Virus record (IMG/VR): IMGVR_UViG_3300021964_000018
Location: 62,001-126,000 of that record
DNA: 64,000 bases
Strand: one strand, 5' to 3'
DNA from: a virus
Below, in pieces: positions 1 to 64,000 of the stretch. The notes under the pieces are model-generated. The model worked only from the letters and a program-made list of their open reading frames with translations, searched no databases and was not told where the DNA came from. Position 1 is the first letter of the stretch, and each line of letters opens with the position of its first letter. Position numbers and translations under genes: made by a program.

Positions 1-1
1 A

Positions 2-151
2 CCTGATGATTTCTTTAAAAATAAAGTACATGAAATAGGGCATGCAGATCTTTATGTTGCACCAAAAGATGCAAAAGAATGGAATTTAGCAAATCATCTT
101 AGAATGCCAAAATTTGATATTAATATCAAAGTTGAAATGCAGTTTTCATAA
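2..151 (+). CDS. C-terminal end of an unknown protein (5' truncated)
   Basis: An open frame runs in from the left edge and stops at TAA 149-151, giving about 49 residues ending in KVEMQFS. The tail has no recognisable domain. The next gene follows after a short gap with a strong AAAGGAGG ribosome site, so this is probably the last part of a separate upstream gene. Because it lies just before a ferritin-like gene, the endolysin and the fibre genes, a virion protein is possible, but nothing in the residues shows it. Confidence 0.6.
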   Translation, partial: PDDFFKNKVHEIGHADLYVAPKDAKEWNLANHLRMPKFDINIKVEMQFS

Positions 152-194
152 TAAAATGATTAAATCCTCCTAATTATATTAGAAAGGAGGAATT

Positions 195-647
195 ATGATT
201 TCTGATTTATTATTAACTTACATTGCTTGTACAAAAGCAACTGAAATGTGGTTTCACGCTGCTCATCATGTCACTAAAGGCAAAGGGTTTGCGGGAGACC
301 ACAATATTTTATATTCAAAAATATATGAATTACTTGGTGATGATTTAGACTCTTTAGTTGAAAAAGGCATTGGTCTTTATGATGAAGAACAATTAGCCTG
401 TCCTATTATTATATCTAAACTAGCATCAAAGATGGTATGCAATTTTGACTCACCTGCAAATAGAAGCGATGATGAAATTGCTGGCATATCTTTACATGTC
501 TTAGGTTTTCACTTAAGCCATTTAGAAGATTTCTACCACAGAATACAAAACAGTCATGATTTTTCTATCGGTTTTGACGATCTCTTGGCATCAATGGCAA
601 ATCAATATGAGAGATATATATACATGTTAAAGCAAAGAATTAAATAG
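195..647 (+). CDS. Dps/ferritin-like small helical protein
   Basis: 150 aa, preceded by AAAGGAGG six bases before the ATG. The sequence is helical and resembles the Dps/ferritin superfamily: an N-terminal helix with a WFHAAHHVTKG segment (His-rich, where Dps has its HWNVKG ferroxidase helix), then a YSKIYELLGDDLDSLVEKGIGL helix with acidic residues where Dps has its D/E ligands, and C-terminal helices rich in His and Asp. Length is close to Dps (150-170 aa). If real it could oxidise and store iron or protect DNA. Known from the family: Dps proteins form 12-mers. Inferred only from this resemblance; a neutral phage helical protein is the alternative. Confidence 0.45.
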   Translation: MISDLLLTYIACTKATEMWFHAAHHVTKGKGFAGDHNILYSKIYELLGDDLDSLVEKGIGLYDEEQLACPIIISKLASKMVCNFDSPANRSDDEIAGISLHVLGFHLSHLEDFYHRIQNSHDFSIGFDDLLASMANQYERYIYMLKQRIK

Positions 648-655
648 GAGATAGC

Positions 656-1555
656 ATGGCAATAGATAAAGTATTTTATAATGAAGCATCAGCAGCCAAA
701 TTAGGTTGGACACCTGAATGGTTTGGATGTAGTGATTTTGACAATAAACTTGTGAAGGCAATTAGAGACTGGCAGAAAAAATCAGGAATAACTGCAGATG
801 GTTTATGTGGTCCCGGGACACATAGAAGGATTATGGCTGAAAGATTATCCAAGATAGATGATTATGAACCTGATTTAATTCCTGACAAAGAAGAAAATTT
901 TATTGTCCATCAAGGTAATTTTATTCCTATTGAATGGCCTAAAGTTGTTTTATGGTCCGAGCCTAACGGGCTTAAAATTGAAAAGGCTTATACTCCATAT
1001 TTTGAAAAACGCAAAATTAACATGTTTGTCAATCACTGGGACGTCTGTTTAGACTCTAAATCATGCGCAAGAGTATTAAACAATAGGGGCGTCTCAGTCC
1101 ATTTTTGCATTGACAATGATGGAACGATATATCAATTGCTCGATACAAATCATGCAGCATGGCATGGCAGTACAAGAAAAGTAAATCATAGATCCATAGG
1201 GGTTGAAATTGCAAACGCCTATTATCCTAAATATCAGCCTTGGTATGAGAAAAAAGGATTTGGAAAGCGACCAATAATATCAGGAGCCAAAGTTCATGGG
1301 AAAACTTTGGAGCCATTTACTTGGTTTTACCCTAAACAAATTCAGGCTTTACAAGCTTTATGGAAGGCCGTACATGATGCAACAGGTATACCATATGAAT
1401 GTCCTACAGACAATTCTGGTAATACATCTTCTAACGTAGATAGAAAAGTTGCAGCAGGTACTTTTAAAGGATTTGTTAGTCATTACCACGTAACAAAAAA
1501 GAAAATTGATTGTGCTGGATTAGACATTAAAAAATTACTTAATGAAATTAAATAA
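656..1555 (+). CDS. Endolysin: peptidoglycan-binding domain plus N-acetylmuramoyl-L-alanine amidase
   Basis: 299 aa lytic enzyme expected to cut the amide bond between MurNAc and the peptide stem at the end of infection. Residues about 25-62 look like a PG_binding_1 repeat (AIRDWQKKSGITADGLCGPGT). Residues about 120-290 look like an Amidase_2 domain: NHWDV supplies the first zinc His, HFCIDNDGTIYQLLDTNHAAWH the central strand and second His region, and SIGVEIAN the typical downstream strand. The HYHVTKKKIDCAG segment near the end would supply the last His and the Cys/Asp ligand. There is no signal peptide, so export by a holin is expected. It starts nine bases after the previous stop with GGAG. 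Confidence 0.85.
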   Translation: MAIDKVFYNEASAAKLGWTPEWFGCSDFDNKLVKAIRDWQKKSGITADGLCGPGTHRRIMAERLSKIDDYEPDLIPDKEENFIVHQGNFIPIEWPKVVLWSEPNGLKIEKAYTPYFEKRKINMFVNHWDVCLDSKSCARVLNNRGVSVHFCIDNDGTIYQLLDTNHAAWHGSTRKVNHRSIGVEIANAYYPKYQPWYEKKGFGKRPIISGAKVHGKTLEPFTWFYPKQIQALQALWKAVHDATGIPYECPTDNSGNTSSNVDRKVAAGTFKGFVSHYHVTKKKIDCAGLDIKKLLNEIK

Positions 1556-1573
1556 TTAGCGTAATAATTAATA

Positions 1574-1593
1574 GATAAGTTTAGTAACTTATC
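1574..1593 (+). promoter_or_regulatory. Hairpin in leader of the giant fibre gene
   Basis: Perfect 8-bp inverted repeat GATAAGTT-TAGT-AACTTATC in the 144-bp gap between endolysin and the 2024-aa gene. There is no T-run, so it is not a standard terminator; it lies about 105 bases upstream of the start codon and could be a leader structure or an operator. I see no convincing -35/-10 pair in the gap. Confidence 0.4.
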
Positions 1594-1699
1594 AAGTTAA
1601 AGTTTAAGTCTGTTGAGTCATTAATGTTAGCGTACAGTTCGTCGTGTATTAAAGTATCTTGTGTATTCCTTCAAAAATATTTTAGGCTAGGAGTGCGCA

Positions 1700-4600
1700 A
1701 TGCCTAAAGTTAGTAGAGAAAAATACTTTAAAAACGATAAAATTGTTGTAAAAAACAACAAAACAGGAAAAATAAGAAAACTAATTTTTCCACACGAAGT
1801 TGATTTTGGTCTTTCTGATTATCCTGAGTTTGCTGAAAAAGTTAGGTTTTACAATGGTTTGAGCGGTACCCTACAGCAATTACCCGATGGTACTTCTTAT
1901 TTGATTGCTGGTGGCGGAGTTGAAATTACAACCGGTTCAAATGGGGCAGTAACAATAGCCTTAGATGGTTCTGCTGGTGGCGGTACTATAACTAGTGTGA
2001 CTGCCGGTACTGCGCTCTCCGGAGGTGGATCTTCTGGTGGTGTAACTGTCAACTTAGATTTGAGTGAATTGTCTGCTGTTACCCCTACTTTATTAGATAG
2101 TTTAGCAACCCTCGATTCAGATGGCTCAACTCAACAAAGGACTACAATATCTAATTTGGCAGCAATTCAAGCAGGTTCAGGTATAGGTTCTGATTCTGGG
2201 CAATTGACAGCTGACTTGAATAGTTTGTCAATAGGAACAATTGTAGGCGCTGATTCTATTGCTTTTATTGATGCAGATGACAATGTAACTAAAAAAGATA
2301 CAATAGGAGACTTTTTAACAGCTGTTGCCGGGAACGGCATAAGTGTATCAAGTAATCAATTAGTAACAGATTTAAATGAATTATCAGATACCGCTATTAA
2401 CACTGCAAATGATAGTATAATTTTCATTGACGCAAACGATAATGCGACAAAAAAAGACACAATCGCAGATTTTGTCTCTGGAATAGCTGGTTCTGGTCTT
2501 TCAGCAAGTTCAGGACAATTGTCAGTAACAGGTTTAGATGTTTCTCAAGGTGGTACAAATTCAACTTCTTTTTCAGATAAATCTGTTATTATAACTCAAG
2601 ATAGCGGCACAGATACTTTGATTGCTGAGCCTATGACGACAAACGGATCTCTTTTAATTGGAGGTACATCAGGTCCTGCTGCATCAACTTTAACTGCTGG
2701 AACAAATATTTCTATAACTAATGCTGATGGTTCAATTACAATAACTGCATCTGGCGTTGCCCCAGGAGCTGCAGGAATTGATACACAAGTTCAATTTAAT
2801 GATGGTGGCTCTGCATTAGGGACAGATTCTAATTTTACTTTTAATAAGGCAAATGACGCTTTGTCAGTAACAAATATTTCTGGTTCATTAACACAATTAA
2901 CAGACGGTACTTCGTATCTTATTGCATCTGGGTCAACAACAATTACATCTCAGTCTAATGGTGCTATAAAAATAAGTTCTGTAAATAGTCAGTATAATGC
3001 CGGCGACGGTATAAGATTAGTCGGAGATACATTATTTGAAGCCGATCTTAAAGAAGGCGGAGGGCTAGAATTCAACATAACGCAAATTCAAGTTAATGAT
3101 TCTATTGTAGCTACACTAACAGGATCCGATTTCTCAGGCACGGTAAAGGCTCCTGCATTTTCCGGATCTTTAACTCAACTTGAGGATGGAACTTCTTATC
3201 TTATTGCAGGAGATAATGTAACAATTGTATCCGAATCTAATGGTTCAATTACTATTAATTCAATAATGAATTCAACAGAAATTGTAGCGGGTTCTGACAC
3301 ACAAGTTCAATTTAATGATGGGGGTTCATCTTTCGGTTCAGACGCTAATTTTACTTTTAATAAAACAACTGATACATTATCTGTTACAAATTTATCTAGT
3401 TCATTAACAAGATTGACGGATGGAACTTCTTATCTCGTTGCTGGTAATAATATAACAATTACAACTCAATCAAATGGATCAATCCTTTTTTCTTCGACTG
3501 ATACAAATACAGAGTATACAGCAGGTAATGGTTTAGACTTAATTGGAACAGAATTTTCGCTAGATCTTAAATCTAATGGAGGGCTTTTAATTGATTCGAC
3601 TGAATTATCAATAGATGATTCTGTTGTTGCAACATTAACAGGTTCACAATTTTCTGGTAATATTGGAGCGACCGGTTCAATTGAAGCAACGTCATTTTTT
3701 AGTGGTTCAATGTTTAAAGCACCTGTGCTAACCGGTTCATTGACTCAATTACATGATGGATCCTCTTATTTGATTGCAGGAAATAACATAACAATTACAT
3801 CCCAGTCAAATGGTTCAATTATTATTTCTTCACAAGATGATGATACATTATATACTGCGGGTACAGGCTTGATTTTAGACGCAGGTGAATTTTCAATAAA
3901 TGACTCTATTGTTGCAACATTAACAGGTTCACAATTTTCTGGAACTATTATAGCACCTTCATTTTCCGGATCTTTGACACACCTTGAAGATGGTACTTCT
4001 TATCTTATTGCTGGAACAGATATATCAATAACAACAGGATCAAATGGTGCTGTTACAATTTCATCAACTGGTGCCGGTGGCGGAGGATCAATTGATGTTG
4101 TATCAGGCTCAACATCAGTTTCTACAGTTTCAACACTTGCAGCATCTGACGGTTTCATCTTAAATGATGAAGGCAGTGGTAGGGCAGCATTAACCTCATC
4201 AATTGGTATATCAGAAGATGGCGATTACACAGATGGATTATTTACAGATTTTACACCACAAACACGTTTAGGCATTGCAATTGACCGATTTAATGAAATA
4301 CTTAAACTTCTTGCTCCTTCACCTGCACCTGCATTAGATGACATTGATGTAAATGTTGATGGAACTGATGCTTATCTTTCTTTTGGCGCCTCGAATGATT
4401 TAGGAGGCGAAGCAACTCCATATTATTCTGTTTCTACGACAGCAGGTTTTTCAGCAGTCGACGTTAATGAATTATATGAAACTGACGTAAGCAGCAATAA
4501 TTTAAGAGCAGCAATATTTGCAGGAGCAACAGAAATTGTTGGTGATCTTAATGAAGATGTTTCAGCTGATGGAGATAATTATCCTGCTAATTCTTTTGGT

Positions 4601-7600
4601 AATGCAGATCAAGGTGAACTAAGGTTAGAAATAAACGGATCAGTTATACACACAGTCGATCTTACTTCATTTACAGGCACAGGTGATCCAGGTAGCGGAA
4701 CCGCAGTTACAAATTCAACAGGTTCTTGCTTTACTAATTTTTCAACTGCAGCAGCAGGAACACTAGATAATGGAACAGCGTTTCCTAATTTTCAACACAG
4801 GACAGGTCGATATAAAGTAATTACATCGGATCAACGTCAAGGATGGAATTATCTTCGTGTACTGCACGTTTATGGAACAACAACAATTACAACAAATTAT
4901 GTTGAATGGGTTAACGATGCTGATTCCAATGCACTTGCAGCTGCTGATAATTCTTTAACATTTATAGGATCAGGATCATTACATCTGTCAGGAATTGAAT
5001 ATTTCACCAGTGGATCTGCTGAATATCTTGTTAAAGTTGATAATGCTTATCGAAATATTTATGATACAACTAACATCACTTTTACAACAGCTACCGGAGG
5101 ATCTTTAAATACTAGCCCGTCATTTTCAATTTCTGCTCAATCTAAACCAACAATAGACACAGGAGCAGGTGAAGATCATACAAAAGCTTTGCATATAACG
5201 GGATCCGCATCAATAACAGCAACTCAAATGTTAAGTGGTTCAATTACAGCTGGTGTTAGTGTAACTCATCCTCTTAAGTCAAATTTGTCAAACGCAGGCC
5301 AAGCATCCGACGAAGGTATCCTTATATATAACCGGTCTAATACTTCAACTGCGTTGGTCGAGACATTTAGAAGAGAAAATTATAGAATCATAAGTGGTGC
5401 TTATGATACGCAAGCTAGTCTAACAGACGCAGGAAATGTTTGGGATTCCACAACACATATGACAGCATCAAATGGTGGACATACAAACGGTCTCCAATTT
5501 TTTAATTCAAGATTGTATTCTCCAATCAATACGTTAAACAGTGGTGATTTTAGCACATTTTCAAATGGCCCTTCTGAAAACCCTGATTATTCAGGAGAAA
5601 CCGGGCAAAGAACATTTTATCGATGGTTTAGAAATGAAACCGGTTCTACGCAATATGATTTTACTGTTGCAATCAATGGATCTTCAACAACAATAGTAAA
5701 TGCAGCAACAGCATTAAATTCAGGCAGAATTAGAGTCTTTGTGAAATTTCCAAATAACGGAACACGAGAAACTGGTTGGTTAGATTTGGCAACAGAATTT
5801 GTTTTGGACAGTTATGCAGATAATGATGGCGCTCACACAGCAAATGGAGGGTTATCATTTGATTCTACACTCAATGCAACAAATTATGTCACACTAGGAA
5901 CTGCGGGTATTTTAGATGATGATTATATCGGTTTGAGAATTGAAGCAGATGCAAGTTGGACAGGTTACGTAAGTCAAATTACGGTTAGTTTTGGTGCTGG
6001 AACAGGCACAATAACAGCAATTCCTGACTTAGATGACATTGATTGTAACGACGACGGAACAGATTGCAATCTTTCTTTTGGTACTTCAAAGTCGATAACA
6101 GGATATACGAATTCATCCACAGCTGCAGGGTTTTCTGCAGTTGACTTAAATGGCTTATATCAAACTGCAACAAGTGGTAACAACCTAAGGCAGTCTGTAT
6201 TTCAATTAGATAGAATTGTTGAAGGTGATCTAAATGAAGATGTTTCAGCAGTATCACCTGATTATGTTGCTAATAGTTTCTCAGATGCAAACAGTGGGTC
6301 TTTAGCGCTCGAGGTTAATGGAAATACGGTGCACACTGTTGAAATAACAGGTTCCTATAATCTAGTTGGTTCTGGTGAACCTGGCAGTGGAACCGGGACT
6401 TCATTAAATGGAAACGGATCCGGATTTTTTGACCTGAGCGTATGGCGACCTGCTGAATACGACAATGGTGTTCCTTATTATTTAGAAAATTATAGAACAG
6501 GAAAGTTTAGAGTTCATACAGCTGACCAAAGAAACGGCTGGAATTATGCACGTGTGGTTCATAGTGGTTCTTGGGGCGCTCGAGCAACAAATTATGTTGA
6601 ATGGGTAAATGATAATAATGCTGATGCAATGAGTTCTGCAGGCGTAGAAATTACTTCCTTTGGTGATGATACATTTGCATATTCTTCAGGCGTTAAATTC
6701 TTTACATCGCCATCGGGAAGTATCTTATCAAGAATATCAAATATCTATAAAAATGTCTATTCAGATAGCTCGAGTGCAATTTCATTTATTAATCTTTCTA
6801 ATGCCACTGGCGCCCAAATTATTCAATCCGGATCTGGTTTATCATTAACAAAAACAACCGCAGCCTCAACAGACTCGTTGCAAACGCTAAATACGAACGC
6901 TGACTCTCAAAATGAATTATTGCACGTATCTGGCACAGTTAATTTTACACTTTCAAAATCTCTACCTGGTAGTTTTACAACTGCGTATAATTGTGCAGGC
7001 GGAATGAGATTTTTACATCCGTTTAAAACACAACTTGATTTATCAACACAAACAGCGACAGATCTTTTAGTATGGACTCCGTCAAATACATCATCAACAA
7101 ACTATAATGAATATTTTACAGATGAAACATATCGCCTGGTAAGTAGTTCATATGATTTACAGTCTGATATTACAGGTGGATCTTATGATTGGAATAGTCA
7201 ACGCTCAATAAATAATAATGCCACATACCCGGAACATGCCACTGGGTTGCTGGTTTATGACACATATATTATGTCACCGCTTAAAGGTGGCGCATCTGGA
7301 GATTTTAGAAATAATGACGATGGCGGTTCAATTGAAGGACCGGCTGGAAATCCAAACTATACGACTTTAACAAATGCAACAAGAGAATTTTATAGAGGGT
7401 TTTTAAATCCAACAACAAATGATTTGGCAAGAATTACAATAGTTATTTATGGTAGCGGAACGATCGTTCCTTTAACTACTTCTTTAGGTGCAAATGGAAA
7501 TGTGCACGTTGAATTAAAAATACCAGAAAAGACAGGCTTTTTAGATTTAGGTACAGCATCAGGAGGTTCAGGAAATATTTCAGATGGAGATGGTTGTCTT

Positions 7601-7774
7601 TTTGGAGATCCGGATTTTACAATAGATGCAGATGGCGCAACAAACGTTTGCACATTTAATGGGGTAACTGTAGATGGAACATCATCAGGCGCAGAATATT
7701 TTGTTATAAAGATATCTGCAGACGAAGACTGGACAGGATATATTGATCGTATATCAGTGACGTGGAGCGGCTAA
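1700..7774 (+). CDS. Giant repetitive tail-fibre or virion decoration protein
   Basis: 2024 aa, one of the largest genes here. After about 50 unique residues it is made of repeated modules. The motif [LS]-T-x-L-x-D-G-[TS]-S-Y-L-[IV]-A-G followed by an I-T-x-x-S-N-G-[AS] strand occurs about seven times between residues 50 and 800. A second module (TQVQFNDGGSxxGxDxNF) occurs twice. Residues about 878-1440 and 1443-2024 are a large tandem duplication: each starts LDDID and repeats GFSAVD, GDLNEDVSA and NYVEWVND. Composition is Gly/Ser/Thr/Asn-rich with very little Cys, as expected for beta-structured trimeric fibres. The adjacent genes share module types, so the three form a fibre set. ATG follows GGAG. 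The exact virion position cannot be told. Confidence 0.75.
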   Translation: MPKVSREKYFKNDKIVVKNNKTGKIRKLIFPHEVDFGLSDYPEFAEKVRFYNGLSGTLQQLPDGTSYLIAGGGVEITTGSNGAVTIALDGSAGGGTITSVTAGTALSGGGSSGGVTVNLDLSELSAVTPTLLDSLATLDSDGSTQQRTTISNLAAIQAGSGIGSDSGQLTADLNSLSIGTIVGADSIAFIDADDNVTKKDTIGDFLTAVAGNGISVSSNQLVTDLNELSDTAINTANDSIIFIDANDNATKKDTIADFVSGIAGSGLSASSGQLSVTGLDVSQGGTNSTSFSDKSVIITQDSGTDTLIAEPMTTNGSLLIGGTSGPAASTLTAGTNISITNADGSITITASGVAPGAAGIDTQVQFNDGGSALGTDSNFTFNKANDALSVTNISGSLTQLTDGTSYLIASGSTTITSQSNGAIKISSVNSQYNAGDGIRLVGDTLFEADLKEGGGLEFNITQIQVNDSIVATLTGSDFSGTVKAPAFSGSLTQLEDGTSYLIAGDNVTIVSESNGSITINSIMNSTEIVAGSDTQVQFNDGGSSFGSDANFTFNKTTDTLSVTNLSSSLTRLTDGTSYLVAGNNITITTQSNGSILFSSTDTNTEYTAGNGLDLIGTEFSLDLKSNGGLLIDSTELSIDDSVVATLTGSQFSGNIGATGSIEATSFFSGSMFKAPVLTGSLTQLHDGSSYLIAGNNITITSQSNGSIIISSQDDDTLYTAGTGLILDAGEFSINDSIVATLTGSQFSGTIIAPSFSGSLTHLEDGTSYLIAGTDISITTGSNGAVTISSTGAGGGGSIDVVSGSTSVSTVSTLAASDGFILNDEGSGRAALTSSIGISEDGDYTDGLFTDFTPQTRLGIAIDRFNEILKLLAPSPAPALDDIDVNVDGTDAYLSFGASNDLGGEATPYYSVSTTAGFSAVDVNELYETDVSSNNLRAAIFAGATEIVGDLNEDVSADGDNYPANSFGNADQGELRLEINGSVIHTVDLTSFTGTGDPGSGTAVTNSTGSCFTNFSTAAAGTLDNGTAFPNFQHRTGRYKVITSDQRQGWNYLRVLHVYGTTTITTNYVEWVNDADSNALAAADNSLTFIGSGSLHLSGIEYFTSGSAEYLVKVDNAYRNIYDTTNITFTTATGGSLNTSPSFSISAQSKPTIDTGAGEDHTKALHITGSASITATQMLSGSITAGVSVTHPLKSNLSNAGQASDEGILIYNRSNTSTALVETFRRENYRIISGAYDTQASLTDAGNVWDSTTHMTASNGGHTNGLQFFNSRLYSPINTLNSGDFSTFSNGPSENPDYSGETGQRTFYRWFRNETGSTQYDFTVAINGSSTTIVNAATALNSGRIRVFVKFPNNGTRETGWLDLATEFVLDSYADNDGAHTANGGLSFDSTLNATNYVTLGTAGILDDDYIGLRIEADASWTGYVSQITVSFGAGTGTITAIPDLDDIDCNDDGTDCNLSFGTSKSITGYTNSSTAAGFSAVDLNGLYQTATSGNNLRQSVFQLDRIVEGDLNEDVSAVSPDYVANSFSDANSGSLALEVNGNTVHTVEITGSYNLVGSGEPGSGTGTSLNGNGSGFFDLSVWRPAEYDNGVPYYLENYRTGKFRVHTADQRNGWNYARVVHSGSWGARATNYVEWVNDNNADAMSSAGVEITSFGDDTFAYSSGVKFFTSPSGSILSRISNIYKNVYSDSSSAISFINLSNATGAQIIQSGSGLSLTKTTAASTDSLQTLNTNADSQNELLHVSGTVNFTLSKSLPGSFTTAYNCAGGMRFLHPFKTQLDLSTQTATDLLVWTPSNTSSTNYNEYFTDETYRLVSSSYDLQSDITGGSYDWNSQRSINNNATYPEHATGLLVYDTYIMSPLKGGASGDFRNNDDGGSIEGPAGNPNYTTLTNATREFYRGFLNPTTNDLARITIVIYGSGTIVPLTTSLGANGNVHVELKIPEKTGFLDLGTASGGSGNISDGDGCLFGDPDFTIDADGATNVCTFNGVTVDGTSSGAEYFVIKISADEDWTGYIDRISVTWSG
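3160..4050 (+). repeat. Repeated fibre modules in the giant protein
   Basis: The DNA for T-x-L-x-D-G-[TS]-S-Y-L-[IV]-A-G recurs near 3170, 3400, 3740 and 3970 and outside this span (near 1870 and 2890). The copies are in frame, so this is a protein-coding repeat rather than a CRISPR or satellite. Confidence 0.7.
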
Positions 7775-9309
7775 TGGCAGGAAAAACGAACACGTCAGCA
7801 ACATATTTTGCACAGAAAAAATTATTAGGAAAAGCACACACTTCTAATCTAAAAACAGATGGTGAAGAACTTATTGGTTCAAATATTCAATCTGCTACTT
7901 CACTTATTTTTGGTGAAGCAATTCCCGAAGATCCTGAAAGAACACTTTATCTTTTGCAAAGTGCATCAAATGGTGGACCGGCAACTGCTGAATATATCCA
8001 GTTTAATCTTAACGTTCTAACCGGTACAACTTATGACGCCAACAATACATCTCCTGACGGTGGCGCAGGATCTGACACAGGTGAAGACAGTCAAGTATCT
8101 GGTCCGCACGCCTATAAATTTAGAATCCCGTCAGATTACTCAAGCAATACATCAAATACTCGTGTAGGAAATGGATATTTTAATAATAGCAAATTAATAC
8201 ACGAAACGTTAGGTACGGTCCAATTAATCCCACCTTTCTTTTCACAAGCAGCTCCTAATCCCTATATCGTTAAAATCTATAAAGATGACGGTGGGGGAGG
8301 TGTAGGTGATGAAATTCCTCTTCTTGACAATATTGACTGGAATGTTGATTATTACAATGGAATTCTTTTTCTTCAAGATTACAAAGCAGATAAAATACCT
8401 GCTTTTGCAAGGGCTTTTGCCTATGTCGGTAAAATGGCAGAAGAAGTTATCTCTTCTGGGTCTGGAGGCTCCGGAGGCGGAGGAGGATCTGGAGATTCGG
8501 GCGCCGAATATGTTTTAACAACAGCAACAGGTTCTTTACCAAATGCCAAAGTCATAGAAGCAGGAACAGGAATTACAATCGTAACCGGTTCAAATTCAAT
8601 TACAATTTCATCAACTGCGGCATCAATCAACGGCAGAGAAAAAACAACTTATTTTGTAACAGCATCGCACTCTGCTAATTCTGATTTAGTTATTTCCGGA
8701 CTAGACTTTTCAACCGTACAATATGATTCGAATAAAATTGATATTAACCTAAACGGTCAATTACTACATACTGGATCTTCTTCTCAAGTAACAGCAGGTG
8801 AAAGAGACTATTACTTGTCTAATGCAGGAAGTATTGTCTTTGGATTCGATTTGGAAGCAGATGATATTGTTGATACGATTATTAGTGTTGTAGGCGGTGG
8901 TAGTGGAGGAGGTGCTGGTGAAACAGCAGCATCATATCTTGTCCTGTCAAATACAGGATCGTTGTCAAATGAACGAGCAATATCAATCGGTGCAGGATTA
9001 ACTGCAACAGATGGTGGCGCAAATGGCAATTATTCTATTGTTAACAATAACGGTAATTATGTTTTTAACGAGTATCTAGGGCAAGGAAATGGAACAAACA
9101 CTTTATTTACACTCGATAATACGCCAACAGCAAACAAAAACATTTCAATATACGTTAACGGACTTTTACAAATGCCTGCAACGGATATCACGTCAGCACC
9201 TTTTCAAGACTATTCAGTTACCGGATCAAATGTATATTTTACAACAGCATCCTTGCCTGATGCTGACACAATTATTATGGCAAATTATACAACAAACGAC
9301 GCAATTTAA
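7774..9309 (+). CDS. Fibre-like structural protein
   Basis: About 511 aa. The start is taken at the ATG overlapping the previous stop (TAATG), with GGAG upstream; an in-frame GTG lies 12 bases earlier. The first 220 residues form a distinct domain (LYLLQSAS, PDYSS region, WNVDYYNGILFLQDYKAD) likely to be an attachment or collar domain. A Gly/Ser linker follows, then two fibre-type modules (GTGITIVTGSNSITISS) and strand motifs IDINLNGQLLHTGSSS and ISIYVNGLLQMPATD, which match each other and a motif in the 568-aa neighbour. It is translationally coupled to the giant fibre gene, so it probably belongs to the same structure. Confidence 0.65.
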   Translation: MAGKTNTSATYFAQKKLLGKAHTSNLKTDGEELIGSNIQSATSLIFGEAIPEDPERTLYLLQSASNGGPATAEYIQFNLNVLTGTTYDANNTSPDGGAGSDTGEDSQVSGPHAYKFRIPSDYSSNTSNTRVGNGYFNNSKLIHETLGTVQLIPPFFSQAAPNPYIVKIYKDDGGGGVGDEIPLLDNIDWNVDYYNGILFLQDYKADKIPAFARAFAYVGKMAEEVISSGSGGSGGGGGSGDSGAEYVLTTATGSLPNAKVIEAGTGITIVTGSNSITISSTAASINGREKTTYFVTASHSANSDLVISGLDFSTVQYDSNKIDINLNGQLLHTGSSSQVTAGERDYYLSNAGSIVFGFDLEADDIVDTIISVVGGGSGGGAGETAASYLVLSNTGSLSNERAISIGAGLTATDGGANGNYSIVNNNGNYVFNEYLGQGNGTNTLFTLDNTPTANKNISIYVNGLLQMPATDITSAPFQDYSVTGSNVYFTTASLPDADTIIMANYTTNDAI

Positions 9310-9326
9310 GGACAAGTGAGATAATT

Positions 9327-9554
9327 ATGAATATGAACACATTTCAAACATCAGATATTGGCATAGCCGCGTATGTTATGATGAAAGGCCTTAAATTAAA
9401 ACAAGCGTCTCGAGGTCATAATGGAAGGTTTAGTTTTGAATTTTATGACCCGGACATTAAAGGCACACAGTATGCTGTTGATTATGTAAACTCAGAATCT
9501 GCAAAGTTTGATGCAAACATGAAGAACTTAAAAAATATTTTATATAAATCTTAA
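9327..9554 (+). CDS. Small conserved phage protein, DUF5659-like
   Basis: 75 aa. The pattern F-x-T-S-D-I-G-I-A-A-Y-x-M-M-K-G followed by a G-R-F-S-F-E-F-x-D-P strand and a C-terminal helix resembles the small DUF5659 family common in phages and bacteria, whose function is unknown. It sits alone between two fibre-type genes, 17 bases after the first. The alternative ATG six bases downstream is equally possible. Confidence 0.55.
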   Translation: MNMNTFQTSDIGIAAYVMMKGLKLKQASRGHNGRFSFEFYDPDIKGTQYAVDYVNSESAKFDANMKNLKNILYKS

Positions 9555-9682
9555 CATTGAGATAATTAGGATCATATATTAAAGTTATGTTTAAGATATA
9601 GAGTTTTTGTCCTGTTGTTGATCGTTTTTCATTTAGTTTAAGTATAGTTTTGTAAAACATAATTTAACAAAGGAGGAGTCAA

Positions 9683-11389
9683 ATGGCTTCAAGAACACAA
9701 ATAAGATTGGGTCAAATTACCGGTTCATTTGGTACAGGCGCAATCAACGACCAAATTGCAGCAGCTGCGACAGGTTCAATTGCAACAACAGATTTACAAG
9801 GTGTTTTATCACATCTTGCAGGTGCTATTAAGCGTATTCACGGTGAGGACAGTTTTACACAAAACGCTGCCGGTGAATTTGCAGTAACACTTAAACCTTC
9901 AACAGACGATGGAGCAGCTCTCGGTGGTGCTTCAAACAACTGGTCAGATCTTTTTCTTGCTGACGGTGCTGTTATTAATCTTGGTGATGATCAAGATGTA
10001 AAATTAACACATGTAGCTGATAAAGGTATACTTTTAACAGGTACAGGCTTGAATCAATTAGCTTTCAGAGATGCTGATCTTGTAATTAGTTCTTCTGCAG
10101 ACGGTACTTTAGATATTGAAGCTGATACTCAAATCAACATTGGTACTGATAGAAGTGGAATTGCTATTTCTCTTGGTCATGCAACTTCAGAAGTAACTGT
10201 TAATGATAATCTTACAGTAACTGGTGATTTAACTGTTAACGGTGCAACTACTACTTTAGACACAACCAACCTGCTTGTTGAAGATGTTGTAATTGCATTA
10301 GCATCAGGCGCTGCTTCTCAAAATCAAAATGGCGGTTTAGCAATTTTTTCAGGATCTTCTGATAGCGATTTGGTTTTTGGTCGAGTAGGTAACGATGTTT
10401 GGGGACTTGGTAAAAAAGCAACATTAAAAGGAACAGTAACAGATCTTTCTGACATGACACTGGTTAATGCACGTGCAGCTCGTTATGAAGTTGATGGAGC
10501 AAATGATTATTTAGATGTTGTTTCATCCGATCTCACAGCAGTTGCAGCTGCTAATTTTAAAGTAGATGCTGCTACTGACATTATTCTTGATGCTGACGGT
10601 GCAGATATTTTCTTTGATGACGGTGGTACACGTTTTGGTGGAATCAGCATGAATGCTGGTGCAAGCTACCTTATTGTATCATCATCTGCAGGTAATAATG
10701 TTGCTTTAGCTTCACAAGGTGGGCAGGTTTTTATTGGAGATAAAGATTTTAGCGGTTTAACTATTGCAGCTGATACAGCTAATCAACTTCAATTCATTGA
10801 TAGAGATGATAGATTAAGAATTAATCTTGAAAGTTCTGCAGGTAACGATAGAATCACATTGTCAGGTTCAGTTCAACTTGATAATGGTGCTGCAGCTGCT
10901 CAATTAGTTTTTGAAGAAGCGGCGGCAAATGGTTCTAATACTATTACGTTAGATATCCCAGCATCTGTAGGTACTTCATACACTATTACACTTCCAGCAT
11001 CAAACGGTTCAACTGGTCAAGTTCTCAAACTTGCTGACGGTAACGGTAATCTTGAATTTGGATCATCAGCATCTGGTGTTTCTAAAGTTCAAATGTCTGT
11101 TATTGCTCAATTGTCTTCCGGGTCAGCTCTTGATCCTAATTCTGTGACTGTGTCAAATACTGCTCCTTATACTCGTTCTGATCTAGATCTTTCTGGCATT
11201 GGCGGTTCTGACTTAGACAACCTTGTTGATGTCTATGTTAATGGTCAACTTCTTATCTCAGGTTCTGATGCGAACGTTGGTGCAGGAACAGCTGATTATC
11301 TTGTTTCAGCTCATTCAGCAACTTCACAGCTTAAGTTTGGTTTTGCTTTAGAGGTTGATGATACAGTAATCATTAATCAGAAAGGATAA
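9683..11389 (+). CDS. Fibre-like structural protein with repeated beta modules
   Basis: 568 aa preceded by AAAGGAGGAG. N-terminus TQIRLGQITGSFGTGAINDQ is followed by repeats rich in Asp, Gly and Ser, such as LGGASNNWSDLFLADGAVIN and LTVTGDLTVNGATTTLDTTN, which are typical of long beta-helical tail-fibre or phage surface proteins in marine phages. The last 110 residues carry LVDVYVNGQLLISGSDAN, the same terminal strand motif as in the previous large gene. The 128-bp gap upstream and strong ribosome site suggest it can be expressed independently and highly. Could also be a whisker or baseplate fibre. Confidence 0.65.
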   Translation: MASRTQIRLGQITGSFGTGAINDQIAAAATGSIATTDLQGVLSHLAGAIKRIHGEDSFTQNAAGEFAVTLKPSTDDGAALGGASNNWSDLFLADGAVINLGDDQDVKLTHVADKGILLTGTGLNQLAFRDADLVISSSADGTLDIEADTQINIGTDRSGIAISLGHATSEVTVNDNLTVTGDLTVNGATTTLDTTNLLVEDVVIALASGAASQNQNGGLAIFSGSSDSDLVFGRVGNDVWGLGKKATLKGTVTDLSDMTLVNARAARYEVDGANDYLDVVSSDLTAVAAANFKVDAATDIILDADGADIFFDDGGTRFGGISMNAGASYLIVSSSAGNNVALASQGGQVFIGDKDFSGLTIAADTANQLQFIDRDDRLRINLESSAGNDRITLSGSVQLDNGAAAAQLVFEEAAANGSNTITLDIPASVGTSYTITLPASNGSTGQVLKLADGNGNLEFGSSASGVSKVQMSVIAQLSSGSALDPNSVTVSNTAPYTRSDLDLSGIGGSDLDNLVDVYVNGQLLISGSDANVGAGTADYLVSAHSATSQLKFGFALEVDDTVIINQKG

Positions 11390-11416
11390 TTAATTTAAAT
11401 TACCGTTATAATTTAT

Positions 11417-11447
11417 ATCGCCTTAATGTATAATTAAGGCGATTTTT
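11417..11447 (+). terminator. Rho-independent terminator-like hairpin
   Basis: ATCGCCTTAAT and ATTAAGGCGAT form an 11-bp stem with a 5-base loop, followed by TTTTT and then ATTTTT. It closes the fibre gene ending at 11389. The next gene's GGAGG site begins six bases after the T-run, leaving no room for a promoter in between, so part of the transcription must read through or the hairpin acts as an mRNA end or processing site. Confidence 0.75.
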
Positions 11448-11463
11448 ATTTTTGGAGGAATTA

Positions 11464-11754
11464 ATGCTAGAAAAAAATCACAATGATAATTCAAAACAAT
11501 TTATGCAAAAAGTTTTAATGTTTATAGACACTGTTTTAGTAAATGCTTCTTCATCAGATCAAGAAAACGTTAATAAAGTTTTAGTAGGCGGTTTGTTAAA
11601 TGTTAGAGATGCAATTTTTTCTGAAATTGTAAGAGATAATCAAGTTGCACAATTTAATCAATTTTTGCAGCAAAAAGAAGCTAAAAAAAACCAAGAGGAA
11701 GACCCAAAAAGTTTAAGTCAAGAAACCGAATCGGTGAACGACCAATCAGTATAA
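11464..11754 (+). CDS. Small hydrophilic protein of unknown function
   Basis: 96 aa from the ATG placed five bases after GGAGG (an in-frame TTG upstream overlaps that site and is rejected). The first half is helical with hydrophobic heptads (FMQKVLMFIDTVLV, VLVGGLLNVRDAIFSEIV); the second half is a charged, Gln/Lys/Glu-rich tail. No family recognised. It directly follows a terminator-like hairpin and precedes a small membrane protein. Confidence 0.6.
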   Translation: MLEKNHNDNSKQFMQKVLMFIDTVLVNASSSDQENVNKVLVGGLLNVRDAIFSEIVRDNQVAQFNQFLQQKEAKKNQEEDPKSLSQETESVNDQSV

Positions 11755-11770
11755 AAAAGGTAAGAAATAA

Positions 11771-12019
11771 ATGTCTGTAACAACAGTAATAATTATTTAT
11801 CTTTGCTTTTGCTTAATGTATAGAAATAGACAACTAAGCCATATTTTTATTTTAAGATCATTACAAACGCTTAAGATAAGTAAATATAGGGATGACATTA
11901 GTCTTCGAATTGCAAAACACGAAAGAAGATTTAAATGGTTTCTCGTTTGGCCTCTAATTGACCTATATGAGTGGTATGAAGATTGGAAAACAGATAGAAA
12001 TAGAAACAATAAATCTTAA
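11771..12019 (+). CDS. Small single-pass membrane protein
   Basis: 82 aa. An N-terminal hydrophobic segment (TVIIIYLCFCLMY) is followed by a basic region and a second hydrophobic patch with Trp (WFLVWPLIDLYEWYEDW), then a basic tail. It looks membrane-anchored. The next gene begins inside its 3' end in another frame, so the two are probably co-translated. No family recognised. Confidence 0.5.
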   Translation: MSVTTVIIIYLCFCLMYRNRQLSHIFILRSLQTLKISKYRDDISLRIAKHERRFKWFLVWPLIDLYEWYEDWKTDRNRNNKS

Positions 12020-12698
12020 GCTCTTAACTGAACAATTAGATTTAGCTGAACAGCATTTAAAAGAAGGGACGGATGATTTACATTTCCGTCTTTCTCATTT
12101 TCGTAAGCGAGTTGCTGAAAAAGATATTGACAAATACGACCGGTATTTTTTTGGTGCAAAAATGGATGATATCCAAAGACAATTCGATAATCTTGAAAGG
12201 GAAATTGTTCCTTACGAAGAAAAAGAAGAATTACCTGTTTTATATGAAAAAAAAGACCGTTGGCTAAAATCAATCTACAGAAAAATTGTAGTTTCTACAC
12301 ACCCAGACAAATTTCAAAACTTTCCTGTTGAATCATTAAAAGAAAAATATCTTAATATCTATCGAAAAACAGTTGATGCATGGGCAAAAGGAGAAGACGA
12401 TAGATTATTGCTATCAGCTTATGAAACTGATATTAAAGTTGAGAATCCTAAAGCTTTACCTATTTTAAAACAAGGTAAAAGCAAAAAGAATAACCGATTA
12501 CAAGAAATCCAAAAATTGTTAGCATACCAGTGGTATCATATTCCTGTTGAAAATAGAAGTAAAACTCTTGAAAAATATCTTAAAAAACTAGGATATGAAT
12601 TTACAATAAAAGATGTAGAAAAAGTTGTTAATCTTGCAAGGAAAAGAAAAGTAGGCACTCGTCCAAAAAATTTAAGAAAGCTAAAAAATGTAAAATAA
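11976..12698 (+). CDS. J-domain-like protein
   Basis: About 240 aa; the start is uncertain (ATG 11976, ATG 11967 or TTG 11958; no strong ribosome site). The N-terminal 60 residues are a charged helix. At about residues 95-140 the segment WLKSIYRKIVVSTHPDKFQNF contains the HPD signature between helices II and III of DnaJ proteins, followed by a helix with KEKYLNIYRKTVDAW. J-domains stimulate the ATPase of Hsp70; here no zinc-finger or substrate-binding DnaJ part is seen. A phage J-protein would redirect host DnaK. Its presence fits the GroEL and Hsp20 genes elsewhere in the window. The C-terminal 80 residues are basic. Confidence 0.55.
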   Translation: MKIGKQIEIETINLKLLTEQLDLAEQHLKEGTDDLHFRLSHFRKRVAEKDIDKYDRYFFGAKMDDIQRQFDNLEREIVPYEEKEELPVLYEKKDRWLKSIYRKIVVSTHPDKFQNFPVESLKEKYLNIYRKTVDAWAKGEDDRLLLSAYETDIKVENPKALPILKQGKSKKNNRLQEIQKLLAYQWYHIPVENRSKTLEKYLKKLGYEFTIKDVEKVVNLARKRKVGTRPKNLRKLKNVK

Positions 12699-12702
12699 AA
12701 AA

Positions 12703-12732
12703 TTACTCTTTATAATAATAATAAAGGAGTAA
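12703..12732 (+). promoter_or_regulatory. Hairpin enclosing the ribosome-binding site of the 12735 gene
   Basis: TTACTC-TTTAT pairs with ATAAA-G-GAGTAA (11 bp with one bulged G, AT-rich loop). The right arm contains AAAGGAG, the ribosome-binding site of the gene starting at 12735, so folding would hide it. Similar arrangements occur upstream of 40008 and 56859. Confidence 0.45.
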
Positions 12733-12734
12733 GA

Positions 12735-13313
12735 ATGAACATATTTGTACTTGATAAAGATCCGATCAAGGCAGCAGAATATCATTGTAATAAACATGTT
12801 GTAAAAATGATATTAGAAGCAGGTCAAATGTTATGTGCAGCACACTGGTTGCATCTTTTTAAAAACTATTATAAGGGTGAAATAACTGATTTTAAACGTG
12901 TTAAAGACCTTAAGGCTTGGCTGTCTGATGATGCGAATACACACCCACTTGAACGACCTGCGTGGAGCTTAACGCATATGCGACATCCATGCACAATTTG
13001 GACTAATGAGTCATATGATAACTATATGTGGCACTGGCGATTAGGTGTTGCTCTATGTCATGAATACACAAAAAGATATAAGCGTGTACATAAAGCAGAA
13101 CCGGTTTTTCATTGGTTAGGGCAAAACAAGCCTCGCTTTATGCAAAACAAAGGATTAACACCATTCGCAATATGCATGAAAGATGAATACAAAGTAGGTA
13201 ATGATCCAGTTGCCAGTTATAGAAAATACTACATCAAAGATAAAGTTCGGTTCGCAAAGTGGGAACCACATTCAATAACACCAAAATGGTATAAGGAGAT
13301 GTTAAATGCCTGA
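12735..13313 (+). CDS. Conserved phage protein of unknown function
   Basis: 192 aa. The start NIFVLDKDPIKAAEYHCNKH, with conserved-looking Asp, His and Cys, and the later WTNESYDNYMWHWRLG and AICMKDEYK motifs match a family of hypothetical proteins that I recall from marine and T4-like phages; no function is known to me. Many His/Trp/Cys residues suggest an enzyme or metal binder. It ends eight bases into the following DNA-glycosylase gene, so a DNA-repair or nucleotide role is possible. Confidence 0.6.
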   Translation: MNIFVLDKDPIKAAEYHCNKHVVKMILEAGQMLCAAHWLHLFKNYYKGEITDFKRVKDLKAWLSDDANTHPLERPAWSLTHMRHPCTIWTNESYDNYMWHWRLGVALCHEYTKRYKRVHKAEPVFHWLGQNKPRFMQNKGLTPFAICMKDEYKVGNDPVASYRKYYIKDKVRFAKWEPHSITPKWYKEMLNA

Positions 13314-14115
13314 AGGACCTGAAGTAAAAAGAAATACTGACTTCTTAAATCGCCAACTGTCAGGAAAACAAATAGAGGAAATAAAAATTCTATCAGGAAG
13401 ATATACTAAAGCAAAAGGACCGTTTGTAGGTTACGAAAAGATGTTAGAAAAAATGCTAATAATTTCAGAAGTTCTTTGCAAAGGTAAGTTTATTTATTTT
13501 AAATTTCAAGATGGAACTTCTTTATGGTCAACACTAGGAATGTCTGCAGCTTGGCAGAAAAAAGAAACAAAACATTCTAGAATTTACATTAAAACAAATT
13601 ATGGTAACGAAGTTTTCTTTAACGACATTAGAAATTTTGGTACTTTAAAATATGTTGAAACAGAAAAAGAATTAAAGGATAAACTAAAAACACTTGGTCC
13701 GGACGTTCTAAGCTCTTATGTAGACACAGAGTTGTTTAAAAGTCGTTTAGATAAAAAACCTAAGTGGTCAATTGCAAAGGCTCTTATGAACCAAACAGTT
13801 GTATCTGGCATAGGAAATTATTTAAAGGCTGAAATACTTTATGCAGCTAAAATTTCTCCACATAGGTTATGTGAAGATTTATCCTTGGAAGAAATAGAAT
13901 TAATTGCCGAAAAATCATTTGAAATAACAAATGCTTCATATCAATCAGGCGGTGCAACAATAATGACCTATAGAGACGAAAATAATGAAAAAGGTTTGTA
14001 TAGTAGGAGGTTTATGGTGTATAATCATAAAACTGACCCAATAGGTAATAAAGTAATAAAAGAAACAACAACAGACAAGCGTTCAACTTATTGGGTTCCT
14101 GAAATCCAAAAATAG
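13306..14115 (+). CDS. Fpg/Nei-family DNA glycosylase with a degenerate zinc-less finger
   Basis: 269 aa. It begins with MPEGPEVKR: the catalytic Pro2-Glu3 pair of formamidopyrimidine/endonuclease VIII glycosylases, which excise oxidised bases and cut the abasic site by beta/delta-elimination. A helix-two-turn-helix region is at about 165-225 (ALMNQTVVSGIGNYLKAEIL). The C-terminus replaces the usual four-Cys zinc finger with VYNHKTDPIGNKV and KRSTYWVPEIQK, keeping the Arg-containing hairpin; this looks like the zincless finger of NEIL1 and some viral homologues. The gene overlaps its upstream neighbour by eight bases. Confidence 0.88.
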   Translation: MPEGPEVKRNTDFLNRQLSGKQIEEIKILSGRYTKAKGPFVGYEKMLEKMLIISEVLCKGKFIYFKFQDGTSLWSTLGMSAAWQKKETKHSRIYIKTNYGNEVFFNDIRNFGTLKYVETEKELKDKLKTLGPDVLSSYVDTELFKSRLDKKPKWSIAKALMNQTVVSGIGNYLKAEILYAAKISPHRLCEDLSLEEIELIAEKSFEITNASYQSGGATIMTYRDENNEKGLYSRRFMVYNHKTDPIGNKVIKETTTDKRSTYWVPEIQK

Positions 14116-14123
14116 GAGATAAT

Positions 14124-14339
14124 ATGAAATTAAATGATGAAGTAATCGCACACATTGCAAAACAATTACAACTGGCAATTTTGACTGGAACTGACATTGT
14201 TGATAACCTTCGAATGATTCGTTTAACTGCAGAAAATAATGAACTTTATTTGGATGCTGAATATTCAGAAATCGCTGAAGAAAACGAAAAAAGAATGCTT
14301 CAAGAAGCAGAAAAACTTGCATCACAGTTGGAAAATTAA
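14124..14339 (+). CDS. Small acidic helical protein of unknown function
   Basis: 71 aa, preceded by AGGAG. It is almost entirely helical and acidic (LYLDAEYSEIAEENEKRM). One base separates its stop from the next ATG, so it is in one operon with the MazG-type genes downstream. No family recognised. Confidence 0.55.
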   Translation: MKLNDEVIAHIAKQLQLAILTGTDIVDNLRMIRLTAENNELYLDAEYSEIAEENEKRMLQEAEKLASQLEN

Positions 14340-14340
14340 T

Positions 14341-14724
14341 ATGAGTAATTGCAAACTTAAAGAAATGTTCGATTTGAGAGAGTCCTTTATTAAAAGGATG
14401 CAAAAAGAAAGACCGGGTTCATATCCAATACCTGTACCTTTAGAAAATCTTTCAGATAAAAAATCCCAGCAAGTTTGCAGAGATCTAGCTTTACGAGGTG
14501 TTGAAGAAATGTTTGAAGCACTTCAACACCTCAAAAACTGGAAACCTCACAAACTAACAGAAGATAAAGAATTCAACAAGGAAGAATTCTTAGAAGAAAT
14601 TGTGGATGCGTTCAATTATTTCATGGCTTTGTTAATTGTTGTAGATGTTGATGAAGAAAAACTATTTGAAGCATACCTTAAAAAAGATCAAAAAATTAGA
14701 AAAAGATTAGATGAAGGATACTAA
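14341..14724 (+). CDS. MazG/dUTPase-like all-alpha nucleotide pyrophosphohydrolase
   Basis: 127 aa from ATG 14341, one base after the preceding stop. Helices carry the all-alpha NTP pyrophosphatase pattern: RGVEEMFEAL (E-x-x-x-E metal ligands), then FLEEIVDAFNYFMALLI (E-x-x-D) and a basic end YLKKDQKIRKRLDEGY. Family members hydrolyse dUTP or other (d)NTPs to the monophosphate and pyrophosphate; the FNYFMALL segment is typical of phage dimeric dUTPase-like proteins. It overlaps the next gene, which starts with a second domain of the same fold, suggesting duplication. Confidence 0.65.
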   Translation: MSNCKLKEMFDLRESFIKRMQKERPGSYPIPVPLENLSDKKSQQVCRDLALRGVEEMFEALQHLKNWKPHKLTEDKEFNKEEFLEEIVDAFNYFMALLIVVDVDEEKLFEAYLKKDQKIRKRLDEGY

Positions 14725-15614
14725 TGAAACTTGAAACCCTATTCCAAATGCAAAAAGACTTTCAAGATAAACACGTTGGTTTAAAAGGTGATATTGAAGA
14801 AAGAACACAAAAGTTGGCATTATGCGCGCATTCTGAATTAAGCTCCATGATGGAAGCTGTTAATTATAAAATGCATCACAAGTATAGAGACATTCAGATG
14901 AATGCTGCCTCAGACAAAGTAATGTATGAAGCTGTTGATGTTGTGCGCTACATGATTGCTATCATGAATAACTGGCAGATAACACCAGAACAATTTGCAT
15001 TAGCTTATGATAAGAAAGACACTTATCTTCGAATGACTGCAGAAATTAATGAAAAGAAATGGGAGCAACAACCTGTTGTTATTGTTGACTTAGATGATGT
15101 GGTAGTAGATTTTAGGGTTTGTTTTGCCAATTGGCTTGAAGATAATTATGGTCTTAAAATAGACGTGGAATCTGAAGAATATTATTTTATTTCAGCATTG
15201 TCATCTATTGATGTTAATCCAGAAGCTGTATTTGAAAAATTTATGAACCAAGGTGGGTTTTCTCGACCAGACATTAATTCTGGTGTGTATCGCTATCTTT
15301 GGGATTTAAAAAATCAAGGTTTCTGGATTCAATATTTAACAGCAAGGCCTGGCGATAACCTTCGATGCGTTTATGATACGTATGATTGGATTGCAAAACA
15401 TAGCTTACCTTACGACGGTATTGATTTTTCAACAGAAAAATTTAGATGGTGTGCAAGATCTCGTTACTATAAACATATTAAATTTGCAATTGATGATTCA
15501 CCAAAGCATGCCTTAGAATATGCAAAGCATGGAATAGAATGTCATGTTCCTGTTAAATCATATAATAAACAAACAATCGGAATAAATAATATTAAACGGT
15601 ATAAAATATTTTAA
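14724..15614 (+). CDS. Fusion: MazG-like domain plus 5'(3')-deoxyribonucleotidase (NT5C/HAD)
   Basis: 296 aa. Residues 1-105 form a MazG/dUTPase-like all-alpha domain (HSELSSMMEAVNYKMH, then MYEAVDVVRYMIAIMNNW). Residues about 115-290 form a HAD phosphatase of the NT5C type: VVIVDLDDVVVDF has the DxDxV nucleophile motif, YLTARPG motif II, and FAIDDSPKHA motif IV. One polypeptide could therefore hydrolyse a dNTP to dNMP and then dephosphorylate it, which would remove a chosen nucleotide from the pool. This is inferred from the domain pair; substrate is unknown. The start overlaps the preceding stop. Confidence 0.75.
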   Translation: MKLETLFQMQKDFQDKHVGLKGDIEERTQKLALCAHSELSSMMEAVNYKMHHKYRDIQMNAASDKVMYEAVDVVRYMIAIMNNWQITPEQFALAYDKKDTYLRMTAEINEKKWEQQPVVIVDLDDVVVDFRVCFANWLEDNYGLKIDVESEEYYFISALSSIDVNPEAVFEKFMNQGGFSRPDINSGVYRYLWDLKNQGFWIQYLTARPGDNLRCVYDTYDWIAKHSLPYDGIDFSTEKFRWCARSRYYKHIKFAIDDSPKHALEYAKHGIECHVPVKSYNKQTIGINNIKRYKIF

Positions 15615-15626
15615 ACGGAGAGATAT

Positions 15627-15851
15627 ATGCTAATAATATTATTATCAACACTTTTGCTAGCTGAAGAACCTAAAGTTGTTTATAAAAAAAGGACAGAAAT
15701 TGATTTTGAAGCAGTTGACGTTGAAGGTACACTTAAAAAACCAAATCAAGCATTAATAATGGAAAACAATAGAGCAATTTTTAATCCTCTTGTTCAAATT
15801 AGAAACTCATGGCATGTTGAAATGATTGGCTCTGTTGAAGACATACAATAA
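15627..15851 (+). CDS. Small exported protein
   Basis: 74 aa. A short N-terminal hydrophobic stretch ending LLLAEE looks like a cleavable signal. The mature part YKKRTEIDFEAVDVEGTL-KPNQALIMENNRAIFNPL is compact and charged. From memory this K-x-T-x-I-D-F ... V-E-G-x-L-x-x-P ... F-N-P-L pattern recalls small exported proteins of myxobacteria and Bdellovibrio-like bacteria, some labelled gliding-motility proteins; I could not verify it. If correct, it is a host-derived periplasmic gene. Confidence 0.5.
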   Translation: MLIILLSTLLLAEEPKVVYKKRTEIDFEAVDVEGTLKKPNQALIMENNRAIFNPLVQIRNSWHVEMIGSVEDIQ

Positions 15852-15875
15852 GAATAAATAAAAATTTAAATTTTA

Positions 15876-15901
15876 AGAGCTTGTACAAGCTCTTTTTTTT
15901 T
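15876..15901 (+). terminator. Rho-independent terminator
   Basis: AGAGCTTGTACAAGCTCT is a perfect 18-base palindrome followed by TTTTTTTT. It ends the operon that closes with the small exported protein at 15851. The ThyX-like gene starts downstream after an A-rich spacer. Confidence 0.85.
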
Positions 15902-15904
15902 GTT

Positions 15905-15924
15905 AAAATAAAAATAAAAAGGAG
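15905..15924 (+). promoter_or_regulatory. A-rich 20-mer with ribosome site, copy 1
   Basis: AAAATAAAAATAAAAAGGAG, identical at 17974-17993. Both copies lie between a rho-independent terminator and a start codon and end in the ribosome-binding site. The A-tract could be a promoter element or a translation enhancer; no clear -35/-10 pair is seen. Confidence 0.45.
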
Positions 15925-15929
15925 AAAAT

Positions 15930-16916
15930 ATGCCACAAAATAAAAATCTTACACCTGTTAAACTCCCAATGGAACTTAAATTTGGTCAAGAACCAAAAAC
16001 AAAATTTTATAATAATCTTGAACATCTTAAAGTTGAATTAGTTGATGCGCCCACCAGGTCCCAAGCCCTTAATGTTGCATGGCAATATGTAAAAGCAACA
16101 TGGGCTGATCATCATGACGAAACAAATCCAGCAACTGCTTCATTACAAGAATTGTCTGCAAACCTTGAAGATGTTCTTAACTTTCGTGCATTGCCAACAC
16201 CAATGGAATGTTTAGGTTTTACATTTAAGCTGTCCGGACTTTCATTTCAAGAAGTTACTCACATTATTCGTCATCGAGCCGGCTCTTTTGCAGCACAATG
16301 TACAGGTGATCGCGATCTTCGTGATGATCCAGCCGTTATCCCTGAGGCCGTTGAAAACAGTCCAGAGTTTTTGCAACGATATCGAAAAATTGTTCGTGAT
16401 TCAAAGCAACTTTATGCTGACATGTGTGACTCAAAAGACGTCTCTATGATGGATGCTCGAATGATTCTTCCAAAATGTATGACATCTTTTTATCTAATGC
16501 GTCTTAACCTTAAAGACCTATTAGGTTTTATTGCACAGCGTCAAGATATGCAAATTCAACCTGCAGCAGATAATATTCTTGCAGCTTATATGGCACGTGA
16601 GCTTTTAAAAGTTTTACCAGAAGCGTCAACACGAATTAATTTTAGTAAACCTGACATGCATTACATTAAGACTTTCCGTGTACCAGATGGTAAAGGCGGT
16701 GAAACATCACGTGGTACAAATCTTTATTGGCCAGAACCTAAAAATGATAAGTTTGAATATCACCCAAATGATACAATTTATCAGTCACGTCGAGAAGATA
16801 TTAATGGAACAAATAACCCAGGAACAAAAACAAAATTTACACAACTTTGGGAACAAGCTTTACACGAAATAGCAGGTATACAAATAGCTTATGCACAATT
16901 TATGGGTAGAATTTGA
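15930..16916 (+). CDS. ThyX-like flavin-dependent thymidylate synthase (divergent)
   Basis: 328 aa. The central block FTFKLSGLSFQEVTHIIRHRAGSF aligns with the ThyX segment around RHRxxSxNxxSxRY, and ARMILP-x-x-x-x-x-x-F-Y followed by LKDLLGFIAQRQ matches the later ThyX helix with its R-x-D/Q region. ThyX makes dTMP from dUMP using FAD, NADPH and methylene-tetrahydrofolate. Here the positions after RHRAGSF read AAQCTGDRD instead of N-E-x-S-x-R-Y, so the signature is altered. The protein is also about 80-100 residues longer than most ThyX, with a C-terminal extension. It could have another pyrimidine substrate. The gene stands alone between two terminated units. Confidence 0.6.
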   Translation: MPQNKNLTPVKLPMELKFGQEPKTKFYNNLEHLKVELVDAPTRSQALNVAWQYVKATWADHHDETNPATASLQELSANLEDVLNFRALPTPMECLGFTFKLSGLSFQEVTHIIRHRAGSFAAQCTGDRDLRDDPAVIPEAVENSPEFLQRYRKIVRDSKQLYADMCDSKDVSMMDARMILPKCMTSFYLMRLNLKDLLGFIAQRQDMQIQPAADNILAAYMARELLKVLPEASTRINFSKPDMHYIKTFRVPDGKGGETSRGTNLYWPEPKNDKFEYHPNDTIYQSRREDINGTNNPGTKTKFTQLWEQALHEIAGIQIAYAQFMGRI

Positions 16917-16930
16917 TTTTTTATAGATAA

Positions 16931-17010
16931 ATGCCTATTTAATTTCATAATTAATAATGTTTAAAAATATTTCATTAAGGAGAAATTTAATTATGAAATT
17001 AAATAGGCAT
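16931..17010 (+). promoter_or_regulatory. Perfect 24-bp inverted repeat over the start codon of the 16993 gene
   Basis: Bases 16931-16954 are the exact reverse complement of 16987-17010. The right arm contains ATG 16993 and codons for MKLNRH; the 32-base loop holds the ribosome site AAGGAG (16977-16982). In the mRNA this would form a long AU-rich hairpin that buries the start codon. There is no T-run. Confidence 0.8.
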
Positions 17011-17904
17011 AGTTTAAGAATGTTAATAGAAAGTGTACTTCAAGAAGAAGTAGATGTTTCAAAATTCAAAAAAGGTGAATCCACAATAGTAGCGACAAAA
17101 GGTGCAGCTGCTGATAATAAAGCAGCTTTTGAAGTTTCTGATGTTGACACTATAAAGAAAAAACTAGGTATAAAAATATCAGGAAAATATTATGTATGGA
17201 AAGGAAGTCAAGCAGAAGCAGGTTATAAATTAGGTTCTGTTAGATATTCTTCAGGCGACCCTTATACTTACGAAGAATTATCAAATGGGTTTTACAGAGT
17301 AATGTCCGGACCAGATAGTAACGAAAAAAGAGATAGTGGAAAAAGAATAGGTACGTCTCCAATTGGTGCTAAGTTTAAACCTTCTTCTCCTCCAGACGTT
17401 GTTGTTGATCCTACAAATGTTCTTTCGAAGTTACGCGAAACTCCTGATGGAGATAAAAGATCAGGCAATTTCGATAAAGCTGTGAACATATTGGTGGCGT
17501 GTGCATCTGACAAAAAACAACTAGGTGACGTTATAAGTGAATTAGAAAGTCTAGCAAGTAGACCAATTAGAGGAAAAGATCTTCTCGCTCATCCTGCACA
17601 TTATGTTGCAAGATTGATGATGGGAGGTGTACAACAAGGAGGCGAAGTTTCAGGAACAGGCGCAGCTGCAAGTAATTCCAAAATTATCAATAAATATTTG
17701 TCATTACTGCAGAAGAAGCACGGTATGGGACGTGGTAACGTCGATATAAAATTTGACATGCGGATTAGCCAAGATCGCGCAGATAAATCTAATTTTGGAG
17801 ATTCAGTTAAGTCTGGTGCGAAAACTGGTGGAGGTCAAGCTGAAAAAATGGATGAATCTTTATCACGCGGATCTTTACTAAGAAGACGTTATAGAAGATA
17901 CTAG
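16993..17904 (+). CDS. Unknown protein with the MKLxR N-terminal motif
   Basis: 303 aa from ATG 16993, ten bases after AAGGAG (an in-frame ATG at 16957 has no ribosome site). N-terminus MKLNRHSLRMLIESVLQEE carries the motif shared with many proteins here and an L-I-E site. The middle is Lys/Gly/Ser-rich with no known domain (SGKYYVWKGSQAEAGYKLGS); the end is basic and Ser/Arg-rich (SRGSLLRRRYRRY). A capsid-internal protein is my inference. The start codon is inside a perfect inverted repeat. Confidence 0.6.
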   Translation: MKLNRHSLRMLIESVLQEEVDVSKFKKGESTIVATKGAAADNKAAFEVSDVDTIKKKLGIKISGKYYVWKGSQAEAGYKLGSVRYSSGDPYTYEELSNGFYRVMSGPDSNEKRDSGKRIGTSPIGAKFKPSSPPDVVVDPTNVLSKLRETPDGDKRSGNFDKAVNILVACASDKKQLGDVISELESLASRPIRGKDLLAHPAHYVARLMMGGVQQGGEVSGTGAAASNSKIINKYLSLLQKKHGMGRGNVDIKFDMRISQDRADKSNFGDSVKSGAKTGGGQAEKMDESLSRGSLLRRRYRRY

Positions 17905-17925
17905 AATTAGCAAATTATTAATTTT

Positions 17926-17949
17926 AAAAGCGGCAATGCCGCTTTTTTT
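17926..17949 (+). terminator. Rho-independent terminator
   Basis: AAAAGCGGC-AAT-GCCGCTTTTTTT: a strong GC-containing stem with a three-base loop and a long T-run, 21 bases after the stop of the 16993 gene. Confidence 0.88.
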
Positions 17950-17973
17950 ATGTAAAAAAAAAGCTAACTTAAT

Positions 17974-17993
17974 AAAATAAAAATAAAAAGGAG
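17974..17993 (+). promoter_or_regulatory. A-rich 20-mer with ribosome site, copy 2
   Basis: Identical to 15905-15924 and in the same setting: after a terminator and ending in the GGAG of the next gene. Confidence 0.45.
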
Positions 17994-17998
17994 CAAAT

Positions 17999-18442
17999 AT
18001 GAATAAATGTTATATTGCCAGCGGTTGGTTTTCACCTGAATGGCTAGAAGAATTAGAAACAATTAAATCTGTACTTGATAGTCTAAATTTAAAATACTTT
18101 TCACCAAAAGATGAAAATCTTTGCGAGCCGGATTCTGACGTTGGTTTTCAAGATCAAGTCTTTAACGGCAATATTAAAGGGATGGAAGAGTGTGATTGGA
18201 TGATCTGTAATACTCGTAATAAAGATATGGGTAGTATTTTTGAAGCAGGTTATTTTCATAAGTTAGGAAAACCAATTGTTTACTTTTGCGCCGGTCTTCC
18301 TCCTGGTGCGCAATTTAATCTTATGCTAGCTGCATCTGGTAAGACAGTTTGTACATCAATTAAACAACTCAAAGGCTATCTTATCGATTGCCAGGCAACA
18401 GGTGAAATTATTACTCGTCGTTATGAAGGAGATATTGAGTAA
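17999..18442 (+). CDS. Nucleoside 2-deoxyribosyltransferase-like protein
   Basis: 147 aa. Rossmann-like N-terminus CYIASGWFSPEW, then SDVGFQDQVFNGNIKGMEECDWMI and DMGSIFEAGYFHKLGKPIVYF. The last block holds the Glu used as nucleophile by nucleoside 2-deoxyribosyltransferases, which swap bases on deoxyribose. The family also includes enzymes that hydrolyse modified dNMPs. Its stop overlaps the start of the epimerase gene. Substrate cannot be told; a role in nucleotide salvage or in clearing a non-standard nucleotide is possible. Confidence 0.75.
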   Translation: MNKCYIASGWFSPEWLEELETIKSVLDSLNLKYFSPKDENLCEPDSDVGFQDQVFNGNIKGMEECDWMICNTRNKDMGSIFEAGYFHKLGKPIVYFCAGLPPGAQFNLMLAASGKTVCTSIKQLKGYLIDCQATGEIITRRYEGDIE

Positions 18443-19437
18443 TGAATATTTTTATTACTGGTGAAAAAGGTTTAATTGCACAAAATATTATTAAAGAAGC
18501 AAAAGAAAACTTTCCTGATGTAAATATTATTACAGGAGCTGTTGATTATCTTAATATGCATCAAGAAGGTGAACCTTGTGTTTATAAAAATTCAATTGAT
18601 CAATGGAAATTCTTTTTTGATTTAAATCAAATTGATGTAATTATTCACAATGCAGCTGTTGTTAATACAGAAGTTGTTGGCATGAATCTTGAGCGCGCAA
18701 CACGAACCAACGACGAAGGTACATATAAGATTTGCATGGCAGCACAAAAATGTGACATTCCTGTTTGTTATATGGGAACGACTGTTATCTATGATGCATT
18801 TAAATATCAAAACGAGAAAATAACAGAAGAATCATCACGTGGACCACATACACTTTACGGCTGTCAAAAGCTAGCAGCAGAATATATTGTTAAGTCTCAT
18901 GCACCGAAATGGATGATTATTCGACCTCTATTTGCATATGGCGGAGAAGGTGATATGAATTCACTAATTGCAAAGTCAATTTATGCATGTCTTAACGGAA
19001 AGCAAGTTGATATGCGCCTAGATCCAACAAAATACAAAGATTATATGCACGTTTCAGATTATGCTAATGCAGTCTTAACAGGAATTACACAGCACCTTTG
19101 GAATGACGAATGGAACATCGCGGCAGAAACACCTCATGTAACAGAAAACATTATCAAAATGATTGAAAAGATTTGTGGTTTAGACATGTCAAATACAATC
19201 AATTGGAAATCTACTTCAGACTATACAGGTAATCATAGGTTGGATTCTAGTAAGTTTAGAAATGCTACCGGCTGGTCTCCTAAAGTTATACTAACCAAAG
19301 GAATTAGAATGTCTTATGAAACAATTCTGAATTCGGAAGGTTATAATCCATTAACACACCTTGAAGAAGCAGAAAAAAGAAACATCGACGTGGGAGAATA
19401 CTTTAATGAAGCAAGAATTGCAAGAAAGTCTATTTAA
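18442..19437 (+). CDS. NAD(P)-dependent epimerase/dehydratase (SDR family)
   Basis: 331 aa extended short-chain dehydrogenase. The N-terminal nucleotide motif is FITGEKGLIAQNI (GxxGxxG type), followed by DVIIHNAAVVN and the active-site YGCQKLAAEY (YxxxK). Such enzymes modify nucleotide sugars; it resembles dTDP-4-dehydrorhamnose reductase or GDP-sugar epimerase types rather than GalE. A second SDR epimerase lies at 27679. Together with the nucleotidyltransferase and phosphomannomutase genes they may build a sugar for DNA, tail or host surface modification. Confidence 0.82.
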   Translation: MNIFITGEKGLIAQNIIKEAKENFPDVNIITGAVDYLNMHQEGEPCVYKNSIDQWKFFFDLNQIDVIIHNAAVVNTEVVGMNLERATRTNDEGTYKICMAAQKCDIPVCYMGTTVIYDAFKYQNEKITEESSRGPHTLYGCQKLAAEYIVKSHAPKWMIIRPLFAYGGEGDMNSLIAKSIYACLNGKQVDMRLDPTKYKDYMHVSDYANAVLTGITQHLWNDEWNIAAETPHVTENIIKMIEKICGLDMSNTINWKSTSDYTGNHRLDSSKFRNATGWSPKVILTKGIRMSYETILNSEGYNPLTHLEEAEKRNIDVGEYFNEARIARKSI

Positions 19438-19708
19438 TGCATACCCAAAGATTTTTGCGCGAAGACATATGCCAAAAGAATACACAGCGATGTGTTATGG
19501 AATTCAATGTCCAGATAGTTGGTATGATTTAATTGATACACTTTGCGGAAGAATTCAATCTTATTCTGACCAAAAAGGAATAATATGTGAAGCAAATCAA
19601 GTAAAATCAAAATTTGGTGGTTTAAGATTTTACGTAACTTATTCAGATCCCTATATTAAAGGATTGTTATCAATGGCAGAAATGATGTCGCTTAAAATAA
19701 AGGAGTAA
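19406..19708 (+). CDS. Conserved small phage protein
   Basis: 100 aa from the ATG nine bases after GGGAG. YPKIFARRHMP, ECGIQCPDSWYDLIDTLC-type text (here CYGIQCPDSWYDLIDTLCGR) and KSKFGGLRFYVTY match a small hypothetical family I recall from many tailed phages; function unknown. It overlaps the epimerase by 32 bases and is coupled to the methyltransferase downstream. Confidence 0.6.
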   Translation: MKQELQESLFNAYPKIFARRHMPKEYTAMCYGIQCPDSWYDLIDTLCGRIQSYSDQKGIICEANQVKSKFGGLRFYVTYSDPYIKGLLSMAEMMSLKIKE

Positions 19709-19710
19709 TA

Positions 19711-20457
19711 ATGTCACATTCACAATATAAATGTCAAGTTCAAGGAAAAGAAAGTTATATTGATAATCAATTTGTTATCTTTTCTCAATCTTACTTAATG
19801 AATCAGGTTCATATCTACAATAAAGAAAAAGGTCACACAACAAAAAATCGAGTTAAATTATTAGAATTGGGATGTTATAACGGTCGTGTTATGCACTTTA
19901 TGACGCAACAAATGTTATTTGTTGATTATACAGGTGTTGATGTTACTCATCAGTATCTTGCACATTCACCGGTCGCAAATCGAAAAGACGTAACCTTGCT
20001 TTGCGAAGACGTAACAAAAGGATTGTCATTGGCTGACGGTTCTCAAGATATGATTATCAGCTCAGAAGTGTTAGAGCATATCAATCCAGAAGATTTACCA
20101 GGCGTAATGAGAACACTTTATAACAAGCTTAAAGTAGGTGGGCGATGTTGTGTTGCGTTTCCGATGAATACACGTGACACAATGTTTCACAATCTTGAAA
20201 AAGAACAAGGTTTAGGTCACGTTAATTTTCCTGTCTATGAAGACTTTATTGAACTTTGTGAAAACATCGGATTTACCTTACATCATTATGATAGTGGGTT
20301 TTCGCTTAAATCAAGTTTTAGAACACCTCGTTATGGAAAAGATCCGCTATATGACAAGTTAAGAGATCGACTAGGTTCACCTGCTGCTCGAGCTGTTTGG
20401 ATGACAATAACTGATGATCATACTGGTGGAGGATATTTTACTTTTGATAAGTTGTAA
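19711..20457 (+). CDS. Class I SAM-dependent methyltransferase
   Basis: 248 aa. VKLLELGCYNGRVMHFM is the SAM-binding motif I, DYTGVDV motif II, and DMIISSEVLEHI the motif with the acidic and aromatic residues of Methyltransf_11/UbiE-like enzymes. No DNA-methyltransferase (D/N/S)PPY motif is present, so a small molecule, sugar or protein is the likely substrate. Grouped with an epimerase, it may methylate a sugar. Confidence 0.8.
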   Translation: MSHSQYKCQVQGKESYIDNQFVIFSQSYLMNQVHIYNKEKGHTTKNRVKLLELGCYNGRVMHFMTQQMLFVDYTGVDVTHQYLAHSPVANRKDVTLLCEDVTKGLSLADGSQDMIISSEVLEHINPEDLPGVMRTLYNKLKVGGRCCVAFPMNTRDTMFHNLEKEQGLGHVNFPVYEDFIELCENIGFTLHHYDSGFSLKSSFRTPRYGKDPLYDKLRDRLGSPAARAVWMTITDDHTGGGYFTFDKL

Positions 20458-20460
20458 TTA

Positions 20461-20489
20461 TTGCGAATAATTAATTATTGATTTATACT
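20461..20489 (+). promoter_or_regulatory. Sigma-70-type promoter candidate
   Basis: TTGCGA, 17-base spacer, TATACT, just upstream of the gene at 20509. Same layout as the hsp20 promoter; transcription would begin near the ribosome site. Confidence 0.4.
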
Positions 20490-20508
20490 TTGTTAAAAAG
20501 GTGTGCAA

Positions 20509-22314
20509 ATGATTATAAATGAAAAATTAATTAAAAAACTCATTAAGGAGTCTATTAACAAGTTAATAGTTGAAAAAGCTAAGTTTACAAAAGCAGAAAA
20601 TTTTTTAAAAGATACTGAAAATCATTATGAAATTTTTGAAAATATAAAATATTCCTATAATATTGTCATGTTAAAAGATTTTGAAAATGACCTAGAAGTA
20701 AAAGAAGAAGCAAAGAAAAATATAGAAAACGTCTTTGCTGCTTTTTTACACTCTAGCCCCAAAACAGAAAAAGGAAAGGTATGGTTTTTAGATAAGTCTA
20801 TTAACAGATACGTTACAGACTTAAGCAATATTCCAGAATTTGGCAGTAATCCTTTTTATGATAGTCCAATTTTACTTAAAAGAATAAAGGAAAAAAATAA
20901 TTTTTCCGACCAAGAAGCAAAGAAAAACCTACTAGATAGAATTAAACGTTTCACGAAAGATATATCTAGAGAATTAATAGAACTAGTAAAGAAATCAGTA
21001 ACACATGATTTGCAAAGAAAACTTAAGTCAAATTTTATGGAAAAAAATAAAGACATATTAGAAAGTTTAAACTTTGTTCATTATCCTTATGCGTTTAGAG
21101 AATATTCAGAAACAGACACAACAGGGATCGGCGCAGTCTTAGAAGTCCTAGGAAAGCCCTTGGAATTTTTAAAAGGAACTGTAGTTAATAGTCCTGACGA
21201 ATTAGCTGGGATTGGTTATCCTAAAGGGGAGGAATTAAGAGATTCAATTGGTATGGGTAGCGAGTTAGGAGGAAAAATCGCGTTTCCATATATTGGTTTT
21301 CTTATAACGGGAAAGATTACTTATTTTGATGAAAAAGATGCTCAATCATCAACTTATCGAAGTAGCTTTGTTGGCGGTCAAAGAGACAGCAGCGGTTTTG
21401 TAAGATACCCAAAAGACATTCAAGGTTCAATGTCCAACCAGATACCAGGCGCGTACAAGACAAAGGAGGAATTAGAAAATTATCTTTCTAATTTTGATAA
21501 AAGATTTGGCGCGTTAACAACAGCTGAAAGAAGCGAATCTGAGATAAAAACTGGTTTTAAAAAACATAATTATGGTGAAGCTTTTATTGACAATTGGACA
21601 GCAGTTGGTATGATTGCGCAATGGGATTTAATTGTTAAAAAGTTTAGAGAAAAGCTTTTAGCAACTATAACAGGTTTAGAATTAGATCCTCAAAAAGAAT
21701 TTAAGCAATACCTTTATAAAAATAAAGGTTATTCTCCTTTTAATGATATTCAATTGACACATAGCTTAAGAACAGCTAAAAAAAATCTAGATATCGTTGC
21801 CTTAGGCGAACCTAAAATAGAAGACTTGTCGGTAAATAAAAACCGATACAAGACGGCAAAAGATAATTTAAGTTTTGAATATGGTGGTGACTCAATTCCA
21901 TACTTATCGAAAAAACTAGGTATTCAAAAAGAAGCAGTACCTTCTTTTATTGAAGACTTTATAAAAAATATTGATCCTGTTTTAGAACAACTTAAAACAG
22001 GCGAAATATTATATAGTGAGTTAAATAATCCTAAAGTAGAAGAATTCATAGATAAATATTATGAAGGTGATATAGCTTCAGATTTGCAAAAACAACAACG
22101 CAAAATAAAAAACTTGATTAAAAAAACAGGCTCAGCATCAATAATTTCAACTTTAACAATCGGTCTAGAAAAGATTAATGATGATTTAAGCAAATTTGAA
22201 GATATTAAACTAAAATCATATGATAAAAATTTCAATGAATATGATGTTAAAATATTTACAAATAATATGAGGCAAATAATAGCAGAAGCAATTGCGCAAT
22301 TAAAAAAACGTTAA
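20509..22314 (+). CDS. Large unknown protein, paralogue of the 56859 protein
   Basis: 601 aa from ATG 20509 (five bases after AAGGTG; a GTG six bases upstream is the alternative). N-terminus MIINEKLIKKLIKESINKL resembles the tag motif loosely and contains I-K-E. The region with GGQRDSSGFVRYP, then EAFIDNWTAVGMIAQWD, matches GGQREESGFTRYA and EGFIDNWQPTGIIADWE in the protein at 56859, and both end with a DKNFNE segment, so they are paralogues. The rest is Lys/Glu-rich helix. No known domain. A virion-internal effector is possible. Confidence 0.6.
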   Translation: MIINEKLIKKLIKESINKLIVEKAKFTKAENFLKDTENHYEIFENIKYSYNIVMLKDFENDLEVKEEAKKNIENVFAAFLHSSPKTEKGKVWFLDKSINRYVTDLSNIPEFGSNPFYDSPILLKRIKEKNNFSDQEAKKNLLDRIKRFTKDISRELIELVKKSVTHDLQRKLKSNFMEKNKDILESLNFVHYPYAFREYSETDTTGIGAVLEVLGKPLEFLKGTVVNSPDELAGIGYPKGEELRDSIGMGSELGGKIAFPYIGFLITGKITYFDEKDAQSSTYRSSFVGGQRDSSGFVRYPKDIQGSMSNQIPGAYKTKEELENYLSNFDKRFGALTTAERSESEIKTGFKKHNYGEAFIDNWTAVGMIAQWDLIVKKFREKLLATITGLELDPQKEFKQYLYKNKGYSPFNDIQLTHSLRTAKKNLDIVALGEPKIEDLSVNKNRYKTAKDNLSFEYGGDSIPYLSKKLGIQKEAVPSFIEDFIKNIDPVLEQLKTGEILYSELNNPKVEEFIDKYYEGDIASDLQKQQRKIKNLIKKTGSASIISTLTIGLEKINDDLSKFEDIKLKSYDKNFNEYDVKIFTNNMRQIIAEAIAQLKKR

Positions 22315-22330
22315 TAATAATTAATAGTTA

Positions 22331-22359
22331 TTACTAGCATTATGAGGTACAAATATTAT
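22331..22359 (+). promoter_or_regulatory. Weak sigma-70-type promoter candidate for the DNA polymerase gene
   Basis: TTACTA, 17-base spacer, TATTAT in the 133-bp gap before the polymerase. The transcript would contain the hairpin at 22395-22426 in its leader. Confidence 0.3.
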
Positions 22360-22394
22360 AAATTAAACTAAGTTTTGCACCACGTGTAAATGTG

Positions 22395-22426
22395 CCACAT
22401 ACAAATTATAATTTGTATGTGGTTTT
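22395..22426 (+). terminator. Terminator-like hairpin ahead of the DNA polymerase gene
   Basis: CCACATACAAAT and ATTTGTATGTGG pair over 12 bp around a 4-base loop, followed by TTTT. It lies 22 bases before the polymerase start, so it either ends the upstream gene or attenuates polymerase expression. Confidence 0.6.
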
Positions 22427-22447
22427 ATTGTATTTAAAAGGAGTATT

Positions 22448-25400
22448 ATGCCAGTTCTTATCCCCCCACCGACCAAATTCGTCGGGCTTCATTGTCACTC
22501 AGGATTTAGCGTTTATGATGGTCTAGGTTATCCTGCTGATCATATTGATTTTGTGCTTGAAAATGGCATGGATGCCTGGGCTTTAACCGACCATGGAAAC
22601 GGTTCCGGTCTCGCACACGCACATAAACATGCCGAAAAACTCAGAAAGAAAGGTGTCAAGTATCGACAAATTTATGGTTGTGAATTTTATTTTGTGCCGT
22701 CGCTAAAACAATGGCGCGGTGATTATGAACAAGCAAAAATTGACCGTGCTGCTGCAAAACAAAAAGCAATCAAAGAAGAAGAGGAAGGTGGTCATATTAT
22801 TGAAAACGAAGAAGAAACCAAAACCTTTAAACTATCGAATGATGAATGGAAACGACGTTATCACTTGGTGATCACTGCGCAAAACGCCGAAGGTTTATCC
22901 AATCTCTTTACTCTGATTAAACGCGCCTATACAGATGGTTTCTACAGATATCCTCGAATTGATTTTGATCTTCTTAAAAAATATGGACGCGGTTTAAATG
23001 TGTCGACAGCTTGTCTTGGCGGCATATATTCAAATCGTATTATGCGTGGCAATGCGCTCAAATTATCAGACGAACAAATTCAATCTGAACTGTTGCAGCT
23101 ATCTGATCGTTTTGTTGATGCTGTCGGCGAAGATAATTTTTATCTTGAAGTTCAATTTAATCGACTTAAACAACAACACCTGGTAAATCATCATCTACTT
23201 CGACATGCTGATCAAACTGGTATTCCTCTTTTAGCAACAGCTGATTCTCATTACTATAGCCCGGATAAGTGGGAGGCGCGCGAATTGTATAAAAAACTTG
23301 GTTGGATGGGTGCTGATCCTAGTCCGCTACCTGAGTTTGAAGATTTAAAATGCGAACTATACCCTAAGAACGCAGAACAAATGTGGGGTGAGTTTACAAG
23401 ACATTATGATGAATACGAAGATACATACAAAGGTTATGAAGAAAAAATTAAAGGTGCCATTGAAAGATCGTATGAAATTGCCTGGGATAAATGCGAAGAC
23501 TGTTGGATTGATACTTCTGTTAAGCTTCCCGATTTTAACTCTCCTGAGTCGTCAGCTTTTCAAAAGCTGGGAAAAAAGGTCAAAGAGGCGCTTGTCAAAG
23601 AAGAATTGCACAAAAAACCAGAATATGTCGCCCGAGCAAAGGCAGAATTAGAAGATATCAAATACTTAGGATTTGAAAACTATTTCTTGGTGATGAATGA
23701 GGTATTTCATAAGGCGGCTGACCATACGCTGTTTGGTCCTGCCCGTGGTTCTGGTGGCGGTTCTTTGGTTAATTATTTGTTGGGAATTACTCAGGTTGAC
23801 CCGCTTAAATACGACCTTCTTTGGGAGCGGTTTCTCGGAAGACATCGAACATCTTGGCCTGACATTGATTCTGACGCTGGCGATCGCGATGCTCTTATAA
23901 ATGCAGCCCGAGAACTCTACGGTAATGAAGCTGTTATTCCTGTTTCAAACTTTAACACTCTTAAGCTTAAATCGCTAGTAAAAGATATTGCCAAGTTCTA
24001 TGGCATTGATTTTGGCGAAGTAAATAAAATGACCGGTCCATTACAAAGTGAAGTAATGGCTCAAGCACGCGATGAAAACACAGAAAAATCTGTGTTTGTC
24101 CTTAAACATGCGGATTGCATGAAATATTCAAAAGGCTATCGTGAGTTTATGGAAAAATATCCAAAAGTCAAAGATCACCTTGAAGCCTTATTCATGCAGA
24201 ACAGATCGGTTGGGCGTCATGCTGGCGGTGTTATTATTGGTCCACCCGAAGACCTTGAAAGGTCAATGCCTATTATCGGTGTTCGTGGTGAATTACAAAC
24301 TCCTTGGACGGAAGGTATGAACTTCAGAAATCTTGAGGATAATGGTTTTATTAAGTTTGACTTTCTTGGTTTGACGCTATTAAAAGACGTAGAAAACTGT
24401 ATTAGTCGAATTATTACTCGTGAAACAGGTAAGAAACCAACATTTCTCGAAATACGTGATTGGTTTGATAAACATCTAAATTGTCGTTATGTCACACAAG
24501 ATGATGAAAAGGTTTGGAAACATGTTTATCATCAACGAAGAAAAACAGGTGTCTTTCAATTTACTGCTGAAGGTGCTCGTAAGTTCTGTGAAAATGCCAA
24601 ACCAACTACAATTGAAGAATTAGCAGCATTAACAGCAATCTATCGTCCCGGTCCTCTTCGTGCTAATGTTCATAAAAAATATGTAAAGGATAAAGCCAAT
24701 GCGGAAAACATTGAATATGCACATCCTATTATTAAAGAAATCCTAGGCACGACTTTTGGTCATGTTACGTTTCAAGAACAGTTCATGCTTCTTGCACAGA
24801 AGCTAGGTGGATTCTCTCCGGCTGAATCTGATAAACTTAGAAAGACGTTAGTTAAAAAGTCATTGGATACTATGGGTAAGAAAGGTGATGAACGTGAAGC
24901 TGCTCGAATTAAATTCGTAACCGGTGCCAAAGAAATCAATGGTGTTCCGGAGCATGTATCACAAGAGTTATGGGAACGTATTGAATTCTTCTCGGTTTAT
25001 GGTTTCAATAAGTCTCATGCTATTGCCTATGCTTTGGATTCTTATTATGCAGCATGGTTGCATACTTATTATGAAACTGACTGGCTAGGTACTATTCTGG
25101 AATCCGAGAATAACAATCCTGATGCTTTGGCAAAGGCGATTAGTGAAATTAAGGCTATGGGCTTTGAAGTATCTACACCGGACATTAATGAATCAGGAAT
25201 TGCATGGACATGGTCCGAAAATAAAAAGGCGTTTATTCCACCCTTAACTTCGATTAAAGGTCTTGGTAAAAATGCTGTGAAAGAAATATTTGAAAATCGA
25301 CCTTACGAGTCAATTGATCAAATGTTATTTAATGAAGAAGGCAAATGGTATCACTCTAAACTTAACAAAACTGGATTTGCTGCATTGTGCAAGGTTGAGG

Positions 25401-25960
25401 CATTACATTCACTAAAAGAAATGTGGGATGGAACGATTAAAAATCACCGTCAGCTGCATGAAATTATTATTGAAAATTATGTTCTGCTTAAAAAATCTCG
25501 ATGGGGTATGACAATTCGTCAGGCCCAAAAGAAAGATGCACCTGACTTTTTCTTGCAATTAATTGATGATACAGCTGAAATTGAAGATTGGAATCGATTA
25601 GAAAAACTACAAATGTATCAGGATTTATGTTCAGCGACTCGTGATGACCTCGCATTTCCTGAAGAAATGTTAACTAAAATTCAATCATCAGGCGTCAAAT
25701 CAGTTTTACAGTTCGCGCCTGGTGAAAAATCAATTGGTTGGTTTTGTGTGATTGAATGGATTAAAAAGACAACCAAGAATAAGAAAACCTTTTATCGAAT
25801 TAAGATAACTGATAATCAAAATAATACAGGTTGGCTTCGAATGTGGGGTAATAAGCCTAGTTCAATGACTCCTTATTCTATCTGGCTGACTAAGGCGCAT
25901 AATGATCCGAATTGGGGTGCTTCAACAAGTGTCGCAAAAGTAAGACCTTTAATTGTGTAA
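22448..25960 (+). CDS. dnaE: DNA polymerase III alpha subunit (C-family, DnaE-like)
   Basis: 1170 aa replicative polymerase. PHP domain: FVGLHCHSGFSVYDG (His15, His17) and TDHGNGSG near residue 47. Catalytic palm: ARGSGGGSLVNYLLG at about 432, WPDIDSD at about 470 (two catalytic Asp), and FDFLGL near 637 (third acid). The block FSVYGFNKSHAIAYAL and the helix-hairpin-helix region SIKGLGKNAVKEI are typical. The length matches bacterial DnaE. The C-terminal 100 residues contain an OB-type segment. Most phages use A- or B-family polymerases, so a C-family enzyme marks this as one of the less common replication set-ups. ATG follows AAAAGGAG. Confidence 0.95.
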   Translation: MPVLIPPPTKFVGLHCHSGFSVYDGLGYPADHIDFVLENGMDAWALTDHGNGSGLAHAHKHAEKLRKKGVKYRQIYGCEFYFVPSLKQWRGDYEQAKIDRAAAKQKAIKEEEEGGHIIENEEETKTFKLSNDEWKRRYHLVITAQNAEGLSNLFTLIKRAYTDGFYRYPRIDFDLLKKYGRGLNVSTACLGGIYSNRIMRGNALKLSDEQIQSELLQLSDRFVDAVGEDNFYLEVQFNRLKQQHLVNHHLLRHADQTGIPLLATADSHYYSPDKWEARELYKKLGWMGADPSPLPEFEDLKCELYPKNAEQMWGEFTRHYDEYEDTYKGYEEKIKGAIERSYEIAWDKCEDCWIDTSVKLPDFNSPESSAFQKLGKKVKEALVKEELHKKPEYVARAKAELEDIKYLGFENYFLVMNEVFHKAADHTLFGPARGSGGGSLVNYLLGITQVDPLKYDLLWERFLGRHRTSWPDIDSDAGDRDALINAARELYGNEAVIPVSNFNTLKLKSLVKDIAKFYGIDFGEVNKMTGPLQSEVMAQARDENTEKSVFVLKHADCMKYSKGYREFMEKYPKVKDHLEALFMQNRSVGRHAGGVIIGPPEDLERSMPIIGVRGELQTPWTEGMNFRNLEDNGFIKFDFLGLTLLKDVENCISRIITRETGKKPTFLEIRDWFDKHLNCRYVTQDDEKVWKHVYHQRRKTGVFQFTAEGARKFCENAKPTTIEELAALTAIYRPGPLRANVHKKYVKDKANAENIEYAHPIIKEILGTTFGHVTFQEQFMLLAQKLGGFSPAESDKLRKTLVKKSLDTMGKKGDEREAARIKFVTGAKEINGVPEHVSQELWERIEFFSVYGFNKSHAIAYALDSYYAAWLHTYYETDWLGTILESENNNPDALAKAISEIKAMGFEVSTPDINESGIAWTWSENKKAFIPPLTSIKGLGKNAVKEIFENRPYESIDQMLFNEEGKWYHSKLNKTGFAALCKVEALHSLKEMWDGTIKNHRQLHEIIIENYVLLKKSRWGMTIRQAQKKDAPDFFLQLIDDTAEIEDWNRLEKLQMYQDLCSATRDDLAFPEEMLTKIQSSGVKSVLQFAPGEKSIGWFCVIEWIKKTTKNKKTFYRIKITDNQNNTGWLRMWGNKPSSMTPYSIWLTKAHNDPNWGASTSVAKVRPLIV

Positions 25961-26003
25961 ATTAAAAATATTTTAATTAAAATAATACTAAAAGGAGTTT
26001 TTA

Positions 26004-26900
26004 ATGGTTAAGTTTCCTATTGAAAAAATTATAATTGAAGGTCCAGATTTAGCTGGAAAAACAACATTGCTTAATAAAATGCATGATATATCAAAATTCC
26101 GCTGGAATATACAAGATCGTTCTGCATTATCAATGCTAATTTATGCAAAAATGTATAATCGAGATACGTTTCACTTAGTTGAAAATCTTAAAAAAGAACT
26201 GTTTAATCTTAACAATCAAATTGTTTTATTACTACCACCTTTTGAAGTTTTATCAAAAAGGTTTCAAAAACGTGGTGATCCAATACAAAATTTAATATCA
26301 TTGCGAAAGCTTCATAAGCTATTTTCAGAATTTGAAGAAGAATATGGATCTTTACCAAACGTAACAGTTGTTAAAAAAGAAATTAGTGATCATGATTATA
26401 AATCAATTGTAGGTCGTTATCTTGCAATGGAACAACATGCTACAATACATCAATTTCCTGCTATGTGTGTTAATGCTGCTAATACACAGGATAACAAAGA
26501 AGTCGTTGGCCTTAGGTTTACTTATTTTGATGATGGCCAATTCACAGATGTTATTCCAGAACTTATGGAGTATAAAGGGGAAAAAGAATATTATCTTAAA
26601 ATTAGAGAAAAGTTGCATTATAAAATGATGCAAAATCATACTGACAGCCAAGATGTTTCTTCTAGAAGAATAATTTATAGCGATGATAGTTGTATTTCTT
26701 TGGCACATTTTTTAATACGTGAACAAATGTTTGATGCTAAGTTTTTTCTGCGATCATCAAATGTAAAAGATACTTTGAAATATGATATTAATTTTATTCA
26801 TTTTCTAACTAGTCATGTATATCAATCTTATCATTGCAATCAGCCTGTGAAAATAGAACTGACGTTAAACTCGGCACATATTTGTGATAGAATAGATTAG
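26004..26900 (+). CDS. Fusion: thymidylate-kinase-like domain plus thymidylate-synthase-like C-terminal region
   Basis: 298 aa. Residues 1-140 are a P-loop kinase of dNMP-kinase type: IIIEGPDLAGKTTL is the Walker A (G13 to T20), followed by the QIVLLLPPFEVLSKRFQKRGD lid-type segment. Residues about 150-298 resemble the last half of a thymidylate-synthase fold: CISLAHFLIREQMFDAKFFLRSS (as in the RS-D motif of TS) and the ending IELTLNSAHICDRID (as in the G-x-H-x-Y strand). The usual catalytic Pro-Cys segment is not seen, so the second half may not make dTMP. Fusing the kinase to it suggests a thymine or modified-thymine pathway. Both assignments are mine from motifs. Confidence 0.55.
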   Translation: MVKFPIEKIIIEGPDLAGKTTLLNKMHDISKFRWNIQDRSALSMLIYAKMYNRDTFHLVENLKKELFNLNNQIVLLLPPFEVLSKRFQKRGDPIQNLISLRKLHKLFSEFEEEYGSLPNVTVVKKEISDHDYKSIVGRYLAMEQHATIHQFPAMCVNAANTQDNKEVVGLRFTYFDDGQFTDVIPELMEYKGEKEYYLKIREKLHYKMMQNHTDSQDVSSRRIIYSDDSCISLAHFLIREQMFDAKFFLRSSNVKDTLKYDINFIHFLTSHVYQSYHCNQPVKIELTLNSAHICDRID

Positions 26901-26902
26901 TT

Positions 26903-27061
26903 ATGAAAAATGATAAGCTTTGGTTATTAATTGATGGCGTACTAAAAAAACTGCATCATGCAAAATTTTGGGCTACTTCTATTGATCCTCACAAAGAAGA
27001 TATAATAAAAGCAATAGAAGCTTTAGAATCTGCAAGAAAGAAAATTGAGGAAGAAAAATGA
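26903..27061 (+). CDS. Small protein between kinase-TS and dUTPase genes
   Basis: 52 aa, ATG 26903, stop TGA 27059-27061 overlapping the dUTPase ATG (ATGA). KNDKLWLLIDGVLKKLHH and a charged helix EDIIKAIEALESARKKIEEEK. Overlap on both sides and a continuous frame support a real gene; function unknown. Confidence 0.55.
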   Translation: MKNDKLWLLIDGVLKKLHHAKFWATSIDPHKEDIIKAIEALESARKKIEEEK

Positions 27062-27468
27062 AAATTAATATTAAAAAACTGCATCCAAATGCAGTGATCC
27101 CTGCATATGCAAAACAAGGTGATGCAGGTATGGATTTAACAGCAATCGGAATAAAAGAAACCGGTTCTCACATCACATATCATACAGGTTTGGCAATAGA
27201 AATCCCAAGAGGTTATGTGGGTTTATTGTTTCCTAGAAGCTCAATCTATAAAACAGATCAGACACTAACAAATTCAGTAGGCGTTATTGATAGCGGGTAT
27301 CGAGGTGAAATTATGATGAAATTTACTCGAGGAATTAATCATTATTGTATTGGTGATAGAATTGGTCAAATTATGATTTTACCTTATCCGCAAATTGAAT
27401 TTGAAGAAGTTGATCAACTTTCAACTTCAGAAAGAGGGGCTAATGGCTATGGAAGCACAGGAGCCTAA
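27058..27468 (+). CDS. dut: Deoxyuridine triphosphatase (trimeric dUTPase)
   Basis: 136 aa. All five motifs are visible: GDAGMDL (I), PRSSI (II), GVIDSGYRGEI (III, catalytic Asp and uridine-binding Tyr), GDRIGQIMI (IV), and RGANGYGSTG (V, the flexible arm). It converts dUTP to dUMP and pyrophosphate, keeping uracil out of DNA and feeding dTMP synthesis. It overlaps genes on both sides, in line with the kinase/TS-like gene just upstream. Confidence 0.95.
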   Translation: MKINIKKLHPNAVIPAYAKQGDAGMDLTAIGIKETGSHITYHTGLAIEIPRGYVGLLFPRSSIYKTDQTLTNSVGVIDSGYRGEIMMKFTRGINHYCIGDRIGQIMILPYPQIEFEEVDQLSTSERGANGYGSTGA

Positions 27469-27682
27469 TCTAAATTCAGAAGCATATGAATATATTATTT
27501 ATGAGAATAATAAACTAATAGTTTTTCCTTCACCTTCTGGTATGCACGCAGGAATGAAAAGACATTATTATTTTAAAAAAGTTTTTAATGAATATCATTT
27601 GACAATTGTAAATAGGAAATCTTGGGAAAAATTAAAAAATCAATATAAAGTAAAAGTTTTAAAAATTAAGGAGAAAGAATGA
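27443..27682 (+). CDS. Small unknown protein
   Basis: 79 aa from ATG 27443 (GAGGGG seven bases upstream; ATG 27449 possible). It overlaps the dUTPase by 26 bases and the following epimerase by four. The sequence is Tyr/Lys/Glu-rich (YEYIIYENNKLIVFPSPSGMH) with no recognised domain. Confidence 0.5.
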   Translation: MAMEAQEPNLNSEAYEYIIYENNKLIVFPSPSGMHAGMKRHYYFKKVFNEYHLTIVNRKSWEKLKNQYKVKVLKIKEKE

Positions 27683-28710
27683 AAAAAGCACTCGTAACAG
27701 GTGGCTGCGGATTTATCGGTAGTAATCTTACAAAAGAATTAATAAAACAAGGTTGGCAAGTCGATATTGTTGATGACATGTCTAATGGTCATTTAGAGTT
27801 GTTAGGCGGTTTAAAATTTAAAACGCTTCCAAATGCATCTTTTGTTTATCATTTTATGAATCAGATGAAAGGAAAAACACAAAGGGCTAAGAATACTGTG
27901 CTTGTAATTCAAGATGATTTTGCTGCACCAGCGCTTCTTGATTATATTGAAACAAATGCTTACGATGTAATATTTCACCAAGCAGCAGTTCCGAGAGTAA
28001 GTTATTCAGTTGAGTTTCCTTATGAAACTACAATTAATAACATTGCAAAAACTGTATCACTTTTCGATGCTGCTAAAGGTCATGTTAAAAGAATTGTTAA
28101 TGCATCATCTTCATCAGTTTATGGCGGGGCTGATAAATTACCTACTAAGGAAAGTGAAAATCAAAAAAGCCCAAAGTCTCCTTATGCATGGCAAAAAAGT
28201 GCGATTGAAGATTATTCAAAAATCTGTGCCGATTTATATGATTTAGACATTGTAAATTTAAGATATTTTAATGTTTTCGGCCCAGGTCAATATGGTAATA
28301 GTCCTTATTCAACGGCGGTGTCTGCATGGTGTCATGCAATTAAAAATGGATTAGAATGTAGATCTGACGGTGATGGAGAGCAAACCCGCGATATGTGTTA
28401 TATAGACAATATTGTATCAGCTAATATTTTAGCAGCATATGCAACCGGAAAATTTAAAGGTTTGGCATATAATGTTGCATGTGGAGACAGGGTCTCAAAC
28501 AATGAAATTTTAAATTATCTTAAAAACCAGTTTGGAGATCGAGTTAAAGTAAAAAATGCTCCAGAAAGACCAGGTGATGTAAAACATACACAGGCAGATA
28601 TCAGTTGTGCAACACAAGATTTTGGTTATAAACCTCTTGTTCAGTTTTGGGAAGGTTTGGAAAGAACAATCGAGTGGTGGGAAATAAAACCTGACGAATC
28701 AAATAAATAG
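27679..28710 (+). CDS. NAD-dependent nucleotide-sugar epimerase (GalE/WbpP-like)
   Basis: 343 aa SDR. ALVTGGCGFIGSNL is the NAD motif GxxGxxG; NAYDVIFHQAAVPRVSYS the N-A-A motif; SSSVYG the Ser; YAWQKSAIEDYSK the YxxxK catalytic pair; DGEQTRDMCYIDN the substrate-binding signature. This set is that of UDP-glucose or UDP-GlcNAc 4-epimerases. It follows the small gene at 27443 with ATGA overlap. It works on nucleotide sugars, presumably with the SDR at 18442. Confidence 0.88.
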   Translation: MKKALVTGGCGFIGSNLTKELIKQGWQVDIVDDMSNGHLELLGGLKFKTLPNASFVYHFMNQMKGKTQRAKNTVLVIQDDFAAPALLDYIETNAYDVIFHQAAVPRVSYSVEFPYETTINNIAKTVSLFDAAKGHVKRIVNASSSSVYGGADKLPTKESENQKSPKSPYAWQKSAIEDYSKICADLYDLDIVNLRYFNVFGPGQYGNSPYSTAVSAWCHAIKNGLECRSDGDGEQTRDMCYIDNIVSANILAAYATGKFKGLAYNVACGDRVSNNEILNYLKNQFGDRVKVKNAPERPGDVKHTQADISCATQDFGYKPLVQFWEGLERTIEWWEIKPDESNK

Positions 28711-28736
28711 TAATAGACTTTATCCCGGAGGATTAA

Positions 28737-29579
28737 ATGAAACTTGAACCATCACTTGTTGATTGTGTAATTTATCACGCAAATTGTACAGATGGTTTCG
28801 GTGCTGCATACTCAGCATGGAAGCTTTTAGGAAATCGTGCTGAGTATCATGCATGTGTGCATGGCCAAAAGCCACCTGACGTCAAAGGAAAGAATGTTGT
28901 TATACTTGATTTCTCCTTTGACAATAAAACAACTAAAAAATTAATTGAAAAAGCAGAAAACCTTTTAATTATCGATCATCACAAATCTGCAATGGTTGAA
29001 TTACACGATATCAGCAATACACATTTTGACATGACAAAGTCAGGAGCAATGTTATCATGGGAATGGTTTCACCCAGGAAAAGAGCCACCTAAGTTTATTC
29101 AATATATCATGGATAGAGACTTATGGAAATGGGAATTGCCATACTCGAAAGAATTTTCAGCTGCGTTTGATATGGTACCTTATGAATTTGAAGAATTTGA
29201 AAAGTTTGAAGATGATTCAGTTTTTGATGATGCAGTTAAGCGAGGAAGTTTTATTCTTGCATATTCAAAAACTGTAATTAAAAAAGTTTGTGATAAAGCT
29301 GTGCCTAAAAAATTAGACAATAGTAATGTCATGGTCGTTAACAGTTCTCATTGGATGTCAGAAATTGGTGCAAGATTAGCTCCTGACTGTGATTATGCAC
29401 TTATTTGGTATTATGATCATGCAGTTCAAGAATGTCGGGTAAGCCTTCGCGCATTTCATGATAATGTCGATGTTTCAGAAGTAGCCAAAAAGTTTGGAGG
29501 CGGTGGCCACAAGAAGGCTGCTGGTTTTACGTTAAAAGGAAAAATGGTAATTGATGATATTTTTGACAAGGAAAAATAA
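28737..29579 (+). CDS. DHH/DHHA1-family phosphoesterase
   Basis: 280 aa. DCVIYHANCTDGFGAAYSA is the first metal motif, VVILDFSFD the second, LLIIDHHKSA the DHH motif, and FGGGGHKKAAGF the C-terminal DHHA1 motif that binds the substrate. The family includes RecJ, NrnA-type nano-RNase/PAP phosphatases and cyclic-dinucleotide phosphodiesterases. Length and the GGGGH motif fit NrnA-like enzymes. In a phage it could recycle oligonucleotides or degrade signalling nucleotides; the sequence does not decide. Confidence 0.85.
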   Translation: MKLEPSLVDCVIYHANCTDGFGAAYSAWKLLGNRAEYHACVHGQKPPDVKGKNVVILDFSFDNKTTKKLIEKAENLLIIDHHKSAMVELHDISNTHFDMTKSGAMLSWEWFHPGKEPPKFIQYIMDRDLWKWELPYSKEFSAAFDMVPYEFEEFEKFEDDSVFDDAVKRGSFILAYSKTVIKKVCDKAVPKKLDNSNVMVVNSSHWMSEIGARLAPDCDYALIWYYDHAVQECRVSLRAFHDNVDVSEVAKKFGGGGHKKAAGFTLKGKMVIDDIFDKEK

Positions 29580-30188
29580 ATGTTAACGGCAATGGGCGAC
29601 GTTATGCGAAAAGCACACGAAAAAGGATGGATTACAACAAGAGATGGTAATGTATCTGTTAAAATGACAGGAAAAGATATCCTATATATAACACCTTCTG
29701 GTTGGCGAAAGACAATATTGCATCCTGAACATATTATTAAAGTTAAATTTACCCCTGCAGGTTTAAACGTTCCAGAAGGAACAACACCTTCTGGGGAATT
29801 GCATATGCATTCAAAGCTTCAACGGTTTGCAAAATATACGAGATCGGTTGTTCACCTTCACCCCACAAATATTATTGCAGCAATGTATGCCGGCTGGAAT
29901 TTGCAATCGTTGGCAGCAGAATTTCCTGAGGTATCACGTTATACAAGGGTTGGACCAACTGTTCCAGTTCTTCCTGTCACGTCGAATATACTTGCTGAAG
30001 AAACATTTGAGGCTTTTACTGATTTTGAAGGTACCGGATCTAATAAACTTAAGTTTGATATTGTTGGTCAAAAAAATCATGGAGTTTGTGCAGTAGGCGC
30101 AAATCCATGGGATGCTTATGAACATATTGAAAGGTTAGAACACATTTGTGAAATAGCCTTAAAAAGTGGAAGAAGACCTAATGAATAG
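29580..30188 (+). CDS. Class II aldolase/adducin-family protein
   Basis: 202 aa. TRDGNVSVKM and ITPSG are the family N-terminus, PSGELHMHSKLQ carries the catalytic Glu, SVVHLHPTNIIA the HxH zinc pair, and GQKNHGVCAVG the third zinc His. The family includes L-fuculose-phosphate aldolase, ribulose-phosphate epimerase and methylthioribulose-phosphate dehydratase. Substrate unknown. It starts right after the DHH gene and overlaps dCMP deaminase by eight bases. Confidence 0.85.
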   Translation: MLTAMGDVMRKAHEKGWITTRDGNVSVKMTGKDILYITPSGWRKTILHPEHIIKVKFTPAGLNVPEGTTPSGELHMHSKLQRFAKYTRSVVHLHPTNIIAAMYAGWNLQSLAAEFPEVSRYTRVGPTVPVLPVTSNILAEETFEAFTDFEGTGSNKLKFDIVGQKNHGVCAVGANPWDAYEHIERLEHICEIALKSGRRPNE

Positions 30189-30591
30189 ACCAGAATGGGA
30201 TGATATATGGATGGGTTTTGCTCAAAGTATTGCTAAGAGATCTTGTGATTCAAAATATCAAGTTGGTGCCGTCGTTGTAAATTCAGAAAACACACAAGTT
30301 CTTTCAATAGGATATAATGGTGATCAAAAAGGTGGGTCAAATCAAAGGGACTCTACTGAAACCGGTCAATCAGGATTTATTCATGCAGAAATCAATGCAT
30401 TAATTAAGATGGACTATAATAACCCATGTAAGAAAAAAATGTATTTGACTCTTTCGCCTTGTGAAGTCTGTGCAAAAGCAATCGTCAATGCAGGAATAAC
30501 AGCAGTCGTTTATTCTAAAGAATATGAGCACGGAAAAAAAGGAATATCTATTTTAAATGATGCAGGAATAGTGGTAAGAAACATTAAATGA
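30181..30591 (+). CDS. dCMP/cytidine deaminase-family zinc deaminase
   Basis: 136 aa from ATG 30181. HAEINALI carries the H-A-E zinc and catalytic Glu, and SPCEVCAKAIV the PCxxC pair; the N-terminal FAQSIAKRSCDSKYQVGAVVV is typical of dCMP deaminase. It turns dCMP into dUMP and so supports dTMP synthesis together with dUTPase. Overlaps the aldolase gene. Confidence 0.88.
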   Translation: MNRPEWDDIWMGFAQSIAKRSCDSKYQVGAVVVNSENTQVLSIGYNGDQKGGSNQRDSTETGQSGFIHAEINALIKMDYNNPCKKKMYLTLSPCEVCAKAIVNAGITAVVYSKEYEHGKKGISILNDAGIVVRNIK

Positions 30592-30619
30592 TGATAATTA
30601 ACTAATATAAGGTTGTGAT

Positions 30620-30886
30620 ATGAGTTATTTAAAAAAACATTTAGAAGAAAATTTGATCAAGATGGGAGGGAAAAAAATAAAAGATTCAATTTCTTTTATT
30701 AAGCCTTCTCTCTTGATTAAACATAAAGAAGCAGGTGTAAAGTATACAATTCAAAAGATATATTTTGATAAAAATCATAACCCTTTTGTTGTGTGTTATC
30801 GATATTATACACCTACAGAAAAATTTCAAAAAAAGGTCTTTGTTGTGTTAGATAAAGACGAGTTTAAAAATTATGAACCGGTATAA
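30620..30886 (+). CDS. Small unknown protein
   Basis: 88 aa, basic, with helical start (YLKKHLEENLIKMGG) and a beta-rich later part (FVVCYRYYTPTEKFQ). Weak AAGG site. It starts the long module of virion and lysis candidates, two bases before the SOD-like gene. No family recognised. Confidence 0.5.
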   Translation: MSYLKKHLEENLIKMGGKKIKDSISFIKPSLLIKHKEAGVKYTIQKIYFDKNHNPFVVCYRYYTPTEKFQKKVFVVLDKDEFKNYEPV

Positions 30887-30888
30887 AT

Positions 30889-31590
30889 ATGGACATGTTA
30901 TTTAATCAAAAGGCAAAGCAAATCATTAAAGATACTCTTAAAACTAGTGAACAAGGATTAAATGAATCTTTTGTTTCGCAGGAAAAGCAATTTGATATCA
31001 ATACAGACTTTCTATCAGAAAAAAATATTAATAATCATAAAGAATTATATAAGAGTTATATTGAAAATTTCAATAAAGTCAGTGCAAAACTAGATTCAGC
31101 AGATAGGTCTAGTGCAGACAAAAATCATTCTGAGTTTCGTTCACTTAAACTTGACGAAACTTTTAATATGAACGGTGCTTATCTTCATGAATTATATTTT
31201 GCCAACATTGCAGATGCTAATTCTCAAATCAATATGGATTCTTTATCTTTTATGCGGATCAATAGAGACTTTGGCTCTTTCGATGCATGGCAAAAAGATT
31301 TGATCGCATGTGGTAAAAGTGCAAGAAATGGATGGGTTATTACATATTTGAACATGTATACACAATCTTATATGAATTGTTTTATTGACCTTCATTCTAA
31401 AAACGTACCGGTTGGAATGTATCCTGTTATTGTAATAGATATGTGGGATCATTCTTATTACAAAGATTATCTTAAAGACTCAAAAACATATTTGATTGCG
31501 ATGATGAAGCAATTAAAATGGAATGTTATTGAAGAAAGAATTAAAAAAGCAGATAAATTATTACAAGTTTTGAGAGGCCATGATGTATAG
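30889..31590 (+). CDS. Fe/Mn superoxide-dismutase-like protein
   Basis: 233 aa. Metal-ligand motifs are in order: NNHKELYKSYIENFN (first His, as in HHxxYVxxLN), NGAYLHELYFANI (second His), and IVIDMWDHSYYKDYL (Asp and His, as in DVWEHAYYxDY). GSFDAWQKDLIACGKSARNGW is also SOD-like. Such an enzyme would remove superoxide. SOD-like folds occur in some phage virions as structural proteins. An N-terminal 45-residue extension precedes the domain. It overlaps the next gene by 11 bases. Confidence 0.7.
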   Translation: MDMLFNQKAKQIIKDTLKTSEQGLNESFVSQEKQFDINTDFLSEKNINNHKELYKSYIENFNKVSAKLDSADRSSADKNHSEFRSLKLDETFNMNGAYLHELYFANIADANSQINMDSLSFMRINRDFGSFDAWQKDLIACGKSARNGWVITYLNMYTQSYMNCFIDLHSKNVPVGMYPVIVIDMWDHSYYKDYLKDSKTYLIAMMKQLKWNVIEERIKKADKLLQVLRGHDV

Positions 31591-32200
31591 AAAAAGATAT
31601 TTATTCGAACAAGAAGAAAAACCTCGAGGGGCCCCAGAAAAAGATATATATGTAAAGGATACTGAAATCAAGGCAAGGAAATCAAAGCATTCAGTCGACG
31701 ATCAAATTGATGCTTTGATTTTAAGATACGAAGCTAGTTCTTTGCAAGAAAAAGATAAAGAATTAAGTTTAATGGAAAGTTTATCAAAAAGGTCTTTAAA
31801 GTTTTTATTAGAACAAGAAGAAGAAGAAGAAGCCGCTGCTGAAGAAGAACCAGCTGAAGAAGCAGGAACTGAGCCGACAGGATCTGAAGAAATGAAAGCT
31901 TCGAAGCCAGGAAAACAAATTATTCCTGATCTGGATATCGATGCATTTGCTAGTCGAACCGTTCGTTTAATTAATAATCCAGAAGCTTTACTTGATATTA
32001 AAACTGCGATCGTCAATAGAATTAAAAACTTTTTAGATGAAAACTATGGTGATCAATTCGTAACCAGATATCTCAGTATTTTGGAAGAAGAATTTGGAAT
32101 AGAATCAACAGAATTTGATGATCAAGAAATGGAGCAAACTTCTGATGATACATTTGCTGTTGGCGCGAATCCTGCTGGAGCAGGAATGAGTGGAGGATAA
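31580..32200 (+). CDS. Acidic, possible scaffold or internal head protein
   Basis: 206 aa. The start overlaps the SOD-like gene. Residues about 75-110 are a Glu/Ala-rich stretch, followed by Pro/Asp-rich text and a helical C-terminal domain (FASRTVRLINNPEALLDIKTAI). Such acidic helices are seen in T4 prohead-core proteins gp67/gp68, hence the guess. The protein at 38043 has a similar Glu/Ala block, suggesting a related role. Confidence 0.5.
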   Translation: MMYRKRYLFEQEEKPRGAPEKDIYVKDTEIKARKSKHSVDDQIDALILRYEASSLQEKDKELSLMESLSKRSLKFLLEQEEEEEAAAEEEPAEEAGTEPTGSEEMKASKPGKQIIPDLDIDAFASRTVRLINNPEALLDIKTAIVNRIKNFLDENYGDQFVTRYLSILEEEFGIESTEFDDQEMEQTSDDTFAVGANPAGAGMSGG

Positions 32201-32206
32201 GAAAAT

Positions 32207-32485
32207 ATGAAGCTTAAAAAATCACTTCATATTAACATGTCAAAAGACGTGCATTCAGAATTTAAGATTCAATGTATGCGCCGTGATCTTTCAATGCAAG
32301 AAGTAATCGAAGCTTTTGCATCACGTGTAGCAGATGAGTCAAATGATATGATGAGATTGCTCGAGCAAATAAAGAAAGATAAGCAAATTAAAGATGTTAA
32401 GCGTTATACAAAATCTGATGCCGATTCTTTATTTGCCATTTTAGAGTCAAATAACCCGTTTGGAGAAGAAGATGAGCGAGAATGA
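32207..32485 (+). CDS. Ribbon-helix-helix-like DNA-binding protein
   Basis: 92 aa. KKSLHINMSKDVHSEFKIQC then MSMQEVIEAFASRVADES fits a beta strand plus two helices of ParG/CopG-type RHH regulators (S-L-H-I-N-[ML] strand; strand residues contact DNA). It could be an autorepressor or a plasmid-like segregation factor. It overlaps the next gene by 14 bases. Confidence 0.55.
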   Translation: MKLKKSLHINMSKDVHSEFKIQCMRRDLSMQEVIEAFASRVADESNDMMRLLEQIKKDKQIKDVKRYTKSDADSLFAILESNNPFGEEDERE

Positions 32486-32756
32486 AATAATAAAAGGTAT
32501 TAAAGGCCTTGATGAAGAAAAAAGAAAAGAATTAGGAAAAAAAGTTGTTGATCAACTTTATCTTGATGACAAAGAAAAAGGTATTTTAGATGCGTTGCAA
32601 GAAAAAGCAGTTAGTCGAAAATTACTTGTTTTTATTGTAGCAACATGTTTATTGGTATGGTCAACACTTGACCCGTCTGATTGGTCATTGATTGCTTTAA
32701 TTTACATTGGTGGACAATCTGCAGTTGATATTGCCAAAGTTTGGAAAGGATTATAA
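32472..32756 (+). CDS. Two-helix membrane protein, holin candidate
   Basis: 94 aa from ATG 32472. A charged N-terminus is followed by LLVFIVATCLLVWSTL and WSLIALIYIGGQSAV, two hydrophobic segments joined by a short polar turn, then VWKGL. This topology is common among phage holins. Other lysis candidates are nearby, but the endolysin is far away at 656. No direct evidence for lysis function. Confidence 0.45.
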   Translation: MSENEIIKGIKGLDEEKRKELGKKVVDQLYLDDKEKGILDALQEKAVSRKLLVFIVATCLLVWSTLDPSDWSLIALIYIGGQSAVDIAKVWKGL

Positions 32757-32757
32757 A

Positions 32758-33096
32758 ATGAAATTGAATAGAAGAGAATTAAGAAAATTAATTCACGAAT
32801 CGATTAATGAAGCAATGTCGCATGAAAGAAATTTTAGAAAAGCGCAACTTGCTCATGATAATATGCAACAGCCTGATTTTTATGAAGGTGATCCATCAAG
32901 TTTTTATGCCTCGGATGAAGAAATATTTGATTTCGCTGTTGAAAATTTAATTGATTTACTAATTGATCGTGCAGTTGATGAAGGTATTTTAACTGATGAA
33001 CAAGTTGAAAACATGTCCGATGAAGAATTAATTCCAATATTAAGACAGAATTTTAAAAGTGATCTTTATAAAGATGAATATGATCAGTATAATTAA
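32758..33096 (+). CDS. Small MKLNR-motif protein
   Basis: 112 aa from ATG 32758, one base after the previous stop, with GGAAAGGA upstream. Tag MKLNRRELRKLIHESINEA has L-I-H-E, an [IL]-x-E site. The rest is acidic, ending ELIPILRQNFKSD. A capsid-internal protein is inferred from the motif. No other domain. Confidence 0.6.
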   Translation: MKLNRRELRKLIHESINEAMSHERNFRKAQLAHDNMQQPDFYEGDPSSFYASDEEIFDFAVENLIDLLIDRAVDEGILTDEQVENMSDEELIPILRQNFKSDLYKDEYDQYN

Positions 33097-33124
33097 TATA
33101 TATAAAAATTAACAGGAGTAAAAA

Positions 33125-33502
33125 ATGAAAATTACAAGAAAACAATTAAGAAGCTTAATCATGGAAGCAGCTGCTGACGTCGAACAAGGTGTGCGAGACT
33201 ATTTGTCTAGACCAGGGCGAGGAGATCAAGCACATTATAATCCATACCGGGATCCCAATACTGGCCGAGCAAGAGGATTCGGGACAGCAGCAGATTATGA
33301 TTTAACTGGCGAAGAAATAAGAGATCATGCTTTTGGAATGGATTCAGATATGTACGGTGAAGAAGATATTGAACGTGATCAATTTGATTCCGAAGTTCAG
33401 GCAGCATTAGATAAGCTTGTTGATGAAGGAATCTTAGAATTAACTTATGATGGTTATATCATGCTCGACCCGAAGCCTTTAAACAATAAAGGAATTTCTT
33501 AA
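33125..33502 (+). CDS. Small MKITR-motif protein
   Basis: 125 aa. Tag MKITRKQLRSLIMEAA has L-I-M-E. The next stretch is Arg/Gly/Pro/Asp-rich and low-complexity (YLSRPGRGDQ, GFGTAADYD), and the rest is acidic (VDEGILEL). The ending LVDEGIL is also in the neighbour at 32758 (VDEGILTDEQ), so these two probably share a domain. Confidence 0.6.
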   Translation: MKITRKQLRSLIMEAAADVEQGVRDYLSRPGRGDQAHYNPYRDPNTGRARGFGTAADYDLTGEEIRDHAFGMDSDMYGEEDIERDQFDSEVQAALDKLVDEGILELTYDGYIMLDPKPLNNKGIS

Positions 33503-33874
33503 ATGTTTTTCTTAAGAAAAGCTTGGGATTGGTGTGTTAAACACTGGAAGCTTTTATTGGTTTCCGTTGGTGGTTTTATAGCTTTTCTTATAGGGTATCA
33601 GCGTGCATCAAGAAATACACGGCGTGTTAAATTAGAATTAGACCTGACAAATAAAGACAAAGATCTTCTTGAAGAAAACAATGAAGCATTTCATAATGCG
33701 ACAATTAAACAGATTAAAGAATACGAAGTTGCAAAAGAAGATCTTCATCAAAAGAATATTAAGTCTTTGGCAGATATCGAGTTAAAAAAAGAAGAAGATA
33801 AAAAAGATATCCTAAATTCTGATGAAAAACTTGATAAAATACTTAAAGACAAATGGGGCTTAAAAAAAGAATAG
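33503..33874 (+). CDS. Membrane-anchored coiled-coil protein, possible inner-membrane spanin
   Basis: 123 aa. One N-terminal transmembrane segment (LLLVSVGGFIAFLIGYQ) and a charged coiled coil to the end (Glu/Lys-rich). This is the layout of an i-spanin (Rz), with the next gene possibly its partner. Start ATG follows the previous stop directly. Confidence 0.45.
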   Translation: MFFLRKAWDWCVKHWKLLLVSVGGFIAFLIGYQRASRNTRRVKLELDLTNKDKDLLEENNEAFHNATIKQIKEYEVAKEDLHQKNIKSLADIELKKEEDKKDILNSDEKLDKILKDKWGLKKE

Positions 33875-33890
33875 CCCGAGGAGAAACACA

Positions 33891-34301
33891 GTGTTAATGT
33901 TATTATTGGGCCTATTAAAACCATTGCAAGCTGAAGAAAAGTATACAGAATTAAAACAGGGAGAACCGGCGCCATATGCCGGTATTTTATTGACAAAAGA
34001 AGCAATTGCTAAAATATATGCTGATCAAGAGGCAGAAATTTCAAAATTAAAAGTCGAACATGAATATCAATTAAATAGTAGCAAATTATCTGCTGATACT
34101 AAATACAATTTACTTGACACGCGTTATAAATTAGATGTAGAAATGTATCAAGCAATGATAAAAAATAGAGATGACGCAATTAAAAAGCTACCTATATATT
34201 CACAAAGTTATAAATCTGACTTAAGTATGATTGGAGGATTTGTCTTTGGCGCAATAACTACTGTCGGAATTGTGTATTCAGTTAATAAAATCACAGAGTA
34301 A
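33891..34301 (+). CDS. Exported coiled-coil protein with C-terminal membrane segment, spanin candidate
   Basis: 136 aa, GTG start seven bases after GAGGAG. A short signal-like segment MLLLGLLKPLQA is followed by GEPAPYAGILLTKEAIAKI, a phage-associated motif, then a coiled coil and a C-terminal hydrophobic stretch (IGGFVFGAITTVGIVYSV). It might link the two membranes during lysis. The stop lies inside the hairpin of the next gene. Confidence 0.45.
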   Translation: MLMLLLGLLKPLQAEEKYTELKQGEPAPYAGILLTKEAIAKIYADQEAEISKLKVEHEYQLNSSKLSADTKYNLLDTRYKLDVEMYQAMIKNRDDAIKKLPIYSQSYKSDLSMIGGFVFGAITTVGIVYSVNKITE

Positions 34302-34318
34302 TAAATAATTATTTCTGT
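34293..34318 (+). promoter_or_regulatory. AAATA-loop hairpin D upstream of the 34330 gene
   Basis: ACAGA-G-TAAT-AAATA-ATTA-TT-TCTGT: inner stem TAAT/ATTA closing an AAATA pentaloop on an outer ACAGA/TCTGT stem. It overlaps the stop of the gene before and ends next to GGAG of the next. Three related hairpins lie at 56213, 56817 and 58486. Confidence 0.6.
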
Positions 34319-34329
34319 TGGAGATAAAA

Positions 34330-37272
34330 ATGAAAATACAAATTAACAAACATGTTTTAGAAGCTTTTAAAAAAAGACTACAAGAAAATAAATCGTCTCG
34401 AGGGGATATGGATTTTAATAGGACAACTGGTTTTTATGGAAATCACGGTTCTGTTAAATCTTTTACAGCGGGAGAAGATGACAGTGAAGAATTGCCTTTA
34501 GAGCCTAGCGCACACATGGCAACTCAATTATCATCCGAAGAACCGCCTGTAGATGATCCTGATTATGTTCCTGCTACAAATAAAGAGTTAGCATTAGCTT
34601 TGAGTAGAATTGCAAGGGAAGTTCCATTTGATCAAATTGAAAAATATTATAGAAAATCTCATAATACGTTAGATGATGTTTTAGATGCGCATGATGCCAA
34701 TCTATTTGAGGCAATTGATTATGAGAAAATTCATCCAATGCACCATAAGGCAATTAAAGATTTAATTAATCAGTATGTTAAAGGTAATTATTCTCCAGAA
34801 GATGCAGCTAAAATTATCAAAAACAATAGAAATGTTTCAAGATATCCAGGCGTAACACTCGATGACATTGTCGATGAATTAAATACAATAGCTAATGAAC
34901 TCGATCCACAAGAAAAAGACACAGCGCCTCTTGAGCCCTCTGATCCTTTTGTTAATCCTCCTGCTGAATTAAAAGACTTAAGCCCGGCTAAAGAAAAAAA
35001 GAAAATTGCAAAGGGTGTTGTAATTGACTATGACAAAGAAAACGCAAAAGTTAAAAAATCAAAAGCTAAGAAACGCCATAGAAAGTTAAAAGACATCGAG
35101 CCGCCCTCAGAAGAAGCAATGGATAAACGTGCTGAAGATGAAATGTTAGATATGCTAGCATCTGCATATTCAGAATTTACTGAGATGGATGAATATGCAG
35201 CAACATGGGACTGGAGCAATTATGAAAACGATGCTCCCTACTTGAAGGTCTTGTTTGATATTATTAAAGTATTGCATCAATTATCTTATAGGGTATTGCA
35301 AGCAAATTATATTAATAAGTATGGTGGTTATGTTTATGACCCGGACGCTGATGTGGGAGGAAACAAAAAAGGCGGTTTTGTTTTATTGCAACAAGGTCCT
35401 ACTTCGAGGCCTGAAGCGCAAGCAATGATAAGAAGAATATATGCAGATTTTGGATTAACATATGAAAATATGATGAGGCAGCAAAATATACTCAAAATGA
35501 GTATTGAAGATTTGTCCGCTGTAATTGAACGTGCTATGATTGGAATATTTCAAAGAGTACCACAATTATATGCTCAATATTTAAAAGCAACGCCTGTTCA
35601 CATGAAAAACGTTGGAATTGAAGGAGATCCTCAAGATGTCGCAAATGAAAACATTGGTTTTTTTGCAACAGTCTTGGCACATAAGTACAAAGGTGAATCT
35701 GAAATTTTAGATAGAGATCTGGTTAATGTTGCAATTGCAGGAATATTCAAAAGATGTTTGTTAGATTTGCCCACAGAGTTAGGAATTCAGACTTCTGTTA
35801 ATCTATCCATTGACACTTTAACTAAAAAGAAAAAACAAAAAACAGATAAAACGTTTGGTTTTAATTTAGCAGGTGCAACTCGAAGATTTGAAAAGTTAAG
35901 AAAAGATCCTAAAATTGCAAAGGTTATAAAAAAATTAATGCCTAAATTAATTTTAGGCAAAATTGAAGAAACAAAAACAGCAAAAGTCAGCAAAAAAGGC
36001 GGCAAATATAATTTTGAAGATAAGTCAACAGGATTAGGTTATGAATTAAGTGTAAAAGAACTTAAAAACAAAATTCAAATATATGTTGATGAAAGATTAA
36101 AAGGAAAGCAACCAACTTTTGATGAAGAAGAAGCAGAAAGAGAAGTAGATCTAGATCCGGAATATGATGCAGAAGCTGAAGAAAAAGAAATAAAAGGCAA
36201 ACTTTCAAAAGATGATTATGAAGTCAGAAAAGCTGTGCAGGAAATGGAAAAAATGATAGCGTCAGGTGATTGGATGCATATAGCACCACTTTTTGGATTT
36301 TCTGGAGCACCAGGTGTAAGACAATGGTATTTAAGATATCCGGAAAGAAAATTCATGATTATGACAGCTGCAAGATCTGACAATGCACCGGCCGGTGCTA
36401 AACGTTATTTAGATGTATTTAGAGAAATGAGAGAAAACTTAGGTAATAGTTTAATAACTTTAAACCAAAATACTCCTGGTGTATTAGACCTCATGATTGA
36501 TGAAATCGCCAACAAGGGCAGCTTAACAACATCAGATCAAGCAATGATTGAACTTTTAGAAGAAATGAGAGGAAACATTGAAGAATTATTAGTATTATAT
36601 GAAGACTATGATTCGTATGAAGAATTAGAAGAACAAAACCCAGAAGAACTTAAACGGCTATCAAATACACCTGGAGGATCACTTTTAAGATTTGGTATTG
36701 GAGCAGTCTTTGATAAAATCATCAAAGACATGGATACAGAATGGCATTCTGAAATGAAAGCTTATCTTGAAACTAAAAATGGTTTAAAAGAAAAAGATGC
36801 ACGTGATTTAGCATATTATTTTACCGGTCTTAAAAATAAGCCTAGTAAAGGAGACTTTTCCGAAGACAAAGATAAATTATCAAAAGCTGCTCAGGCCTTT
36901 GTTGACGTCGGAATGGAAGCTGAGGAGTTTTTTGAGGCATTAAGATATTCACAAGGATGGTTCTTTTCTACATTAGACAGGGAGCTTAGAAAAGGTGTAG
37001 AAGGAGACAATTATTATAATATGGTAAGAGATTTAACTAGTCAACCACTTTACAAAAAAGATAAAAAAGGTGTTATAAAACTTGATAAAAAAGTGTATAA
37101 CATATTTAAAAAGATGATTGAAGGCAAAAACGGTGCAATATCTGCTTATTTAGACAATTTAGCAATTGAAGAGTTTCAACAGGCAACTCAAAAAAAGATT
37201 GAAAAAATAAAGTCAGAAAAGCCTGAAATATTTATGGAAAATTTAAAAAATATTATTAGAAGGTTGATTTAG
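34330..37272 (+). CDS. 984-aa-class unknown virion-type protein
   Basis: About 980 aa from ATG 34330, six bases after GGAG. N-terminus MKIQINKHVLEAFKKRLQEN is a loose form of the tag with V-L-E and L-Q-E sites. Residues 60-290 are acidic and Pro-rich linkers between helices; a Lys-rich stretch lies near 245; from 290 on the protein is helical with YSEFTEMDEYAATWDWSNYE and DWMHIAPLFGFSGAPGVRQW. No enzymatic motif recognised. Its size and place next to head-like genes suggest a capsid-internal or large structural protein. Confidence 0.55.
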   Translation: MKIQINKHVLEAFKKRLQENKSSRGDMDFNRTTGFYGNHGSVKSFTAGEDDSEELPLEPSAHMATQLSSEEPPVDDPDYVPATNKELALALSRIAREVPFDQIEKYYRKSHNTLDDVLDAHDANLFEAIDYEKIHPMHHKAIKDLINQYVKGNYSPEDAAKIIKNNRNVSRYPGVTLDDIVDELNTIANELDPQEKDTAPLEPSDPFVNPPAELKDLSPAKEKKKIAKGVVIDYDKENAKVKKSKAKKRHRKLKDIEPPSEEAMDKRAEDEMLDMLASAYSEFTEMDEYAATWDWSNYENDAPYLKVLFDIIKVLHQLSYRVLQANYINKYGGYVYDPDADVGGNKKGGFVLLQQGPTSRPEAQAMIRRIYADFGLTYENMMRQQNILKMSIEDLSAVIERAMIGIFQRVPQLYAQYLKATPVHMKNVGIEGDPQDVANENIGFFATVLAHKYKGESEILDRDLVNVAIAGIFKRCLLDLPTELGIQTSVNLSIDTLTKKKKQKTDKTFGFNLAGATRRFEKLRKDPKIAKVIKKLMPKLILGKIEETKTAKVSKKGGKYNFEDKSTGLGYELSVKELKNKIQIYVDERLKGKQPTFDEEEAEREVDLDPEYDAEAEEKEIKGKLSKDDYEVRKAVQEMEKMIASGDWMHIAPLFGFSGAPGVRQWYLRYPERKFMIMTAARSDNAPAGAKRYLDVFREMRENLGNSLITLNQNTPGVLDLMIDEIANKGSLTTSDQAMIELLEEMRGNIEELLVLYEDYDSYEELEEQNPEELKRLSNTPGGSLLRFGIGAVFDKIIKDMDTEWHSEMKAYLETKNGLKEKDARDLAYYFTGLKNKPSKGDFSEDKDKLSKAAQAFVDVGMEAEEFFEALRYSQGWFFSTLDRELRKGVEGDNYYNMVRDLTSQPLYKKDKKGVIKLDKKVYNIFKKMIEGKNGAISAYLDNLAIEEFQQATQKKIEKIKSEKPEIFMENLKNIIRRLI

Positions 37273-37682
37273 TGTCTCGGTTATTAGAAAATATAATAAA
37301 TAAAAGTATGTCTATTGATTTTGACATGAGTAAAAGTTATAGTGAAAATATTAATAACAAAAACATATCAAAACTTACTAGCTCATTTAATGATGTACCA
37401 ATTGACCCAATTGAATCAACTTGGCAAGAAGTTAAATATGACAATAAATTATATTTCGAAAAAATTTATACTTTTAATGATACTAAACACATAAAATATT
37501 TTTTAAGCGAATATTTTGATGTGTATAAAAAACTAGGATATGAACCTGAATTATTTATAAAAGGCAGAAAAGTTAAAGTTTATTTAGGGAATCCAGTCTT
37601 TGGAGATGTTTCAGAGTTAGACATTCAATTTTCAAAATTCTTAGACGAAGTGTATGAAGATATATTTTATGTAAGAGATTGA
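37272..37682 (+). CDS. Unknown small protein
   Basis: 136 aa with GTG start overlapping the previous stop. Mixed alpha/beta, Tyr/Phe/Asp-rich (EYFDVYKKLGYEPELFIKGRKV). No recognised family; co-translated with the 980-aa gene, so perhaps part of the same structure. Confidence 0.5.
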   Translation: MSRLLENIINKSMSIDFDMSKSYSENINNKNISKLTSSFNDVPIDPIESTWQEVKYDNKLYFEKIYTFNDTKHIKYFLSEYFDVYKKLGYEPELFIKGRKVKVYLGNPVFGDVSELDIQFSKFLDEVYEDIFYVRD

Positions 37683-37685
37683 TAC

Positions 37686-38012
37686 ATGTCTTTCTTTATA
37701 AGTGATGAGTTAAAAGATCAAATTAATATTAAAGATTCTGCTAAAGAAGAACAACCTGCAGCATCTTCTTTTTATTTCAAAATAAAAGAAACAAATTATT
37801 ATTTTGATTTAATTTCAATAAAAAGAAAAAACAGTATTTTAACAATGTTTGTCAAGGTCTCATCATACGATCCTATGTTTTTAGTAAAGCCTGATAGTGA
37901 TATTGAAGTATATGACAAAAATGAAATGTTAGGTTTTATGATATATAATGATATTTTTATTGAAAAAAAGAAATCTCATTACAAAATAAAGTTTAAAGTA
38001 TCAGTTTGCTGA
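37686..38012 (+). CDS. Unknown small protein, beta-rich
   Basis: 108 aa, three bases after the previous stop. FKIKETNYYFDLISIKRKNSILTMFVKVSS suggests beta strands. No recognised family. Confidence 0.5.
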   Translation: MSFFISDELKDQINIKDSAKEEQPAASSFYFKIKETNYYFDLISIKRKNSILTMFVKVSSYDPMFLVKPDSDIEVYDKNEMLGFMIYNDIFIEKKKSHYKIKFKVSVC

Positions 38013-38042
38013 AATAAATATTAAAAGAATTAGGAGAAAGTT

Positions 38043-38813
38043 ATGATTAAAATTAACACCGAGCAAGAATTAATTCAGTTTTTAAAATTAATTTCTGAAG
38101 AAGCTGTTACGAAGTCTCAACAGGTTTTAGATAAAGATCCTTATATCCAACAATTTAAAATCGAAAATGAAAAAAATAACAAGATATATGAGCAAGAGGA
38201 AGAGGAAGCAGCAGAAGAAGAGGAACCTGCCGAAGAAGAGGAAGCTCCAGCTGAAGAAACTCCTGAGGATTCTGGTGAAGAAGAAGCAGAGGAAGAAGGC
38301 GGAGAAGATGTTGAAGAGGAAGATGACTTAAATCCTGCAGCAAAAAAAGCATTAGAACTTCCTGATTATAAATCAGGAGATGAAGTAACGATCGATCAAG
38401 TATTAACAGCAATTAATCTTGTTCGTGCTGGTAGTTCAACTAAAGATAAAAAGACAAAAACAGAAATTTCCGATTATTTTGATAGATTAGACAAAGAAGA
38501 AAAAGGAGTTTTATTAATCTTTTTAAAAGAGCTAGCAAAAATTATGACCGGAGCTACTGAAGGTGATGATGCTCAAGATCCTAGCGAGCCAAAAGCTTTC
38601 TTTGATATTATTACTACTAAAGATGAAGAAAAAGAAGAAAAACCCTCTCAAGATTCTGAAAAGTCTGCAGATGCTGGTTTAAAATCTAAAGAGCAAATTC
38701 AACCTGATAATCAGTCTAGGGGTGAAGAAGACACAACACCTCCAATTAGAGTCAATGAAGTACAAGATATGACAGCTCTTCGAAATAAAGTAAGAATGTT
38801 AATGAATGGATAA
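38043..38813 (+). CDS. Acidic protein, possible scaffold or internal head protein
   Basis: 256 aa preceded by TAGGAG. N-terminal helix MIKINTEQELIQFLKLISEEA, with I-S-E, may be a loose tag variant. Residues about 55-100 are almost pure Glu/Ala/Pro. The middle is helical (DYFDRLDKEEKGVLLIFLKELAKIM), and the C-terminus INEVQDMTALRNKVRMLMNG-like text ends in a helix. Prohead-core proteins have such composition. It is adjacent to the MKIKR gene downstream. Confidence 0.5.
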   Translation: MIKINTEQELIQFLKLISEEAVTKSQQVLDKDPYIQQFKIENEKNNKIYEQEEEEAAEEEEPAEEEEAPAEETPEDSGEEEAEEEGGEDVEEEDDLNPAAKKALELPDYKSGDEVTIDQVLTAINLVRAGSSTKDKKTKTEISDYFDRLDKEEKGVLLIFLKELAKIMTGATEGDDAQDPSEPKAFFDIITTKDEEKEEKPSQDSEKSADAGLKSKEQIQPDNQSRGEEDTTPPIRVNEVQDMTALRNKVRMLMNG

Positions 38814-38816
38814 AAA

Positions 38817-39941
38817 ATGAAAATCAAAAGAAGCGACTTAGAAAAATTAATCCAAACTAATCTTATGAATGAAATTGTGTCATTATCTACTGGTGGTACA
38901 AATTATGAAACTGTAGATTATGAAAAGTGTGATATTAAAATACCACAAATTTTTAAAGATGTTTTTTTAAATACATTTTATGACGGTATAACGCCAAGAG
39001 AAGTTCGTTCTGCAATGTCCCAACATTTTGAAGAAAGCAATCCTAGATCAAATAAGGAAAAAGCAGCAAGAATAGCTGCTGTATTTAATGATGATGTTAT
39101 TAATAATATCACAAGTTTATTAACATCTTTTGCAAACATAGCAGGTGTTCCCGCTGTTGTTTGTAATTTTTTACAACTTGCAATAAATGAATTTGAAGAT
39201 CTTTTTAAGACATATGTTGATTTAGACAAAGATGAAGATAATAAGCTAGGTGATAATGTTTTACCTTTTGCTATTAAAAATTTAAAAGATGCATTGACAA
39301 TTGCAATGAGTAGGATTGAAACAGACTCGAATGGTATTAACACCGATATAATATTTATAGATCCTGCCGTTCCAATGCAAAACAACCCAGAATATAATTC
39401 TATATTACTTTTAATCTGCGGAGGTGAATTATTTGAAACACTTCCTCCAAAAGCAGGGGCCATGAAGCTTCAGGATGACGATAGGGAGTTTTTTGCTAAG
39501 CTAAAACAAATTGACAATACATTTATGGATTTTCAAGATGAAATGAATAGGCTTTATTCTAGATTAGATAAAAACTCTACATATATACGCATCGCCTCAG
39601 ATATGACGTCCATTATAAGCGAAAACTTAATTTCAAATAATTTATCTTCGGAACAGTCTAGTGTCGAAAGTGCTATCCAAAATGCATTGACAGATACTAA
39701 GCTTATTGAATCTTTAGAAAAAAATGATGCCGAAGCTTCAGAAGAAAAGGCGGTGGTTAATAAGAAAAAATATGTTAAAAGTTGTATTCAATTATTTGAA
39801 TATATATATTCAATGTGTTATTATCATTTAATAAATGTAATACCTAGAAGGTCAGGAACAAACGATATTCAAATATATTATGAAAATAATCCAAACTTTT
39901 ATACACTTCTTCGACAATTAGCACCAAAATATTTAAGGTAA
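38817..39941 (+). CDS. Unknown 374-aa protein with MKIKR start
   Basis: 374 aa, three bases after the previous stop. MKIKRSDLEKLIQTNLMNE resembles the tag but lacks a clear [IL]-x-E site, so I treat it as uncertain. The body is helical with YDGITPREVRSAMSQHF and a middle with MQNNPEYNSILLLICGG. No family known. Likely part of the same virion module. Confidence 0.5.
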   Translation: MKIKRSDLEKLIQTNLMNEIVSLSTGGTNYETVDYEKCDIKIPQIFKDVFLNTFYDGITPREVRSAMSQHFEESNPRSNKEKAARIAAVFNDDVINNITSLLTSFANIAGVPAVVCNFLQLAINEFEDLFKTYVDLDKDEDNKLGDNVLPFAIKNLKDALTIAMSRIETDSNGINTDIIFIDPAVPMQNNPEYNSILLLICGGELFETLPPKAGAMKLQDDDREFFAKLKQIDNTFMDFQDEMNRLYSRLDKNSTYIRIASDMTSIISENLISNNLSSEQSSVESAIQNALTDTKLIESLEKNDAEASEEKAVVNKKKYVKSCIQLFEYIYSMCYYHLINVIPRRSGTNDIQIYYENNPNFYTLLRQLAPKYLR

Positions 39942-39973
39942 AATTTTTATATTTTAGATTTTCTCATTAATAT

Positions 39974-40001
39974 TCCTTAATAAGTTTAACGTTATTAAGG
40001 A
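39974..40001 (+). promoter_or_regulatory. Perfect 10-bp hairpin hiding the ribosome site of the 40008 gene
   Basis: TCCTTAATAA pairs exactly with TTATTAAGGA around an 8-base loop. The right arm includes AAGGAG, the ribosome site for ATG 40008, so it should be closed in the folded mRNA. Confidence 0.6.
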
Positions 40002-40007
40002 GAAGAC

Positions 40008-40361
40008 ATGCGTGACACAAAAAATTGGGTACCAGAAATCATGTACGAAGATGCTGAAGATGGTTTAACTTCTAAAATTCCTTTTATTATGGTTCCAAAA
40101 GAAGAAGAAATGCCAAAACTTTTATTTATGTTTGAAAGTAGAGAAACAGGTGAATATGAACCCGGGCCTGAGGGTGAGCAATTACCTATTATTGACATGG
40201 AATTACATCAATATGCTGACATGGTTTATTTGAAGCAGGGATTAACACCTGAATTATATGACCAAGTAAGACTATGTCTAGGATTAAAGCCTCTGTCTAC
40301 AGCTGTGGTTGAAGGTAAAGAAATAACTGATCGTATCAGAGAAAAAATTACTAATCAATAG
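40008..40361 (+). CDS. Small acidic unknown protein
   Basis: 117 aa. NWVPEIMYEDAEDGLTSKIPFIMVPKEEEMPKLLFMF, then a Gly/Pro/Glu hinge and a helical end. I recall no family. The ribosome site is in a perfect hairpin. Confidence 0.5.
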   Translation: MRDTKNWVPEIMYEDAEDGLTSKIPFIMVPKEEEMPKLLFMFESRETGEYEPGPEGEQLPIIDMELHQYADMVYLKQGLTPELYDQVRLCLGLKPLSTAVVEGKEITDRIREKITNQ

Positions 40362-40442
40362 GAATATTTAATTGCAACGTTATATGTATAACAAGTAAAG
40401 TTAAGTCGTAATTTTATTTAATAATAAAGGAGAAATTAAAAG

Positions 40443-40907
40443 ATGCGCTTAGATATGGATAGAATCTGTCAATTAGCAGGTATAAAAGGAACTAGTTCAC
40501 ACAGACGTACAGCAGGAATGCTTCGTGAAAGTGCTCATGATCAAGAAGAAGGTATGCATTACGAAGAAAAAGAAGCTGAAGAAGGTATGCATTACGAATC
40601 ATTAGATAAAGAAGAAGGCGAAGAAGGCGAAGGAGCAAACGAGATGGTAGAGATTGATGAAGTTATGTTAGTTCAAGAACTTCGTCGAGCTAAAAGATTA
40701 ATGAATGAGTCTAGAAAGAGAAAAGCCGCTAAGCGTCAACAACTTCAAGAAATGCAGCTTAAAGCTGTTATTGATCAAGAAGTTAAAAATGTTATCAAGG
40801 ACATGCAATTAAATTCTGGATGGGTTTACGGAGATAGAAAGCCAACTAGATCACGCAATGGTTTTACTCATCAAGGATCCTACCTTAAAGGTATTGGATT
40901 TAAGTAG
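40443..40907 (+). CDS. Possible internal virion protein with EEGMHYE repeats
   Basis: 154 aa preceded by AAGGAG. Starts MRLDMDRICQLAGI, a phage N-terminus I have seen on virion proteins but cannot verify. An EEGMHYE motif is duplicated around residues 36 and 49. A long basic/acidic helix follows and the end is basic (TRSRNGFTHQGSYLKGIG). Low-complexity acid-base composition fits a head-core type protein. Confidence 0.5.
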   Translation: MRLDMDRICQLAGIKGTSSHRRTAGMLRESAHDQEEGMHYEEKEAEEGMHYESLDKEEGEEGEGANEMVEIDEVMLVQELRRAKRLMNESRKRKAAKRQQLQEMQLKAVIDQEVKNVIKDMQLNSGWVYGDRKPTRSRNGFTHQGSYLKGIGFK

Positions 40908-40989
40908 GATATAATAATCTTACGACAATTTTATTTATAAATTTGTCCTATTTGACTGTATTATTACCTAGAATTAATTTGGAGGTAGT

Positions 40990-41436
40990 ATGGAGTATCA
41001 AGTAGGACAAATTTTGTATTTGTGTAATGAAAAGAAAATGAATATATTCCCAATACAAGTTGTTGAAGAAGTAATAAGAACAACTTTGGATGGAAAAGAA
41101 AAGACATATATTGTGATGTTGCCAGATAAAGAAAAAACTCAATTTAGTATTGATAAAGTCAAAGATGATTTATTTTTATCTTTGGAAGAAGTTAAAAATC
41201 ATATGATAAAAAATGCGACAACTGCAATAAACAATATGGCAAAATCAGCAAAAGATCTAGAAAGATTAGCATTTAATATCAAGCAAGAAAAAGAACAACA
41301 GCCTGTTTTAAAAGAAGTTCAAAATAATAATGACGTGCAAGTAGATACCAATGATGATATAATAACAGTGGACCTTGGCGGTGGCGTTAAGGCAAAAATG
41401 AATACAAAAAATCTAAACAAGGTAGCAAATCAGTGA
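40990..41436 (+). CDS. Unknown protein
   Basis: 148 aa, ATG preceded by GGAGG. EYQVGQILYLCNEKKMNIFPIQVVEE and a helical, Lys/Gln-rich middle, ending TVDLGGGVKAKMNTKNL. No family recognised. It overlaps the FEN gene by four bases. Confidence 0.5.
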   Translation: MEYQVGQILYLCNEKKMNIFPIQVVEEVIRTTLDGKEKTYIVMLPDKEKTQFSIDKVKDDLFLSLEEVKNHMIKNATTAINNMAKSAKDLERLAFNIKQEKEQQPVLKEVQNNNDVQVDTNDDIITVDLGGGVKAKMNTKNLNKVANQ

Positions 41437-42233
41437 AAGTTTTATTTTTAGACGCATATAATTTAATTTACAGAGCACGTAGCGGTTTCACACAAGGGGA
41501 GTATGCTGTTGTATATAACTTCTTCAGAGGTGTCAGGCCTTTAGTTGAAAAATTTTCACCTGATAAGGTGTACTTTGTATTGGAAGGCAATCCTAAATTT
41601 AGAAAACAACTTAGCGAAGGAAATTACAAAGGTAATAGAGAATCTGCAGGTGATGATTTTCATCGACAAAAAGCAGCAATTATTAATATTGTAGGTGAAC
41701 TGTTTCCATTTGAGTCTGTGAGACACCCAGAATTAGAATGTGATGATACAATTGCAACATTAGCAATGCAGCATGCAGCAGATGGAGATGAAATAACAAT
41801 TATTAGTTCAGATTCTGATTTTATTCAGTTGTTAAATATTGACAGGTACGATATTCAAATTTATAATCCTGTTAAAAAGAAATATTTTGAAACACCAGAG
41901 TATGATTACGTTACATGGAAGGCATTACGTGGAGATGCAACTGATAATATACCTGGTATTCCAGGTATTGGTGATAAAACTGCAACTAAAATCGTATCAG
42001 ATCCTCAAAAAATGAAAACGCTTCTTGAAAATAAAGAAAAAAGAGAAATATTTGAAAGAAATGTAAATTTAATTAGACTAGTTGATTTTTCTAACGACAT
42101 GTCAAAATTAGAAAGTAGAACCGGTTCTGGCGATTGGGATATGATCGAACAAACATTTGAAGATTTAGGTTTTGAATCAATGCTAAAAGAAAAGACATGG
42201 AACAAATACGTAAAAACATTTGAGGGGTTATAA
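41433..42233 (+). CDS. FEN/PolI-type 5'-3' exonuclease (T4 RNase H-like)
   Basis: 266 aa, GTG start overlapping the previous stop. Acidic active-site motifs in order: LFLDAYNLIYRAR, VFLE-type strand with LEGNPKFRKQL, PELECDDTIAT, IISSDSDFIQLL, and the helix-hairpin-helix RGDATDNIPGIPGIGDKTA. These enzymes remove RNA primers and flaps at replication forks. It fits with the DnaE polymerase. Two bases before the next small gene. Confidence 0.92.
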   Translation: MKVLFLDAYNLIYRARSGFTQGEYAVVYNFFRGVRPLVEKFSPDKVYFVLEGNPKFRKQLSEGNYKGNRESAGDDFHRQKAAIINIVGELFPFESVRHPELECDDTIATLAMQHAADGDEITIISSDSDFIQLLNIDRYDIQIYNPVKKKYFETPEYDYVTWKALRGDATDNIPGIPGIGDKTATKIVSDPQKMKTLLENKEKREIFERNVNLIRLVDFSNDMSKLESRTGSGDWDMIEQTFEDLGFESMLKEKTWNKYVKTFEGL

Positions 42234-42234
42234 A

Positions 42235-42441
42235 ATGTATTTAAGTGATGACGTACAAAAGACATTAAGAGGGTTAGGAAAAATATCCGAACAAGAGGTT
42301 GTAAAAAAAGAAGGCGACATATACGTTGCATTTAACGTTTTAACCAGCGAAAGTAGAATATTAACATCAGATCACCAACTGATTGAATCATTGTCATCAA
42401 ACAGAGGAGGTCGACCAAATCAACAAATTTTAAAGGGTTAA
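42235..42441 (+). CDS. Small unknown protein between FEN and GroEL
   Basis: 68 aa from ATG 42235. MYLSDDVQKTLRGLGKISEQEVVKKEGD; one base separates it from GroEL. It is shorter than GroES (about 95 aa) and lacks the mobile-loop pattern, so it is not a clear cochaperonin. Confidence 0.5.
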   Translation: MYLSDDVQKTLRGLGKISEQEVVKKEGDIYVAFNVLTSESRILTSDHQLIESLSSNRGGRPNQQILKG

Positions 42442-42442
42442 T

Positions 42443-44062
42443 ATGGAAATCAAAAGAGAAGTAATTTTTAAAGATAGTTTTGAAAGTAAAATAAAAAAAG
42501 GAATTGACACACTTTCAAATGCAGTTAAAACAACAATGGGGCCTAAAGGAAAATTAGTTCTTATTCAGAGAGAAGGACAACACCCAATCGTAACAAAAGA
42601 TGGCGTAACAGTTGCTAATTCTATCAATCTAGTGGATGAAGTAGAAAATTTAGGCGTTAAAGTTTTAAAAGAAGCAGCATCTAGAACTGCTGATGAAGCG
42701 GGTGACGGAACAACTACCTCAACTGTTTTAGCACAAGCCATTTTTAACGAAGGCTTAAAAATGAAGTCTGCAGGATTTCAAATTGATTTAATTAAAAGAG
42801 GTATTGATTCTTCACTTAAATTAATTAAAGATTATTTACTTGAAGCAAAAAAAGATGTAACGAGTAATGAAGAATTAAAGCAAGTTGCAATGATATCTGC
42901 AAACGGTGAAGAAGAAATTGCTAATCTTATTGTCGACGCAATTCAGGCAGCTGGACCTGATGGGTCAGTCATTGTTGAAGAAGCAAAAGGATTTAAATCA
43001 GAGCTTAATGTTGTTGATGGTTTTCGATTAGAGCGCGGATATTTGTCGCCTTATTTTGTAACAGATAAAAATAAAATGACATGTGAATTTGAACGCCCTT
43101 TAATCCTAATTGCCGACAGAGAATTCAATACAATACACGACCTTATGAAACCATTGGAAACGGCTTTGGATTCATCCAGGCCTATTCTGATCATCGGAAA
43201 TGATATCCAAGGTGATGCTCTTCAAGGAATGGTATTAAATAAAGTAAAAGGATCGTTGCGGGTTTGTGCAATTAAGTCTCCGGGTTTTGGCGGGTCTAGA
43301 CATGATATGTTGGTAGATTTGCAGTCAGTTATAGGAGGTGAAGTAATTACATCTTCGTTTAATATGAGCGAATTTAAAATGGAGCATTTTGGAACGTGTG
43401 AAAAATGTATTATTCATAAAAACATGACAATGATTATTTCAAAAGACACGAAGCAAAAAAATAAAAAGATTGAGGAACGAATCGATTCAATTCGAAGCCG
43501 CCTGCTAGAAAGATATTCATTGCAAGATGGTGAAGAAAACATTTTAAAGTATCGTTTACAACAATTGTCGGGAGGTATTGCAATATTACGAGTTGGAGCT
43601 GCTACAGAATCTGAATTGATTGAGAGGTATGATCGTGTTGATGACGCATTGCATGCAACGAGGGCAGCTTTGCAAGAAGGAATCTTACCAGGTGGAGGAG
43701 TTGCATTAGCAAGAAGTTCAAAAAAGCTTAAGGAATTATCGACAACAATTGATAATCCTGATATAAAAGCTGGAGTTGAAATAATGTTAAGAGCTGTTAC
43801 GTCGCCTTTTAAGCAAATCATAAAAAATGGCAATAAGTCAGATCAAACGTTATTAGATGCTGTGATTGAAAAAGATAATAATACAGGTTATGATTCTAGA
43901 AATAATAAGTTTGGTGATATGTATTCTTTGGGAATTGTGGATCCACATAAAGTTGTTAGATGTGCAATTGAAAATGCAACGTCTGCAGCAACAATGTTGT
44001 TGAGTGTTGAATGTTGTCTTATAAGTTTGAAACAAGAAAATTCAGAAGATAATTATAATTAA
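42443..44062 (+). CDS. groEL: GroEL-type group I chaperonin (60 kDa)
   Basis: 539 aa, the normal GroEL length. TTMGPKGKLV and TKDGVTVANSINL are the N-terminal signature, AGDGTTTSTVLAQAI the ATP-binding motif with the DGTTT loop, and LPGGGVALARSSKKL the nucleotide-contact loop. It should fold proteins in an ATP-driven cage. The C-terminus ends in QENSEDNYN without the Gly-Gly-Met tail, and no groES is adjacent. A few other large phages carry chaperonins, usually thought to fold capsid or enzyme proteins. Expression is probably coupled to the FEN gene cluster. Confidence 0.95.
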   Translation: MEIKREVIFKDSFESKIKKGIDTLSNAVKTTMGPKGKLVLIQREGQHPIVTKDGVTVANSINLVDEVENLGVKVLKEAASRTADEAGDGTTTSTVLAQAIFNEGLKMKSAGFQIDLIKRGIDSSLKLIKDYLLEAKKDVTSNEELKQVAMISANGEEEIANLIVDAIQAAGPDGSVIVEEAKGFKSELNVVDGFRLERGYLSPYFVTDKNKMTCEFERPLILIADREFNTIHDLMKPLETALDSSRPILIIGNDIQGDALQGMVLNKVKGSLRVCAIKSPGFGGSRHDMLVDLQSVIGGEVITSSFNMSEFKMEHFGTCEKCIIHKNMTMIISKDTKQKNKKIEERIDSIRSRLLERYSLQDGEENILKYRLQQLSGGIAILRVGAATESELIERYDRVDDALHATRAALQEGILPGGGVALARSSKKLKELSTTIDNPDIKAGVEIMLRAVTSPFKQIIKNGNKSDQTLLDAVIEKDNNTGYDSRNNKFGDMYSLGIVDPHKVVRCAIENATSAATMLLSVECCLISLKQENSEDNYN

Positions 44063-44086
44063 ACATTATATTGTCGGAGATGCAAC

Positions 44087-44470
44087 ATGAGCAATAAAAA
44101 AGTTATATTAAAAGAATTAGATAAAATAGAGATGATTGCTGAATCTTTATATAAAATGGATAGAAAATTATCTTCAACTACATTAACTTTAAAATTAGAA
44201 AGAGATACTCATGTTCCAGATTTAATGACACGTATTAGAATATTACCGGGTGTAGCTGTAGTTGCACAAAAAGATAAGGTTGCTAGATTTTTTGATGGTG
44301 ATGCACAGTTAATGATAAATATTAAATTTTTGCCAAAATCTAATGCAATTTTAAAATCAATTAAACATTTAGCGAAAATGATTCGCAATTTACCAGGAGT
44401 TAAGTCGATAGCAGTTGAAACGTATGATAAAAGAAAAATATCAATGCACGGAAAAAAATTAATTTTATAA
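44087..44470 (+). CDS. Unknown phage protein
   Basis: 127 aa. KVARFFDGDAQLMINIKFLPKS and LRIRILPGVAVV-like strands (LMTRIRILPGVAV) followed by a helix and a second PGVKSIAVE strand suggest a small alpha/beta fold with an ACT-like repeat. No certain family. Confidence 0.5.
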   Translation: MSNKKVILKELDKIEMIAESLYKMDRKLSSTTLTLKLERDTHVPDLMTRIRILPGVAVVAQKDKVARFFDGDAQLMINIKFLPKSNAILKSIKHLAKMIRNLPGVKSIAVETYDKRKISMHGKKLIL

Positions 44471-44483
44471 TGTGAGGTGTTTT

Positions 44484-44684
44484 ATGGAAAAACAAAACAA
44501 TATTATTCCAAATAAAGAATTAACATATAACGAGCTGATGTCATTATCAGAAGATCAATTAAGAGAATTATTTCTTTTAACTCGATCAAAAATCATTACC
44601 GGTCAAAAGTTTAAAAAAGATACTACAGAAATTGAAATTTATAATTGCTATATTACTAAAGCAATTGAAGATAAAGCCAGATAA
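44484..44684 (+). CDS. Small unknown protein
   Basis: 66 aa, acidic and helical (YNELMSLSEDQLRELFLLTRSKI). Ends the GroEL-containing transcript; a terminator follows at 44710. Confidence 0.5.
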   Translation: MEKQNNIIPNKELTYNELMSLSEDQLRELFLLTRSKIITGQKFKKDTTEIEIYNCYITKAIEDKAR

Positions 44685-44709
44685 CTAAAAATTAAATTTG
44701 TAAATTTTT

Positions 44710-44737
44710 AAGCTAACTTGTGTAAGTTAGCTTTTTT
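44710..44737 (+). terminator. Rho-independent terminator
   Basis: AAGCTAACTT-GTGT-AAGTTAGCTT is a 10-bp perfect stem with T-run. It separates the GroEL operon from the sigma-factor operon. Confidence 0.85.
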
Positions 44738-44775
44738 TATGTTATAATAATATTGTAAAAACCAAAGGAGAAAAA

Positions 44776-45522
44776 TTGAGTTATAATACAGCAATTAATA
44801 ATTATTTTAAAAGTATAAGAAACATTCCTTTACTTACAAAACAACAAGAAATAGAGCTCGCAAAAAAGATTGAGCAAGGAGACATAAAAGCAAAAAAGAA
44901 AATGGTTGAATCAAACTTAAGGCTAGCAATATCAGTTGCTAAAAAATATGCCAAATACGGATCTAGTTTAGAAGATTTAATTCAAGAATCCAATATTGGT
45001 TTAATTAAGGCAGTTGAAAAGTTTGATTGGCGGAAAGGTTATAAATTTTCAACATATGCAACTTGGTGGATTAAACAAGCAGCAACACGTCATTTAACAG
45101 CAAATAATACTTTATTAAAAGTTCCATCTCATACAATTGCAAATGCAAGTAAAGTTTGGAAACTGATTCAGTCTTATCAAGAAGAATTTAATACAGAGCC
45201 TACAATTGAAGAAATTTCCGAGATTCTTAACATACCAGAAAAACACGTTAAGCAGGCAATTGAATCTTTAAAAACGCGTCATTTAAAATCAATCGACAAA
45301 CCTGTTAGTGATGAAAACAACAGGACTTTAGGAGATATTCTTCCAGATAATGCACCAAGCATTGAAACATTAATGGATCAAGAAATTATCAGACAACAAA
45401 TAGTTACTGCATTTAAATCTTTATCTAAACGAGAAGAAATTGTTTTAAGATTAAGATTTGGAATAACTGATATTGATACTAATAATAATGAAATACATGA
45501 AATTAATAACGAGGAGGAATAA
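44776..45522 (+). CDS. Sigma-70-family factor truncated in region 4
   Basis: 248 aa with TTG start six bases after AAAGGAG. Region 1.2/2: [28 protein letters not shown] and [39 protein letters not shown] (-10 recognition). Region 3 follows ([20 protein letters not shown]). Region 4.1 begins [16 protein letters not shown], and then the protein ends in Glu/Asn text where the -35 binding helix-turn-helix should be. It can still bind -10-type promoters and redirect host RNA polymerase. TATAAT at 44743 sits upstream of this gene. The next gene may supply the missing part. Confidence 0.9.
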
Positions 45523-45525
45523 GAT

Positions 45526-45834
45526 ATGTCAATGCCAAAAGGATATAAAAAAGAAACAGGTTATGGAACAACAAAAGCATTAGGAGGTTTATCTTATCAT
45601 GCAATTGCTAATGAAATGAATGAAAGAAACTATAAAATGAACCATTCGACTGCAAGAAATTTATTTGTAAACGCATTGATGAAAATCGCAGAAAACATAT
45701 GTAATGTTTATAATCAAAAGTTTGATCAAGAAAAAATTAAAAAGATTGCAATCGATCCAAGATTTCAAGAATCAGTTGCAGAATACATGAGAGAAATTGA
45801 ATATGAAGCTGAATCACGAGATACTAATAAATAA
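45526..45834 (+). CDS. Helix-turn-helix protein resembling sigma region 4.2
   Basis: 102 aa, three bases after the truncated sigma. LGGLSYHAIANEMNERN and NHSTARNLFVNALMKIAENI look like an HTH of the sigma region 4.2 kind (helix-turn-helix followed by A-L-x-K-I), with a small insertion. It could act as a separate region 4 that pairs with the truncated sigma, or be an unrelated transcription regulator. This assignment is an inference. Confidence 0.5.
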   Translation: MSMPKGYKKETGYGTTKALGGLSYHAIANEMNERNYKMNHSTARNLFVNALMKIAENICNVYNQKFDQEKIKKIAIDPRFQESVAEYMREIEYEAESRDTNK

Positions 45835-46072
45835 TATTGCCAAAGAAACAGAACTTTTAGAGTCATTAGAATGGGATTATGAAGTTTTAGATGAATTATA
45901 TAAATATTTAGATATTCACTTTTCAGGTGATAGTATTATTACACCTGATTTAATTCTTCAAGAAGTCAAAGAAAAGTTTGGTGAAGAGTGCGAAAAAGTT
46001 TTACGTAAATTATTTGTTGAGGTATCTATAACAAATGGATTACACATATATGACCCAGACATTGAAAATTAA
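45803..46072 (+). CDS. Small unknown acidic protein
   Basis: 89 aa from ATG 45803 (TTG 45797 is the alternative). Overlaps the HTH gene by 32 bases. Acidic helical sequence (LESLEWDYEVLDELYKYLD). No family. Confidence 0.45.
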   Translation: MKLNHEILINNIAKETELLESLEWDYEVLDELYKYLDIHFSGDSIITPDLILQEVKEKFGEECEKVLRKLFVEVSITNGLHIYDPDIEN

Positions 46073-46226
46073 ACCAGGCGATTTAGTTAAAAATATAACA
46101 ATCAAAAAGAAAGAAAAAAGAGTTGGCGTTTTATTATCAAATTATTTTAAAGAGACTGACTGGTTTTATGTTCTTTGTGATGGCAAAAAAGAACGCTGGC
46201 ATATAAGTAATATAGTTTTAGTATAA
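46035..46226 (+). CDS. Small PGDLV-motif protein
   Basis: 63 aa; the start may also be ATG 46050 (MTQTLKIKPGDLV). LKIKPGDLVKNITIKKKEKRVGVLLSNY is a short SH3-like beta barrel pattern. The gene at 46597 has the same PGDLVE start followed by a beta pattern, so the two may be paralogues. Confidence 0.5.
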   Translation: MDYTYMTQTLKIKPGDLVKNITIKKKEKRVGVLLSNYFKETDWFYVLCDGKKERWHISNIVLV

Positions 46227-46243
46227 TATTTTGGAGATAAATT

Positions 46244-46579
46244 ATGGGAACACATTGGCCGAAACCAGGGTTAAATAGTGTAGCTGAATATCAAGCTTCT
46301 GGCTACGCTTTGCCATTAACAGGATCAACAAACATTAGGTACCTTAAATATGTTGCCAGTTCAATAACATTCACAGAAGCAACCGGATCTTTTACAGTGT
46401 ATGATTCGGCAGGTAATGCTTCAGAAGCAGCAACAATTACATCAGCTTGTACTTTTAAAGGAAAGTTTTTAACTTTCATATCAACAAAAGATTGTATTGT
46501 TGAATTGACAAATATCCCGTCAGCATCGTACGGTGAGCATAATCATATTTCTGCATCTTTTAGCGATGCTCCTTTCTAA
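46244..46579 (+). CDS. Small structural protein, fibre-type
   Basis: 111 aa preceded by GGAG. TGSTNIRYLKYVASSITFTEATGSF and ASFSDAPF are beta-rich with many Ser, Thr and Gly; it resembles the fibre proteins in composition. The 53282 protein has the same kind of start and could be a relative. Confidence 0.5.
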   Translation: MGTHWPKPGLNSVAEYQASGYALPLTGSTNIRYLKYVASSITFTEATGSFTVYDSAGNASEAATITSACTFKGKFLTFISTKDCIVELTNIPSASYGEHNHISASFSDAPF

Positions 46580-46596
46580 TAATAACAGAGGTTAAG

Positions 46597-46881
46597 ATAT
46601 TTCCCCTAAAATTATTTCCAGGCGACTTAGTTGAAATAGAAAAAGCATCATTTATATTGTGTTGTACTAGGCAAGCTGTATCACATGATTGGATTGGGAG
46701 GGCGTTAGATCGCCCTTTGCTTTTTGGTTTGATTTTAGAAAAAGGGGAAAAGTCTTTTATGAAAGTTGTCTATGACGACGAATGGATGTCAACTGATAAA
46801 GAACAAAAAATTATGTACAAAGTTTATGTTCTTGGTAAAATAGTAAAATTAGATGAACGCTCTTTTGGAGAAAAATTGTGA
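46597..46881 (+). CDS. PGDLV-motif protein with a probable AUA start
   Basis: About 94 aa. The frame is open from a TAG at 46561 and no ATG, GTG or TTG occurs before TTG 46657. The conserved start KLFPGDLVEIEKASF lies upstream of that TTG, so translation must begin earlier. ATA 46597 sits five bases after AGAGG and in frame. The C-terminal part is VVYDDEWMSTDKEQKIMYKVYVLG. Paralogous to 46035 by the PGDLV motif. Overlaps the next gene by four bases. Confidence 0.5.
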   Translation: MFPLKLFPGDLVEIEKASFILCCTRQAVSHDWIGRALDRPLLFGLILEKGEKSFMKVVYDDEWMSTDKEQKIMYKVYVLGKIVKLDERSFGEKL

Positions 46882-47333
46882 GTAAAAAGAAAAAGAAAAT
46901 AGTTGCAGTATCTGGTGGTTTCGATCCAATTCATATCGGGCATGTTAGAATGATACAGGATGCAAGAAAATTAGGGAACGTTATTGTATTCTTAAACACA
47001 GACGAATGGCTTAAAAGAAAAAAAGGTTATGTTTTTATGCCTTGGGAAGAAAGAGCAGAAATACTTTTAGGTATTAAAGGTGTAAAAGAAGTCTATTCAG
47101 CAATGGATGATGATGATACTGTTTGTGAAGCTCTCAAGTTTTATAAACCGGAGGTGTTTGCAAACGGTGGGGATAGAAAACCTGGTCATGTACCAGAATA
47201 TCAAATATGTGAAGAGTTAGGAATTGAAATGGCATTTTCAGTGGGAGGTGATGATAAACCTCAATCTTCTTCATGGTTAGTTGACAAAGCAAAATATGCT
47301 AAAATCGATCATGGCGATGGGATTGTATTTTAA
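46878..47333 (+). CDS. Cytidylyltransferase-like nucleotidyltransferase
   Basis: 151 aa, GTG start. AVSGGFDPIHIGHVRMIQDA is the GxFDxxHxGH ATP/CTP motif, and VIVFLNTDEWLKRKKGYVFMPWEERAEIL the second. This is the small TagD/RfaE/GCT family, which joins a nucleotide to a sugar or alcohol phosphate. It overlaps the phosphomannomutase-like gene by one base, so the two may form a pathway to a nucleotide-activated sugar. Confidence 0.82.
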   Translation: MSKKKKKIVAVSGGFDPIHIGHVRMIQDARKLGNVIVFLNTDEWLKRKKGYVFMPWEERAEILLGIKGVKEVYSAMDDDDTVCEALKFYKPEVFANGGDRKPGHVPEYQICEELGIEMAFSVGGDDKPQSSSWLVDKAKYAKIDHGDGIVF

Positions 47334-48115
47334 TGAATAAATTATTTTTATTTGACATGGACGGAACCTTAACACCGGCCAGAAAGAAAATGAATCACAG
47401 CGTATTGACTGCATTGGAAGCATTACAAATGTCAGGTTGGGATATAGGAATAATTAGCGGTTCAGATTATGAATACATAGAACAACAGTGTAGTTTATTA
47501 TTTGATCTTACGCCTATTGACGTTACAAAAATACATTTTCTACCTTGCAACGGAACAAAATATTACTATAGCTTCAAAAAAGTTTGGGAATATGATATGC
47601 GTTCAAAGTTAGGTTCTAGTTTCATGAATAACATATATCGTAAATTATTAGAATATCAAAATACAATTGTTTCTTTATATAATCAAGATATTCCTTTAAC
47701 AGGTAATTTTTTTCAAATGAGAGGTTCTGTTTTAAACTGGTGTCCGATTGGTCGTAATGCATTACCTGAAGACAGAGAAAAATGGGTTGAAATAGACAGA
47801 AAAAAAGGAATTAGGGAATTATTCATATCAATTTTTAATAAAGTATATGATCCTAATTTAATTACGATTAAACTTGGCGGAGAAACTAGTTTTGACATCT
47901 ACCCAAAAGGATGGAATAAAACATTTCCGCTAGACAAAGAACCTTTTTTAAATTATCAAAAAATATATTTTGCAGGAGATAGATGTTTTAAATCAGGTAA
48001 TGATGAAGAATTGTATAGATGTTTAAAAGCAAAAAAGAATTGCAATGCATTTCAGGTAAATAAACCAGAAGACACAATAGAATTAATAGAAAAAGTAATT
48101 CGGGAGAAAAATTGA
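47333..48115 (+). CDS. Eukaryote-type phosphomannomutase (HAD)
   Basis: 260 aa. FLFDMDGTLTPA is the DxDGTLT HAD motif I; IGIISGSDYEYI motif II; GGETSFDIYPKGWNKTFPL is the PMM1/PMM2 substrate signature (GGxxSFDxFPxGWDKxY); and FAGDRCFKSGND motif IV. These enzymes interconvert mannose-6- and mannose-1-phosphate and are normal in eukaryotes; phages with them are unusual. With the nucleotidyltransferase upstream it could make a GDP- or CDP-sugar precursor. Confidence 0.85.
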   Translation: MNKLFLFDMDGTLTPARKKMNHSVLTALEALQMSGWDIGIISGSDYEYIEQQCSLLFDLTPIDVTKIHFLPCNGTKYYYSFKKVWEYDMRSKLGSSFMNNIYRKLLEYQNTIVSLYNQDIPLTGNFFQMRGSVLNWCPIGRNALPEDREKWVEIDRKKGIRELFISIFNKVYDPNLITIKLGGETSFDIYPKGWNKTFPLDKEPFLNYQKIYFAGDRCFKSGNDEELYRCLKAKKNCNAFQVNKPEDTIELIEKVIREKN

Positions 48116-48306
48116 AAAAAGAAGAAGTAGAAAAGTTAGTTAGTTTACGTCAATTATTAGTTGAAAAATTTTCAAAATTAAGAGATTATAAAAGTAATAC
48201 AAATGCAATCATGAAAGAATTTGATCATGCACAAGTATTACACAAGACAATCGTAGAAATAGATGGACTTTTAAAAGATTATGTAAGTTTTTCAGATAAA
48301 AAATAA
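48112..48306 (+). CDS. Small helical protein
   Basis: 64 aa, TTG start overlapping the previous stop (GGGAG site). Helical with Lys/Glu: KKEEVEKLVSLRQLLVEKFSKL. No family recognised. A hairpin with T-run follows. Confidence 0.45.
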   Translation: MKKEEVEKLVSLRQLLVEKFSKLRDYKSNTNAIMKEFDHAQVLHKTIVEIDGLLKDYVSFSDKK

Positions 48307-48328
48307 AAACTTATTACAAGATTGTTTC

Positions 48329-48363
48329 AACCCCTCATATGTAAAAATATGGGGGGTTTTTTT
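48329..48363 (+). terminator. Strong terminator directly abutting the next start codon
   Basis: AACCCCTCATAT pairs with ATATGGGGGGTT (12 bp, one T-G) around a six-base loop, followed by TTTTTTT ending right at ATG 48364. No space is left for a separate promoter and ribosome site. The only purine-rich stretch is the GGGGGG of the stem. Confidence 0.8.
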
Positions 48364-49938
48364 ATGTTGTTTTCTTTTTTAATGCTATACTTGGGTTGTA
48401 ATGATTCTACATTAATGAAAGTCGTAGAACAAAAAACTGACATTATTGTACATCCTCAAGAATTATTCTTTGGACATATCGAATCCGGACAAGAATCCGG
48501 GGAAGAAATGTTTTCAATCATGAATACAGGAAACGCTGTACTTTATGTTGAGCCGGTCTTAATGGACGGAAGTACGAGATATATCATTCCTGAATTTGAA
48601 AATGAACAGCTTATAATACAACCAGGGGAAATATTAGATGTTCCTGTCGCTTATCTGCCAATCACCTACGAACATAATGGTGCAGTAGTTAAGGTATTGT
48701 CAAATGACGAAGATAACCCGGAAATATTTGTCAGATTAGAAGGATATGGTGATGCACCAAAAATAGAGGTCAATCCGGAATATGTTGATTATGGAGATAT
48801 TTCAATTGGCTGTGATAATGAATATCGTGTGACGATTAAAAATATCGGTAATTTAGAACTAGAAATTGAAGATGTTATACAAATGACAACATTGCCTAAT
48901 GATATTAATATTGATTACGGCAGTCTACCTGAACCTCCTTGGGAGTTGTCACAAAATGAAGAGATAGACCTTTTAATAAAATATACTCCAAATGATATTG
49001 GTCTAGACGAAAGTATTGTTAAAATTAATAGCAATGATCCAATTAATGAAAGCTTAGAAATAGTACAGGAAGGAAATGGGGATGTTGAGCACTGGATAAT
49101 TCAAGAATGGATTCAAGAAGAAGAAATGATTTATGATATTCTTTGGATTATTGACAATAGCGGATCGATGAATACATTTCAAACCCGCCTATCAGCAAAC
49201 ATGGCAAATTTTATGTCATATATAAATGCATCTGGTAATGTAAATTTTAGAATGGGTTTCATAACAACAGATCAATATCAATTAGTTGCAGCTTATATTG
49301 ACAATAATACCCCTAATGTTAATGTTGCAGCTGCTAATATCGTTGACAGTATAGGAATTCACGGATCAGGTACTGAGAAGGGTTTAGAAAAAGCAGCATT
49401 AGCACTGGAATATTTTACTTTGACAGGTACATTTTTAAGAGAAGATGCTAACTTAATTATGATATTTGTTTCTGACGAATATGACTATTCTCCGCATGGA
49501 ACTGCTGTTTATATTAATGATTATTTATCTTATAAATCTTCAGATAAAATAAAGGCATATGCAGTTATTGGTGATCCTCCAACTGGATGTCAAACTTCAA
49601 ACGGTACTTGGAGCGTAAATGCACACTTTGGTGTTGAATATTATGATGTTGCAATGGCTTTGGGAGGGAGTTGGTATTCGATATGTGAATATGATTGGTC
49701 AAATAATATGACAAATTTGGCACAAGATATTACAATTAAATCTTCATTTGGATTAGAAGAACCTGATCCGATTGTTGATACAATTGAAGTTTATGTTAAT
49801 GGACAACTAGTAACGTCAGGATGGAGTTATGACCCGGCAGAAAATTGGATACGTTTTGATCAAAATAATATTCCTGCAGGAGGTCAAACAATAAGAATTG
49901 AATATGCAACTTATGGTTGCGGAGAAATTGAACAATGA
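48364..49938 (+). CDS. Surface lipoprotein with ASH-like beta domains and a von Willebrand A domain
   Basis: 524 aa. MLFSFLMLYLGC is a lipoprotein signal with Cys12 in the lipobox. Residues about 25-230 look like two Hydin/ASH (choice-of-anchor D-type) beta domains (VHPQELFFGHIESG, VNPEYVDYGDISIG). From about 260 a VWA domain follows: DILWIIDNSGSMNTF has the DxSxS MIDAS site. The end has a small beta domain (VYVNGQLVTSGW). Such proteins are typical of the cell surfaces of deltaproteobacteria and relatives. The phage could use it to alter or block the host surface. The start overlaps a terminator; the stop overlaps the protease gene. Confidence 0.75.
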   Translation: MLFSFLMLYLGCNDSTLMKVVEQKTDIIVHPQELFFGHIESGQESGEEMFSIMNTGNAVLYVEPVLMDGSTRYIIPEFENEQLIIQPGEILDVPVAYLPITYEHNGAVVKVLSNDEDNPEIFVRLEGYGDAPKIEVNPEYVDYGDISIGCDNEYRVTIKNIGNLELEIEDVIQMTTLPNDINIDYGSLPEPPWELSQNEEIDLLIKYTPNDIGLDESIVKINSNDPINESLEIVQEGNGDVEHWIIQEWIQEEEMIYDILWIIDNSGSMNTFQTRLSANMANFMSYINASGNVNFRMGFITTDQYQLVAAYIDNNTPNVNVAAANIVDSIGIHGSGTEKGLEKAALALEYFTLTGTFLREDANLIMIFVSDEYDYSPHGTAVYINDYLSYKSSDKIKAYAVIGDPPTGCQTSNGTWSVNAHFGVEYYDVAMALGGSWYSICEYDWSNNMTNLAQDITIKSSFGLEEPDPIVDTIEVYVNGQLVTSGWSYDPAENWIRFDQNNIPAGGQTIRIEYATYGCGEIEQ

Positions 49939-50423
49939 AAGCTATTGCGAGTTTTCTTTTCTTTTTATCTGTCGCATGTGTATTTTCAGTAGGAAAACAT
50001 GCAAAAACATTACCGGCTTATATTTGGGATATGCCTCCGTCAATTGTGAATTGTATCGACAAAGAAGATATGAACCCAAAATTATTTGATGATGCTGTTA
50101 AATTTTGGGAATCATATGGTCATGAATTCTTGTTCAAGGAAAACAATAAAAGTGACATATGTGAATCAGATTACCCTTATGGTTTTATTATTGTAAAAGT
50201 ATCATATGATTTAGAATATTATATTTTAGGGCAAACAGAAAAAATATATAGAAAACCAACAAATAAAATGAAGGGTTCGATAATTTATTTAAATTATTAT
50301 TATATCGACGATGGTTTAATCCTTGCTCATGAAATTGGGCATGCTTTAGGATATAAACATGTAGATCAGATAGGACATATTATGAATCCAATGAGGCCTA
50401 ACGCCGATTATTACTTTTATTAA
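49935..50423 (+). CDS. Secreted metzincin-type zinc metalloprotease
   Basis: 162 aa, coupled to the lipoprotein by ATGA. MKAIASFLFFLSVACVFSVG is a signal peptide. H132-E-I-G-H136-A-L-G139-Y-K-H142 is the HExxHxxGxxH zinc motif of metzincins, followed by HIMNPM, the Met-turn. The small size suggests an archaemetzincin- or matrixin-like core. It would act in the periplasm or outside. Operon with a surface lipoprotein suggests a joint job on the host envelope. It ends tail-to-tail with the minus-strand gene. Confidence 0.8.
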   Translation: MKAIASFLFFLSVACVFSVGKHAKTLPAYIWDMPPSIVNCIDKEDMNPKLFDDAVKFWESYGHEFLFKENNKSDICESDYPYGFIIVKVSYDLEYYILGQTEKIYRKPTNKMKGSIIYLNYYYIDDGLILAHEIGHALGYKHVDQIGHIMNPMRPNADYYFY

Positions 50424-50983
50424 ATATGATATCCGTTATCTGTTCCAGCATCGTAAAAATAAAAACCTGCTCCATTTGATTGCCATGTTCCAGCATCCCT
50501 TCTAAACTCAACTGTGCAAGTTCCTGGGCCAGTGTTGTTGGCAGCAAAAATACAGATAGGATAATAAATTCCTGCATTTAGCGTAATGTTTCCACTGGTT
50601 CTAGTTTGAGGGAGGTGCACCCCGCCATTATCGACAGTAGCATCAGCATTCACCATGTTTGCATTTGTTTGCTGTGCAGCATTTCTTGGTTCTCCGGTGT
50701 CTTCCCTATTAATCCAAAGAAATGATGCATCATCAGAATTAGTTCTAAATTGCCAAGTAGTGGAGTCTTGATCGGGAAGAAAATAACCACGCCATATAAC
50801 TGCATCAGTTGTAGATATTGTAAAAGAATTTATGGAAGTACTTACACTTTCTGCATCCGGGTCTCCTCCTGAAGCTGCAATTGCAGCTGGATCTGCATAA
50901 TACGCATCGTGCCAAGCTTGATAATACAAACCGGCTGTATAAACTCTTATCTGTCCAGGATTTTGTATTTGATTAATAATCAT
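50420..50983 (-). CDS. PA14/GLEYA-like carbohydrate-binding structural protein
   Basis: 187 aa on the minus strand. AGLYYQAWHDAYYAD, AVIWRGYFLPDQDSTTWQFRTNSDDASFLWINRED and LNAGIYYPICIFAANN are the PA14/GLEYA beta-barrel pattern, with Asp-Asp at the metal/sugar site. Such domains bind sugars. It overlaps the fibre gene, so it is probably a receptor-binding part of that fibre. Confidence 0.65.
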   Translation of the reverse strand: MIINQIQNPGQIRVYTAGLYYQAWHDAYYADPAAIAASGGDPDAESVSTSINSFTISTTDAVIWRGYFLPDQDSTTWQFRTNSDDASFLWINREDTGEPRNAAQQTNANMVNADATVDNGGVHLPQTRTSGNITLNAGIYYPICIFAANNTGPGTCTVEFRRDAGTWQSNGAGFYFYDAGTDNGYHI

Positions 50984-53217
50984 AAAGATCTCCTGTAATA
51001 TAATATTACTTTTAATCCTCTGGCTCCGGTTCCTGCGGTATCAACATCAATTGTTATTTGATCATCATCGTTAATTGTAGTTGTTGTAAGTGCAGCTGCT
51101 GTTGTTGCCGATGTTGAAGTTCCTTCATCAGCATCGATAGTGAGCTTATTTGTAGTCATGATCGTTGTTCCGTCAACATTAATGTCTACAGTTGTCCCGC
51201 TTGTGCCATTTGTTGACAAACTGGCACGAGGTATTTGATAGAGTTCCATTCCGAAAGGAGCACGAAGTGTAACTAAACCTGTACCTGTTTGTAAATCTGT
51301 GTTATCTGCTGAAACTGTGATCATCATAAAATCTTGAATGCTAGCTGTTTGTTCAACTTGTAGGCTACCGCTGATTAACATAGCGCCACCAAAAACAGAC
51401 ATGTCTTGACCGGTTCCTATAGAACCTGACACGTAAAAATTAGTATCACTCGGTAGGTCAGTCGCTGATGCATTACCATCTGATTGTCCTACTTCAAATT
51501 TTACCTTTCCGTCATCAAAAACTCGAAAAGGAAAAGTATAAGGATCCTCACCTACATTTGTTCTTTGTTGAAGATAAAAATCAGCGCCTCTACCTGGAGA
51601 AATATAAATATGCTCTGCTTGCTGGTATGCAAAATATGCGTTATATGATGTTCCGTCATCAGCATTTTTAAACTGAATAAAGCTAATTTCTGATTCTCCT
51701 TTTTGAAAGATTAAATCAGAACCATTGTCTATTTTAACATTGCCACTAACTACTAAATCTCCACCAAACAATGACGTACCGGAAGTACCTGTACCACCTA
51801 TTGATCCGGATACGTAAAAGAAAACATCAGCTCCCGGATCAGCAATGTTGGAATGCATATCATTAATTTGTATTTGTTCTCCAGCAAGAAAAGTATTGTT
51901 TTCACCACTTAAAAATAAGTCTAACGTACTCATTCCTAATTGATCATCTTTACCTGTTACAGTTCCTGACAGAACAAGATTTCCTCCGGAATCTAAATCC
52001 ATCAATTTAGTGCCAGTAGTGTTTAAATTTCCCATTCCATTTGCGTTATAATAAGGAATATTGTTTTTCCATTCAAATCCAGCTGTATTATATTGAGAAA
52101 AGAATACTATTTTTTGGTCATTGTCTGTCACAGTTCCGTTAAGTGCCATTCCTCCAAAATGTGAGCCAGTTTTATGTAATGTAAACATAACATTTTCTAT
52201 AGCTGAATTATTCGAGATATAAGTTAAACCTTCACCACTAGTATAATTTCCTAAAATAGGATTGTCTTTATTAATCGCAATCCCAAAACCACCCTGATCA
52301 TAAATTGGGTGTGTTCCTCCTAATTGTAATGATTCGAATGCTTTTAGATTATTTCCTTGAATATTCTCAAATCGATAGTTAGAACCACCTAAAGAAGCAC
52401 CACCATCTGTAATTGGAATAATACCAGCAGAACCAACAACCAATTGATCCTGAACAGTCACTTGGTTGTTATAACATTCAATTGCAATATTATCAATATC
52501 CCCTTCTTTTGTTACGTAAAATCTTAATCTTCCATCTCCATCGCTATCTGTTGTTGTATAAATCATTGCGGATCTTTTAAGTGTTGATGAACCTGTGTGA
52601 GCAAAGAATTGGATTCTTGCAATCTCATCATTTGTGTTGACACCGGTTGGAGAACTTGGTGTTCCTCTGGCTTTCGCGAAACTCCAATATGCACCACCAA
52701 CAGAATCCGCAGCGGAGTCTATAGAGAAGCTTGCCGCGTCTGTTGCATCTCCAACTACATGAAACTTATGCTCAGGACCAGTTATAGAAACCCACTGATC
52801 ACTTGCGTTTCTACCTCCGCCTAAGTCAGTTCCAACTCCTATAGCTTCTTTTGAGATAAGTGATCCGGAAACCTTTAGATTAAAACTTGAATCAATAAGA
52901 ATTCCGTTATTTCCTGCAAAAGATCCATCATCATTAAATTGAACATGTCTGTCTAAACCGCCTGGTGTAACTGCACCTGATCCTGTTTGGGCTGTTTGGA
53001 ATGTAAGATTGCCTGCGCCATCTGTTGTAAGCACTTGATTTGCATTTCCGTCTGTTGATGGAAAAGTATATGCATCTTCAATGCTTAATGAACCTTGTTT
53101 AATTGCAACTGATCCTGTTACGACTAAGGACGGAGTATCTGTTCCAGCTGAACCGGTTACAATAACACCTTCTCCGAAACGCATAGTTGCAGTTCCCATA
53201 TTTTTTATTTTTGCCAT
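50980..53217 (-). CDS. Long fibre-like structural protein (minus strand)
   Basis: 745 aa. Repeats such as VQFNDDGSFAGNNGILID, related to the module in the 1700 protein, and DTNFYVSGSIG/GDLVVSGNVKI strands run through it, and the end has VTVDINVDGTTIMTTNKL-type beta text. Start MAKIKNMGTATMRFGEGVIVTGSAGT. It is the longest minus-strand gene and forms a two-gene unit with the PA14-like gene, both read leftward. It is surrounded by plus-strand genes. Confidence 0.65.
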   Translation of the reverse strand: MAKIKNMGTATMRFGEGVIVTGSAGTDTPSLVVTGSVAIKQGSLSIEDAYTFPSTDGNANQVLTTDGAGNLTFQTAQTGSGAVTPGGLDRHVQFNDDGSFAGNNGILIDSSFNLKVSGSLISKEAIGVGTDLGGGRNASDQWVSITGPEHKFHVVGDATDAASFSIDSAADSVGGAYWSFAKARGTPSSPTGVNTNDEIARIQFFAHTGSSTLKRSAMIYTTTDSDGDGRLRFYVTKEGDIDNIAIECYNNQVTVQDQLVVGSAGIIPITDGGASLGGSNYRFENIQGNNLKAFESLQLGGTHPIYDQGGFGIAINKDNPILGNYTSGEGLTYISNNSAIENVMFTLHKTGSHFGGMALNGTVTDNDQKIVFFSQYNTAGFEWKNNIPYYNANGMGNLNTTGTKLMDLDSGGNLVLSGTVTGKDDQLGMSTLDLFLSGENNTFLAGEQIQINDMHSNIADPGADVFFYVSGSIGGTGTSGTSLFGGDLVVSGNVKIDNGSDLIFQKGESEISFIQFKNADDGTSYNAYFAYQQAEHIYISPGRGADFYLQQRTNVGEDPYTFPFRVFDDGKVKFEVGQSDGNASATDLPSDTNFYVSGSIGTGQDMSVFGGAMLISGSLQVEQTASIQDFMMITVSADNTDLQTGTGLVTLRAPFGMELYQIPRASLSTNGTSGTTVDINVDGTTIMTTNKLTIDADEGTSTSATTAAALTTTTINDDDQITIDVDTAGTGARGLKVILYYRRSL

Positions 53218-53281
53218 TTTAACTCCACTTTAAGTATAATTATTATTTAAGAATTATAAATTAATTAAAATGAGTTAGAAG

Positions 53282-53686
53282 ATGTATTTAAATATGCCTC
53301 GCGGGCTAGGACATGTTCCTTCCTATCAGTCATCCGCTGTTCCTTATCTTACGAGTTCTTTAATTGTTCCCGGGACAAATAATGAACCAATAGAAGTATC
53401 TTTTCCAAACGTAACTAGATTTATAATCATAACAAATACTTACGATGGTGATCAAAATATTCCCTTAAGGTTTGGGTTTAGCGCTAACGGAATTAAAGGC
53501 GTTGAAAATAATAATTACGCAATACTAAACAATGGAGAAAGCTTTGAAGCAGATTTTAGAGTTTCAAAAGTTTTTTTGTTGAGCGATTCAGTTTTTTCTA
53601 CATCCGGATCTATTGTAGCCGGATTAACTGACATTAAAGAAAATTTATTACCCAATAATTGGACAGGTTCTGCCGGGATAGGATAA
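53282..53686 (+). CDS. Small structural protein
   Basis: 134 aa. YLTSSLIVPGTNNEPIEVSFPNVTRFIIITNTY, then ANGIKGVENNNYAILNNGESF; beta-rich, no signal peptide. Shares the style of virion proteins and is coupled to the 513-aa gene. No known family. Confidence 0.5.
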   Translation: MYLNMPRGLGHVPSYQSSAVPYLTSSLIVPGTNNEPIEVSFPNVTRFIIITNTYDGDQNIPLRFGFSANGIKGVENNNYAILNNGESFEADFRVSKVFLLSDSVFSTSGSIVAGLTDIKENLLPNNWTGSAGIG

Positions 53687-55227
53687 TGGGATTTACAGAT
53701 TTAAATAATAAAAACAACAATACAACATCAACAAAAGGTAATTCAAACATTGGGTTTGGAGGTTTAGAAATAACGCAGCTGCATCCTGTTGCGCAAGGTG
53801 ATTTTGTTTACGGCATACAAACACCTCAGACTTTTGTCACTGCATCTTTTGTAGGCTCTTCTGTTACAGCAGCAGACGGGATGGCAGTATTAAATTGTGG
53901 TACTGGTGTATCCGGATCAGCTGTTTTGAATTTAAGAAGAGGTATAAAATATAGACCGGGACAAGGTTCGATTATGAGAGCGACGGCTCTTTTTGATACA
54001 CCTGTGGAAGATAATCTTCAATTACTCGGTCTAGCAAATAACGAAACCGGTTATTCATTTGGCTATCAAGGAACAAATTTTGGAATATTACACAGAGAAA
54101 CAGGTCAGCTAGAAATAAGAAAACTAACCATAACAACCGGTGCAGCAAACGGAGATACGATTACGGTTACTTTAGACGGTGACGCATTTACTTTTGATAT
54201 TACTATTGACGGCACTACTTCAACCACACAAACAGCTTATAAGTTATCTTTGCAAGATTATACTCAACTTGGAAAAACAGGATTTTTGGTTGATGTTGTG
54301 GGTTCTGATGTATATTTTATTTCCGGAAGATGTAATCCTAATTTAACAGGAACGTATTCTATTTCAGGAGGCTCAGTCGTCGGAAATTTTACACGCATAC
54401 TAGCGGGTACGGACTATACAGAAACTTTTATTCCAACAGGATCTTTTAATATTGATAAGTTAGATGGTACTGGAACTTCAGAGATGATTATTAATCCTCA
54501 AAGAGGAAACGTATATGAAATCGATTTTCAGTATCTTGGGTTTGGTAACGCAAGATTTGCCGTTGAAGATCCCAATACAGGAAGGTTTGCTAATTGTCAT
54601 ATGATTAAAAATGCAAACAATCGAACCACTCCTGTACTTAAAAACCCAAACGTTCAAATTAGATTAGAATCATCAAATAACGGAAACACCAGTGGGGTTT
54701 CGGTTAGGTCTGCTTCTATGGCAGGTTTTATTACTGGTGAAGTAGTAAAATTAGATCCAAAATTTGCTCAAAGTTTTGCTTTTGAGAATCTCAATAAAAC
54801 AACTTATCACCCGCTAGCAATGATTAAAGCAAATAGAATTCATAAAAATCAATCTTGTTTTGGAGAGTTTGATATATTAAGGTTGGCAGGTTCAAATGAA
54901 GTAAGTTCTAAAACTTTAATTATTGGTTTCTTTTTAGGCGCAGAAATAACAGGAGATGTTAATTACGAATATGTTGATGATGAAAACAGTATTGTTTCAA
55001 TAGCAACTTTAGACCCAACAACAAACTCACCTGCGAATACAATTAGTAATTTAAGTGATATTGTTCCTTTCCATGAAATTGTTGTAGGTCCTTTGGCGGG
55101 TGTATCTGAAGATTTGGACAAGCTTGAATTTATATTCCCGCCGGGTATTCCGCTTTTAATTGCTGTTAAAGCTACAAATACCGGTGTTAATGGCTCAGTT
55201 TCTATTAATTGGTTTGAGCAACAATAA
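53686..55227 (+). CDS. Structural protein, tail or surface
   Basis: 513 aa from the ATG overlapping the previous stop (TAATG); an in-frame ATG 27 bases earlier is less likely. Begins MGFTDLNNKNNNTTSTKGNS. Beta-rich with TQLHPVAQGDFVYGIQTPQTFV, RRGIKYRPGQGSIMRATALFDTP and FGFGNARFAVEDPNTGRFAN-type text (YLGFGNARFAVEDPNT). It resembles large adhesion or minor tail proteins of marine phages. No enzymatic motif. Confidence 0.6.
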   Translation: MGFTDLNNKNNNTTSTKGNSNIGFGGLEITQLHPVAQGDFVYGIQTPQTFVTASFVGSSVTAADGMAVLNCGTGVSGSAVLNLRRGIKYRPGQGSIMRATALFDTPVEDNLQLLGLANNETGYSFGYQGTNFGILHRETGQLEIRKLTITTGAANGDTITVTLDGDAFTFDITIDGTTSTTQTAYKLSLQDYTQLGKTGFLVDVVGSDVYFISGRCNPNLTGTYSISGGSVVGNFTRILAGTDYTETFIPTGSFNIDKLDGTGTSEMIINPQRGNVYEIDFQYLGFGNARFAVEDPNTGRFANCHMIKNANNRTTPVLKNPNVQIRLESSNNGNTSGVSVRSASMAGFITGEVVKLDPKFAQSFAFENLNKTTYHPLAMIKANRIHKNQSCFGEFDILRLAGSNEVSSKTLIIGFFLGAEITGDVNYEYVDDENSIVSIATLDPTTNSPANTISNLSDIVPFHEIVVGPLAGVSEDLDKLEFIFPPGIPLLIAVKATNTGVNGSVSINWFEQQ

Positions 55228-55237
55228 TTAAAATAAT

Positions 55238-55265
55238 TTGTAAAAACTTTAAAAATTAGTATAAT
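55238..55265 (+). promoter_or_regulatory. Sigma-70-type promoter of the tmRNA
   Basis: TTGTAA, 16-base spacer, TATAAT. The expected start is about 12 bases before the mature 5' end at 55285, so a short leader would be trimmed, as with tRNAs. Confidence 0.65.
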
Positions 55266-55284
55266 AAATAAGTATTTATATTTT

Positions 55285-55652
55285 GGGCCCGCAAAGGTTT
55301 CGACGGGGTAGGAGTAAGTGTTGTGGTGCATGTAGGTAAGAATCAGCCTTAATTGTTCAAAAATTTTATAAATGCCAATAATAATAAGCATTTCGCTCTT
55401 GCAGCTTAACAGCCTTTAGCGACGTCTGAATAGAATATGTATGGGTATCTATTTGGGCGTGTAAGACCATACTAATCCTGAGAGTCGTTTTAATGGTGGC
55501 GGCTTAGGGGATAATAAAGGAACCAGGTAAAATCCATTACGTGTTATTCTAGGGTTCTCTCTTCCAATTTAATACGTATAATTGAGAGTAAACATGTAGG
55601 ACCACTATTTATTTTATGCCGGACGGGGGTTCGACTCCCCCCGGGTCCACCA
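55285..55652 (+). ncRNA. ssrA: tmRNA (SsrA)
   Basis: 368 nt. The 5' arm GGGCCCG pairs with CGGGTCC before the encoded CCA, including a G-T at the third pair, the alanine-identity G3-U70. The D-like loop holds GGTTTCGACGGGG and the T arm GGGGGTTCGACTCCCCC. An internal reading frame at 55374-55409 starts GCC and ends TAA, giving the tag A-N-N-N-K-H-F-A-L-A-A. The LAA end is the normal degradation signal. It rescues stalled ribosomes by adding this tag. The phage carries its own copy, with its own promoter and an encoded CCA end. Confidence 0.95.
55374..55409 (+). other. tmRNA proteolysis-tag reading frame
   Basis: Encodes ANNNKHFALAA then TAA. Ala as resume codon and the LAA terminus match the family. 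The tag's middle (NNNKHF) is not the familiar E. coli ANDENYALAA and can serve as a host marker. Confidence 0.9.
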
Positions 55653-55662
55653 CTTAAAAATG

Positions 55663-55691
55663 TTGTACAAATAAAAAAGACAACGTATAAT
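55663..55691 (+). promoter_or_regulatory. Sigma-70-type promoter for hsp20
   Basis: TTGTAC, 17-base spacer, TATAAT, right after the tmRNA 3' end. This is the best sigma-70 match I find in the window. Confidence 0.7.
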
Positions 55692-55756
55692 TATTATTGC
55701 AACGCCATAATGGGTTGTATACATAAGTCAAAACTTGCTTACATAAGGAGGATAAT

Positions 55757-56191
55757 ATGACAAGGTTTGCATTAACTCACGTACCCGCATTGTTAGGAAA
55801 CGGTGCAATTGACAGGCTTTTTGAGGAATTTTTTCAAAACCCGGAGCCCTATGTCAAACAAACAACAAACGGATATCCACTAACAGATATCTACAAAGAA
55901 GAAGACGGCAGTCAAGTGATCGAAATGGCACTGGCTGGATTTTCTAAAGAAGACATCCTTATTAATACTGAGGCGAATAAAATTACTATCAGCGCTGACG
56001 GTTCTAAATTAAAGGGTCAACTAGCAGAAAATCGACGTCGAATTGCAAAGCGAGCATTTAAGAAATCATTTGTTGACTACCACAATACACTTGATTTTGG
56101 AAACTCAAATGCAACATTTGAAAACGGTTTGTTAAGAATTCAAATTCCTTTGCGGGATGAAGTTAAACCACGTCAAATTACTATTAAGTAA
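55757..56191 (+). CDS. Small heat-shock protein (Hsp20/alpha-crystallin)
   Basis: 144 aa, preceded by AAGGAGG. PLTDIYKEEDGSQVIEMALAGFSKEDI is the start of the alpha-crystallin domain, and NATFENGLLRIQIPL the conserved end (A-x-x-x-N-G-[LV]-L-x-[IV]-x-[IV]-P). It binds unfolded proteins without ATP. With GroEL and the J-like protein it gives the phage three chaperone classes. Its own promoter lies upstream. Confidence 0.9.
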   Translation: MTRFALTHVPALLGNGAIDRLFEEFFQNPEPYVKQTTNGYPLTDIYKEEDGSQVIEMALAGFSKEDILINTEANKITISADGSKLKGQLAENRRRIAKRAFKKSFVDYHNTLDFGNSNATFENGLLRIQIPLRDEVKPRQITIK

Positions 56192-56211
56192 ATAATTTTA
56201 TATAAATCTTT

Positions 56212-56256
56212 AATATCTCTAACTTTAACAAATAGTTATTGTTAGAGATATTTTTT
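56212..56256 (+). promoter_or_regulatory. AAATA-loop hairpin C
   Basis: ATATCTCTAAC pairs perfectly with GTTAGAGATAT (11 bp); inside is TT-TAAC-AAATA-GTTA-TT, with inner TAAC/GTTA stem and AAATA loop. TTTTTT follows. The stem differs in sequence from A, B and D but keeps the shape and loop. Located 14 bases before ATG 56270. Confidence 0.7.
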
Positions 56257-56269
56257 AATTGGAGAAAAA

Positions 56270-56779
56270 ATGAAACTTAATAGAAAAAACTTAAGAAAAT
56301 TAATTAACGAAGTTCTCACTGAATCTAAAGTTAATAGAAACCCTATTTACGCTAGAAACCCTGCATTTCTTTATCAGAACATTGCAAAGCCTGGACCTGG
56401 TAACGTGGAACTATATCAAAATATGGCCAAACCATCACAGTTTAAAGTAGACGGTCCTGATTTAGAAAGTGCATTAAGAGCTATGAAAAAAGAAAACAAT
56501 GTAAAGAATTTAGAAGGGCGCTACGAAGTTATTCTTCAACACTTAGTAGATTCTCGTTATTATACACCAGCTAATAAATCTTTCTTAATGGATGAATTTA
56601 GATTAATATTAAGAGATATGGAAAATTATATGACACACGAATTAGACGCTAATACCTTAGCACGAATTACCAGCGCAGGAAAAGATGATGATGATCCTTT
56701 GAGCCCAAGAAAAATTATTTATGACTTTTTCAAGTTTGGTAAGGGAAACTTAGAACATGATGGATTTGCAGGATTTTAA
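56270..56779 (+). CDS. MKLNR-motif protein
   Basis: 169 aa, TTGGAG upstream. Tag MKLNRKNLRKLINEVLTE has L-I-N-E. The rest is helical, with a duplicated NPxFLYQN-type text (YQNIAKPGPG and YQNMAKP) and a C-terminal helix bundle. Likely capsid-internal by the tag inference; no family. Confidence 0.6.
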   Translation: MKLNRKNLRKLINEVLTESKVNRNPIYARNPAFLYQNIAKPGPGNVELYQNMAKPSQFKVDGPDLESALRAMKKENNVKNLEGRYEVILQHLVDSRYYTPANKSFLMDEFRLILRDMENYMTHELDANTLARITSAGKDDDDPLSPRKIIYDFFKFGKGNLEHDGFAGF

Positions 56780-56816
56780 TTAATTGTATAAAAGCTAAAA
56801 AGCTAAAATCTTTATA

Positions 56817-56853
56817 AACCTCTGTTTGTAGCAAATAGTTATAAACGGAGGTT
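56817..56853 (+). promoter_or_regulatory. AAATA-loop hairpin A, with ribosome site in its stem
   Basis: AACCTCTGTTT pairs with AAACGGAGGTT (11 bp, one T-G); inside G-TAGC-AAATA-GTTA-T. GGAGG, seven bases before ATG 56859, is in the right arm. Nearly identical to B at 58486. Confidence 0.7.
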
Positions 56854-56858
56854 GTTTT

Positions 56859-58463
56859 ATGTTTATAAATGAAAATAGAATTAATGAAATTATACGACAT
56901 GTAATTTTAGAAAACATGGCACAGATGGGCCGAGCTTTTTTTGATAGTAAAGAAAGGAAAGCACAAGTTGAAAAAGAGCATCAAAGAAAAAGTAAAATTG
57001 CATATAAAAATCTAATACAAAACATGCATGCATTTATTAAAAACGAAGATTTGAATTCTATTATTTCATTCATTGTAAATAAGTCAGACACATATCTATT
57101 AGGTCCAGCTTATAATTATTACTTTAAAGGAAAGATTAATTATGTGCCATCTGGTACATCAGGTTATGCAGGATCAGACGCACTTAAAAAAGAATTTTTT
57201 GATTATATGTCTGAAAACGGGAAGGAAAAGTTATCAAAATTTTTAAATAGCTTGATCAAAAAAATAGGTCCCGGTTTAGAAAATGTCAAGCCAGGTTCCG
57301 GAACTAGTTCTGCAGATGAACAATTTTTAAGAGTGTTGGAGGATTACAAAAGACAGTTTTATAGTGCAATTGAATCTAACAAAAAAGATTTGGAAAAAAT
57401 AATTTCGCTTAATGAAAAGTCTATTAACTACATAGAAAACTTTAAAAACAAATATGACAAGCAAGGTTTTGATTTTGATGCACCAGGTGATTTTGAAAAA
57501 AGAGCGACTAAAAAAGAGTTTGATAATGTTGAAAAGGCAGAAGAATATAAGAAATTAACATTTGAAAAGTTTGAAGAAAAAATAATTTCAATAACTAAAA
57601 ACGAATATATAAGTTATAATTTAATTGCAGTTTTACAACAGATTTTAAAAAAACACATAAGTGATTTAAAAATTTCAAAGTCTGATAATATTATTGCACA
57701 AGCAAGAGTTGATAAGCGAAACTATTCAGAAGTAATAAAAAACAACCCCGGTTGGTTTATTGTACATTATATTAATGCATTTACTGAGCAAGACTATCAG
57801 GACGTTTTTCCTGGCGTATTATCTTGGGTCAACTATTTTGGAGGTAAAAGATCAAAAGATGAATTTGCAGGTGTTGCTTATCACAAAGATAATAAATACT
57901 TAGGAGATAATATTGGAAGAGGGACAGGAACAAGAGACAAATTACCAAGAGTAGGCGCTATACTGCAGGGATATGTTACTGCTATTTATGATGGCGATGT
58001 TGGGTCAACTACTTTTTCTCAAAGTAACCCTTATGGCGGTCAAAGAGAAGAAAGCGGATTTACAAGATACGCAGGTGATATGGGTGATTATTCTAGTCAA
58101 AGTAAAAGATTAATTATCGATTTAGAAAAATATAAAGAAAGTGTACAGGGAAAGGATTTTCTTTACAATGAAGGTTTTATAGACAATTGGCAGCCAACAG
58201 GAATAATAGCTGATTGGGAAGAAATTAAAAAAGTTTATATTAATAATGCAAATTCATTTTATCCAGAGTTAAGCGGGAAAGAAAAACCAGAAATTGTTAA
58301 AGCGTTATCAAACATTCTTTTGAGGATACCGCTAGCTTGCCAAGAAAAAGGCATGAAAATATTTGATAAAAACTTTAATGAAATTAACGCAAAAGATTTT
58401 ATAAAAATACTTAAAGATATGATAGATAACATATCTAATGTTTTATCTAGTCCTGGAAAATAA
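56859..58463 (+). CDS. Large unknown protein, paralogue of the 20509 protein
   Basis: 534 aa, ATG after a hairpin-bound GGAGG. N-terminus MFINENRINEIIRHVILENM is a loose tag version with I-L-E. The region with GGQREESGFTRYA and EGFIDNWQPTGIIADWE repeats the one in the 20509 protein. The rest is Lys/Glu-rich and helical. No known domain. The paralogous pair suggests a duplicated effector or internal virion protein. Confidence 0.6.
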   Translation: MFINENRINEIIRHVILENMAQMGRAFFDSKERKAQVEKEHQRKSKIAYKNLIQNMHAFIKNEDLNSIISFIVNKSDTYLLGPAYNYYFKGKINYVPSGTSGYAGSDALKKEFFDYMSENGKEKLSKFLNSLIKKIGPGLENVKPGSGTSSADEQFLRVLEDYKRQFYSAIESNKKDLEKIISLNEKSINYIENFKNKYDKQGFDFDAPGDFEKRATKKEFDNVEKAEEYKKLTFEKFEEKIISITKNEYISYNLIAVLQQILKKHISDLKISKSDNIIAQARVDKRNYSEVIKNNPGWFIVHYINAFTEQDYQDVFPGVLSWVNYFGGKRSKDEFAGVAYHKDNKYLGDNIGRGTGTRDKLPRVGAILQGYVTAIYDGDVGSTTFSQSNPYGGQREESGFTRYAGDMGDYSSQSKRLIIDLEKYKESVQGKDFLYNEGFIDNWQPTGIIADWEEIKKVYINNANSFYPELSGKEKPEIVKALSNILLRIPLACQEKGMKIFDKNFNEINAKDFIKILKDMIDNISNVLSSPGK

Positions 58464-58485
58464 AATATTTTATCATAATCTTATA

Positions 58486-58526
58486 AACCTCTGTTTGTAG
58501 CAAATAGTTATAAGCAGAGGTATTTT
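58486..58526 (+). promoter_or_regulatory. AAATA-loop hairpin B, upstream of the histidine kinase gene
   Basis: ACCTCTGTTT pairs with AAGCAGAGGT (10 bp, one T-G at another position than in A), inside G-TAGC-AAATA-GTTA-T, then ATTTTT and ATG. AGAGG in the right arm is the likely ribosome site. Differences from A keep pairing. Confidence 0.7.
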
Positions 58527-58527
58527 T

Positions 58528-59562
58528 ATGCAAGCAAGAAAAGGTGAATGGTTTTCTTTATCATGGGATATTATAGGTACTCATGATGAAAAAGCATATA
58601 GTCATTTTTATAATGCTCCTAAATTTTTGTATGCAGAAGAAGACAGCAAACAAATTGAAGCTGAAGTCATTAATGAATTTTATCGATTACGGCTGGCCAG
58701 AATATTTATCACATCAGTTTTCGTAACTGATACAGAAGGAAATAAAGTCCCTACACATTATCGAATTGGTGAATTTATGCCAGGAGATAATAAATCTTAT
58801 GACAAATGGTTGGCAAGGTACCATAAGATTAATTTTGAAGTTACGGAATATGTTCGTGCTAAAGAAGCACTAAATCAAAAAAATGTATATCTTGAACATT
58901 CGGCTAAAATTATTCGTCATGATATGCATAGCGGAATTAATACTTACATTCCACGAGGATTTAAAAGTTTAATTCGTAGATTACCAGAAAACATAATTAA
59001 AGAAAACCGTTTAGAAACTGCGCTTAAGCTATTAAAAGAAGGTATTGATCACGCCCAGAGAGTTTATAGTGGAGTTTATGCATTCACAAACTTGGTAAAA
59101 GAAGATAGCGTTTTAGAACAAGAAATATGCGATTTGAGAGAAGTAATTAAAGATTATCTCAGAGGAACAGCATATTCAGACCAAGTTATTGTTGAAGAAT
59201 TAATTGAATTAGAGGTTAATAGTTCTTTATTTTGCACAGCAATCGACAACTTAATAAGAAACGGTTTAAAATATAATGACAGTCCAACCAAATTTGTTCG
59301 TATATATATGGAAGATGAAGAAACAATCTGTGTCCAAGATAATGGTAGGGGATTGTCCCGAAGAGACTTTTTATATTTTTGCAAACCTTATGTAAGAAAA
59401 AGAGGTCAAGCTGAGTCTGGCTCAGGTTTAGGGCTTAACATCGCAGCTGCTATATTTACAGAGCACGGTTTTTCAATTGACCCAGAAAAGTTAGAAAATG
59501 GCACAATTATGAGGATAAAATTAAATGCAGGTGATAAAAAGTATATTATTAGTGGACGATGA
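58528..59562 (+). CDS. Sensor histidine kinase, phage-encoded
   Basis: 344 aa. No membrane segment is seen, so it is cytosolic. Residues 1-120 may be an input domain, then a helix KEALNQKNVYLEHSAKIIRHDMHSG with the H box (candidate phosphate-accepting His near 131). The N box is AIDNLIRNGLKYND at about 238, G1 VQDNGRGLS near 270, and G2 GSGLGLNIAAAI near 298. These are all parts of a HATPase_c kinase. It is followed, with overlap, by a response-regulator gene. The leader has the AAATA-loop hairpin. The signal it senses is unknown. Confidence 0.85.
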   Translation: MQARKGEWFSLSWDIIGTHDEKAYSHFYNAPKFLYAEEDSKQIEAEVINEFYRLRLARIFITSVFVTDTEGNKVPTHYRIGEFMPGDNKSYDKWLARYHKINFEVTEYVRAKEALNQKNVYLEHSAKIIRHDMHSGINTYIPRGFKSLIRRLPENIIKENRLETALKLLKEGIDHAQRVYSGVYAFTNLVKEDSVLEQEICDLREVIKDYLRGTAYSDQVIVEELIELEVNSSLFCTAIDNLIRNGLKYNDSPTKFVRIYMEDEETICVQDNGRGLSRRDFLYFCKPYVRKRGQAESGSGLGLNIAAAIFTEHGFSIDPEKLENGTIMRIKLNAGDKKYIISGR

Positions 59563-59962
59563 AACTCTATTTCATCTTGTTTTTGATGACGCATGCAACA
59601 TCTTAGACATCTCTTTAAATCTTGAAACTGTATCTTCTTCAGACACAGCTGAAAATATGTTTAAAGGGTTTCAAACAAATCAAGATGATAAGCCTGAATG
59701 TGTTTTTGTTGACCTAAACATTATTGGGTCATCATTTGATGGGATAGAATTGGTTCGTAGAATTAATTATCAATACGGAAATGGTGTTGTAATAGGGATT
59801 ATTTCAAGTTCATCAGATCCTATTGAGATTGATAAGGCAAAAGGTGCAGGTGCGCAGTTTTGGATTGTAAAATCAGATGATATTGAGCCTCGCTTGGAAC
59901 AATTTAAAGCTGATTATCCTAATTATAAAAACAGGACAGGTGCTTTTAAGGTGTACAAATGA
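59525..59962 (+). CDS. Single-domain response regulator (receiver)
   Basis: 145 aa, overlapping the kinase by 38 bases (GAGG ten bases upstream). All key receiver residues are present: Asp11-Asp12, phospho-acceptor Asp63 (VFVDLN), Ser in GIISSSSD, and Lys116 (WIVKSDD). No DNA-binding or other output domain is fused. It would take phosphate from the kinase next door and pass it on or act by protein contact. Confidence 0.85.
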   Translation: MQVIKSILLVDDETLFHLVFDDACNILDISLNLETVSSSDTAENMFKGFQTNQDDKPECVFVDLNIIGSSFDGIELVRRINYQYGNGVVIGIISSSSDPIEIDKAKGAGAQFWIVKSDDIEPRLEQFKADYPNYKNRTGAFKVYK

Positions 59963-60522
59963 TTAAAATCTTAGATGAAGATAAAGCAGCTTTTATAAGG
60001 CTCGCTTTAGAAAATAAAATATATTTAGAAGGTCCTGTTTTAAAAATGATCGACACAGAGGATGATCAAGCATTTAAGATTTATCTTGCTGAAGCGATTG
60101 AAAATGATCAAAGTAATAGAAAAAAAAGATTAGCAATTACAAAGCAAATCCAGGCGCAAAATGCAGAGCTCCAGAAAAAAGCAGAAGAAAATGATAGTTT
60201 AATGGACGAGTTAAAAGATGCAGTGCAAAAAGCTGAAGACGCAAAAAAAGCTGCAATTAATGATTTAGATTTAGTTCAGAAGAAAACTCAGTTTGAATTA
60301 ATTGGTAATATTGTCAATGTTGCTTTATACACAATTATGGGCGTAGGTATTATTACAACTGGACTATACGCCGCGGCATTGTTTTGGGGGAATACTCAAG
60401 ATACAACGTTATTAGGAAATACCTGGAGTAATCTTTTTGGTATTTTGTTAACAAACTCTTTTAGTATTATTGGCACAATTATGGGTGTCAAATATGCCAG
60501 CGAAAAAGGTGAAGGAAAATGA
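59959..60522 (+). CDS. Coiled-coil membrane protein coupled to the two-component system
   Basis: 187 aa, ATGA overlap with the regulator. A coiled coil lies at about 45-105 (Gln/Glu/Lys-rich), then two hydrophobic segments (VNVALYTIMGVGIITTGLYA and LLTNSFSIIGTIMGVKYA) near 115-180. It may be the membrane partner of the two-component system or a separate virion/holin-like membrane protein. Confidence 0.5.
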   Translation: MIKILDEDKAAFIRLALENKIYLEGPVLKMIDTEDDQAFKIYLAEAIENDQSNRKKRLAITKQIQAQNAELQKKAEENDSLMDELKDAVQKAEDAKKAAINDLDLVQKKTQFELIGNIVNVALYTIMGVGIITTGLYAAALFWGNTQDTTLLGNTWSNLFGILLTNSFSIIGTIMGVKYASEKGEGK

Positions 60523-60707
60523 AAAAGCATTTAAAAGAAATTAACATGTCTTATTTTCAGCATATGAAATGCGCATTAGGCTATGCTAAAGAAAGTGGAA
60601 AAGCAATGATATATTTTTTTATTCACGCTTTCTTACCTGATATTTGGGTTGTAAAAGGCTCAAAAAAACTTAAAGAAATAAATAAGTCAATTGAGGATAG
60701 AAAATGA
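60519..60707 (+). CDS. Small membrane-associated protein
   Basis: 62 aa, coupled by ATGA. A hydrophobic stretch MIYFFIHAFLPDIWVV lies in the middle and the rest is basic. No family. Confidence 0.45.
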   Translation: MKKHLKEINMSYFQHMKCALGYAKESGKAMIYFFIHAFLPDIWVVKGSKKLKEINKSIEDRK

Positions 60708-61141
60708 AATTAACAAGAAACGGATTAAGAAGATTGATTTTAAAAGAATTTAAAGATGTAGCAGGTGGTAGCAACTATCGAATTGGAGGTGGCGGCTTTG
60801 GTTTGCCACCTGACGAACCTGACGACGGTGAAGGACCAGGAAAACCATTGACACCTTGTGAAAATTTTGACTCTAAATCACATAAAAAATCTCTTGAAAT
60901 AGTTCAATCATTATTTCAACAAGCATATGAATTAAGAGGTGAGTCAGATATATTTTTAAATCAATCTGGTTTTTTTAGCGAAGATCAGTTATTTTCAATT
61001 GACAAAGACGCAGAAATTTATTTGGAGTCTGATTTGGCTACGGAATTGTGTAAGGCTGGAAATACTTTAGAAAAAAGAATGGAAATACTAATTAGACTGA
61101 CTGATCCTAAAGCTTTATTTAGTATGCTTAACGACTATTAA
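60704..61141 (+). CDS. MKLTR-motif protein
   Basis: 145 aa, ATGA overlap. Tag MKLTRNGLRRLILKEFKD has L-K-E. A Gly/Asp/Pro-rich linker (GGGGFGLPPDEPDDGEGPG) precedes a helical domain. Inferred capsid-internal. Confidence 0.55.
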   Translation: MKLTRNGLRRLILKEFKDVAGGSNYRIGGGGFGLPPDEPDDGEGPGKPLTPCENFDSKSHKKSLEIVQSLFQQAYELRGESDIFLNQSGFFSEDQLFSIDKDAEIYLESDLATELCKAGNTLEKRMEILIRLTDPKALFSMLNDY

Positions 61142-61166
61142 AAGTTTTAATTTTTATAGATATAAT
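61138..61166 (+). promoter_or_regulatory. Weak sigma-70-type promoter candidate for the amidohydrolase
   Basis: TTAAAA, 17-base spacer, TATAAT, 20 bases before the ATG. Confidence 0.3.
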
Positions 61167-61187
61167 TAAAAACAAACAGGAGTTTAT

Positions 61188-62141
61188 ATGTTAGAAGAGT
61201 TGCGCCAAAAAATCAAAGACAAGGGCGGTTTTGTCAATGCCCATTCCCATTTAGATCGAGCCAATACGGCTCGTTTTTTTTCGAAAGAAGAACAGTATAA
61301 GTTCTTAGAAGAAAAATGGAAATTGGTAGATCGAATTAAAAAAGACAGCAATTACTGGTCTTACTATTCCCGTATCGATCAAGTCGTTTCTGATCAAATT
61401 GAAAAAGGTGTATCAACTATTTGTACATTCGTTGATGTTGATCCTATTACAACAAATAAGGCATATATTGCGGCACATGAAGTTGCAAGGGCTAGAAAAT
61501 TCGATGTTAATCTTTTGACTGCAATGCAAACACTAAAAGGTGTATTAGATCCAAGTTTAAAATCAATAGTTGACAATGCTGCTTTTTCTGTTAATATTAT
61601 AGGTTCTTTACCCGGTGCTGATCGAGGTAGAGAAGATGAACATATTGATTGGGTTATGAATGCAGCAAAGAAGTATGGAAAACGTGTACATGTGCATGTC
61701 GATCAATTAAACACTCCAAAAGAAAAAGAAACAGAATGGTTAGCAAGAAAAACAATTGAGCATGGACTAGAAGGACGGGTAACGGCAGTTCATTCAATTT
61801 CATTAGCATGTCATCCAATTGCATACAGAAAAGAAGTCTATAAAATCTGTCAGGATGCAGGATTAAGTTTTATTACTTGCCCCGGGGCTTGGATCGACCA
61901 CCAAAGAAGAGAAGACCTGGCACCGATTCATAATGCAATTACACCTGTTGATGAATTGCTTGAACATGATTTAGTAGTTGCTATTGGATCTGATAACATC
62001 TATGACGTTTATAAACCATTCGCTGACGGTGATATGATGTTTGAGTTACGATTGCTTCTTGAAGCTTGCAAAATTTACGACGTTAATGAGTTGGTTAAAA
62101 TTGCTACAATAAACGGAAAAAAAGTCCTAGGATTAAGATAA
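61188..62141 (+). CDS. Amidohydrolase-superfamily protein, cytosine-deaminase-like
   Basis: 317 aa. His19 and His21 in NAHSHLDRA, HVHVDQ in the middle, VHSISLA, and GSDNIYD near the end are the metal-binding H-x-H, H, H and D of the TIM-barrel amidohydrolases. The layout fits cytosine or isocytosine deaminases (CodA-like), but the substrate residues cannot be confirmed. If it works on a pyrimidine base it would link to the dCMP deaminase and deoxyribosyltransferase-like genes. ATG follows AGGAG. Confidence 0.75.
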   Translation: MLEELRQKIKDKGGFVNAHSHLDRANTARFFSKEEQYKFLEEKWKLVDRIKKDSNYWSYYSRIDQVVSDQIEKGVSTICTFVDVDPITTNKAYIAAHEVARARKFDVNLLTAMQTLKGVLDPSLKSIVDNAAFSVNIIGSLPGADRGREDEHIDWVMNAAKKYGKRVHVHVDQLNTPKEKETEWLARKTIEHGLEGRVTAVHSISLACHPIAYRKEVYKICQDAGLSFITCPGAWIDHQRREDLAPIHNAITPVDELLEHDLVVAIGSDNIYDVYKPFADGDMMFELRLLLEACKIYDVNELVKIATINGKKVLGLR

Positions 62142-62162
62142 TTATCCTAGAGGGATAATTTT

Positions 62163-62642
62163 GTGAAGTTAACCAAGAAACATTTAAAGCGCCTGATTAA
62201 AGAAGCATATCAACAGCATGCTTTTATTGATGCATTACACGATAAGTTCTCAGTAGAAGATGTAACTCCTGCTGAAGAAGCACCATATCGAGGTTATTAT
62301 AAAATAACCAAACAGTTTAGAATATGCAAGGTTATTTTATTTTTTACGCAATATGATGACGGTCACATTTATATATCAGATCTTTCAACAGTAGATGTTT
62401 TTGGCAGACCTAACGAAAATTGCTTTAGAAAAGGATATGCGAAACATGTATTACAAGATTTTGTAAGTTTGGCCGATCAGTTTGATATTGACATGTCTTT
62501 AACTGCTGCATCACTGGACAAAGAAAGATTTCCAAATCCTGAACTGATTAAGTTTTATGAAAAGCACGGGTTCGGAGGTGGAAATCCAAATTCAGACTGG
62601 GTTGAAATGATAAGAGATAGAAAAAGTGAGAGATCTATATGA
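62163..62642 (+). CDS. GNAT-like acetyltransferase with MKLTK motif
   Basis: 159 aa, GTG start. Tag MKLTKKHLKRLIKEAY has L-I-K-E. The C-terminal RKGYAKHVLQDFVSLADQFDI and PELIKFYEKHGFGG are the acetyl-CoA loop and the last strand of the GNAT fold. If so, an acetyltransferase would be packaged inside the virion and delivered, or cut free. Overlaps the next gene. Confidence 0.6.
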   Translation: MKLTKKHLKRLIKEAYQQHAFIDALHDKFSVEDVTPAEEAPYRGYYKITKQFRICKVILFFTQYDDGHIYISDLSTVDVFGRPNENCFRKGYAKHVLQDFVSLADQFDIDMSLTAASLDKERFPNPELIKFYEKHGFGGGNPNSDWVEMIRDRKSERSI

Positions 62643-63532
62643 AACTAACCAGAACACATTTACAAAACTTACTTATTGAACAAGTCCTATTCTCTGAGGG
62701 ACTACGTTATCATATAGAGAACTCTATTCCTCTTTATGATTGTATATATAGGCCTGGCTCAAAAGGTTTCTTCAGCCTTATTTCTGAATCACGCAAGATG
62801 TACAATAGTGGCCTGTTGCGTGTGGATGAAGATGAATTAGATATGTTAAATTCTGACATGGGGAGATTTGCAAACTACGGAAACAGAGAGGTTGCATTAG
62901 ATTTTCCAATCAGTCAAGAAGCCGATGATATGATGATGTTAAATAGCCAAGGTTTTCATAAATCAGAAGAGATGATGACTCGAGTTTTTAATAATGAGTT
63001 TGGAAATGAAATTGAAGTTGAAGTTCGAGGCTCTCATTATAATGACTTTATGGACGGTGAAAAACCCTATGAAGGAGTTTTTATTAGAATAACCGGGCCA
63101 GATAGTGAATCAAGTCAAGTTATAACAAGAATGGAAGCAGAAACGCTATTAGAGCTTTTAAGCAACTATTTCAATGAAGAACCAGAAAGACTTGATGAAA
63201 AGAAAAGACGCAAAAGAAAGAAATCAAAAGCAAAGAAATCGGGAAGCTACTATAAAGGACGCAAAGTAAAATTAAATAAACCAAAGCGTAATTCAGGTTC
63301 AGGTGGTAAATTTGTTGTTTATGTTAGAAATCAAAAAACAGGAAATATAAAGCGGATTACATTTGGTGCCCGTGGTATGACAACCGGATTAAGAAATCCT
63401 GCGCGTCGTAAATCATTTGCTGCTCGTCATCGATGTGCACAGAAAAAAGATAAACTTGCACCAGGCTATTGGGCATGTCGAATAGGTCGATACCCAGCTG
63501 TTTCTGGCGCTCCTTATACAACATGGTGGTAG
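62639..63532 (+). CDS. MKLTR-motif protein with basic C-terminal domain
   Basis: 297 aa. Tag MKLTRTHLQNLLIEQV has L-I-E. The C-terminal 90 residues are basic and end RKSFAARHRCAQKKDKLAPGYWACRIGRYPAVSG, a motif (K-x-F-x-A-R-H-x-C ... Y-W-x-C) I recall in small phage and marine head-associated proteins (DUF5872-like). It may bind DNA. Likely a head-internal protein. Confidence 0.6.
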   Translation: MKLTRTHLQNLLIEQVLFSEGLRYHIENSIPLYDCIYRPGSKGFFSLISESRKMYNSGLLRVDEDELDMLNSDMGRFANYGNREVALDFPISQEADDMMMLNSQGFHKSEEMMTRVFNNEFGNEIEVEVRGSHYNDFMDGEKPYEGVFIRITGPDSESSQVITRMEAETLLELLSNYFNEEPERLDEKKRRKRKKSKAKKSGSYYKGRKVKLNKPKRNSGSGGKFVVYVRNQKTGNIKRITFGARGMTTGLRNPARRKSFAARHRCAQKKDKLAPGYWACRIGRYPAVSGAPYTTWW

Positions 63533-63533
63533 T

Positions 63534-63905
63534 ATGAAAATAACAAAAAAACAATTAAGAAAAATAATACTTTTAGAAATGCAAAATGACAACCTAAATG
63601 ATCATAGTCGTCATTACCCAATAATAGCTCAGTTTTTACTTAGCCCTGATCATGAAACGTTTAAGCATGGGATTCTCCTAGGAGAATCATTAGAGTTGCT
63701 CGTAATAAGTGATGACCACCCAGGATACTATCATGATAGATCGTCTAGACATGTATACGAGCTTAGGATATGGTCTTCAGATTTTGCCCAATATCTTCAG
63801 CAAAACCATCCAGACGGTCCACAGCAGTCTGGTACTCAATACATTAATTATAAATTTCGTCCTGATATTAATTATTATAGCATGACAGTAAATATAGACA
63901 CATAA
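63534..63905 (+). CDS. MKITK-motif protein
   Basis: 123 aa. Tag MKITKKQLRKIILLEMQN has L-L-E. The remainder is beta-rich with YPIIAQFLLSP and SRHVYELRIWSSDFAQYLQQN. No family. Confidence 0.55.
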   Translation: MKITKKQLRKIILLEMQNDNLNDHSRHYPIIAQFLLSPDHETFKHGILLGESLELLVISDDHPGYYHDRSSRHVYELRIWSSDFAQYLQQNHPDGPQQSGTQYINYKFRPDINYYSMTVNIDT

Positions 63906-63917
63906 TTTAGAAAAACA

Positions 63918-64000
63918 ATGAAATTAACAAGAAAAGCATTAAGAAAAATTATAAGTGAGTTTAGATTACCAGAAAAGATGTATACACCTAATATTACTTC
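63918..64000 (+). CDS. MKLTR-motif protein, cut by the window edge
   Basis: Starts ATG 63918 with MKLTRKALRKIISEF (I-S-E) and continues past the window end. The tag is the only recognisable part of the 27 codons visible. It extends the series of tag-bearing genes. Confidence 0.6.
   Translation, partial: MKLTRKALRKIISEFRLPEKMYTPNIT

What the first reader, a model, noticed from the sequence alone, without database searches (positions are those of the whole stretch)
58528..59962. Phage-encoded two-component system: histidine kinase and single-domain response regulator
The kinase has H, N, G1 and G2 boxes and the next gene has all the receiver residues (D11, D12, D63, K116). The genes overlap by 38 bases, and a membrane coiled-coil protein follows with ATGA overlap. 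Complete two-component pairs are rare in phages. The kinase lacks membrane segments and the regulator has no output domain, so it may intercept or rewire a host phosphorelay such as chemotaxis, motility or development signalling.
Basis: partly seen in the sequence, partly recalled or inferred. Interest (0 to 1): 0.8.

Follow-up and report, generated by a model that had tools for sequence, protein, structure and literature searches.

The report
Virus-borne kinase–regulator–membrane signalling module
A bacterial virus carries its own three-gene signalling circuit (a sensor kinase, a relay protein and a membrane protein that probably acts as the output), kept together in well over a hundred environmental viruses but found in no isolated phage searched, often beside the genes that burst the host cell.

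Summary
Window 58528-59562 is a histidine kinase and 59525-59962 a single-domain response regulator. Both pass Pfam cut-offs, and their catalytic residues are invariant or nearly so in their relatives. The record (141 kb) is a T4-like phage.

The missing piece is the third gene, 59959-60522: a CheR_N-like cytoplasmic domain, a coiled coil and a two-helix membrane hairpin. Kinase, regulator and this protein occur together in 80 of 80 first-scan loci, and nothing else around them is conserved. A scan with the third protein found at least 570 relatives in IMG/VR. None was found in 50,697 phage records, and only three loci in 84,980 prokaryote genomes. One of those, a chromosomal Bacteroidota operon, has kinase, regulator and the same N-terminal domain fused to a second kinase. 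I infer that this domain reads the regulator and that viruses swapped the kinase output for a membrane hairpin.

Endolysin or holin genes lie within four genes of the trio in 52 of 115 loci. The best explanation is a dedicated, non-transcriptional circuit that gates a membrane effector, most plausibly lysis timing. Phosphotransfer, regulator binding and the output are untested.

The parts
58487..58521 (+). Terminator-like RNA hairpin (15-bp stem, followed by AUUUUU) ending 6 bases before the kinase start codon
   Evidence: fold -21.3 kcal/mol, z -4.5; sequence unique in the window; the tested relative L001 has no comparable perfect stem
58528..59562 (+). Histidine kinase, 344 aa: soluble N-terminal domain (aa 1-~104), DHp-like helical pair (aa 105-188, H131), HATPase_c (aa 236-333)
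   Evidence: Pfam HATPase_c 3e-11; model and Foldseek; invariant RHDMHSGINTYxPRG
58918..58920 (+). Codon of the presumed phospho-accepting histidine H131
   Evidence: sequence; invariant in 69 of 69
59525..59962 (+). Single-domain response regulator, 145 aa, with a conserved C-terminal tail (FKVYK)
   Evidence: Pfam Response_reg 1.9e-8, 38 of 38 relatives; alignment A3
59711..59713 (+). Codon of the presumed phospho-accepting aspartate D63
   Evidence: sequence; invariant in 64 of 64
59959..60522 (+). Third component, 187 aa: CheR_N-like N-terminal domain and coiled coil, then a two-helix membrane hairpin; proposed output of the regulator
   Evidence: present in 80 of 80 loci; 67 of 73 further viral loci show all three genes, 5 of the 6 exceptions lie at contig ends; AlphaFold2 pLDDT 84
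59959..60228 (+). N-terminal 90 residues shared with the chromosomal kinase of L086; proposed regulator-reading domain
   Evidence: HMM E 8.6e-30 in L086's genome; CheR_N similarity hhalign 90.7%
60298..60498 (+). Membrane hairpin (about aa 114-180) with invariant WxNxxGILLTNxFSIxGTIMGxK
   Evidence: hydropathy

Best explanation
This is a virus-dedicated three-component signalling circuit. A histidine kinase reads a state of the infected cell; in most relatives it sits in the membrane, while in this phage it is soluble with its own N-terminal domain. It would autophosphorylate at H131 and pass the phosphate to D63 of the single-domain regulator. The regulator would then bind the CheR_N-like N-terminal domain of the third protein, and the coiled coil would carry that change into the membrane hairpin. 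The output is thus probably at the membrane and not transcriptional. The likeliest purpose is control of the timing of host lysis: a holin, an antiholin, or a controller of the neighbouring holin. Shown: gene identity, intact catalytic residues, purifying selection, near-obligate three-gene linkage, the domain swap in a cellular relative, and statistical association with lysis genes. Inferred: phosphotransfer, regulator binding to the third protein, the membrane action, and lysis as the process.
For: (1) Catalytic motifs and fold. (2) All three genes in 80 of 80 loci, with no other shared gene (next best 44 loci). In L002, L004-L006 and L008 unrelated genes have come between regulator and third gene, yet it is retained nearby. 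(3) Scanning from the third protein instead: 67 of 73 viral loci show all three; in 5 of the 6 exceptions the missing genes would lie past the contig end. (4) Domain swap: L086, a Bacteroidota contig with cellular-looking neighbours, encodes kinase-regulator-third gene, and the third gene is the same N-terminal domain fused to HisKA/HATPase_c. (5) Model of the third protein: one continuous helix, residues 37-142, running into the membrane, then a second membrane helix. (6) GH19 endolysin 39 near versus 6 far, and PF05105 holin 30 versus 0, within 4 genes of the trio (Fisher 3e-8 and 1e-10; within-locus permutation 0 of 2000). (7) dN/dS 0.01-0.22.
Against: No biochemistry. Pfam finds no HisKA-type domain in the viral kinases; the DHp assignment rests on motif and model. 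The third protein matches no known holin or antiholin family, and its hairpin is unrelated to the neighbouring small membrane protein family. The lysis link is by neighbourhood only: about half the loci show none, and in this window the only peptidoglycan-binding gene noticed (656-1555, by eye) is about 57 kb away. The domain-swap argument rests on one clear cellular operon. The other cellular locus (L087) has kinase and regulator without the third domain. The pTM of the third protein's model is low (0.38), as can be expected for a rod folded as a monomer.
Confidence: 0.55

Rival explanations
1. Same three-component circuit, but the membrane protein serves something other than lysis: superinfection exclusion, membrane-potential or transport control, or envelope remodelling during infection.
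For: The three-gene linkage and domain architecture are as for the best explanation. 63 of 115 loci have no recognised endolysin or PF05105 holin within 4 genes, including the window. Ribonucleotide reductase genes are also recurrent neighbours. Many loci already have a PF05105 holin next to the trio, so the third protein need not be the holin.
Against: The proximity of endolysin and holin genes is strongly above the within-locus expectation and occurs in several gene orders.
Confidence: 0.3
2. One reading: kinase and regulator intercept or rewire a host phosphorelay (chemotaxis, motility, development), the regulator acting as a phosphate sink or decoy.
For: The regulator has no output domain. 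The third protein's N-terminus is weakly CheR-like, and CheR belongs to chemotaxis. Bacteroidota are likely hosts of the wider family.
Against: A dedicated third gene accompanies the pair almost without exception. The phospho-box helix (RHDMHSGINTYxPRG) and the regulator's first helix (LFHLVFxD) are fixed across very diverse viruses, which fits a private pair better than adaptation to varied host partners. The family is almost absent from cellular genomes: 3 loci in 84,980.
Confidence: 0.1
3. Captured host signalling operon carried as an accessory gene set with its original cellular function (host fitness during infection), not a virus-specific circuit.
For: A chromosomal Bacteroidota operon of the same kinase and regulator exists (L086).
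Against: In viruses the third gene's kinase output is consistently replaced by a membrane hairpin; the two cellular kinase/regulator pairs form one clade among the viral ones (0.975; midpoint-rooted, so direction is uncertain); relatives in cells are extremely rare.
Confidence: 0.05

Closest known systems
Bacterial two-component systems with a single-domain response regulator (CheY/Spo0F type)
   Same: HATPase_c kinase, receiver with full acidic pocket and lysine, no DNA-binding output
   Different: Encoded by a virus; accompanied by a dedicated membrane-hairpin protein; kinase phospho-box RHDMHSGIN does not score as any Pfam HisKA family; regulator has an invariant C-terminal tail
phiCDHM1 agr3 locus (Clostridioides difficile phage; PMC3901668)
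   Same: Phage-borne histidine kinase (AgrC)
   Different: The authors report that no associated response regulator was found in that phage; here a complete pair plus a third component is conserved in many viruses, and no AgrB-like gene was recognised among the scanned neighbours
Phage lysis inhibition (T4 RI/RIII with T holin; ICP1 TeaA/ArrA; PMC7182436)
   Same: Phage sensing of conditions that gates a membrane lysis effector without transcription; gene proximity to holin and endolysin in many loci
   Different: Those systems work through antiholins, with no kinase or phosphorelay described; no sequence relation to a known holin or antiholin family was found here
Chromosomal Bacteroidota kinase-regulator-kinase operon in L086
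   Same: Same kinase family, same regulator family, same N-terminal domain in the third gene
   Different: The third gene ends in HisKA/HATPase_c instead of a coiled coil plus membrane hairpin

Membership tests
Sensor histidine kinase | HATPase_c domain with N, G1 and G2 boxes | tested here: met
   Pfam 3e-11; N241, D271, G273, G275, G300 invariant
Sensor histidine kinase | Dimerisation/phospho-acceptor domain with conserved histidine | tested here: inconclusive
   H131 invariant in a helical pair of the model and Foldseek match to HK853, CpxA and ZraS over about 240 columns, but no Pfam HisKA family scores
Sensor histidine kinase | Autophosphorylation and phosphotransfer | not testable with these tools
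   needs biochemistry
Single-domain response regulator | Receiver domain with acidic pocket, phospho-aspartate and lysine, nothing else | tested here: met
   Response_reg above cut-off, 38 of 38 relatives; D11, D12, D63, K116; 145 aa
Holin (two-helix class) | Small protein with a membrane hairpin | tested here: met
   two hydrophobic segments starting at aa 114 and 159; the large cytoplasmic coiled coil is unusual for a holin
Holin (two-helix class) | Homology to a described holin family | tested here: not met
   no holin family in Pfam, PHROGs or NCBIfam
Holin (two-helix class) | Membrane permeabilisation that releases the endolysin | not testable with these tools
   needs expression assays
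CheR methyltransferase | CheR_N domain followed by the SAM-binding methyltransferase domain | tested here: not met
   N-terminal similarity only (hhalign 90.7%); no methyltransferase domain in the third protein
agr-type phage quorum sensing | AgrB/AgrD genes with AgrC-like kinase | tested here: not met
   no AgrB-type Pfam match among the proteins scanned around the kinase
Anti-phage defence system | Match to a known defence family | tested here: not met
   PADLOC: nothing for kinase or regulator; one weak match over the coiled coil of the third protein

The most novel reading that the evidence does not exclude
A widespread, virus-specific phosphorelay of uncultivated phages in which a kinase and a stand-alone receiver act on a dedicated membrane protein to decide when the host is lysed: phosphorylation-controlled lysis timing, not seen in any cultured phage searched.
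Probability: 0.4. Interest if true: 0.9.

Novelty: new variant of a known kind. Interest (0 to 1): 0.76.

Why it matters
Phages are known to sense peptides, quorum signals and superinfection, but I found no report of a complete, dedicated phage two-component system in the papers searched. A conserved circuit found in hundreds of environmental phage contigs, yet in no phage record searched, would mean that many aquatic viruses read the state of their host by phosphorylation. It also gives a direct, testable candidate for how lysis timing is adjusted, and a natural example of output-domain swapping between a kinase and a membrane effector.

Tried and rejected
Holin homology of the third protein: the hairpin profile against the neighbouring small membrane protein family (cluster 5) gave no relation, and Foldseek gave no significant match. 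Defence-system membership: nothing convincing. Plasmid-borne origin: no match for the third protein in 72,556 plasmids, and only weak partial matches to generic kinases for the kinase. Wider cellular distribution of the N-terminal domain: searches of 396, 295 and 247 genomes in the groups of the two Bacteroidota MAGs found only L086 plus weak hits, three of which are CheR_N. Absence from isolates as an artefact of a divergent query: repeated with kinase, regulator and third protein from other clades, same result. Response_reg search of the own record by the genome search gave no hit, although hmmscan of the reading frame does; I attribute this to that tool's loose first look. Literature searches for phage-encoded histidine kinases or two-component systems found only phiCDHM1 (kinase without regulator) as a near precedent.

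Full report
Observation. In an alignment of 69 distinct kinases and 64 distinct regulators, H131 with RHDMHSGIN, the main ATP-binding residues (N241, D271, G273, G275, G300) and D11, D12 and D63 are invariant; N245 and G302 are in 67 of 69, and K116 in 63 of 64. The kinase model has a long helical pair holding H131 and an ATP-binding domain, and its best Foldseek matches are ZraS, HK853 and CpxA. dN/dS among close relatives is 0.01-0.22 where dS is not saturated. So the motifs are real and maintained.

Carrier. The record is a 141,038-base virus contig; the window is bases 62001-126000. It carries a T4-type portal (E 3.6e-72) and a large terminase. Tail-sheath, capsid and UvsX-like genes were recognised by eye. 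The closest isolate terminases are about 42% (Microcystis phage Mel-JY01) and 41% (Flavobacterium phages 'immuto') identical. With the Bacteroidota MAG contigs below, Bacteroidota are likely hosts of the wider family; the host of this phage is not shown.

Distribution. A scan of IMG/VR with the window kinase gave 125 relatives, of which 79 loci were kept. All have the regulator. Clustering all genes in these loci plus the window gave three families present in 80 of 80: kinase, regulator, and the coiled-coil membrane protein at window 59959-60522 (in L042 the regulator was found by direct search, but dropped by the simple gene caller); the next most frequent neighbour is in 44. Six loci have two kinases and one regulator. 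In L002, L004-L006 and L008 the third gene is separated from the regulator by other genes but is still there. Of the 73 new viral loci it brought (some on contigs already seen), 67 have all three genes. In five of the six exceptions the missing genes would lie past the contig end; L160 is the one real exception, with an endolysin-like gene directly upstream of the regulator. tblastn against 50,697 phage records gave no family member for any component, using queries from several clades, and no plasmid matched the third protein. A scan of 84,980 prokaryote genomes gave three loci.

The third protein. It has an N-terminal domain of about 55 residues, a coiled coil and two membrane helices with an invariant second segment. 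The AlphaFold2 model is one continuous helix from residue 37 to 142 and a second helix from 146 to 184 (mean pLDDT 84, pTM 0.38). Its N-terminus resembles the CheR_N all-alpha domain (weak HMM hits to CheR proteins; hhalign 90.7% against a three-sequence CheR_N alignment). No Pfam, PHROG or NCBIfam family names it, and PDB profile and Foldseek searches gave no significant match.

The cellular relative. L086 is a Bacteroidota MAG contig whose neighbours look chromosomal. It has a PAS-rich kinase of this family, the regulator, and a third gene whose first 90 residues are the same domain, followed by HisKA and HATPase_c. Only the part after the shared domain differs from the viral form. The simplest reading is that the shared domain is the input that reads the regulator and the rest is the output. 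L087, on a 967-kb Bacteroidota contig, has a possibly fragmented kinase and the regulator but no such domain detected anywhere in its genome. L088, the third genome locus, carries the membrane-hairpin form and looks viral. L086 and L087 group together (0.975) among viral sequences; rooting is uncertain, so the direction of transfer is open.

Neighbourhood. Cluster 4 is a PG_binding_1 plus GH19 endolysin and cluster 6 a PF05105 holin. In 115 loci with distinct third proteins, 52 have one of these within four genes. Endolysins: 39 within four genes, 6 beyond; holins: 30 and 0 (Fisher 3e-8 and 1e-10; 0 of 2000 within-locus permutations). After reducing to 52 clusters at 70% identity, 20 still show it. 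Orders and strands vary between clades. The window itself shows no such gene nearby.

Sensor end. 138 of 161 kinases have predicted membrane helices at the N-terminus, and many add PAS or GAF domains. The window's soluble N-terminus occurs in 10. In its relatives L002-L006 a kinase with this soluble N-terminus sits beside another kinase of the family, so this phage and L001 have probably kept only the soluble one (inference).

Mechanism and alternatives. Shown by sequence: intact kinase and receiver, near-obligate third gene, domain swap, lysis neighbourhood. Inferred: phosphotransfer, regulator binding to the third protein, coiled-coil transmission, membrane action, lysis timing. Other membrane roles are the main rival (0.3). 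Host rewiring (0.1) fits poorly with a private third component and fixed contact helices.

Known systems. phiCDHM1 has an AgrC kinase, but its authors found no regulator (PMC3901668). Lysis inhibition in T4 and ICP1 is phage sensing through antiholins (PMC7182436). No paper found describes a dedicated phage two-component system, but the library lacks most subscription journals.

Noticed in passing
window 55285-55652: A complete tmRNA gene (tag ANNNKHFALAA) in a T4-like phage, next to an Hsp20-like gene (55757-56191).
   Followed up: no
window 42443-44470 and 44776-45522: By eye: GroEL- and GroES-like genes and a sigma-factor-like gene in the same phage.
   Followed up: no
window 56270, 60704, 62163, 62639, 63534 and many others: Many unrelated proteins begin with the same short motif (MKLTRKxLRKLI...), possibly a shared targeting or cleavage signal.
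   Followed up: no
window 58487-58521: A strong terminator-like hairpin ends 6 bases before the kinase start codon, so it may end upstream transcription and also cover the ribosome-binding site.
   Followed up: partly
window 60519-60707: A 62-residue protein of DUF6356 (E 1.9e-11) overlaps the end of the third gene; no relative of it clustered from the other loci.
   Followed up: partly
L047:3571-3771 and 36 other distinct loci: A 62-66 residue membrane protein weakly like the YgaP membrane domain lies directly upstream of the kinase in 37 of 115 loci; it may be an accessory part.
   Followed up: partly
L160:36-2020: The only clear exception to the trio: endolysin-like gene, regulator and third gene in a row, with no kinase next to them.
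   Followed up: no
L087:5562-9157: A chromosomal Bacteroidota locus with a PAS-rich kinase split over several frames and an intact regulator, without the third gene; possibly a decaying copy or an assembly artefact in PAS repeats.
   Followed up: partly
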